DNA of 34,323 nucleotides from Chthonomonadales bacterium (lineage in GTDB: Bacteria > Armatimonadota > Chthonomonadetes > Chthonomonadales > CAJBBX01). Position numbers and translations under genes: made by a program. Each line of letters begins with the position of its first letter. The stretch's first letter is position 1. The notes under the pieces are model-generated. The model worked only from the letters and a program-made list of their open reading frames with translations, did no database searches and was not told the DNA's origin. The stretch spans positions 1 to 34,323 of the forward strand of contig JAAYVH010000094.1 in NCBI GenBank assembly GCA_012517255.1, read 5' to 3'. Below are positions 1-34,323 of the stretch, one piece after another.

Positions 1-523
1 CCCGATGGCGGTCGTTCAGCCCGAAGGGCCGGGATTGTTCTGTTCGGTCCGCAGGGCCTACGATCGCGCGCCGCACAATGCCCGTAGGGGCGAATCAACC
101 GCCGATCGAAACCGCCGCGAGGAGGACCGCGGCCGCGCGCGGTTGGTTCGCCCTTGTTGCTGCGTCAGGCGGAGGCGAGCCGGTGAACGCGGCCATCTGT
201 CGGAACACGGGCGTACCAGCCGGTTCCGGCCTCGGATCATGGATATGGGAGCCCGGGCTTCCGGCTGATACGCCGCGACCGGGTGCGCACGGAGCCCGCC
301 TTGATTTCGACACGGCGCTTCGCGCCGGCTCAATCACCGGCGGGCGATGTTCGTCTCGATGGCGGTCGTTCGGCTGATACGCCCCTACGACAGTCACGCG
401 GGATGATGTCACGCCGTGCCACGTTCTCGTGTCCAGGCATCTTGCATGCGTCCCAACCATTGCCGCCGTCACTTCTTGCGACGCGGTGTAGCCCTCGCCA
501 CGCGATATGCCGACCGCTCGCCG
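1..523. other. Non-coding region with short repeats downstream of the fucosidase gene
   Basis: No convincing gene was found here: the open frames in this stretch are short, overlap on both strands and give Arg/Pro/Ala-rich low-information peptides typical of GC-rich shadows. The region instead holds short repeated modules. A 15-bp direct repeat (CGATGGCGGTCGTTC) occurs at 3-17 and 357-371. A 13-bp module (CGGCTGATACGCC) occurs at 262-274 and 371-383. An imperfect palindrome lies at 84-154. The segment at 371-388 is nearly the reverse complement of 84-101. This looks like decayed intergenic repeat DNA. No clear Rho-independent terminator for the minus-strand gene ending at 524 was seen. Confidence 0.6.
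84..154. repeat. Palindromic intergenic repeat (GTAGGGGCGAATCA...GGTTCGCCC type)
   Basis: Arms GGGCGAATCAACCG (88-101) and CGGTTGGTTCGCCC (140-153) are reverse complements with one mismatch, separated by 38 nt. The left arm starts with GTAGGGGCG. A related 18-nt half element lies in the opposite orientation at 371-388. GTAGGGGCGAA... palindromes of this style are familiar small dispersed intergenic repeats in several GC-rich phyla. Whether this copy is mobile or only structural cannot be told from one window. Confidence 0.55.
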
Positions 524-2260
524 CTAGGTCTCGGTTATCGGCGTCAGGCGCACTTCCTTGAGGTTCATGACGGCGCCTCTCGGCATGGACGTCGGCTTCA
601 CCGTTAGCGTGTAGCGCCCGGGTTTGATCTCTGACATGTGTCCGAGGTCCACGGTGCGGAAATCGGTCCACGAGCCCGTGGCCTCGACCTTTCCCGACAC
701 CGTGTTGCCCCCGCCGCGCAAGCCGAGCGTCACATGGTACTCCGAACCCTCGTTCCCCGGCTGGCAGGCGTAGGTGAGAGCCACGCGATAGTCGCCTGGC
801 CGGATCAGTTCTATCTCCCAGCTCACGTAGTCCTGCGGGTTCGTCCAGAAGCCGATGTTGTCATGGCCGCCGCCGCTCTCATATTGCGCCGAGCCATGGA
901 TGACGGCGTCCGCAGCGCGCAGCGTGAGCGTTCCGTCGGCGCCGGCCTTGACGACCGTGGCGGGGTCTTCGACAACCGGCCTGCCTGCAAGCTGCAGCTC
1001 GATGACGGTCGCGATGGGATCGAGCTTCGCGGGCCGAGAGATGGAGAGGGTCGGATGGCCGTCCCGAGAGCCTACCGTACATCGCAGCTTCTCGCGGCTT
1101 CCGAGCGCGGTCGCCAGTCTGACGGGCGTCTTGAGCCCGGAGACAGAGAGCCCGTCGGCGGGCCACTGGAACACGTGCAGGTACAGACGGTTCCCTTTCG
1201 CGGTGCAGCGTCCGTCGAACGGCAGTTTCTTCCACGGGCTCTGCGTGGTGCCGTAGATGGCCGCTCCATTGACGCTCAGCCATGCGCCCATACCGTGCAG
1301 CCGCTCAACGATTGGCTGCGGGAACTCGCCCAGCTCGGTCGGACCGACGTTCAGCAGGAAGTTGCCGCCCTTGTGCGCGATGTCGCAGAGTTTGCGGACA
1401 AGATCTTCGGTGGACTTCCAGTTGGTGTTGTCCCGCGTGTAGCCCCATGTGTCGTTGATCGTCATGCACGTTTCCCACAGGCGGCCGTTGGGCATCGCAC
1501 CCGCCGGAATGGTCTGCTCGGGCGTCGAGTGGTCCTCGGGAAGCTGATTGCGGTCATTGATGATGATCCTCGGCTGGAGCTTGCGGATCATGGCGTTGAC
1601 CTCGGCCGATCGCAGTTCCTGCGCGTTGTGCTCCCAGCCTCCATCGAACCACAGGACCGCGACAGGGCCATAGTTGGTCAGCAGTTCGGTGAGCTGGCCC
1701 TTCATATAGTCAATGTAGCGATCCAGCGATGCGCCCGCTGCGGGCCGGGTCTCCTTCTCCCACTCGCGTCGGGGCAGGTAGTCGGGATGGTGCCAGTCCA
1801 TGATCGAATGGTAGAAGCCGAGCCGGATCCCCTGCTTGCGGCATTCGGCGGCCAGCTCCTTCAAAGGGTCGCGCTTGAACGGCGTCGCCTTTGTGATGCA
1901 CCAGTCCGTGAGGTTGCTGTCGAACATACAGAAGCCGTCGTGATGCTTACTGGTGATGACGATGTACTTCATGCCGGCCTGCTTCGCCGTGCGCACCCAT
2001 CGGGCGGCGTCGAACCGGACGGGGTTGAACTGCGGCGCGAACTTCTCGTAGTCCTTGACCTGCATGCGCGATCCATGCAGGTACCACTCGGCGCCGCCCT
2101 TCGCGCTCGCCGGAACGGAGTAGACGCCCCAGTGGATGAACATGCCGAACTTGGCCTCGCGCCACCATTTCGTCCGGGCAGCGAACTGGGCGGGCGTCTC
2201 CTGTGCACCGAGACCCAGCGACAAAAGAACGACCAATACGGCAAGCCATAGCGATGGCAT
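524..2260 (-). CDS. Secreted alpha-L-fucosidase, GH29 family, with C-terminal accessory domain
   Basis: This 578-residue protein should remove terminal L-fucose from glycans outside the cytoplasm. Residues 1-19 form a signal peptide ending LGLGAQ. The GH29 barrel follows, with KFGMFIHWG at 37-45, HHDGF at 106-110 and WFDGGW at 204-209, in which D206 is the expected nucleophile. After about residue 430 a beta-rich region with a GHDNIGFW segment resembles carbohydrate-binding modules that follow many GH29 domains. The ATG at 2260 is chosen because a perfect AGGAGGT (2266-2272) lies 5 nt upstream and the signal peptide begins there; the frame is open further upstream but lacks such signals. The gene is transcribed away from the ABC permease gene across a 233-bp gap in which I found no clear promoter. 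The family is secure; exact linkage specificity is not. Confidence 0.93.
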   Translation of the reverse strand: MPSLWLAVLVVLLSLGLGAQETPAQFAARTKWWREAKFGMFIHWGVYSVPASAKGGAEWYLHGSRMQVKDYEKFAPQFNPVRFDAARWVRTAKQAGMKYIVITSKHHDGFCMFDSNLTDWCITKATPFKRDPLKELAAECRKQGIRLGFYHSIMDWHHPDYLPRREWEKETRPAAGASLDRYIDYMKGQLTELLTNYGPVAVLWFDGGWEHNAQELRSAEVNAMIRKLQPRIIINDRNQLPEDHSTPEQTIPAGAMPNGRLWETCMTINDTWGYTRDNTNWKSTEDLVRKLCDIAHKGGNFLLNVGPTELGEFPQPIVERLHGMGAWLSVNGAAIYGTTQSPWKKLPFDGRCTAKGNRLYLHVFQWPADGLSVSGLKTPVRLATALGSREKLRCTVGSRDGHPTLSISRPAKLDPIATVIELQLAGRPVVEDPATVVKAGADGTLTLRAADAVIHGSAQYESGGGHDNIGFWTNPQDYVSWEIELIRPGDYRVALTYACQPGNEGSEYHVTLGLRGGGNTVSGKVEATGSWTDFRTVDLGHMSEIKPGRYTLTVKPTSMPRGAVMNLKEVRLTPITET

Positions 2261-2493
2261 CAGGCACCTCCTGAACGCGCGATTGCCAACCCAAGCGCAG
2301 TCTCGTCGTCTTTTCGGCAAGCCCGGCGTCATCTCCTTGCGTGACGGTGATGAAACCGAAGGCTTGAAGCAGGCGTATTCGCGGTGGAAACCGGCAAGTG
2401 CGTCAGTGCCCGGCGCTATCGGGCGAGCCCGAGGAGCGATCAGGCGGGATGGCGGAGCCAACAACCGGGATGCGCCCGGCTGGAGGACTGGAT

Positions 2494-3708
2494 TTGAACC
2501 ATAGTGTGGGGCGTCAGCCCAACCGAGTGGCCGTAGTGTTCGCCAAGGAGTTCCGCGAGGTCTTCCGTGATCGGAGAACGCTCATCGGGGTGGTCATCAG
2601 CCCCCTTCTCATCACGCCGCTGCTGTTCCTACTGCTCGGTACGTTCATCTCCAGCGAGTCGCGCAAGATGCGCTCGGAGAAGATGGTAGTCGGCGTCGCG
2701 AATGCCAGCCTCGCACCGAGCATTATGCGCTCCATCGGCGCTCCCGCGCACCTGACGCTTGAGCCGGTCTCGCCCGACCGGGCCGAAGCGCTCATCAAAG
2801 ACCGGAAGATCCGGGCAGCTCTCATAATCCCTCGAGACGCTGAGCGCGGGCTGGCCGCGCATCGAACCGTGAAGGTCGAGATTCTGCTCGATGCGGGCAA
2901 CGAGAAGTCCAATGCTGCCGCCATGCGCCTCCGCGAGGTCCTGCAGAACGCCGGAAAGGGGATCCTCCAGGTCCGACTGAAGGAGCTCAAGCTGCCCGCC
3001 GAGTTTGCCACGCCGCTCGACGTCAGGGAGACGCCGATCAAGACCGGCTCCGGCAGAGGCACGCTCATCATCGCCGGCATGCTGCCCTACCTGCTGGCGC
3101 TGGCATGCTTCAGCAGCGGGATCTATGCCGCGAACGATTCGGTGGCAGGCGAGAAGGAACGGGGCACGCTGGAGACCTTGCTGGTATCGCCGGCATCGCG
3201 CCGAGAGCTGGTGCTCGGCAAGTTCGCCGCCGTGGCAGCCATCTGCTGTGTGGGCAGCGCCTTGTCGGTGGTCGGCATGAGCATCCCCTTCTTCAGCGGG
3301 CTCAAAGCGTTCGATTGGATCGCCCGGGGCGGCATGCACCTGACGCTGTCCGGCATAGGGGTCACGATGCTCATGCAGATTCCGCTCGCCTTCCTGTTTG
3401 CCGGCATGCTTCTGACGGTTTCGACGTTCGCTCGGAACCAGAAGGAGGCGCAGACCTACCTCGGCCCCACGATGATCGCCATCATCGTCCCGGCCATGAT
3501 GTCCATGGTGACCGGCGCAGAGGCGCCGATGGGCATGGCAGCGGTCCCGGTGCTCAACGCGTCGCTGATCATCAAGCAGGCTCTGACCGGGAGCACCGAT
3601 CCGGCATTCCTCGGTCTGGCCCTGGGAGCCTCCCTCCTGTATGCTGCCCTGTCCGTGGGCGTCTGCACACGCCTCTTCGAAAGGGAGAGCGTCCTGCTGC
3701 GAACTTGA
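2494..3708 (+). CDS. ABC-2 type transporter permease (NatB-like)
   Basis: An integral membrane subunit of about 404 residues. One N-terminal membrane segment (about 31-52) is followed by a large extracytoplasmic loop (about 53-185), then roughly five membrane segments to the C-terminus. The loop after the second segment carries GEKERGTLETLLVSPASRRE, the hallmark cytoplasmic motif of NatB/ABC-2 export permeases. The TTG at 2494 is favoured because GGAGG (2482-2486) sits 7 nt upstream and the protein then begins just before the typical amphipathic helix. ATG codons at 2449 and 2470 are alternatives with poorer ribosome sites. No ATPase partner gene is adjacent, so it must pair with one elsewhere. 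The substrate is unknown. Confidence 0.85.
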   Translation: MNHSVGRQPNRVAVVFAKEFREVFRDRRTLIGVVISPLLITPLLFLLLGTFISSESRKMRSEKMVVGVANASLAPSIMRSIGAPAHLTLEPVSPDRAEALIKDRKIRAALIIPRDAERGLAAHRTVKVEILLDAGNEKSNAAAMRLREVLQNAGKGILQVRLKELKLPAEFATPLDVRETPIKTGSGRGTLIIAGMLPYLLALACFSSGIYAANDSVAGEKERGTLETLLVSPASRRELVLGKFAAVAAICCVGSALSVVGMSIPFFSGLKAFDWIARGGMHLTLSGIGVTMLMQIPLAFLFAGMLLTVSTFARNQKEAQTYLGPTMIAIIVPAMMSMVTGAEAPMGMAAVPVLNASLIIKQALTGSTDPAFLGLALGASLLYAALSVGVCTRLFERESVLLRT

Positions 3709-3733
3709 CGCGCGGGCATGCGCTGGGTATTCT
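3705..3733 (+). promoter_or_regulatory. Sigma70-type promoter for the secretin operon
   Basis: TTGACG at 3705-3710 and TATTCT at 3728-3733 are separated by exactly 17 nt. The -35 box overlaps the permease stop codon. Transcription would start near 3740, giving a leader of about 60 nt before the ATG at 3801. The leader contains a small hairpin (CCCCG 3751-3755, CGGGG 3761-3765) and an AGGAGGT ribosome site at 3789-3795. Confidence 0.6.
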
Positions 3734-3800
3734 CGCGGGTGTAGTGGTGTCCCCGTTCAGCGGGGTTCCTCGTTGCATCGTGAGTCCCAGGAGGTAGTGC

Positions 3801-5129
3801 ATGCCGCGCCTGACGCAGTGTCTTTGCGTCGCCCTCGTCGTGGCCCTTTCGTTCCCGTGCGCAGCTCGCGCCGAGGATCCTGCCAGGGTGGAGCCGGCGG
3901 AGCAGCCAAAGGAATCCCCCGTTCGCATAGAGATCGGTCCCGAAGGCGTTTCGCTCCACGCGGTCGCCGTGGATGCCCATGAGGCGCTTACCGCCCTTGC
4001 CCGCCGCACGGGCCTGCGCATCATCGTGGACGACACGGTCCGCCGGAGCGTGACGGTTCACTTCGTCAACAAGAAGGCCACCGAGATTCTGGACGCCATT
4101 GTCGGCGCCTATGGCCTTTCATGCAAGGAAGTCAAGGGCATCTTCATGGTGAGCGAGGGCATTCCGCGCAGTCCCTCCTCCTATCTGTTGAGCGACATTG
4201 ATGCCATCACGACGCAGTATGTCCTTGCGCCCAATGCCAAGTCGCTGCTGCCCGTGTTTCTGCAGGACCACGTCAAGACGAACGCCGAGCAGAACGCCGT
4301 CATCCTGTCGGCTCCGACGGATGTGCTCAAGAAGTTCCGCGAGGACATCCAGCAGTTCGACATTCCGGCATCCCAGATACTGCTCGAGGTAGTCATGGTG
4401 GAGTTCACCGATACGGGCGCGCGCGAGTTCGGTCTTCGGTGGGACTGGGCCAACGCCGGCCGCCAGATTGCCGTGGATGCGCCGTCGGGCAGCGTCTTCT
4501 ATCACACGGTTGTGACGTTGCCGGATTCGTTCGGGGCTGAGCTCAGGGCGCTGGTCACTTCGGGCAAGGCCCGCATCAAGGCAAGCCCGCGCATCGCCAC
4601 CGTGAGCGGTCAGAGAGCCACCATCTTCATCGGCAAGCAGCGCTACCTGAGCACGCCGGTGGCGATCCCCCGCGGCGATGACGAGTACGGCGGCATGCGG
4701 CAGAGCAACGCCATAGATGCCGGCGTCCGCCTGATCATGACCCCGTTCACGGGCGGCCAGGGCGAGATCATTGTGGATGTGCGGCCGGAGATAAGCGTGT
4801 TGAGTGCGCCCGATCCCACCACCGGTCTGCCCGATCGGAGCACGCGCCGGGCCAACACAACCGTCCGGGTGCGCGACGGCGAGACGGTGATCATTGGCGG
4901 GCTCATGCAGGAGGAGTCGCGCAAGACCCGCACCCGAGTGCCGCTGCTGGGCGACCTGCCCATCATTGGCCCGTTGTTTCAGTCGGTCACCGATCAGGAG
5001 GCCACAACCGAGCTGGCGATCTTCGTGACGCCCCGCATCCTCTCTCAGACGGGCCGATTGCCCGCCGAGGAGGAGCGAAAGTACGAGGGGCTCCTCAAGG
5101 GCGGCGTCACCTCCGAGCAGCCGCGATAG
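3801..5129 (+). CDS. Secretin-like outer-membrane protein A (GspD/PilQ family)
   Basis: A 442-residue secretin-type protein, expected to form or contribute to an outer-membrane gate for a type II secretion or pilus-like machine. A signal peptide covers 1-24 (cleavage after AARA). An STN-like N domain spans about 50-118, a second N domain about 135-187, and the secretin core about 190-415. The conserved end of the core is complete: VRDGETVIIGGL at 357-368 and VPLLGDLPIIGPLF at 380-393. The ATG at 3801 has a perfect AGGAGGT 5 nt upstream. It is first of three tandem paralogues; the next starts 3 nt after its stop. It is shorter than classical GspD and has only two evident N domains. Oligomerisation is inferred from the family. 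Confidence 0.88.
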   Translation: MPRLTQCLCVALVVALSFPCAARAEDPARVEPAEQPKESPVRIEIGPEGVSLHAVAVDAHEALTALARRTGLRIIVDDTVRRSVTVHFVNKKATEILDAIVGAYGLSCKEVKGIFMVSEGIPRSPSSYLLSDIDAITTQYVLAPNAKSLLPVFLQDHVKTNAEQNAVILSAPTDVLKKFREDIQQFDIPASQILLEVVMVEFTDTGAREFGLRWDWANAGRQIAVDAPSGSVFYHTVVTLPDSFGAELRALVTSGKARIKASPRIATVSGQRATIFIGKQRYLSTPVAIPRGDDEYGGMRQSNAIDAGVRLIMTPFTGGQGEIIVDVRPEISVLSAPDPTTGLPDRSTRRANTTVRVRDGETVIIGGLMQEESRKTRTRVPLLGDLPIIGPLFQSVTDQEATTELAIFVTPRILSQTGRLPAEEERKYEGLLKGGVTSEQPR

Positions 5130-5132
5130 CCC

Positions 5133-6893
5133 ATGCTGTCGGTAATGACCGCGATCGGTGACGACGGAGGTCTCAGGCGCTGGCGCCTCGCGGCTGGTCT
5201 CGCCTGCCTGATGTTCGGCCTGCCTTCCGTCGCTCCGGCTCAGACACGCGCCTATTGCCACATCACGGCGATCGAGAAGGAGCGCCTCCCAAACGCGGTG
5301 CAGCTGACCATACGCGCCGACGGCCTCATGGCCACCGACGTCCAGTCGAGTCACTTTTTCAACACGGAAGCTTCGCGAGCCGGTCAATGGGAGCGCATGG
5401 GCAGGCGGATCACCGAGATACCCATCCGAATAACCAACGCTCGGTCGCGTGTCGGCAGCATCGCCAACGTCGGCATCTACCCGGTAAGCCACGTCGAGGT
5501 GACCGTGCCCCCCGATGCTCCTGAGGGGGTCGGGGTGAACGTCAACATCGTGCTGTACAAGTCGGCCGTCACGCGCGAGATCCGTCTGCCGGGAGACCGC
5601 TGGAACTTCTGGGGCGGCAACGAACCTCCGCCGTACATCAGCATCGAGATGGGGCAGGATCGGCGGTCGGTGGTGGTCATCGTGACGAGCGATCGGCCTA
5701 CGCCCACTCCAGAGCGACGACGCACGCCATCGGATCCTGAAGATCGGACCCTGGAAGTCAGCGCGAGTCGTGGTCTCGTCTCAATCTATGCGCTCGATGC
5801 CGACCTTCGCGATCTCGTGCGCGAGCTGAGCGCCGTGACGGGAGTCTCCATCACCGCGGCGGCTGACCTCGAGCGGACCGTGAGCATGTCGCTGGACTCG
5901 GTTGCTCTCGATGACGCTCTCGACTGCATCGCTCTCACGTACGGTGCGTCTGTCTCGCGCACGGGCCAGACCGTGCATCTTGCGGACGCTTCCATATCGG
6001 CGATGGCCGACTACCGCGCAAGCGAGATCGCCGAAATACCCCTGCGGTATCTGAGTCCGGAGGCGATCCGCAACAGCCTGCCCGATGTGCTGCTTGGCCA
6101 TGTCCGCATCAACGGAGGCCGGAACTCGATCACGGTGTCCGGTTCGGCCGCAATCATCGAGAAAGTGCGGGAGGATGTGGCGAAGCTCGACAAGCCCATT
6201 CCCATGATCGAGGTGTGCGCCACTGCGGTGGACTTCGACGATTCCGAGGATCTCAACGCCGTGATTCGGGGCAGACTGGCATGGCAGGGCGGGCTGGCGG
6301 CAGCCGGTACGGATCTCGGCGACATCACCTACTCCTCGATGGGGCCGGACGCTCCCGATCTGCAGGTCCTGCTGTCCGCCCTGATCGCCAGAGGACGCGC
6401 CCGGGTCCGTTCGGAAATGCGCAGCGTGGTTCTGAACGGCGAGACCGCGCGCCTGTTCGTAGGGCGCGAACAACGCATCGCCGCTCAGTTCTACGACTTC
6501 TGGAGTGAGGATCTGACGACGCGCATCATGACCCTGAGCGTCGGGACATCGCTCGAAGTCACGCCATGGACCGCCGGCAAGGGATCGGTCACGGCGGCTG
6601 TCAGAGCCGAAGTCAGCACCATCGCCTCGCGTGAGCGGGGAACGGGCAATCCGACCGTCGCCCAGCGTATGACGGATACGACGATTCGCCTCAGCGACGG
6701 CGAGACGCTCTACATCGGCGGGCTGGATGTGGATCAGCAGGGCGGAGTGGACCGGTCGGTCTTGCTGGGGGGCATCAGGATCCCCAGGACGCGCGGCGCG
6801 TCGGCCTCACGATTTGGCGTTTTCGTCACCATGCGCACGCTGCCGGGATCAACGACGGCTCGTGACGGTGCATCGGCTCACCACAAGGGATGA
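5133..6893 (+). CDS. Secretin-like protein B with AMIN-like N-terminus and degenerate C-terminus
   Basis: A 586-residue paralogue of its neighbours. A signal peptide ends around residue 37 (VAPAQ). Residues about 40-188 form a beta-rich AMIN-like domain (AYCHITAIEKERL start), which in related proteins binds cell-wall material. A Pro/Arg linker (190-207) leads to an STN-like domain (about 208-285), a second N domain (about 298-353) and a secretin core. The core keeps SDGETLYIGGLDV (521-533), but the usual VPxLGDxPxxGxLF block is replaced by VLLGGIRIPRTRGAS around 543-557. There is no good ribosome site at 5133, so translation is probably coupled to the gene ending at 5129. A start at 5145 is also possible. 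It may be a partner or regulator rather than a gate-forming subunit; that is inference. Confidence 0.8.
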   Translation: MLSVMTAIGDDGGLRRWRLAAGLACLMFGLPSVAPAQTRAYCHITAIEKERLPNAVQLTIRADGLMATDVQSSHFFNTEASRAGQWERMGRRITEIPIRITNARSRVGSIANVGIYPVSHVEVTVPPDAPEGVGVNVNIVLYKSAVTREIRLPGDRWNFWGGNEPPPYISIEMGQDRRSVVVIVTSDRPTPTPERRRTPSDPEDRTLEVSASRGLVSIYALDADLRDLVRELSAVTGVSITAAADLERTVSMSLDSVALDDALDCIALTYGASVSRTGQTVHLADASISAMADYRASEIAEIPLRYLSPEAIRNSLPDVLLGHVRINGGRNSITVSGSAAIIEKVREDVAKLDKPIPMIEVCATAVDFDDSEDLNAVIRGRLAWQGGLAAAGTDLGDITYSSMGPDAPDLQVLLSALIARGRARVRSEMRSVVLNGETARLFVGREQRIAAQFYDFWSEDLTTRIMTLSVGTSLEVTPWTAGKGSVTAAVRAEVSTIASRERGTGNPTVAQRMTDTTIRLSDGETLYIGGLDVDQQGGVDRSVLLGGIRIPRTRGASASRFGVFVTMRTLPGSTTARDGASAHHKG

Positions 6894-8605
6894 ACAGGCA
6901 TATGAGTTACCGACGGTACACGAGATGGAATGGCGAGAAGCATGCCGGAGTCCGGGGGGCTGCTTGCGGCCTGCTCCTGCTTCTTCTTTGCGCGGGCCGG
7001 CTCGACGCCCAGACCAGCGCCTACTGCAACATCACGGCGATCGAGAGCCAGCAGCTCAGCAATGGCGTCCAGATCACGGTGAAGGCCGATGGCGTGGTGG
7101 ATTGGGAGCCTGAAGGCGGCGACTGGAGCGTCTTCTATGGGGGCGAATCGAACCGGCTCACCATGCGATTCACCAACGCCAAGTCGCAGATCGGGCGAAC
7201 GTTCATTGATGTCAGCAAGTACCCGGTGAGCTACCTCCAGCTTTCCGTGCCGCAGGACGCCGTTGAGGGCGTTGGGCTGAAGATGCTCATCGGGCTCTAC
7301 GAGCCCTCCAGCGTCAACGTAAACCGCAGCACCGACCGCCAGTCGGTGGTGATCACGGTCAACTCCAAGCGGACGATCGCGGCCCGCGCCGCGGCGAACG
7401 GATCGAACGGCTCCAACGGCGGCTCGGCGCGCCAGGACGTCTAGGTCCGCGACGGCAAGGTGTATGTCCATGCACTTCGTGCGCGGCTCCTGCCCCTGTT
7501 GGCGCGTCTCGCCGAGCTGACGGGCGCCAACCTCGCAGCCGATGACTCGGTCAAGGACCGCGAAGTCTCGATGACCCTGGAAGGGCTGTCGCTGGATGAG
7601 GCGCTGACGGCCATCACCAGCGCCTATGGATTGGCCTACGTCCAGAGCAACGGCGTGACCATGATCTGCGACGGTACGCCGAACGACCTGGCGACCTATC
7701 GGCTGTCGGGCACTGAGTCGTTTCGCATGAAGTACATCAAGGCCCAGACAGCGTCGGGCCTCCTCCCCACGTTCCTCTACAGCTTCTTGCATGTCAACGA
7801 GGCTCAGAACGCGGTGGTGGTGACCGCGCCGGTCCAGATGCTCGACAAGATCAGATCCGACTTCACCAAGGTAGACATCGCGCCGCCTCAGATCATGATC
7901 GAGGCGCTGGCGGTGGAGGTCGCCTCGACCGACGATCTGAATGCCGCCCTGAGGACGAGCTACGAACACGACCACATAACCCTGGAGACGGACTCGGCGA
8001 CGGGCGACATAAGCTATCGCACCGTCGGCGAACTGCCCCATGAGTTCTTCGCCCATCTGAAGGCGCTGGTGGAGGCGGGGAGGGCGCGCGTGCGCTCGAA
8101 CCCGCGCATGGCGGCGGTCAACGGCCAGCAGGCCGATCTGTTCATCGGTCAAACCAAGTTCATCAAGGTGTCGGTCAACACGTCCGCGGGCAAGCAGGAG
8201 TACATCCAGGGGGTGGATGTGGGCGTCAAGCTGCAGGTTCGGCCCTGGACGGGCGGCAACGGCGAGATCACGGTGGGCATTCAGCCGGAAGTGAGCAACA
8301 TCAGTGAGCAGGAGCGGGAGACGGGTCTGCCCGTCATCTCGACGCGCAGGGCCGAGACCACCGTGCGCGTCAAGGATGGCGAAACGGTCATGATCGGTGG
8401 TCTCACGCAGCGACAGGATTACCGTACACGCACGAAGGTGCCCATCCTGGGCGACATACCCATTCTTGGCGCCCTGTTCCAGAGCGCCAAGACCAGCAGC
8501 GTCAACTCGGAGCTCGTGATATTCGTCACGCCCCACATCCTGACGGACCGTGGTCGGCTGCAGGATGACGCCAAGGAACAGGCCATCAGGGATCGGCTGA
8601 AGTGA
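6890..8605 (+). pseudogene. Secretin-like gene C, interrupted by an in-frame TAG at 7442-7444
   Basis: One frame from 6890 to 8605 encodes a full-length paralogue of protein B (571 codons), except for a TAG at 7442-7444 (codon 185). Before it are a signal peptide and an AMIN-like domain (AYCNITAIESQQL matches B closely). After it come an STN-like domain, a second N domain and an intact secretin core ending VKDGETVMIGGLTQ and VPILGDIPILGALF. Aligned to B, the TAG falls at a Ser in the linker, so TCG to TAG would explain it. The downstream part could start at GTG 7460, but the ribosome site there is weak and it would lack a signal peptide. The gene starts with an ATGA overlap with B. It may be a recent pseudogene, an assembly error, a readthrough gene or two split products. 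The domain family is secure; its functional state is not. Confidence 0.75.
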
Positions 8606-8655
8606 ACGCCGGGATGGGCGCGCAGGCTCGACGCGGCGACGTATAACCCGTCAGG

Positions 8656-8674
8656 TGGTGTGAGGAACACACCA
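8656..8674 (+). other. Small hairpin in the leader of the prepilin gene
   Basis: TGGTGTG (8656-8662) and CACACCA (8668-8674) are perfect 7-bp inverted repeats around a 5-nt loop, about 30 nt before the ATG at 8705. There is no T-run, so it is not an obvious terminator. It could be a leader hairpin or protein-binding site. A TATAAC at 8642-8647 could be a -10 box, but no matching -35 was found. Confidence 0.35.
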
Positions 8675-8704
8675 ACGGATCATACCGAAAGGCGGTTATG
8701 CTCT

Positions 8705-9493
8705 ATGAAGCAACCTCGGCAGGAAGACGTGGCGGAGCGAGGCCGCTCGGCGGCCTTCACGCTGATCGAGTTGCTGGTGGTGATCGCCATCATCGCCATT
8801 CTAGCGGCAATCCTGTTCCCCGTTTTCGCGCAGGCGCGCGAGCGGGCACGACAGACTGCGTGCGTGTCGAACTCGCGCCAGCTTGCCCTGGCGAACTACA
8901 TGTACGCGCAGGACTGGAACGACACGTATCTGCCGTCCACCAACTACGCGACTCCGACGTCGGAGCCCACGCGGATCTGGCCGGCGATGATCCAGCCGTA
9001 CGTCAAGAACACGGGAGTGTTCCTCTGTCCGAGCGCGACGGGCGGCGGCTTTGCGGCCGACTGGTCGCTTCGCGGCATTGCGCCGATCGGCTACAACACG
9101 CGCGCTGGCTATGATCCTGGCGGTCTTGAGGCGCCGACCAGCGTGGCCGCCATGGCCGTCGTGGACGAACCGGCGCGCACGGTGCTCATGGCAGACACCG
9201 CCTGCGGCCCCAATAGCCTCAAGTATCGGGGCTATGTCTTCGATCCTATGAATGGCATCGAGAATGCGACGGACGTCCGACTTTCGACGCCGCTCGTAGC
9301 CGACAGGGATCTGGTGGCGGGAAGTCCGCTGACGCCCGGACAGCTCAAGCCGGTCTACTGCCGGCACTTTGCCGACGGCAACAACCGGGGCATGGCCAGC
9401 TTGATCTTCGCCGACGGGCATGCCAAGTCGTACTCGGCCGCCTCTATCCTGGCTCAGGACCGCGGAGCGAACCTGATCTGGCGGTTTCGATAG
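8705..9493 (+). CDS. Prepilin-like protein with type IV N-terminal methylation motif (DUF1559-like)
   Basis: A 262-residue secreted pilin-like protein. A 17-residue basic leader is followed by [16 protein letters not shown], the prepilin peptidase and pilin assembly helix. The residue before the Phe is Ala rather than the usual Gly. The globular part has the layout of DUF1559-type proteins, with CPSA near residue 110 and IFADGHAKS near the C-terminus. The canonical H-X9-DG has Asn where His is usual. Start at 8705 gives a normal short leader, with a weak AAAGGCGG 8 nt or more upstream; a GTG at 8660 would lengthen the leader. It lies directly after the secretin run, which suggests these genes serve one envelope machine. 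It may be a minor pseudopilin or a surface protein. Confidence 0.88.
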
Positions 9494-9509
9494 GGTTCGT
9501 CTTCCGTCC

Positions 9510-10103
9510 ATGGCCCGCCTGAAGCTGTCGTTTACCCCGGAAGGTGTGGAGCTTGCCTATCGGCATGGCATCTTTCCCATGGGCGACGATGAGTCGCCGG
9601 TCATCTCCTGGTATCGGCCCGATCCTCGCACGATCATTCCGCTGCACCGGTTTCATGTCTCTCGCAGTCTGGCAAAGACGATCCGGCGCGGCGTGTTCGA
9701 GGTTCGGATCAACACGGACTTCGAGGGTGTCATGCGGGGGTGCGCCGATCGCGAAGAGGGCACCTGGATCACCGAGGAGTTCATCGAGGTCTACGGCGAG
9801 CTGCATCGGCGCGGAAAAGCGCACAGCGTGGAAGCATGGCGCGATGGCCGGCTGGTCGGCGGCACCTACGGCGTCGCGCTGGGAGCCGCCTTCATGGCCG
9901 AGAGTATGTTCCATCGCGAGACCGATGCATCGAAGGTTGCGCTGGCGGCGCTCGTCGAACGACTGCGCGAACGGGGGTATTTCCTGCTGGACGTTCAGTA
10001 CATGACCGCCCATCTGGCGAGCCTCGGTGCGACGTACATCCCCGGCACGCTGTACTATGCGCTTCTGCAGGACGCCCTGAAGCGCGATTGCCAGTTCGCC
10101 TGA
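9510..10103 (+). CDS. aat: Leucyl/phenylalanyl-tRNA--protein transferase
   Basis: A cytoplasmic enzyme that transfers Leu or Phe from aminoacyl-tRNA to N-terminal Arg or Lys of proteins, marking them for ClpS/ClpAP in the N-degron pathway. The 197-residue length is usual for the family. Recognisable segments are YRHGIFPMG (residues 17-25), SWYRPDPR (33-40), EGTWITEEFIEVY (85-97), HRRGKAHSVEAW (101-112), LVGGTYGVALG (117-127) and FMAESMFHRETDASK (130-144). It starts 16 nt after the prepilin stop and may be co-transcribed with it, though the functions are unrelated. The gene to its right is convergent. Confidence 0.95.
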   Translation: MARLKLSFTPEGVELAYRHGIFPMGDDESPVISWYRPDPRTIIPLHRFHVSRSLAKTIRRGVFEVRINTDFEGVMRGCADREEGTWITEEFIEVYGELHRRGKAHSVEAWRDGRLVGGTYGVALGAAFMAESMFHRETDASKVALAALVERLRERGYFLLDVQYMTAHLASLGATYIPGTLYYALLQDALKRDCQFA

Positions 10104-10115
10104 TCGGCGCGTAAA

Positions 10116-10161
10116 CCGCGACGAGCGCGGCCCGACCGAACTTCGCGAGCCTTCGTCGCGG
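10116..10161. terminator. Possible stem-loop between convergent genes
   Basis: CCGCGACGA (10116-10124) and TCGTCGCGG (10153-10161) are perfect 9-bp inverted repeats with a 28-nt loop, in the 65-bp gap between aat and the convergent aminotransferase gene. No T-run follows on either strand, so intrinsic termination is uncertain. The position fits a transcription barrier. Confidence 0.3.
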
Positions 10162-10168
10162 AGCGCAG

Positions 10169-11545
10169 CTATGCCGCGCGATGAAGCGCGCGCGTTACGG
10201 CTCCGGAGAGCGCCTCGAGGCCGTCGCGGATGGCCGCCTCGGTGATGCACAGCGGCGGAGCGATCTTGACGCACGCTCCGCCGACACCGACAGGCGCAAA
10301 CAGCAAGAGCCCTGCGCGGTAGCACTCTTCGACAATGGCATGCGCAAGGTCGGGGTCCGGGTCCTTTGTGCCCGCCCGGACAATCTGCATGCCGGCAACC
10401 AACCCCTTGCCGTGAACGCAGCCCAGCCGATCAGGAGCGAGCGTCTGTATCTCCATCAATCCCGGCAGCAGCACCTCGCCCATGCGCCGCGCGTTCTCCA
10501 CCAATCCTTCGCCGAGGATCGCCTCGATGCTCGCCAAAGCCGCGCGCACGCAGATGGGGTTGCCCGAGTGGGTGCTGGTCATGCTCCCGGGCGGATAGAG
10601 GTCCATGATGTCGGATCTGCCCAGCACAGCCGATAGGGGAAGAGAGCTCGAGATGCCCTTGCCGCATGCGATCAGGTCCGGCACGATGCCGTAGTGCTCG
10701 AAGCCCCAGAAGGTGCCGCATCGGCCGAACCCGGCTTGCACTTCGTCGAAAATGAGCGCCGCACCATGAGCGTCGCACCAACGCCTCAGCTCGCGAGCGT
10801 ACTCGACAGGCAGGAAATCCGGTCCCGCGCCCTGGTAGGTCTCCACCATGACGCCTGCGATGGTCTGCGGATCTATGGCTTGCTCTTCGAGCGCCCGCAC
10901 AAAGCCGTCGAAGCTCGTGTCCGTCACCCGGTAACCGTCGGGGAACGGTATCCGGTGGATGTCGGGATCGAGATTGACGATCCAGCTATGGCCGTCGCCG
11001 AGGGGACCCATTTGCTGCGCCCCCATGGTGCGACCGTGGAATCCCTGCAGGAACGCGATGATGCCGATCTTGCGGTCGTCGCCGGTGACGCGCCCCCACG
11101 TTCGGGCGAGCTTCAGGCAGCATTCGGTGGCTTCGGAGCCCGTTGTCAGGAGAAAGCACTTGTCTATGCCGTCGGGGGCCAGCTCGACCAGCCGCTCGGC
11201 AAGCAGAGCCCGTTCCTCGCTGGGGAAGCAGTAGTTGTGCAGGAGGGGACGGTCGCACTGAGCCTTGACAGCCTCGCGGATGCCCGGATGACCGTGGCCG
11301 GCGTTCGTCACAAGGACGCCGGACGACCAGTCGAGCCACATGTTGCCGAATGGATCGTAGACCTGCACGCCTTCTGCGCGATGCCAGATGACGGGGGGCT
11401 GGCCCGACATGGATCGGGGCTCGCAGCGGCGCAGCCGCTCGAGAACCGCCAGCGAGTCCGGGTGCGGTATGGGGGTGACGATTCGCCGGAACGGCGTGTT
11501 AACCGTCGGTACGTGAGCCGGCGTCATGTCGAACGGCTTGCCCAT
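10169..11545 (-). CDS. Class III PLP-dependent aminotransferase
   Basis: A 458-residue fold-type I PLP enzyme of the GABA/ornithine aminotransferase family. Visible motifs are TGSEATE (135-141, phosphate binding), GFHGRT (169-174), FDEVQAGFGR (266-275, with D267 contacting the PLP ring nitrogen) and ACGKGISSS (293-301, with K296 as Schiff-base lysine). It would transfer an amino group from an amine or omega-amino acid, or, as in some family members that act after an APH-type kinase, act as a phospho-lyase; the sequence does not decide. The ATG at 11545 is preferred for its AAAGGA upstream; 11527 is a weaker alternative. It is the last gene of the long minus-strand cluster, 46 nt behind the oxidoreductase gene. 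Confidence 0.9.
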   Translation of the reverse strand: MGKPFDMTPAHVPTVNTPFRRIVTPIPHPDSLAVLERLRRCEPRSMSGQPPVIWHRAEGVQVYDPFGNMWLDWSSGVLVTNAGHGHPGIREAVKAQCDRPLLHNYCFPSEERALLAERLVELAPDGIDKCFLLTTGSEATECCLKLARTWGRVTGDDRKIGIIAFLQGFHGRTMGAQQMGPLGDGHSWIVNLDPDIHRIPFPDGYRVTDTSFDGFVRALEEQAIDPQTIAGVMVETYQGAGPDFLPVEYARELRRWCDAHGAALIFDEVQAGFGRCGTFWGFEHYGIVPDLIACGKGISSSLPLSAVLGRSDIMDLYPPGSMTSTHSGNPICVRAALASIEAILGEGLVENARRMGEVLLPGLMEIQTLAPDRLGCVHGKGLVAGMQIVRAGTKDPDPDLAHAIVEECYRAGLLLFAPVGVGGACVKIAPPLCITEAAIRDGLEALSGAVTRALHRAA

Positions 11546-11591
11546 GCGAGATGTCCTTTCTCGGAAAGGTCCGGCGGATCGGACAGATCCT

Positions 11592-12881
11592 TCAGATCGG
11601 CCTGTCGTATATACGCTCGATGACGGCGTCAGGCCCTTCCGCCGAACGATAGGGATCGAGGATGGCGATGCCGTCCTTGCCGAAGCTGGCCGACACGGCG
11701 GGCGCGCGACCGGCCTGCTGATGGGCGAAGTTTCGGTCGCGCACGATCCGTGCCGCCTCGACAATGGCTACCGTGATGCGCGCCTCTTCGGGCGTCGGAT
11801 ACGTGCCGGCGAGATCGTCGAGCCCGGCGCCCATGAACTTCACTCTGCATGCCGCGAGCACGCCGGCATGAATGCTGTCGGTTCCATAGCCCACATACGA
11901 GGCAGGCCCGCCCGCCGGATCGGGAACATCGCGGGTGAAGTGATTGTTGGCCGTGCGCGAGCCGCCGCCCGCGTTCCACCATCGGAAGCCCCGGTATTGC
12001 TGGTCGCTCTCCACCTTGCCGTCGGTCCCGACGATCTCGTGCCCCTGGTTCACCGGCCCTTCGAAGTCCGGCGGCGTGATCCAGTTATTCATGAACGTGA
12101 TGCTCATGCCGTTGTCCCAATCAACGCGGACCTGCACCGCATCGAATGCGCGAATGCCGTCGCGCATGAGCCGTTTCTTCTGGCCGACCGCTGTCAGTCC
12201 CACGGGCTTGGCGCCGTAGTAGTGATGGAACAGATCGGTCCAGTGGGGCCCGACGTAGCTGAACGGATCGCTCCGCTCGGCCCACTTGAACGTGGTGGTC
12301 GAGACTTCGAGTGGCTCCTCAAGCATCGCCATGCCATACAGGGGCTCGCCGATGCGCTTCCGGATGTCGTTGCGAATGCGCATGTGATCGGGATCGTAGC
12401 GTTTGTGCATGTCCACACAGACCACGCGTCCCGAGGCCCGGGACATGCCGATGATCTCGTCGGCCTCCGCGACGGTGAGGCACATGGGCTTTTCCACGAT
12501 GACATGACACCCGCCGCGCAAGGCTGCCAGCACCGGCCCGGTGTGCAGATGATCCGGAGTGGCTACAGCGAGGATGTCAATGTCGGGGAAGGACGCCAGC
12601 ACGTCATGCCACGGCGTCTCGCCGCAGAACGGCTGAGGCAGGGCGCCGGTGTAGTCCCGGAACGCCTCGGACGCGCGTATGGCGGAGGGCTCCGTTCGAG
12701 TGGCAACGGCGACAAGCTCAAAGTGCACATCGGCAAGCGACCGTGCGAACTCTCCCATCCCCAGACGCGCAAGGAACGGGGCAAGCCCCACGCGCTGCAG
12801 GTCGGCGTAGGCGCGCAGGTGCACGTCGCCGCCGAACATTCCTGCGCCTACCAGCGCAATGCGCACGGTCCGGTTTGACAT
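11592..12881 (-). CDS. Gfo/Idh/MocA family oxidoreductase
   Basis: A 429-residue NAD(P)-dependent dehydrogenase-type protein. The Rossmann start VGAGMFG spans 11-17, ATPDHLHTG 107-115, and EKPMC 130-134 carries the family Lys. The C-terminal alpha/beta domain follows. Such enzymes oxidise or reduce a hydroxyl on a sugar, inositol or sugar acid. The start has GAAAGGAC just upstream. A 74-bp gap separates it from the NagA-like gene, the largest gap in this operon-like run; it contains a small inverted repeat (TTCAC, 2 nt, GTGAA at 12894-12905). An internal promoter there is possible but not clear. The substrate is unknown. Confidence 0.88.
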   Translation of the reverse strand: MSNRTVRIALVGAGMFGGDVHLRAYADLQRVGLAPFLARLGMGEFARSLADVHFELVAVATRTEPSAIRASEAFRDYTGALPQPFCGETPWHDVLASFPDIDILAVATPDHLHTGPVLAALRGGCHVIVEKPMCLTVAEADEIIGMSRASGRVVCVDMHKRYDPDHMRIRNDIRKRIGEPLYGMAMLEEPLEVSTTTFKWAERSDPFSYVGPHWTDLFHHYYGAKPVGLTAVGQKKRLMRDGIRAFDAVQVRVDWDNGMSITFMNNWITPPDFEGPVNQGHEIVGTDGKVESDQQYRGFRWWNAGGGSRTANNHFTRDVPDPAGGPASYVGYGTDSIHAGVLAACRVKFMGAGLDDLAGTYPTPEEARITVAIVEAARIVRDRNFAHQQAGRAPAVSASFGKDGIAILDPYRSAEGPDAVIERIYDRPI

Positions 12882-12955
12882 GTTCAGTGTCCTTTCACGT
12901 GTGAATGGGCTGGCTCAGACTAGGGCAGCAACAGACATGGGCAGCCTTGCCGAGG

Positions 12956-14125
12956 TTACCCGTCCGCCCTCTCACCTCCCACGACTGTCATGACGATCTC
13001 CATGAGATCGTCCTCTCGGACGCGGAAGAGGGTCAGGTCCGCGTCGCAGCCGACGGCGATGCGGCCCTTGCGGTCCATGCGAAGGGCTCGTGCCGGCGTC
13101 TCGGTGGCGCATGCGACCGCCTGCGCAAGGTCCATGTCGGTCCACCGCCAGGCGTTGACGATGCATGTGTCGAGGAGCGCCGACGCTCCTGCCAGATAGG
13201 GCGTGCCTGTCAGCACGATGTGCCCGTCAGCCTTCACCTCGAAGCGTCCGTCGGCATAGAGGCCGGGAGGCATGCCGGCCAGTCTGACCGCATCGCTGAT
13301 CAGCGCCACAGCCTGCGGCCTCTTGGCCCGCACCATGACACGAGCCTCTGCAGGCTCGATGTGATGGCCGTCGGCAATCAGCGTCGCAATGAGTTCGTCA
13401 CAGGCGAGTTGCTCCCAGATGTAGCTGTTGTGGCGCGGAATGCTGGCATGGCAGCCGTTGCCGATGTGCGTCGAGACGGTCGCGCCTGCGGCAACCGCAT
13501 CGCGGATGGAAGCGGCGCCGGCGCCGGTGTGGCCAATGGCCGCCACGACTCCATTCTCCACCAGGTATTCGATCAGCCCGAGAGCTCCGGGCATCTCCGG
13601 CGCGAGCGTGCACATGCGGATGAGACCATGCGCGGCGTCCTGAAAACGATCGAAGAGATCGGCGTCGGGCAGCCGGATGTGCTCGACCGGGTGCGCGCCT
13701 CGCGGTCCTTCCTCGGGGCTGATGAACGGACCCTCAAGATGAAAGCCGGTGACCGCCGTGCGGAAACGGGCGTTGCTCTCCACGGCAGCGGCAATGCGGC
13801 GCAGGTTCGCCTCCATCTGCTCGGGAGCATCGGTCACGACCGTCGGACAGAACAGCGCGGTGCCGTGACTTGCCAGGTCGCGCTGCAATGCAGCCAGCTC
13901 CTCGACCGGATCGGCGGAGGATGCTTCGAGGCCCCAGGAACCCGCGTTGAAGTCCCGTCCGCCGTATCCGTTCACCTGCAGGTCATGGAACCCCGGCGCA
14001 ATCCAGACATCGGGCCCGCCCAACGCCGTCGCGCCCGTCTCGCGGGCCACATGGGCGATACGGCCGTCTTCGACCGTCACTGTGACGGGTAAGGAGTCGT
14101 CGAGCAACTTGCCGGTCAGCTTCAT
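12956..14125 (-). CDS. N-acetylglucosamine-6-phosphate deacetylase-like amidohydrolase (NagA family)
   Basis: A 389-residue cytoplasmic metal-dependent amidohydrolase. The NagA hallmarks are APGFHDLQVNGYGG (43-56), FHLEGPFI (128-135, with E131 as metal ligand), IGHTGAG (197-203, with H199), STHIGNG (218-224, with H220), ADGHHIEP (251-258) and LISDA (275-279, with catalytic-type D278). The usual THLFNAM segment is THIGNGC here, and NagA's TDA is SDA, so the sugar preference may differ from GlcNAc-6-phosphate. The ATG at 14125 lies 7 nt after the enolase-type gene, and the longer open frame upstream is overlap. No nagB-like isomerase is present nearby. Confidence 0.85.
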   Translation of the reverse strand: MKLTGKLLDDSLPVTVTVEDGRIAHVARETGATALGGPDVWIAPGFHDLQVNGYGGRDFNAGSWGLEASSADPVEELAALQRDLASHGTALFCPTVVTDAPEQMEANLRRIAAAVESNARFRTAVTGFHLEGPFISPEEGPRGAHPVEHIRLPDADLFDRFQDAAHGLIRMCTLAPEMPGALGLIEYLVENGVVAAIGHTGAGAASIRDAVAAGATVSTHIGNGCHASIPRHNSYIWEQLACDELIATLIADGHHIEPAEARVMVRAKRPQAVALISDAVRLAGMPPGLYADGRFEVKADGHIVLTGTPYLAGASALLDTCIVNAWRWTDMDLAQAVACATETPARALRMDRKGRIAVGCDADLTLFRVREDDLMEIVMTVVGGERADG

Positions 14126-14132
14126 GGGATGT

Positions 14133-15449
14133 TCACCAGCGGCCCCCGAGGCCGTCGGGAATGGCGCCTGCGAGGCGATGCGTGCCGTCGCGCGGCTCCA
14201 GGAACGCGGCCAGGCGCGGCAGCCACTCCTCGTTGGCGGCAGGCGTGAACTGGGCCGAGTTGAGCTCGACCCCGTTGATCGTCGGTACAAAGGCCGCAAA
14301 CAGCCCTGCGTGGATGGCGGCCAGGCCGGGGTTCGTCAGGTCCTGCAGCGCCACGAGCATGCCGCGCCGATGCGCCCATGCCGCCGCGGTAAGCGCGAAG
14401 CTGTGACCCTTGCACGTCTTCAGAGCGAACCCGCTCCACCCCTGCTCGACCGAAAGGGCCATGGCGGCTTCGTCGGTCAGTCCTTCATCGAGGAGGACGG
14501 GCTTGGTGGCCGCGACGGCTCGCCAGTCATGGGGCTGAGCGACGATGTCGCGGCCCGTGGGCTGCTCAATATACTCGAGGGCGTCGAAGGCATCCGCATC
14601 ACGGTCCCGCACATGCTCCAGGTACTCGACGGCGGCATCCGGAGAAGGCGTTGCGCCGTTGGAATCCGCCGTGAGGCGCGGTCTCGCTACGCCGAACGCT
14701 CGCAGCGCTCGGAACACCTCCACGGTGCGTTCGGCATCGGCCTTCGGATCCCGGCCCAGTATCTTGAGCTTGAAAGCCCGATAGCCGCGCTCGTCAATCC
14801 AAGGGCGGACGACGCTCCCGAGATCGTCTGCCTCTCCGACCACGAGCCAGGCATCGAAGGCCCGCGCGGGTTGGGAGCGCAACATGGCCGCAATGACTCT
14901 GGCCGCTGATTCCCCGCCGAAGAGCCGATCGGCCTCGGGCATGGGGACCGGATCGTCATACAATGCCATGGCCGAGACGCCCAGGGCGGCGCCGACGGCG
15001 TCGTGGATGGCGGCATCGAACGGGCTGAGGCACATCGCTCGCGCAAGGGCTGTCGGTTGCGGCTCAGCCGAGGCGCTCCCGGCGTCCGCCCGCTCAGAGC
15101 CTGACGGAGGCCCGCCGTGCCCGACGAGAGCATGATGCAGGCGCATGCCCAGCTCCAGCGGATGGGCAGCTTCGCCGCCGCATTGGTCAGGCAGGTTCCT
15201 CGCGATGCTCAGACAGAGCCGGCGCAGCACGGCGTCACGCTGATCGTGCGAGAGGGACGGCTCGGGCCATGCCCAGAGGTCGCTGAGATACATCGCCCCG
15301 CGGCCCCACGCCTCGCGCCCGTCCACCTCGACGCGGACATGCGCGCGCGCCTCGGTGATCTCCGTTATCGCACCGGAACTGATGATAAGCGGCTGGACGA
15401 ACGGGCGATGGAAGAACTCCACCCGTGCCTCGCCGATACGCGCGATCAT
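14133..15449 (-). CDS. Enolase-superfamily enzyme (mandelate racemase/muconate lactonizing type)
   Basis: A 438-residue protein with an N-terminal capping domain and a C-terminal barrel. The expected catalytic set is present: K227-L-K229 (FKLKILG), metal ligands D262 (TADSNG), E295 (YIEQP) and D321 (LLDEGL), and a Lys at 344 (ALKTCKGHS). This KxK plus barrel Lys arrangement fits the muconate-lactonizing/dipeptide-epimerase branch, which does 1,1-proton transfers on carboxylates. Racemisation, epimerisation or dehydration of a sugar acid or amino-acid derivative are all possible. It overlaps the preceding oxidoreductase gene by ATGA. A Pro/Gly/Ser-rich insertion at about 111-133 is unusual for the family. 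Confidence 0.85.
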   Translation of the reverse strand: MIARIGEARVEFFHRPFVQPLIISSGAITEITEARAHVRVEVDGREAWGRGAMYLSDLWAWPEPSLSHDQRDAVLRRLCLSIARNLPDQCGGEAAHPLELGMRLHHALVGHGGPPSGSERADAGSASAEPQPTALARAMCLSPFDAAIHDAVGAALGVSAMALYDDPVPMPEADRLFGGESAARVIAAMLRSQPARAFDAWLVVGEADDLGSVVRPWIDERGYRAFKLKILGRDPKADAERTVEVFRALRAFGVARPRLTADSNGATPSPDAAVEYLEHVRDRDADAFDALEYIEQPTGRDIVAQPHDWRAVAATKPVLLDEGLTDEAAMALSVEQGWSGFALKTCKGHSFALTAAAWAHRRGMLVALQDLTNPGLAAIHAGLFAAFVPTINGVELNSAQFTPAANEEWLPRLAAFLEPRDGTHRLAGAIPDGLGGRW

Positions 15450-16372
15450 CCCCCTTGCCCCGGATAGCGCATGGCCCGGTACTCCGCGGCGAAGGCTGCC
15501 CCGTCATAGCCGTCGTCCTCGTCGGGCTCATTGATCAACAGGAGCGCGTTGCGGCTGTTCCTGGACGCGCGCGCCGCCACGGCGCAACGCTCGGGCGCCA
15601 CGAACTCCTCGGGACCGACCGGCGGCTCGTCGGTCTCGCCGGCCAGATAGGGCAGGCATGCTTCGAGAAGCGCGCGATACAGCTTGCCGGCATCGGCGAC
15701 AAACTGGGCGACGCCGCGCTCCGTCACGACGGTGGCCCAGAAGGGTATCCATCCTGCGACCTTGCCGACAATGACGTAGCCTTCGGTGAGGTCAGGCCAC
15801 GTTATCTGGATGCGCCGAGGCGTCGTCTCGCTCAAGCTTCGGACGGCGAGGGGCCTGCCGGGCATCAAGCCGGCAAGGTGCGCGTAGGCATGGATGCCGT
15901 AGTTGAACTCGTCCACGCCGCAGCCGCACAGGACGGTATGCGGGGTCCCTCGTTCCTCGACGGGCCTGGCCAGCCATTCCTGCGTCTCGTAGCAGTAGCG
16001 GAGCGACGAGCCCCCCGCGATGCGCGCGCCGTCCAGCATCCAGTCGCGGATCGTGTCGAGGTCCCGCTTGCATCCGGCGACCGGCTTGTCTATGAGCACC
16101 GATTTGCCGGCCTCCACGAACGGCCTCGCCTTCTCGACGTGCGTGTCCCAGTTGCAACTGTGGATAATGGCGCAGTCCACCTCGGGGACCATCTCGGCGA
16201 CACTGGCATAGACGCGGGGTATGCCGTGTTCCGCGGCGAACTTCTCGGCGTAGCCCGCCGGGTGGACATCGCCCGCATCGAAGACACCCACGACCTCATG
16301 ACCGAGCTCGCGCTCGATGGGTATCCAGTTCTGCGGGTGCGATGTGTCGAGGTCAACGATGCCGATCCTCAT
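15446..16372 (-). CDS. Gfo/Idh/MocA-like oxidoreductase with atypical nucleotide-binding start
   Basis: About 308 residues from the ATG at 16372. This start gives an ATGA overlap with the preceding gene and puts AAGGAG 9 nt upstream; an ATG at 16378 is only 3 nt from that site. The fold is suggested by the IDKP segment (94-97) in the place of the family EKP and by a C-terminal substrate domain. The Rossmann motif is not GxGxxG but GIVDLDTSHPQNW, a form I associate with a Gfo/Idh/MocA subgroup of uncertain reaction. It overlaps the enolase-type gene, which suggests consecutive steps on one substrate. Activity is unproven and NAD(P) binding may be altered. Confidence 0.75.
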   Translation of the reverse strand: MRIGIVDLDTSHPQNWIPIERELGHEVVGVFDAGDVHPAGYAEKFAAEHGIPRVYASVAEMVPEVDCAIIHSCNWDTHVEKARPFVEAGKSVLIDKPVAGCKRDLDTIRDWMLDGARIAGGSSLRYCYETQEWLARPVEERGTPHTVLCGCGVDEFNYGIHAYAHLAGLMPGRPLAVRSLSETTPRRIQITWPDLTEGYVIVGKVAGWIPFWATVVTERGVAQFVADAGKLYRALLEACLPYLAGETDEPPVGPEEFVAPERCAVAARASRNSRNALLLINEPDEDDGYDGAAFAAEYRAMRYPGQGG

Positions 16373-17406
16373 GCGCATATTCTCCTTTGGGCGCCTGAAG
16401 CGCCGATGCCGATCTCAAGGCCGTCGCAGACTTCCACTGTGAAGCGGAGCGTCCTCGGACGGACCAACAGAGGGATTATGGTCTGCGCGTCCCCGCCTGC
16501 GCGCGATCCAACGACTATTCTGGGCTCTGCGCACCATCGGGCATCGGTCACAAGCTCGAGGGTCAGCTCCGTGCACGTGACCGTCGGCGGCAGATCGGCG
16601 ATCCTGAGGCGATAGCGATGCTCATCGGGGCCCTGCGCGAGCGTCTCTACGGTGGCGTGACGCCGCGTGACATGGTAGTTGATCACCTCATCGGGGTTCG
16701 CGCACCACACCTCGTCGCCGCCTTCGGCGAGAACCGTCTCGAACCGGCGCCGCAACTGCGCCTCGGAGCAGTCTTTGTTCGGATGGACCGCGGTCTCCAG
16801 CGGACAGTGGCAGTAGTCAATGATCCATCCTCCATCCTCCTGCGCGAAGCGGATGTTCCGGTAGGGATCGTACGCGCTGTAGAACGGCTCGTAGTACTGC
16901 TCGTGCAGCGGCGTTCGGTTGAGCCAGAACAGCTCGTCTCCGGGCCGATTGAGAGCGTCGGTGATGCTCATGGCTCCCAGATAGCCGAAACGCCGTGCCG
17001 CCTCGAGCACATGGTCCGCCATGTTGACGTTGCTGCCCGGAGCGCAGAAGAGCGGGACGGGCGCGCCGATGGCATCCTCCAGAAGCTTCTTGGCGTCGCC
17101 CAGTTCGCGCTGAACATCCCCTGGGCCGATGACCTCGTGCGACCACGAGTGATTGCCGACGCCCCACCCCCGGGCAAGCAGATCGCGCAGGCCCTCCGGG
17201 CCCATGTGGTGGAAGCCGTTGTAGGACGATTGGCCGATCTGTCGGACCTTGCCGAGGTGCCCGGCGACGGCCTCAACATGCCCGGGAATGCCAAATTCCT
17301 CGTGGTAGGGCACAGCGAAGCGGTGCAGCTCCTCCAGCGCCTCGTCGTAGGTGATGGAGTAGACCCATCGCTTGCCATGCTTCCAGTCGCAGATGGTGAG
17401 GCTCAT
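16369..17406 (-). CDS. Polysaccharide deacetylase-like (NodB-type) protein
   Basis: A 345-residue protein with NodB-type features. ITYDEA at 18-23 replaces the usual TFDD motif, keeping D21. GNHSWSHEV at 84-92 has the H86-x3-H90 metal pair. CAPGSN at 121-126 corresponds to the RxPxG motif. Its N-terminus lacks a signal peptide, so it probably works in the cytoplasm. The last 100 residues form an extra beta-rich region. Family members remove acetyl or other N-acyl groups from sugars, or hydrolyse related C-N bonds. It sits 4 nt downstream of the kinase gene and overlaps the oxidoreductase gene. Missing Arg in motif 3 and the altered motif 1 lower confidence in a classical deacetylase role. Confidence 0.75.
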   Translation of the reverse strand: MSLTICDWKHGKRWVYSITYDEALEELHRFAVPYHEEFGIPGHVEAVAGHLGKVRQIGQSSYNGFHHMGPEGLRDLLARGWGVGNHSWSHEVIGPGDVQRELGDAKKLLEDAIGAPVPLFCAPGSNVNMADHVLEAARRFGYLGAMSITDALNRPGDELFWLNRTPLHEQYYEPFYSAYDPYRNIRFAQEDGGWIIDYCHCPLETAVHPNKDCSEAQLRRRFETVLAEGGDEVWCANPDEVINYHVTRRHATVETLAQGPDEHRYRLRIADLPPTVTCTELTLELVTDARWCAEPRIVVGSRAGGDAQTIIPLLVRPRTLRFTVEVCDGLEIGIGASGAQRRICA

Positions 17407-17410
17407 GCGA

Positions 17411-18505
17411 TCATGTCTCCGAAGGTTGGTGTGGGTGGTGGCGGTCAGCGAGCGATTCGAACGGGTCCATGGCGTCCAGCGCCTGCAGGGGCTCGATCAG
17501 GCCCCTGACGAAGAAGCTGAGCCGCTCGCTCTCGGGGACCTTGGACCGGCCTATGACGCGGCAATGCAGCCACCGCGCCCGCATGAAGATCGGCAGCAGG
17601 CGGAGCTCATCAACGGTCAGGGGGTTTTCGCGGATGTAGGCTCCGAGAAACGCCGCAAACCGGTCTGTGTCTGGCAACCAGGTCCGAGTGAGCTTCCTGA
17701 TATCGGCGGAATCCACGTCGCCGTCACGCACGCCGCCGAAGAAGATCAGGCCGTCGGCGACATCGCGAATGCGCGGCTGCACCGTGCACCAGTCCATGTC
17801 CCATATCCCCGCGATCTGTCCGTCATCGGTGAAGGTGACGTTGGCCGGATGGAAATCGCCATGAATCACGTGTTTGGGCAACGCGTGATAGACGGAATCA
17901 GGAAGCAGCCGTTCGATCACCTCAAGCTGCGCGTCGAGATACGCCCGGCCAGGGCCATGGACACCGGCATCCGCCAGCTCGTCGCTCATCTCTTCGAGAC
18001 CGGCACGGACCTGGGCCGGATCGTCGTACCGCGGCCACTCCTTGCCGGGCGGCGGATCGAAGGAAGCCGCGGCGATGTGAAACCCGGCCAGAGCCGCCGC
18101 AGCGGCGCGGATCTCCCCGAGCGATCTGCGATCATGTGGCCGCCCTGGGCGATACGGGTACAGCTCATAGGTGTCGCCGCTGACGACAGCCCATCGGGAG
18201 CCGGACCGTGCACAGACTGCGAGGGGCGTAGGGACATCGCGACGTGCGAGATGCTCCATGAACCGGTGATCGAAGGCGACGTAGGCCGGCACGGCGTACT
18301 TCGGATTGCGGCGACGCAACACAAATCGGCCTCGATCCGTCGTGATCAGGCAGTTCGTGTTGGCCGTTCCGCCGGCAGGAAGCGGCGGCTCTACGGCATG
18401 CCCGACCTCATAGCGCTCGAGTACGCATGCGGCATCATCCATGGTGATCGGCCGCCGATCCACGATGGTAGGGCCGGTGGGTGTGCCCGCGCGTGACGTG
18501 CTCAA
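17411..18505 (-). CDS. APH/choline-kinase-fold phosphotransferase
   Basis: A 364-residue small-molecule kinase of the aminoglycoside phosphotransferase/homoserine kinase II fold. The catalytic loop is HGDFHPAN (215-222, base D217), and the metal-binding segment is IWDMDW (234-239). The N-lobe has PAGGTANTN (43-51), the nucleotide loop, and FVLRRR (61-66), which should supply the ATP-binding Lys/Arg position. It likely phosphorylates a hydroxyl on an alcohol, amino alcohol or sugar. The start is assigned at TTG 18505, with a weak ribosome site, 24 nt past the isochorismatase-like gene; ATG 18442 is an alternative but would cut the N-lobe. Resistance to an antibiotic is not suggested by the context. 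Confidence 0.8.
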   Translation of the reverse strand: MSTSRAGTPTGPTIVDRRPITMDDAACVLERYEVGHAVEPPLPAGGTANTNCLITTDRGRFVLRRRNPKYAVPAYVAFDHRFMEHLARRDVPTPLAVCARSGSRWAVVSGDTYELYPYRPGRPHDRRSLGEIRAAAAALAGFHIAAASFDPPPGKEWPRYDDPAQVRAGLEEMSDELADAGVHGPGRAYLDAQLEVIERLLPDSVYHALPKHVIHGDFHPANVTFTDDGQIAGIWDMDWCTVQPRIRDVADGLIFFGGVRDGDVDSADIRKLTRTWLPDTDRFAAFLGAYIRENPLTVDELRLLPIFMRARWLHCRVIGRSKVPESERLSFFVRGLIEPLQALDAMDPFESLADRHHPHQPSET

Positions 18506-18529
18506 CCTAGCGCCCCGGGAGCTCGGTCA

Positions 18530-19315
18530 TCATGGCTTGCTGCATGCCCCGATGAAGTCGCGGACTGACGCGGTGTAGCCGACCCAGCATTCGACGTACC
18601 GAATGGCGGTCTGGGTGTGGACCCGATCGGCCAGCGTCTCGGGGAACTCGACCGCCATGGTGGCGTCGCGCAGCAGCACGCACCGATACCCGCGTCCCGC
18701 CATGGGCTTCATGGAGGCCGGCGAATCCAGGATGCACAGGTTGGTGCAGAAGCCGGCGTAGATCAGCGTGTCAATGCCCCGTTCCCTGAGCCACGCGTCG
18801 AACTGGTCGGTGGTGACGATCATCGTTTCGCCGTCCACGGGCTTGACCGGCTCGGCAATGTCGAGCTGGGCCCAACCCTCCCAGTCGTTGAAGCCCTCGC
18901 CGTGCACGCGGTTAGCTCGCCGGGCCTGGTGGTCCGAAATAGGCGACCAGCCCCACGCCGGGGCTGTCGGCCGCGCATCAGCCTCTGGGAGCGGGGGCTG
19001 CAGACGCTTGTAGCGATTGCCGATCCGCTCGGGCTGCACATGCACGACGGGCATGCCCACGGCGCGCGCCGCCTGCAAGCAGGGCAAGATGGCCTCGGTG
19101 ATGATCTGCCACCCGGCCTCATGATTGGCAGGCGAGCCCATATCCACCCAGTAGTCCTCGGGCACGGGCGGGCCGCCGGGACACCCGACGTTCCAGCAGT
19201 GCAGTTCCACGAACGCCGTCCGGTGCAGGTCGAGGTCCCACGGCTCTTCGACGAGCCCTACCGGATTCGAGGTTGGGACCGCTCTGTAGAACCGGACCGG
19301 CAGCGTGATGGCCAT
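18530..19315 (-). CDS. Isochorismatase-like hydrolase with altered catalytic triad
   Basis: A 261-residue protein of the cysteine hydrolase fold. The C-terminal signature GFCTNLCILDSPAS (188-201) supplies the nucleophile position C194. The usual strand-1 Asp (xxVIDMQ) is matched by FVELHCWN, giving E37 or a shift, and the Lys normally following beta-3 appears as T168-T169 in ETMIVTTDQFDAW. The residues before 30 and the long loop at 100-150 are longer than in typical amidases. It may be a divergent amidase acting on a nitrogenous metabolite or a non-hydrolytic relative. It is 53 nt behind the DegT-type gene and 24 nt before the kinase gene. Confidence 0.75.
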   Translation of the reverse strand: MAITLPVRFYRAVPTSNPVGLVEEPWDLDLHRTAFVELHCWNVGCPGGPPVPEDYWVDMGSPANHEAGWQIITEAILPCLQAARAVGMPVVHVQPERIGNRYKRLQPPLPEADARPTAPAWGWSPISDHQARRANRVHGEGFNDWEGWAQLDIAEPVKPVDGETMIVTTDQFDAWLRERGIDTLIYAGFCTNLCILDSPASMKPMAGRGYRCVLLRDATMAVEFPETLADRVHTQTAIRYVECWVGYTASVRDFIGACSKP

Positions 19316-19368
19316 TCCTCACCCCCTCCCTTGCCCTCCCCCATCAAGCATGAGGGCTGCGCAGCTTC

Positions 19369-20604
19369 TCAGGTGCGGTTTGCGTCGGCTACGAGCCGAA
19401 CGATCTCGGCTGCGATGTGACAGTGCTCATCGGTGTACTTCTCGCATACCGTGGACCACCGGACGAAGCGGGACAGGTACTCGCGTGCCGTGGGGCACAC
19501 GGCCTCGCCGTAGCGATACTCGCGCGATGCAGGCGGCATCGAATAGGGATAGCGTTTGGCCCGGGCGTTCTCCTCAAGGAATGTCAACGCATCGGGCATA
19601 AGGTAGTAGCCGGCGATCCCCGCTCCCGGTATGCCCGCCTGAGCGCACTGATCGGCGAACTCCTCGGTCGTGCACCGGAACGCGCCCGGCTCGAGACTGA
19701 AGCCGAGCATCCAGCACGAGTAGACGTCCAGATAGTCGGGTATCGGGTGCGGCACGATCCCCGGGATTTCGGCGAGGAGCTTCGTGATCAGGCGCGCGAC
19801 CTCGTCGCGTCGTTTCACGTTCTCGTCCACGATCTCGAGCTGGGCCAGACAGATGGCGGCGGTGCACTGGGGCATACGATAGGCATAGCCCGGCTCCGTG
19901 TGCAGGCGTCCGAAATGGGGCTTCTGGACTCCGGCACGGCTCTGGCCGATGAAACGCATGCGCTCGGCGAAGGCATCGTCGTCGGTGACGATGCAGCCGC
20001 CTACGTCCGCGCCCATGGTTTTCTCGGAGTCGAACGAGAAGCCGGCCGCATGGCTGAGCGTGCCCGCGTAGCGTCCTTTGTACTTGCTGAACACGGCCTG
20101 GCAGCAATCCTCATAGACGGGAATGCCCCACCTGGCCGCAACGGCGTTGATGCCGTCCATGTCGCAGATGATGCCGGTCTTGTGCACAATCAGAATGGCC
20201 CGCGTCCGATCGGTAATGCAGGCTTCGACGGTGTCCGGGCTCACATTGACGGTGCCGGGCTCCGTGTCGGGGAAGACAGGTATGTAGTTCTCCCGAATGA
20301 TCCCCATGAGCGTCCCATAGTCGGTCACCGGGCTGACGATGATCTCGTCGCCGGGCTCGCCTCCCAGCGCCGCAGCCATGACCGCCAGAGCGGGAGTGCA
20401 GCCGGGCGTTGCGATGCAGTTGCGGACACCGATCTTCTCGGCGAAGGCTCGCTCGAAGCGACCCATCATGTCCACGGTGAGACCGCTGTCTACGACTTCC
20501 CGCAGATACTTCGACGCATTGGGACCCATGATCCGGGGGAAGGCGTTGGGCAGTTTCCCGGTCAGATGAGCCCAGGCTGCAGCGCCATACTTCGCTCGCT
20601 CCAT
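19369..20604 (-). CDS. DegT/DnrJ/EryC1/StrS-family PLP aminotransferase
   Basis: A 411-residue fold-type I PLP enzyme. Motifs include ATPGCTPAL (65-73), VYEDCCQA (163-170, with D166 contacting the PLP ring) and SFDSEKTMGADVGG (190-203, with K195 as likely Schiff-base lysine). Members make amino sugars, usually nucleotide-bound, by transamination, and some act as dehydratases. Here it sits in a probable catabolic cluster, so it may run in the degradative direction or act on free sugar derivatives. The ATG at 20604 has AGGAG about 9 nt upstream; the longer frame upstream is overlap with the VCBS gene. It lies 5 nt after that gene. Confidence 0.9.
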   Translation of the reverse strand: MERAKYGAAAWAHLTGKLPNAFPRIMGPNASKYLREVVDSGLTVDMMGRFERAFAEKIGVRNCIATPGCTPALAVMAAALGGEPGDEIIVSPVTDYGTLMGIIRENYIPVFPDTEPGTVNVSPDTVEACITDRTRAILIVHKTGIICDMDGINAVAARWGIPVYEDCCQAVFSKYKGRYAGTLSHAAGFSFDSEKTMGADVGGCIVTDDDAFAERMRFIGQSRAGVQKPHFGRLHTEPGYAYRMPQCTAAICLAQLEIVDENVKRRDEVARLITKLLAEIPGIVPHPIPDYLDVYSCWMLGFSLEPGAFRCTTEEFADQCAQAGIPGAGIAGYYLMPDALTFLEENARAKRYPYSMPPASREYRYGEAVCPTAREYLSRFVRWSTVCEKYTDEHCHIAAEIVRLVADANRT

Positions 20605-20609
20605 GATAG

Positions 20610-23336
20610 CTATCTCCTTCGATGTTGCTGTGGCGGCGCGACGGGTGGAACGGGCGCGGCCAATGGGGGCTTGAGCACCCGAACGGCATAGTCGTCGGTC
20701 TCGATGATGATCTCGGCAAGGCCGTCGCCGTCGAGGTCCGCTACGATCGTGTTGCGAATGGCCGAAGGGAACCGCTTCTTCCATAGAACGCGGCCCGTGC
20801 CATTGCGCTCGTCAAGCGCCACGAGGTCGCCGTTGGCCATGCCGAAGACGTAGTTGTCGCGACCGTCGCCGTCAATGTCGGCCGACGCGATCTGCGGGAG
20901 GGTAGACGACTTCACGCCAAGATCGAGCGTCCATCGGTCCTGAGCCGTGTTGACGTCTGCGCTGTGGAAAACTCCCTCGACGGTCATCATGCCCACGTCC
21001 CACCGCGGCCCGCCCCGGATCTTGGCGACAGCCGAGCCGCAGAAGCTGCGTTCGTAGATGCCGCCGTAGGGCGTTTTCGCGAGCCTCTTGCCTTCGGCGT
21101 CCAGTATCTCAAGGTTCTCCAGCCCCGGCGAAAGGACGATGCGGAGCTCTCTGTTGGGCCCGAAGGGGCCGATGATCGGAAGAACGTATTTGGCGCCGTC
21201 GCTCCGGTCCGGAATGTCGAGGAACCAGCCGCGAGCCACCATCGTGGACGCGCCGCTCGCTTCGTCCACGATCAGGTGCTTGCCATGGTTGTCCACAAAG
21301 AACCTCAGCTTGCCGTCCGTGCCGCGGAAGAGCGCGGCCTGCCTCGGATGCGGTCCTTCCTTCTCGTCGAGCCACAGGCGCCTCCCGCTGCCGTCGTAGA
21401 CGGCCTGAGCGCGCGTGTGCACGCCCGTCTGGAGCGGCACGAACAGGCGCATCGTCTCCGCGCCGTAGGGGATCAGCATGCCGGCGGTGCGAACGGGCGC
21501 ATACGGCAGTTCGATGGTGGTCAGGGGCTCACGGCTTCGCTGCGGATCGTAGAGATAGACCGCGTCGCGCTGCCAGTCCATGGCGCACACAATCCGCCGA
21601 CCGGTCGTCGCCTGCCAGACCGAAGGAACTGAGCCGCGCACCGTCCATGATGACGTGAAGGCGCCGCTCCGGGCCAGATCAGGCGCCCCGCCCACGATGT
21701 TCAGATCGGTCCGAGCCATGACCAGCTCGCGGCGGTTGCCGACCTGACATACGAGCGGGTTGTAGGCACCCACGGACGAGTCGCGTTTGGGCGGCGTGAA
21801 TGCCATATCGGGCCGAGCGATGCGGCTCTGCCCGAGGCTGAGCATCACGGACCGCGCAGCGTCGGTCACCTCGAACGGCTCGAACACCGACACGCCGTCA
21901 GCAATGCGCCATATCTGCTCCCGCGTATCGGTTCCCGGCCGGATCAGCATCAGGCCCGGCGGGTTCGGCCCAACGCCCACGTAGAGCGGGGTCTCGCGTC
22001 CCGCATGGAAGCCGGTGTCACGCGGCAGACGTCCCGCCGTCGTGGTTAGCCTCGCTTTCTCGATGGCCGCAATGTCCCGAAACGTCTGGCCGTCCACGGC
22101 TTGAATCGGCGCCGCCTCCGCGGTCCTGCGCGTCTGTTCGGTGGAGGTGATGATCTCGGGCCGACCGTCGCCATTGAGGTCATAGCACCCCCAGAAGTAC
22201 CTGTCCGGCAGGTCCGCAAGGCGAGCATCCCAGCCGCCGAATGCATCAAACACCACGGTATGCCAGCGCTTGTCGCCTTCGACGTTGAAGAGCCCGACCA
22301 CCATCTCGCGTCTGCCGTCGCCGTTGACGTCCGAGAATGAGGTGATGTTGGGCCGGAGTTCGTAGAAGTCGTCGGGAAGGTCATGCTCGATGAAGCGAGA
22401 CCAGACGTAGCGAAACGCCTTGCCGCCCTCGTTGCGCACGATGCCGATGTACTCCTCGACCTGGCATGAGACCATCACGGCGTCACGGTAGCCGTCGCCG
22501 TCAATGTCCACTGCCTGCAAGAGACCGTAGGGGCGGCCGGTGCCCTCGTGGCCCGGCACCGGATACTTCATGTCGAACTTGATCTTGCCCGTGTCGGTGT
22601 CTATGACGGCGAAATAGGACGGCTTGCCGGCAAGGAGCAGGTCCTCTCTGCCGTCATTGTCCATGTCGGCGAGGACCACATACGGGCCAAAGTTGGCCCA
22701 GTACGTGTCGGGGTAGCGCTCGTGCCAGACTTCGCGCGGTGGACCCAGACTGGCGAAATCGAAGGCGTGGCCCTCGATGGTGTTCTGCGGAAAGGCGAAC
22801 AGCCGGCCTCCCACAGCCCGCGGCGCGAAGTTGTAGCCTCCCTGATAGGCATTCCTCGGGGGATTCCAGCTCCAGAGCGTCTTGCCCGTCGCAAGATCGA
22901 AGAGACCATAGCCGTTGTTGCCCGCCGTGGCGAGCACCGCCTGCCGGTCCGGCGACCCGAAGCCCATCGTGGCGATAATCGTGCCGACACCGGCCGTGGG
23001 CCTTTCCCAGATGACGGCGCCGTCGGGCTTGACCAGCTCGAGACCCGATCCGAGTTGACGGAGGAACGCCTCACCGGAAGCAAGTTGGACCGACTCCATG
23101 TAGCTGCTGCCCGGGGGGAGACCGCCGTAGCGCCACACTTCCATGGGCGGTGCCGTGAAGCGCCCCTTGACGTCGGCGCGCGCTGTGTTCTGTGCGTCGT
23201 GGCGCATGAGCGGCCAGATGCCCTTCGGGAGGCCGGCGACGGGGATGGGGCGCTGGGCCCAGAGCGATGCCGCCACGAGCGCCGCGAACAGGGCTGCGAC
23301 CGCGCCTGGAACGGATGATGCGCGCGTGTTCGTCAT
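20610..23336 (-). CDS. Large secreted VCBS/FG-GAP repeat beta-propeller protein
   Basis: A 908-residue exported protein with a signal peptide (about 1-28, LWAQ). Six calcium-loop motifs of the FG-GAP/VCBS type are visible: DMDNDGREDLLL, DIDGDGYRDAVM, DVNGDGRREMVVG, DLNGDGRPEIITS, DIDGDGRDNYVFG and DLDGDGLAEIIIE. Between them are PQQ-like beta-propeller strands. Such proteins are stable scaffolds, often binding or processing glycans at the cell surface; no catalytic centre could be named. The start ATG overlaps the LacI gene stop as ATGA. Having it as the first gene after the regulator suggests it helps capture or sense the substrate handled by downstream enzymes. Confidence 0.85.
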   Translation of the reverse strand: MTNTRASSVPGAVAALFAALVAASLWAQRPIPVAGLPKGIWPLMRHDAQNTARADVKGRFTAPPMEVWRYGGLPPGSSYMESVQLASGEAFLRQLGSGLELVKPDGAVIWERPTAGVGTIIATMGFGSPDRQAVLATAGNNGYGLFDLATGKTLWSWNPPRNAYQGGYNFAPRAVGGRLFAFPQNTIEGHAFDFASLGPPREVWHERYPDTYWANFGPYVVLADMDNDGREDLLLAGKPSYFAVIDTDTGKIKFDMKYPVPGHEGTGRPYGLLQAVDIDGDGYRDAVMVSCQVEEYIGIVRNEGGKAFRYVWSRFIEHDLPDDFYELRPNITSFSDVNGDGRREMVVGLFNVEGDKRWHTVVFDAFGGWDARLADLPDRYFWGCYDLNGDGRPEIITSTEQTRRTAEAAPIQAVDGQTFRDIAAIEKARLTTTAGRLPRDTGFHAGRETPLYVGVGPNPPGLMLIRPGTDTREQIWRIADGVSVFEPFEVTDAARSVMLSLGQSRIARPDMAFTPPKRDSSVGAYNPLVCQVGNRRELVMARTDLNIVGGAPDLARSGAFTSSWTVRGSVPSVWQATTGRRIVCAMDWQRDAVYLYDPQRSREPLTTIELPYAPVRTAGMLIPYGAETMRLFVPLQTGVHTRAQAVYDGSGRRLWLDEKEGPHPRQAALFRGTDGKLRFFVDNHGKHLIVDEASGASTMVARGWFLDIPDRSDGAKYVLPIIGPFGPNRELRIVLSPGLENLEILDAEGKRLAKTPYGGIYERSFCGSAVAKIRGGPRWDVGMMTVEGVFHSADVNTAQDRWTLDLGVKSSTLPQIASADIDGDGRDNYVFGMANGDLVALDERNGTGRVLWKKRFPSAIRNTIVADLDGDGLAEIIIETDDYAVRVLKPPLAAPVPPVAPPQQHRRR

Positions 23337-24367
23337 CCTCGATGCGCCGGAGCCGCGCAGGACTTGCGCTCCGTCAGGCGCACGGGCAACGTTATGCCGG
23401 ATACCGCGTGACTGCGCCGCTCGATGGCATCCACCAGCGATGCCGCCGCCAGGGCTCCCGCTTCCGCGATCGGTGTCAGCACCGAACTCATGGCGGGATC
23501 GGCGATGCGGGCGATCACCGTGTCGTTGTAGCCGACGATGGAAACCTCGTCGGGAACCTTGATGCCGGCGTGCCGCAGAGCACGCAGCGCTCCGAGCGCC
23601 AGGAAGTCGTTGCGGGCGAAGATGGCCGTCCATTCACGCCCGGCCTCCAGCGCCTGACGGGTCAACAAGAAGCCGTTCTCGAACTGATCGGAGCTCAGTT
23701 GGCCCCGCCACTCGATGGGACCCGCGGATCCGGGCACGGCCGAAATGGCCGCTCGATAGCCGGCAACCTTGTCGGGCGTCGTTCCATCATCCGGATAGTC
23801 GCCGAACAGCCCGACGATGGCTCGATGCCCGTGAGCCGCAAGATGGCCGACAGCCAGCGCCGCTCCCGCGACATCGTCCCAGGTAACGCAGTTGGGCAGA
23901 GGGACGCGCGCGCTCCATACGAACACGGTCGGAATGGGCAGACGCCCGAAGCCCTGCGCCTCATTGGTCGGGTCCGCCAGCAGGATGGCTCCGTCAACGC
24001 GGCCCTCCGACAGCAGTCCCTCGGCGTCTGTGCACACTGCCAGCCGGTATCCGCGCTTGCGAAGCTCATCCTCGACGGGACCCAGCATCTGCGCGAAGTG
24101 CGGATCGGTCATCTCCTGGGTGAACAGGGCCGCCGTATAGGTCCGGCGAGTCGCCAGAGCGCGGGCGATGGCATTGGGGCGGTACATGAGCCTTTCGGCG
24201 GCATCGCGGATCCGCTGCTCTGTCTCCGGCGTGATCGGCACTGCCAGCTTGCTGTTGAGAACACGGGATACGGTCGCCACGGAAACGCCCGCTTCGCGAG
24301 CGACGTCGGCCAACGTTGCGGGCCGCTCAGGAGGTTGAGCGTAAGGCTTTACTGTAAGCGTTTGCAT
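23333..24367 (-). CDS. LacI-family transcriptional regulator
   Basis: A 344-residue repressor-type protein. The N-terminal helix-turn-helix is at 18-38 (TLADVAREAGVSVATVSRVLN), with a hinge helix ending near RTYTAAL. A periplasmic-binding-protein-like sensor domain (about 75-335) follows, likely binding a sugar or sugar derivative. The ATG at 24367 is chosen because the next in-frame ATG (24397) falls inside the putative -10 box. An operator (24353-24366) lies over its first codons, predicting autoregulation. It heads eleven co-directional genes. The inducing ligand is unknown. Confidence 0.92.
   Translation of the reverse strand: MQTLTVKPYAQPPERPATLADVAREAGVSVATVSRVLNSKLAVPITPETEQRIRDAAERLMYRPNAIARALATRRTYTAALFTQEMTDPHFAQMLGPVEDELRKRGYRLAVCTDAEGLLSEGRVDGAILLADPTNEAQGFGRLPIPTVFVWSARVPLPNCVTWDDVAGAALAVGHLAAHGHRAIVGLFGDYPDDGTTPDKVAGYRAAISAVPGSAGPIEWRGQLSSDQFENGFLLTRQALEAGREWTAIFARNDFLALGALRALRHAGIKVPDEVSIVGYNDTVIARIADPAMSSVLTPIAEAGALAAASLVDAIERRSHAVSGITLPVRLTERKSCAAPAHRG
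24353..24366. promoter_or_regulatory. LacI-type operator over the regulator gene start
   Basis: TGTAAGCGTTTGCA is an imperfect palindrome with central CG, the classic LacI-family operator form. It overlaps the start codon and first codons of the regulator gene, roughly +15 to +30 relative to the predicted promoter. An exact inverted copy lies at 25614-25627. The resemblance to cre sites is a family property, because CcpA is itself a LacI-type protein. Confidence 0.75.
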
Positions 24368-24387
24368 GTTGCAGAATACCCGATGGA

Positions 24388-24416
24388 AGGGTACCATGAG
24401 TGTCGTCCGGTGTCAA
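24388..24416 (-). promoter_or_regulatory. Predicted promoter for the LacI-led operon
   Basis: On the minus strand, TTGACA (24416-24411) is followed after exactly 17 nt by TACCCT (24393-24388). The -35 is perfect but the -10 is weak, which would suit a moderate regulator promoter. Transcription starting near 24381 leaves about 14 nt before the ATG at 24367, with the operator immediately downstream. Confidence 0.5.
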
Positions 24417-24494
24417 GACGTGCGTATGGTTCCATGGCCGCCCCAAAGCACGGTCTCGATGCCGGAGTACCATGGTGTGAGAGGAGCCTGTCCC

Positions 24495-24701
24495 ATGAAG
24501 GTAAGAGCTCTGTTCGCCTGCGCCACCGCCTTTGCCGTACTGGCCGCGCTCGGCTGCGCGAAGAAGCCGCCGGACCTCAGCGACATTCCCGAGCCCAAGC
24601 CGCCTCCGGGCTACAGTCCGCCTCCGGACAAGGCCCCCGCTGCGCCGGGCTCGCCGCAGACCGCTCCGCAGACCCCTCAGCCGACGGATAGCGGGAAGTA
24701 G
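24495..24701 (+). CDS. Small proline-rich putative lipoprotein
   Basis: A 68-residue exported peptide. Residues 1-20 form a hydrophobic signal ending AALGC, so C21 is a plausible lipid-attached cysteine, although the lipobox is not canonical. The mature part is short and rich in Pro, Lys and Ser/Thr, with no fold recognised. GAGGAG lies 8 nt upstream of the ATG. It is followed by a strong terminator. A weak plus-strand promoter (TTGCAG 24369-24374, 17 nt, TACCAT 24392-24397) could drive it and would overlap the divergent LacI promoter. Small lipoproteins like this are common and often orphan; function unknown. Confidence 0.65.
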   Translation: MKVRALFACATAFAVLAALGCAKKPPDLSDIPEPKPPPGYSPPPDKAPAAPGSPQTAPQTPQPTDSGK

Positions 24702-24740
24702 ACCGCCGCGGCATACCGGGCCGCGCCGGAAAGCAAAGAA

Positions 24741-24771
24741 GGCGCCCCGGAGTCGGGGCGCCTCTCTTGTT
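24741..24771. terminator. Bidirectional Rho-independent terminator
   Basis: GGCGCCCCG (24741-24749) and CGGGGCGCC (24754-24762) form a 9-bp stem with a 4-nt loop. A T-rich TCTCTTGTT follows on the plus strand, and the minus strand reads TTCTTTGCTTT after the stem. It sits between the convergent lipoprotein and prepilin genes and can serve both. Confidence 0.85.
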
Positions 24772-24786
24772 CGGGCCAGGTTCGGG

Positions 24787-25497
24787 CTACTTATACTGCA
24801 GGTCCCACTGCATATAGCCGGTGTAGGTGATGAGGAACCGGCCGCTGTTGAACTTCGCGTGCCCATCGCAGTAGGCCACATTCACGCCGCCATGGTGGAT
24901 GAACACGGTGTAGAACAGGTTGGGATCCGCAAGCAGGAATCGCGCTACGTCGTACATGCCGCTCGTGCCGTTAATGAAGGCATAGAACTCGCCATAGATG
25001 CCTCCGTATAGACGGTCATAGTAGAACCATGACGGCTTCGCGCAGTTGATCGCGGCGGTCTGGGCCGGATAGAGCACCTCGGCATCCGATGCCCCCTTGT
25101 AGAAGCTGTAGCTGCCTCCCGGGGGATACCAGAAGTAGCCCAGATGGATATTGTACGAGTACGTGGACAGCGTGTTGTACTGGGTGAACTTGGTCATGGA
25201 CGGGCAGTACAGGATGCCGCCGTTCTTGATGTACGCCTGCAGCTTGTTGTGGCCGTACCACTTGTTCACGTCGGCGAACCCATCCTCGAGGTTGGCCGCG
25301 AACGGGAACATCTCGTCATAGTCCTGCACGTACATCCGCAGCGACAGACCGAGCTGCTTGGTGTTGGACAGGCATGACGTAGCCCGGGCCTTTTCGCGGG
25401 CTTGTGCGAACACCGGGAACAGGATTGCCGCGAGGATGGCGATGATGGCGATCACCACCAGGAGCTCGATCAACGTAAACCCTTTGTTACGTCTCAC
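24787..25497 (-). CDS. Prepilin-like protein with H-X9-DG motif (DUF1559-like)
   Basis: A 236-residue pilin-like secreted protein. A very short leader (VRRNKG, read with initiator Met) precedes [16 protein letters not shown], and peptidase cleavage would fall after Gly. CPSMTK lies near the middle, and [15 protein letters not shown] near the C-terminus is the H-X9-DG signature. The start is placed at GTG 25497 because GGAGGT sits 7 nt upstream and the leader is then ideal; an ATG at 25512 includes that ribosome site inside the gene. A strong promoter and a LacI-type operator lie upstream, with a leader of about 138 nt. It resembles the protein at 8705-9493 mainly in the first 50 residues. Confidence 0.9.
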
Positions 25498-25613
25498 TTT
25501 CGACACCTCCATGTAGATTGAGCCGGATTGCTTCCCTTGCCTGAGGGCGCCTGCATGGCGAATGCACGTCGGCGGACCGACGGCGCCGTCGCAACGCACT
25601 CTCTCGCCCGCAA

Positions 25614-25627
25614 TGCAAACGCTTACA
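25614..25627. promoter_or_regulatory. LacI-type operator between prepilin and kinase genes
   Basis: TGCAAACGCTTACA is the exact reverse complement of the site over the regulator gene start, and the identity extends to 15 nt (ATGCAAACGCTTACA). It lies at about +9 to +22 of the minus-strand promoter at 25643-25671, where a bound repressor would block transcription. It is also about 80 nt before the plus-strand kinase gene, so it may influence both directions. Confidence 0.75.
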
Positions 25628-25642
25628 TTACGCGGATGGTGT

Positions 25643-25671
25643 ATCTTATCACCGGTTCCTGCCATTGTCAA
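25643..25671 (-). promoter_or_regulatory. Strong sigma70-type promoter for the second prepilin gene
   Basis: On the minus strand a perfect TTGACA (25671-25666) is followed after exactly 17 nt by TAAGAT (25648-25643). This is the best promoter in the window. Predicted start near 25636 gives a leader of about 138 nt to the GTG at 25497. The LacI-type operator lies directly downstream. Confidence 0.75.
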
Positions 25672-25704
25672 CCGGTTTTCTGTAATCGGGGAGTCCGAGC
25701 ATCC

Positions 25705-26808
25705 ATGACCGACAACCTTCGACCAGCGCGGCACGACGAGGAAGACTGGGTCCAGCAGTGCCTCGCAGCCTACGACATCGGCGCCGTGCGTCGCACCGAG
25801 ACCCTCGAGGGCGGCATGTTCCTTCGACCGCGACTCATCGAGGCCGCGCAAGGGCGCTACGTGCTGCGGGCACACCCGTTCCGCAATGACACGCTCCGGT
25901 TTCGGTTTCAGGCCGGCGTAGTCAACCACGCGGCCGACCAGGGCATCGCCTGCGCCCGAGTCCTGCCGCGCGCAGACGGTCGTTGGGGCGCCCAGAGGCT
26001 TGGCGCTTTCTGGGCGCTGCATGAGTACGTGGATGGAGATGTGCTCTCCTGGGATCGCTGGTCATCTCTCAAGCGCGAATCGCCCGCGCTGCTCGAGAGC
26101 CTGGGGCATCACGTCGCGCGTCTGCATGATGCCCTGGCGGATGCACCCATCGAGGGCGAGCCCAGCCTGGCGCATGCGGTGCCCACGATCCGATTCCATC
26201 GCCTCGTCGCATGCCGGCGTCACTTCCGAGCCACCGTCCGCGACTTCCCCCGGCCGCCCGCGCGGTTCCGCGAGACCGTGAAGGCTCTTGGCGACCCGCG
26301 TATCGAAGCGGCGTGGAATGCCGTCGTCGAAACGGGACACAGGAAGAGGGCCGGCTGCCTCCCGCGCCAGGTCGTTCACGGCGACCTGTCGCCGGTGAAT
26401 CTGATCTGGCGGACCGGAGCGATCGAGACGAGCCGCATGCCCGCGCTGATCGACTGGGACTGCACGCACGTGGGCCTTCGGCTCTACGATGCCCTCGGAG
26501 ACGTGCTGATCCGGGCGCCATGGGACAGGCCGGAGTATCACACGTTCGAACCCGACGAAGTGCGCGCATACCTGCGGGGATATGTGTCTGGCACGCGGCG
26601 CCCGCTTTCGCAAGAGGAATGCGCTTGTGTTCCCCTGTTTCTCATGGCGCGACAGCTCGAAGACCTGCGGCAGCGCGCCGCCGCCATAGCCTGGCTGCCC
26701 GATGACCGCGACGCCGAGTTCGCAGGGCTCGTCCGCATGCGGGTCGGATTCCTCAACCAGTTGATGCCGTATCTCCTCGAAGAGAAAGGGCCCTCTCCAT
26801 GGACGTAA
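25705..26808 (+). CDS. APH/homoserine-kinase-II-fold phosphotransferase
   Basis: A 367-residue small-molecule kinase. The catalytic loop is HGDLSPVN (225-232, base D227), and the metal-binding motif is LIDWDCTH (248-255). The N-lobe has YVLRAHPF (52-59). The substrate hydroxyl compound is unknown. The ATG at 25705 has a GGGGAG-like site (25688-25693) upstream; the frame is open further upstream, but that region holds the divergent promoter and operator. It starts a plus-strand cluster and overlaps the threonine aldolase gene by 10 nt, which implies translational coupling and linked functions. It is only distantly similar to the kinase at 17411-18505. Confidence 0.8.
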
Positions 26809-27833
26809 TCAATCTGCGCAGCGACACGCAAACGCTTCCAACCGCCGAGATGCTGGCTGCCATTCAGACAGCGGATCTCGGCGACGACACCTACGGCGAG
26901 GATCCGACGGTCAGGAGGCTCGAAGCCATGGCGGCAGCCATGCTGGGCAAGGAGGCCGCCATGCTGTGCATCAGCGGCAACATGGCCAATCTGGCGTGCC
27001 TCATGGCCCACGGAGGCCCTGGCGACGAGGCCGTCCTCGATCCCGACTCGCACATCTTCTACTATGAAGTCGGGGGACTGGCCAGCGTAGCCGGGATGAT
27101 GCCCATGCCCGTACAGAGCCGCGACGGCAAGCTCTATCCGGATGACGTGCGAGCGGCGGTCAGAGGCCGCAATCTCCATTACCCCATCCCCCGCGTCCTC
27201 TGTCTCGAGAACACCCACAATCGGAGCGGCGGGCGCGTGACGCCCCTCGATTTGCACAATGCGCTCTGCGACACCGCCCATGATCTGGGACTCACCGTGC
27301 ATCTCGACGGCGCGCGCATCTTCAATGCGGCCATTGCCGCGGGCGTTCCGGCGTCCGCCTTTGCCGAGAAGGCCGACTCGCTCATGTTCTGCCTGTCGAA
27401 GGGACTGAGCTGCCCGCTGGGATCCATTGCGCTGGGCAGCAAGGAGTTCATCGCAAAGGCCGACCGCGCGCGCAAGCGGCTGGGGGGCGGCATGCGGCAG
27501 GCCGGAATCATCGCGGCATGCGGCATCGTCGCGCTGGAGACGATGATCGAGCGTCTGGCAGATGACCATGCCAATGCACGCGTCCTGGCCGAAGGCATCA
27601 ACACCGTGCCCGGGCTTTCGGTGGACATGGACACCGTCGAGACGAACATGGTGTACGTGGACCATTCGGCCACGGGTCTCAGTACCACGGAAGTCCTGGC
27701 CCGGATGAAGGCCGCCGGCGTGCTGGCGAGCGGTCGTCCGCCCCGCCACTTCCGACTGGTGACTCACCGGCACTATGGCGCGGATGATGTGCGCGAGGCT
27801 GTCGAGCGCATCCGCAAGGCCCTGGCCCAATGA
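26799..27833 (+). CDS. Low-specificity threonine aldolase-type PLP enzyme
   Basis: A 344-residue fold-type I PLP enzyme that should cleave beta-hydroxy amino acids such as L-threonine or allo-threonine to glycine and an aldehyde, or run the reverse. The motifs match: LRSDTQT at the N-terminus (6-12), GDDTYGEDPTV (28-38), HIFYYEVGG (85-93, with H85 stacking on PLP), HLDGARIFNA (168-177, with D170) and CLSKGLSCPLGS (198-209, with K201 the Schiff-base lysine). It overlaps the kinase gene by 10 nt and the next oxidoreductase gene by ATGA. A weak operator-like sequence (26827-26840, 12 of 14 matches) lies within its first codons and is probably chance. Confidence 0.92.
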   Translation: MDVINLRSDTQTLPTAEMLAAIQTADLGDDTYGEDPTVRRLEAMAAAMLGKEAAMLCISGNMANLACLMAHGGPGDEAVLDPDSHIFYYEVGGLASVAGMMPMPVQSRDGKLYPDDVRAAVRGRNLHYPIPRVLCLENTHNRSGGRVTPLDLHNALCDTAHDLGLTVHLDGARIFNAAIAAGVPASAFAEKADSLMFCLSKGLSCPLGSIALGSKEFIAKADRARKRLGGGMRQAGIIAACGIVALETMIERLADDHANARVLAEGINTVPGLSVDMDTVETNMVYVDHSATGLSTTEVLARMKAAGVLASGRPPRHFRLVTHRHYGADDVREAVERIRKALAQ

Positions 27834-28894
27834 GCGGTCCCGCCATCCGGCCAGTCTCCAGGCGAACGCGCTTCGCCATCGTCGGCCTCGGCGCGTTCGC
27901 GGAGCGCTATGTCCGCGCGTTGCAGGGCATGTCAGGCGTCGAGGTCACATGGGGTGTAGGGCGCGACCCCCTCCGCACGGCTGAGGCGGCTGCACGGCTC
28001 GGACTGCCGCGCCATGCCACGAGCGTCGCTGAGGCCTGCGCAGATGACACCGTGGATGCCGTAATCGTCTGCACGCCCGAAGACGCCCATCGTGAAGCAG
28101 CGGTCGCCGCGCTCGATGCCGGCAAGCATGTCATCGTCGAGAAGCCGCTGGCATCGACCGATGAGGACGGCGTCGCCATGGTGCGGGCTGCCCGGAGCTC
28201 GCGGAAATTGCTCATGCCCGCATTCCTGCTCCGTTTCGACTACCGCTACGCGCGGCTGAAGCAACGGCTGCAGGAGATCGAGCCGGTCCACAGCGTCTAC
28301 GCCTACCGGAACTTCGACCGAAGCCTGTTCCGGCTCTACAGCCGCACCCACAGCTTCATCGAGAACGCTATCCACGACATTGACCTGATGCTGTGGTATC
28401 TCGACAGCCCCGTCGTCCGCGTCCACGGCTTCTGCCGCAACACGCTCGGACTGCCCAACCCCGATGTGAACTGGGGAGTGCTCGAGTTCGCCTCGGGCGC
28501 TCTGGGCGTCCTTCAGACGACATGGCTGTATCCCGACCAGCGTCACGCCGACCTGCAATGGAACGCCGGCATCCATGTCATGGGAGCCCGCGGCGTGCTG
28601 GAGTGCGCCAACGATGCCGGCGGGTTCATTGCCAACACCGACGAGACCGGCATCCTCCTGCTCGATCAGACCGGCTGGGCCGACATCCACGGAGAGGCTC
28701 GGGGCGCGTTTGGCGCCATGCTCCGCCACTGCGTCGCCTGCATCCGGGCGGAGGCCGAGTATGCCGGTACCACTCCCGAACAGGCGCTGGAGGCCATGCG
28801 CATAGCCTGCCGACTCGTCGAGGACTCCCAACGCCGTTTGCCCGCATCTGCGCATCCCTTGCAGGGCGAAGGTCAGGACGTATGCGGCCGATGA
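27830..28894 (+). CDS. Gfo/Idh/MocA family oxidoreductase
   Basis: A 354-residue NAD(P)-dependent oxidoreductase. VGLGAFAE (18-25) is the nucleotide-binding loop, CTPEDAH (81-87) and EKPL (104-107) are family motifs, and ENAIHDIDLMLWYLD carries the conserved His/Asp region of the substrate domain. Sugars, inositols or sugar acids are usual substrates. It is joined by ATGA overlap to threonine aldolase and overlaps the M20 gene, so it belongs to this cluster. It is a different subgroup from the two minus-strand oxidoreductases. Confidence 0.9.
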   Translation: MSGPAIRPVSRRTRFAIVGLGAFAERYVRALQGMSGVEVTWGVGRDPLRTAEAAARLGLPRHATSVAEACADDTVDAVIVCTPEDAHREAAVAALDAGKHVIVEKPLASTDEDGVAMVRAARSSRKLLMPAFLLRFDYRYARLKQRLQEIEPVHSVYAYRNFDRSLFRLYSRTHSFIENAIHDIDLMLWYLDSPVVRVHGFCRNTLGLPNPDVNWGVLEFASGALGVLQTTWLYPDQRHADLQWNAGIHVMGARGVLECANDAGGFIANTDETGILLLDQTGWADIHGEARGAFGAMLRHCVACIRAEAEYAGTTPEQALEAMRIACRLVEDSQRRLPASAHPLQGEGQDVCGR

Positions 28895-30057
28895 GGCGAA
28901 TCACCCCTGCAGAGGCCGAGCGCATGCTGGCCGACCTTATCGCGATGCCCTCCGTCAACCCCATGGGCCGAGCCTACGAGGGCGACGCGCCGGTGGAACG
29001 AGGCGTGACGGCATACATGGAGCGCATCTTCGACCTGCCGGGCGTACGAATCGAGCGACAGCCGGTCTCAGATGCCCACGAGAATCTGCTCATTCGCTAT
29101 CCGGCTGAGGCAGAGGGGCCGGCGCTGTTGTTCGAGTCGCATATGGACGTGGTGCCCGCCGACGACTGGGCCGACCGGGCCTTCGCGCCCAGAACGGACG
29201 GCGACCGCATCTACGGGCGCGGCGCTTGCGACGACAAGGGCTCGCTGACAGCCATGGCGCTGGCGCTCCTCGACATCATCGAGTCCCGCGAGCGCCCTCC
29301 GTTGCCGGTCATGCTGGTCTGCGCCGGAGACGAGGAGTATGCGCAGACGGGCATCAAGGCCTTCCGCGCGTTGCCCATCGAAGTCGCGGCCGGCGTGTTC
29401 GGCGAACCGACGGGCTGCGCCCCCGTGGTTCAGCACAAGGGTACGCTCCGGTGGGACATCACGGTGCATGGCAGGAGCGCCCACACCTCGCGACCCGAAC
29501 TGGGTGTCAATGCGATCTACGGGGCCATGGACGTCATCGCGGCGCTGAAAAGACATCAAGACGAGCTGCAGGCGCTGCATCCCAGCCCGCTCATGACCGG
29601 CCCCATGCTGACGGTGAGCATGATCCGCGGAGGCCGGACGCGCAACGCCGTGCCCGACGCCTGCACGGTCTCTCTCGACTTTCGGCTCGTGCCAGGCATG
29701 GACATGGATGCCGCGCGCGCAGGCGTTATCGCGCTTGTCGGCAGTCTCGGGTGGGAAGTCACGCACAGCGAGCTGCAGCTCCGCACGCCGCCCCTTGCCA
29801 CGTCGCCGGAGGATCCCTTCTGCCTTCAGGCTCTCAGCATCTGCCGCGCCCATGCCGGACCCGAGATCGAGATGCGCGGCGAGCCCTACGGAACAGATGC
29901 GTCGTGGATTGCCGATCGCGCACCTGCCATCGTGCTCGGCCCCGGTGACATCCGAAGCGCCCACGCCGTAGACGAATATGTGGAAATCAGTCAGGTAGTG
30001 GCATGCGCCGCCGTCTATCGGGATATCATGATGTGGCCGTTCCCGTCGAGCGGCTAA
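28882..30057 (+). CDS. M20-family zinc amidohydrolase/peptidase (ArgE/DapE-like)
   Basis: A cytoplasmic enzyme of about 391 residues that cleaves an N-acyl amino acid or a short peptide. Zinc and catalytic positions are in place: H87-x-D89 (ESHMDVV), D117 in GRGACDDKG, E151-E152 (AGDEEY), E175 (GEPTG), the dimerisation-domain His in HGRSAHTS, and a C-terminal His in RSAHAVDE. The start at 28882 has GAAGG 9 nt upstream, while ATG 28891 forms an ATGA overlap; either is possible. It closes the overlapping cluster. It may deacylate an amino compound before the PLP or kinase steps; that is inference. Confidence 0.9.
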   Translation: MRPMRRITPAEAERMLADLIAMPSVNPMGRAYEGDAPVERGVTAYMERIFDLPGVRIERQPVSDAHENLLIRYPAEAEGPALLFESHMDVVPADDWADRAFAPRTDGDRIYGRGACDDKGSLTAMALALLDIIESRERPPLPVMLVCAGDEEYAQTGIKAFRALPIEVAAGVFGEPTGCAPVVQHKGTLRWDITVHGRSAHTSRPELGVNAIYGAMDVIAALKRHQDELQALHPSPLMTGPMLTVSMIRGGRTRNAVPDACTVSLDFRLVPGMDMDAARAGVIALVGSLGWEVTHSELQLRTPPLATSPEDPFCLQALSICRAHAGPEIEMRGEPYGTDASWIADRAPAIVLGPGDIRSAHAVDEYVEISQVVACAAVYRDIMMWPFPSSG

Positions 30058-30089
30058 TGTCGTATCTGCAAAACTGCAAGGAGCATAGA

Positions 30090-30440
30090 GTGACACCCTC
30101 CCGCATAGCGGCTGCTGCCGCCATCACCGTTCTCGCCGTCTCTGCCTCCGGACTGCCCGTGATCCGCACCGAGTTCATCAAGGTGAACAAGATCAAGCCG
30201 ACCTCGCAGATCGCTCAAGCCCAGTGCAATCTCTGCCACGTTACCAACACAACGAAGATGAATCCCTTCGGCGCCGACCTGAAGGCGGCCATGAAGTCCG
30301 CGAAAAGCAGGAAGCTCACGCCGGACATCATGAAGCTGGTGGGCGCGAAGGACTCGGACAAGGATGGCGTCAAGAACGCCGCCGAGATCAAGGCCGACAC
30401 TCTCCCGGGCGATCCCAAGAGCAAGCCCGCAAAGAAGTAG
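30090..30440 (+). CDS. Small secreted single-heme c-type cytochrome-like protein
   Basis: A 116-residue exported protein. An N-terminal signal (about 1-20) precedes one CNLCH heme-attachment motif near residue 47, then MNPFGADLKAAM, where the Met or a later residue may be the second heme ligand. DSDKDGVKNAAEI is a calcium-loop (thrombospondin type 3/EF-hand-like) element, and the tail is Lys-rich. The start is GTG 30090 because AAGGAG (30078-30083) lies 6 nt upstream; an upstream ATG at 30057 overlaps the M20 stop and has no such site. It follows the M20 gene by 32 nt. It may carry electrons or sense redox in the periplasm. Confidence 0.75.
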   Translation: MTPSRIAAAAAITVLAVSASGLPVIRTEFIKVNKIKPTSQIAQAQCNLCHVTNTTKMNPFGADLKAAMKSAKSRKLTPDIMKLVGAKDSDKDGVKNAAEIKADTLPGDPKSKPAKK

Positions 30441-30494
30441 AACGCGAGGCGGCGCGTCGGCTCCGTCGTCTGCAGGTTCCGTTCGCGATGTGTC

Positions 30495-31391
30495 CTACTG
30501 GCTCCCGACCCCTCGCGTACGCATGCGGATGGCATAGAGCCCTTTGCCGGCCGTGATGAAGAGGGTCCGACGGTCGCGGCCACCGAAGCAGACATTGGCG
30601 GTCCAGCGCTCCTCCGGCACGGCGATGCGCTGGACCTCCTTGCCCGTTCGGTCGAAGACGACGACGCCCGGACCGGTGAGGTACACATTGCCCTCGCTGT
30701 CGATCGTCATGCCGTCGGAGCCCATCTCGCAGAAGATCCGCCTGTTGGTCAGCAAGCCGTCGGGCGCAATGTCGTAGGCGTACGTTCGACCGGAGCCAAT
30801 GTCGGCCACATACAGCGTCTTGCCGTCAGGCGTCCCGCTGATGCCGTTGGGCTGCTTGAGATCATCGGCGACACGCACGATCCGCTTGCCGTCCGAGCTC
30901 GCCATGAAGACCGACTGAGGGTCATGGCGCTCTGTTCCCGCAGGCCAGTAGGGGCGCCGGTAGTAGGGGTCCGTGAAATAGACCCGGCCGCCGGGCGCGA
31001 CCCAGACGTCGTTGGGGCCGTTGAGGCGCTTGCCGGTCTCATCGCCCGCGACGACCACGCTCTTCTCCTTCGTGCGAACGTTGATGACCCAGAGCTCGTT
31101 CTTCTCGTCGGCGCAGGCCCATAGCCGACCGTCGCGCCCGAAGCACAGGCCGTTGGCCCGGCCCGATGGCTGCATGAACGTGGAGAGCTTGCCGTCCACG
31201 CTCCACACCATGATGCGGTCGTTGGGCTGATCGGTGAAGTAGACATCGCCCCGCGCGTTGGCGGCCGGTCCTTCGGTAAACGAGAAGCCATCGGCCAGCT
31301 TTTCGAGCACGGCTCCCGTCGCTGTGACCTGCCCCGGCCGAGCATCCGCCTGCCCCACGCAGAGTGCAGCCATCCATACCCAGAGCGCCAT
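30495..31391 (-). CDS. Secreted SMP-30/gluconolactonase-like protein
   Basis: A 298-residue six-bladed beta-propeller hydrolase with a signal peptide (about 1-17). The family metal-site positions are visible: E40 in FTEGPAAN, N127 in GPNDVW, N182 in QPNGI and D226 in MGSDGMTID. Members hydrolyse sugar lactones such as gluconolactone. An AAAGGAGA site lies 6 nt before the ATG at 31391. It is convergent with the cytochrome gene and divergent from the 31589 gene. It is the only lactonase-like gene here and could process an extracellular sugar lactone. Confidence 0.88.
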   Translation of the reverse strand: MALWVWMAALCVGQADARPGQVTATGAVLEKLADGFSFTEGPAANARGDVYFTDQPNDRIMVWSVDGKLSTFMQPSGRANGLCFGRDGRLWACADEKNELWVINVRTKEKSVVVAGDETGKRLNGPNDVWVAPGGRVYFTDPYYRRPYWPAGTERHDPQSVFMASSDGKRIVRVADDLKQPNGISGTPDGKTLYVADIGSGRTYAYDIAPDGLLTNRRIFCEMGSDGMTIDSEGNVYLTGPGVVVFDRTGKEVQRIAVPEERWTANVCFGGRDRRTLFITAGKGLYAIRMRTRGVGSQ

Positions 31392-31431
31392 CGTTGTCTC
31401 CTTTTCGCCAGCCTTCGGTGCTGATGGACCC

Positions 31432-31437
31432 ATTATG
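31432..31437 (-). promoter_or_regulatory. Possible -10 box for the SMP-30-like gene
   Basis: CATAAT on the minus strand (31437-31432) is close to consensus and would start transcription near 31425, about 35 nt before the ATG. No good -35 hexamer stands 16-18 nt upstream, so the call is weak. Confidence 0.3.
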
Positions 31438-31588
31438 CCGGATGAACGCCTTGTCCGGCAGCGCCGCGGCGGACGGCGATCCTGCCGCGCCCGGAGGCGT
31501 CACATTGCGCGCCATGCAACGTTCCTGTAGATCGGTGGGAACGCCAACGGAGGCCGGCAGCAGAGAAGCCGGCCGGGAGCAAACAGCC

Positions 31589-32374
31589 ATGAGACTACTG
31601 GACAAACTCATGCGATGGACAGTGATGGCCGCGCTGATCGGCGGCATTGGAGTGACCGCACCGGCGTCGGCGCGAGATCTGATCGTCGAGGTGAACGGCA
31701 GACCGGTGTACCTCGGTCACCGGCAGCAAGCCTATATGGACCGAGGAGTGTGGATGATACCGGCGGTGCCCGTGCTGCGCGCGGGGAACGTCTGGTGCCG
31801 GTGGGATGGACGAAGGGGCGAGTTGGAAGTGGCGATGATGCGAGGCAGCCTGACGCTCTACGTGGACAGCTACACGGCCTATGATGGCCCGAGGCGCGAT
31901 ATCCTCTCGCGGCCGGTGGCCGTCCATCATGGCGACCCCTTCGTCCCCGCTGACTTCCTCGAGCGTGCGCTGGGCATGCGAGCCTACTACGATGCGCGGT
32001 CTCACGTGCTGAGCTTCGGCGACCGGCCGTACGACCGATGGGATCGAGGGCGTTGGGATGACAACTGGCGCTACCGAGACGACGACCGCAGATGGGATCG
32101 AGACGGGCGACGCGATCGTGGCTTCTACGTCGAGCCGCCGGGACGCCGATGGGGATCGGCGGTTGATCTCCGCGGTCAATGGGGCGGCACAGCGGTGCGC
32201 ATCAGGGTGTACCGGCCCAATGGAAGCGAGTGCATCAACCGGCAGGTCGGCGTGCGCGACGGCGCATGGAGCGCGTCGCTGTCGTTGAGCTCCGGCAAGT
32301 ACCGAGCCGTTCTTGAAGCCTACGACGGAAGGGCGCTCGCCCAGCGCAAGGAGGTGGAGTTCGTCGTGCGCTAA
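31589..32374 (+). CDS. Secreted protein with copper-amine-oxidase-N-like domain and Asp/Arg-rich linker
   Basis: A 261-residue exported protein. The signal peptide is about 1-28 (ASA). Residues 30-143 resemble the copper amine oxidase N-terminal (stalk) domain, often found in cell-surface proteins of GC-rich bacteria: VNGRPVYL, an internal Trp/Pro motif, FVPADFLERALG and a final VLSF. Residues 145-178 are an extremely charged, Trp-dotted Asp/Arg linker. Residues 190-261 form a beta-sandwich domain (VRIRVYRPNG, SGKYRAVLEAYDG) that may bind glycan or protein. The ATG at 31589 has GGGAG about 9 nt upstream. Function unknown; likely cell-envelope structure. Confidence 0.75.
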   Translation: MRLLDKLMRWTVMAALIGGIGVTAPASARDLIVEVNGRPVYLGHRQQAYMDRGVWMIPAVPVLRAGNVWCRWDGRRGELEVAMMRGSLTLYVDSYTAYDGPRRDILSRPVAVHHGDPFVPADFLERALGMRAYYDARSHVLSFGDRPYDRWDRGRWDDNWRYRDDDRRWDRDGRRDRGFYVEPPGRRWGSAVDLRGQWGGTAVRIRVYRPNGSECINRQVGVRDGAWSASLSLSSGKYRAVLEAYDGRALAQRKEVEFVVR

Positions 32375-32709
32375 AGCTGTGTTCGACCAACAGGTTGGGT
32401 GATGAGGGGCTTACCCTGGGTGTGCTGATGCGTTCTGACAAGACAGCCCGGGGAGCCCCTCGGCCACGAGCGTAGATCGAGATGCCGCAATGCGTCCCGT
32501 CAGGCCCCGCAAGACGCTCGCCCCCCAGGAGCCCGGCAACCCGTATGAGGATCCCGCCCCGCGCCTCGCGCCCTGCGCGGATATGAAGAGGTTGAGAAGC
32601 TTGCACGCACCCGGACGCCGCGTCACCACGGACCTGTGTTTCCCGCTGTAGTCTCCCCCTGCAGATTCCACGCCTGACCTGACCTGATACAGGGAAGGAT
32701 GGAGGTCGC
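32375..32709. other. 335-bp non-coding gap with possible structured element
   Basis: No convincing gene is present. A perfect 8-bp inverted repeat, GAGGGGCT (32404-32411) and AGCCCCTC (32454-32461), encloses 42 nt with extra pairing potential (CCC with GGG, and GCTG 32423-32426 with CAGC). It could form a transcript hairpin or be a mobile-element end remnant. The rest has no recognised promoter, repeat or RNA gene. Confidence 0.35.
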
Positions 32710-34287
32710 TTAGTCCGGAAAGCCGGCTTGCCGCCAGAGGTTGACCTGTCTTTGCCGATCAAGCCTTGGGCGCAGCCTCTGTAGAATATTCTGAAGCTCA
32801 GGAGGAAAGAGCTCCCGCGGTATTCCAGTATCTCTGAATACATCATCTGCAATGGCAGGCGTGCAAAGCGCGTGAGGGATGATGCCAATTCCGGCAGGCG
32901 CTGCATTAAACGACCAAGCATAGGAGAAACCATCCCATCCCGTTTTCAGTTCAGTTCTCCAACCACCAATAACGCCTCCATGCCACAGCAAGAACTTATC
33001 ATCTCCGTACTTGACAGAATTCCATCCAAGCGCATAGCCACCATTTGGAGCCCCTCTGTTATCAATAATCATCCTTTCCATGCGGGCTGGGTCGCGGTAG
33101 AGGTCCAGGAAGCGATCCCCAAATCGGGCAAGAGAGAGGGGGGACATGGCGATGGCACCAACTGCATCACCGTCACCGGGGGCACACCCGTATGCTTTCG
33201 GGCCACCGGTCGGTGCAAAAACCTGTCTCTGCGAATCCCACTCATAATCAGTTGAGACTTTGGAGAATTCCTTGCTATCAAAGTACGTAAACAATACACC
33301 ATCGTCAATTCCCAAAGGGCGGAATACTCTCTCTTGCATGAATTGATCAAAGCGAATTCCCGAAAGCTTTTCTACTACTCGTGCCATCACACTCTGGCCA
33401 TAACCACTATATTGCGACTTCGACCCAGGTTCGAACGCAAGACCGTCTTTTAGGCTTGCAATATGAATGTCATGAACGGTGACATCCAGAACTGCTTTGC
33501 CAAAAATCTTGGCTGCTTCCTCTCGAGGTACAACTCTCTTGAGAAGCACCTCGTGATTTAGCGAGTGTTTAACCGTAACTCTTGCGAACTCAGGCGCTAA
33601 AGAACCATCCGGTGCCCGCCAGCCAAGGATATTGAACGGATGATCATTGAGAGAAAGCACGCCATCATCCACGAATGTTAGAACCCCCATTGATGCAGTC
33701 GGCTTTGAAACGCTTCCAATCATGCAGATAGTGTAAGGCGTGAAGGGGATGCTCTTCTCTAGATCCGAGTACCCAAAGCCTGCGGCATACACCAATCTCC
33801 CCTGGTAGCACAAGACAAAGGCAGCGCCAGGCATCTTGGTAAATGCCATCATGCGGGTGAACACTTCATCTATCTCACGGATGCCGGGACCCAGTCGTGT
33901 TACCAGTATGCCGTTGATCTGTTCCTGCCGGAGTATGTCGCCATCGGGACCCTGACCGTCAACGCCCAGACGCGCATCGCCCTCCATGCCGCCTTCGAGG
34001 CTGAAGGGGCTCTTGCCGCGAGAGGCGACTCTGGCAGCGGGCTCATCCCCTGCCGCCATGGCAGGCTCAGGTCTCCCCCCTTGATGGGAGACCAGCCTCA
34101 CGGTGGCCCCGGATCCAGGCCCTTCGTCTCTGGCTCTCGACGGAAGGGCTGCCAACGCCATAGCGCTGCCGGCCACCAGTAAGCCCAGTAGGCCCGCAAT
34201 GCTTCGTGTCGAACGGTGATGATGGTGGCCTGCTTGATGATGCGCAGGTCCGTGCTCGTTCTTGTGCTCTGTCTCTCTGTCCGGCAT
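32710..34287 (-). CDS. Serine hydrolase of the class C beta-lactamase/PBP4* (S12) family
   Basis: A 525-residue protein, with start at ATG 34287 behind GGAGGAG 8 nt upstream. The N-terminal 27 residues are His-rich (HHQAGHHHH), a membrane segment covers about 28-48, then a Gly/Ala-rich linker to about 118. The hydrolase domain begins near residue 133, with the nucleophile in S192-V-S-K195, the second motif as Y293-S-G295 (usually YxN) and the third as HGG (436-438) in place of KTG. Members hydrolyse beta-lactams, D-amino peptides or esters; the variant motifs favour an esterase or D-peptidase over a resistance enzyme. GC falls to about 37-50% in the catalytic part versus about 70% in the N-terminal part. 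The gene is complete and 36 nt of sequence remain beyond it. Confidence 0.87.
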   Translation of the reverse strand: MPDRETEHKNEHGPAHHQAGHHHHRSTRSIAGLLGLLVAGSAMALAALPSRARDEGPGSGATVRLVSHQGGRPEPAMAAGDEPAARVASRGKSPFSLEGGMEGDARLGVDGQGPDGDILRQEQINGILVTRLGPGIREIDEVFTRMMAFTKMPGAAFVLCYQGRLVYAAGFGYSDLEKSIPFTPYTICMIGSVSKPTASMGVLTFVDDGVLSLNDHPFNILGWRAPDGSLAPEFARVTVKHSLNHEVLLKRVVPREEAAKIFGKAVLDVTVHDIHIASLKDGLAFEPGSKSQYSGYGQSVMARVVEKLSGIRFDQFMQERVFRPLGIDDGVLFTYFDSKEFSKVSTDYEWDSQRQVFAPTGGPKAYGCAPGDGDAVGAIAMSPLSLARFGDRFLDLYRDPARMERMIIDNRGAPNGGYALGWNSVKYGDDKFLLWHGGVIGGWRTELKTGWDGFSYAWSFNAAPAGIGIIPHALCTPAIADDVFRDTGIPRELFPPELQNILQRLRPRLDRQRQVNLWRQAGFPD

Positions 34288-34323
34288 GGCGTCCGCTCCT
34301 CCACGGTTGAACGAACAGTTCAA

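Follow-up and report, generated by a model that had tools for sequence, protein, structure and literature searches.

A conserved three-gene secretin locus in Armatimonadota without linked filament machinery

Introduction

Why would a bacterium carry three secretin genes directly one after the other? To our knowledge, all secretins solved so far are rings of one repeated subunit, and all are linked to a secretion or pilus machine. In the initial annotation of a 34,323-nucleotide stretch of DNA from a Chthonomonadales bacterium (GenBank assembly GCA_012517255.1, contig JAAYVH010000094.1; the whole stretch is here called the window), three diverging secretin-like genes were described in tandem beside prepilin-like genes, and a mixed gate or variants of an envelope machine were suggested. 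The contig (label C244) is part of a 4.77 Mb Armatimonadota assembly. In a pattern scan of a genome collection, a MAG labelled Chthonomonas calidirosea was the closest named relative of the window genome. No paper on tandem, heteromeric or Armatimonadota-specific secretins was found among open-licence full texts, and the type II secretion system (T2SS) of Armatimonadota is covered by a general statement only (PMC6668835).

Gene structure and domain organization

The three genes, here named S1, S2 and S3, lie head to tail on the forward strand. S1 (positions 3801..5129, 442 aa) is preceded by an SD-like AGGAGG in front of its ATG and encodes, in this order, a signal peptide, an N0/STN-like domain, an N1/Secretin_N domain, the secretin core and a conserved C-terminal tail. 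S2 (5133..6893, 586 aa) encodes an AMIN-like front domain, N0, N1 and a degenerate secretin core, and S3 (whole extent 6890-8605) an AMIN-like front domain, N0, N1, secretin core and tail. S1 and S2 are separated by 3 nt, and the sequence ATGA (6890-6893) is shared by the end of S2 and the start of S3. Matches to the Pfam Secretin profile PF00263 were above cut-off for all three (S1 E 2e-40, S2 E 2e-17, S3 E 3e-46). The tandem arrangement and the near-zero spacing described earlier were borne out. By PF00263 and their N0/N1 domains, S1, S2 and S3 are classed as members of the secretin superfamily.

The PF00263 match of S2 was limited to profile positions 1-126 of 169, and its Secretin_N match had an E-value of 9e-10. 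Among relatives, PF00263 was matched by 34/34 S3 and 38/38 S2 proteins and Secretin_N by 31/34 and 32/38, respectively. STN/N0 was matched in some S2 and S3 relatives, with many matches below cut-off, and N0 and N1 were present in the S2 and S3 models. The AlphaFold monomer model of S2 had a pLDDT of 82 and a pTM of 0.67, and the overall confidence of the S3 monomer model was low (pTM 0.42).

S1 was found to lack a front domain, and those of S2 and S3 proved homologous (34% over 174 aa, E 3e-23), in agreement with the initial annotation. The name given to this domain stands less firmly. Pfam AMIN matched S3 in 8/8 members tested, but weakly (best E 5.5e-4), and the S3 of the window stayed below the curated cut-off. 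No Pfam AMIN match was obtained for the front domain of S2, and a PDB profile search for AMIN identity gave chance matches to viral hemagglutinin only. The designation AMIN-like is thus plausible but weak.

All three genes belong to the secretin family as first described, but S3 is not a single reading frame in the window. Its front part (6890..7444, forward strand, 184 aa), with the signal peptide and the AMIN-like domain, stops at an in-frame TAG (7442..7444, forward strand). The back part (7445..8605, forward strand, 381-386 aa) holds N0, N1, the secretin core and the conserved tail; it has no signal peptide, and its nearest in-frame start is a GTG at 7460. Front and back parts are continuous in S3 orthologues, and a same-genus relative (L007/L052) has an intact S3 with GAG at that codon. 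Recoding of the TAG was considered and rejected: TAG also terminates S1 and is therefore a stop codon here, and the relative from the same genus has GAG. S3 may be non-functional in this strain, or the TAG codon may come from an assembly error. A separate GAG-to-TAG difference, perhaps due to strain variation or assembly, interrupts S1 in a related MAG (L009:5576), and S3 is broken across two frames in locus L086. Single-gene lesions thus turn up now and then in these MAGs.

Distribution of the triplet

A total of 251 Armatimonadota genomes, mostly MAGs, were profile-searched, and gene counts were taken by hand from the listings. About 65-70 of the 251 genomes carried the triplet. Strong orthologues of S1 were found in about 65 genomes and of S3 in about 66, covering roughly 25 of 44 families, and mismatches between S1 and S3 presence were mostly at contig ends. 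Close relatives in the pattern scan came only from MAGs labelled Armatimonadota/Chthonomonas and from a few labelled Hebobacteria or Bacillota.

Thirty-eight triplets, that of the window and 37 fetched ones, were compared. The order S1-S2-S3 on a single strand was observed in 38/38 loci from many families, and a chance arrangement is therefore not at issue. It had been considered beforehand that relatives might carry only one gene at this locus; all three were present in every one of the 38. Median spacing was 90 nt between the stop codon of S1 and the first residue of S2 in the alignment, and 75 nt from S2 to S3 (38 loci). S2 was present with an open frame in every fetched triplet. Two genomes carried two triplets each (G172, contigs C21 and C221; G190, contigs C47 and C203). 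An exception was G109:C1 (L015), a single-contig gapped MAG of 81% completeness, in which 1.7 Mb separate S1 from a partial S3 and profile searches found no S2. This layout is either a true rearrangement or a scaffolding error.

Phylogeny and co-inheritance

The phylogeny of the three cores, proposed in the initial annotation, was built from 154 sequences with FastTree (LG). S1, S2 and S3 were each monophyletic (support 1.0, 0.91 and 1.0, respectively) with concordant gene trees, S2 and S3 were sisters (0.997) and the triplet clade as a whole had a support of 0.88. Further trees gave a similar picture. The monophyly of each gene and the sister relation of S2 and S3 imply that two duplications predate the spread of the triplet. 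The distance matrices of the three genes correlated with r values of 0.82-0.90, whereas the null did not exceed 0.24. All three trees also departed from taxonomy in the same places: the f1-g6 copy grouped with families f7/f15/f24, and the f14 copy with f5/f1. Concordant trees with shared departures would be expected of three genes that move together. As judged from the sequences, the triplet is kept, moved and duplicated as a single unit, apart from known secretion machines. The 38 loci, the trees and the selection analysis given below bear out the view that the triplet is real, old and retained as a unit.

Putative membrane-insertion motif

A motif with the consensus P-x-L-G-D-I-P-x-x-G-x-L-F was found in S1 as VPLLGDLPIIGPLF (4938..4979, forward strand), where it was interpreted as the amphipathic helical loop (AHL), and in the sequence of S3 as VPILGDIPILGALF (8438..8479, forward strand). 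In the S3 model it is flanked by the last long strands, and the corresponding motif of GspD aligns with it. Its position and conservation point to the AHL, which is reported for all secretins solved to date (PMC6532946) and described as starting the contact with the outer membrane (PMC6532946, PMC7545093, PMC10653833).

The motif was kept in 38/38 S1 and, by a strict pattern, in 33/38 S3, the five S3 exceptions being mostly truncated genes or misses of the strict pattern. S2 kept it in 11/38 by the strict pattern and in 12 by a slightly wider one, and the motif was absent from the S2 of the window and from 27/38 S2 proteins. The segment at the expected AHL site of the window S2 (6729..6800, forward strand, residues 497-520) lies in a low-confidence part of the model, with pLDDT below 50 at residues 501-520. 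According to parsimony, the S2 ancestor had the motif, which was then lost independently about four times. No segment of S3 is better conserved than the AHL (mean pairwise identity 0.66), and the corresponding region of S2 is among its least conserved (0.18); the best-conserved parts of S2 are N1 (0.38) and the front domain (0.31). With the motif kept in about a third of S2 lineages, non-insertion cannot be the general, original function of S2.

A C-terminal tail, TGHLP-x-EEE-...-RFL, is common to S1 and many S3 proteins (in the window, for example, at 5046-5126) and was absent from S2 and from the other secretins examined. It is a possible docking site for a pilotin-like factor.

Comparison with known secretins

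PilQ is the secretin that S1-S3 resemble most in architecture and fold. PilQ of the type IVa pilus (for example Vibrio cholerae PilQ, PDB 6w6m) corresponds in architecture to S2 and S3, with their AMIN-like front domain, N0, N1/N3 and secretin domains, and the same layout minus the front domain is that of S1; the number of AMIN domains in PilQ ranges from 0 to 3 (PMC7545093). Foldseek searches with the S2 and S3 models gave 6w6m as the best match (E 4e-15 for S2). However, the triplet lies outside any pilMNOPQ cluster in a genome that has a separate pilM-linked secretin, and it consists of three diverged tandem copies, one of them without the AHL. The best sequence matches were GspD chains of the type II system (5wq7, E 2e-43), with which the triplet shares the core domain and the AHL motif. 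In contrast to GspD, the triplet proteins have only one N1-type repeat, and no conserved gsp genes are linked to them.

None of the curated NCBIfam cut-offs was reached. Scores for S1, S2 and S3 were 148, 54 and 143 bits for PilQ (TIGR02515, cut-off 284), 157, 64 and 168 for GspD (TIGR02517, cut-off 351) and 94, 40 and 104 for SctC/YscC of the type III system (TIGR02516, cut-off 238), and they were far below all cut-offs for MshL, HofQ and the PilN-type (T4bP) secretins. By these curated models, S1-S3 are not PilQ, GspD, SctC, MshL or HofQ. A secretin that works without a type IV filament motor is known in pIV, used for filamentous phage export (PDB 7ofh, E 9e-31 to S3), but pIV is phage-encoded, homomeric and without an AMIN-like domain, and is partnered by other phage proteins.

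Proposed complex

The explanation favoured here, with a probability of about 0.45, is a co-produced three-part secretin complex in which S1 and S3 form the inserting pore and S2 is a wall-anchored, mostly non-inserting paralogue. S1-S3 would be read from a single transcript, and their products would assemble into a single compound exit complex in the outer membrane. As full secretins, S1 and S3 would be exported, form rings via N0 and N1 and insert into the outer membrane via the AHL and the beta-lip. Attachment of the complex to the cell wall would fall to the AMIN-like front domains found in S2 and S3. S2 has retained its front domain, the N domains from which rings are built and a beta core of secretin type, with the insertion motif gone in most lineages. 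It would not insert alone and is probably located in the periplasmic part or interleaved among S1 and S3 subunits. The cassette, having no motor or pilin of its own, could be motor-free or could rely on an inner-membrane machine whose genes lie elsewhere.

It is reasonable to read the locus as a compound gate, the more so given the co-inheritance of the three genes together with the specialised loss of the motif in S2. That S1, S2 and S3 act in one process is likely. That they share one ring is possible but rather doubtful on sequence evidence, and operon co-inheritance would also fit with three separate rings in one process. The homo-oligomeric make-up of the secretins solved so far likewise counts against a compound ring. 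Similarly tentative is the full combination of a hetero-oligomeric ring of three paralogues, one of them non-inserting, encoded by a mobile three-gene unit and working with no type IV filament motor.

Relation to pilus and secretion machines

The three proteins could instead be separate homomeric secretins, serving as alternative pores for existing type IV pilus (T4P) or T2SS machines and sharing their inner-membrane parts. Such machines are at hand, and the architecture of the triplet proteins (0 or 1 AMIN, N0, N1, secretin) is of the PilQ type (PMC7545093). The search for ATPase, GspF/PilC and PilM-PilO genes recommended in the initial annotation led to complete machines elsewhere in the window genome, but each has its own secretin: a pilM-linked one (pilQ) beside aroC and aroB on contig C284, one in a GspE/GspF/PilN-like/secretin locus (a third E/F system) on C166, and the gspD of a T2SS cluster on C326, which runs off the contig and has its apparent C-terminal half on C146. 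The genome thus probably has three machine secretins. The split in gspD (L137:1-1143, L049:8223-10208) is near a proline/glycine-rich repeat. Three tandem PilT-like ATPase genes were also seen on one strand (L140:7933-11411, G000:C182).

None of the T4P, T2SS or third E/F system genes was on the contig of the triplet, and no dedicated motor for the triplet was found. The idea that the triplet supplies a secretin lacking from a local machine was rejected, since none of the E/F clusters examined is without a secretin of its own. PF00437 T2SS/T4P ATPases were present in 250/251 genomes of the phylum sample. This is in line with alternative pores, but ATPases that are near-universal do not explain the patchy occurrence of the triplet, and about 70% of ATPase-bearing genomes are without it. 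Furthermore, machine-linked secretins fall outside the triplet clade, which is distinct from them in the tree, the insertion motif is missing from most S2, and genes for alternative pores would not have to be retained so strictly, all three and in a fixed order. Alternative pores are therefore considered unlikely as an explanation.

Nearest relatives of the triplet

The sister clade of the triplet (joint support 0.997) consists of 13 loci of single secretins. In most of them, the gene directly upstream of the secretin encodes an Ig-like/fn3-like protein of about 510-640 aa, weakly WxLIP/DUF916-like, and in several loci small secreted proteins are encoded upstream of the Ig-like gene. These operons (L135:8933-13696, L136:2071-7960, L163-L167, L170-L173) are conserved in Armatimonadota. 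No linked ATPase, GspF or prepilin was seen in them, so that the sister-clade secretins share with the triplet the lack of linked filament machinery; they differ from it in having one gene where the triplet has three, and in lying beside Ig-like and small secreted proteins. The layout of the sister-clade operon is chaperone-usher-like, with a secretin where the usher would be. Together, the triplet and its sister clade appear to stand apart from type IV filament machines.

No homologue of the Ig-like protein was found near a triplet, and it was absent from 15/18 triplet genomes tested, including that of the window. The Ig-like protein as a trans partner of the triplet was therefore rejected for most genomes.

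The absence of linked cargo, motor and pilin, the AMIN-like domains in two of the three proteins and the loss of the insertion motif in S2 could also point to a scaffold of secretin-fold proteins that anchors the outer membrane to the wall without exporting anything. A mere anchor would not need the complete core and AHL that are under strong selection in S1 and S3, however, and the sister clade, with its small secreted proteins, looks export-like. Anchoring without export is accordingly regarded as improbable.

Evolutionary rates and the status of S2

The initial annotation had raised the question of whether the extra copies show pseudogene-like substitution rates. S2 is the fastest-evolving of the three, with a mean tree depth of 1.74 compared to 0.70 and 0.77 for its partners. 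Values of dN/dS were 0.05-0.31 for S1, 0.02-0.31 for S3 and 0.09-0.48 for S2 (12 pairs for S2). S2 thus evolves 2-3 times faster than its partners (mostly, by dN/dS) under purifying selection. As its dN/dS is always well below 1, no pseudogene-like drift was observed.

These results bear on the idea that S2 is a decaying duplicate and that the working system is S1 with S3, or S1 alone where S3 is broken. The fast evolution of S2, the repeated loss of its signature motif and the interrupted S3 of the window are all in line with it. On the other hand, decay would be expected to have led to loss or breakage of S2 in some of the 38 lineages, but its frame is open in every fetched triplet, its dN/dS is that of a constrained gene, and the front domain, N domains and signal peptide are all retained. 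Decay of S2 is thus very unlikely.

Downstream prepilin gene

A DUF1559-type prepilin gene (8660-9493) follows S3 on the same strand after 54 nt. Its family was found in 5/38 loci only, on one side or the other and at varying distances, and none of the flanking gene families was common to the 38 loci (the contig of the same-genus relative L052 ends soon after S3). The link to prepilin genes drawn in the initial annotation thus did not hold, and a prepilin partnership was rejected by synteny. The triplet as an export gate for this prepilin in a local pilus system is largely refuted and hardly credible.

Significance

A three-part secretin complex remains the favoured explanation. If it is correct, secretins could form from unlike subunits, and some may work outside the known systems. 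The triplet is a widespread unit of three paralogues without a linked machine, in which one member loses the insertion element yet never disappears. It may offer a way into the largely unstudied cell envelope of the Armatimonadota.
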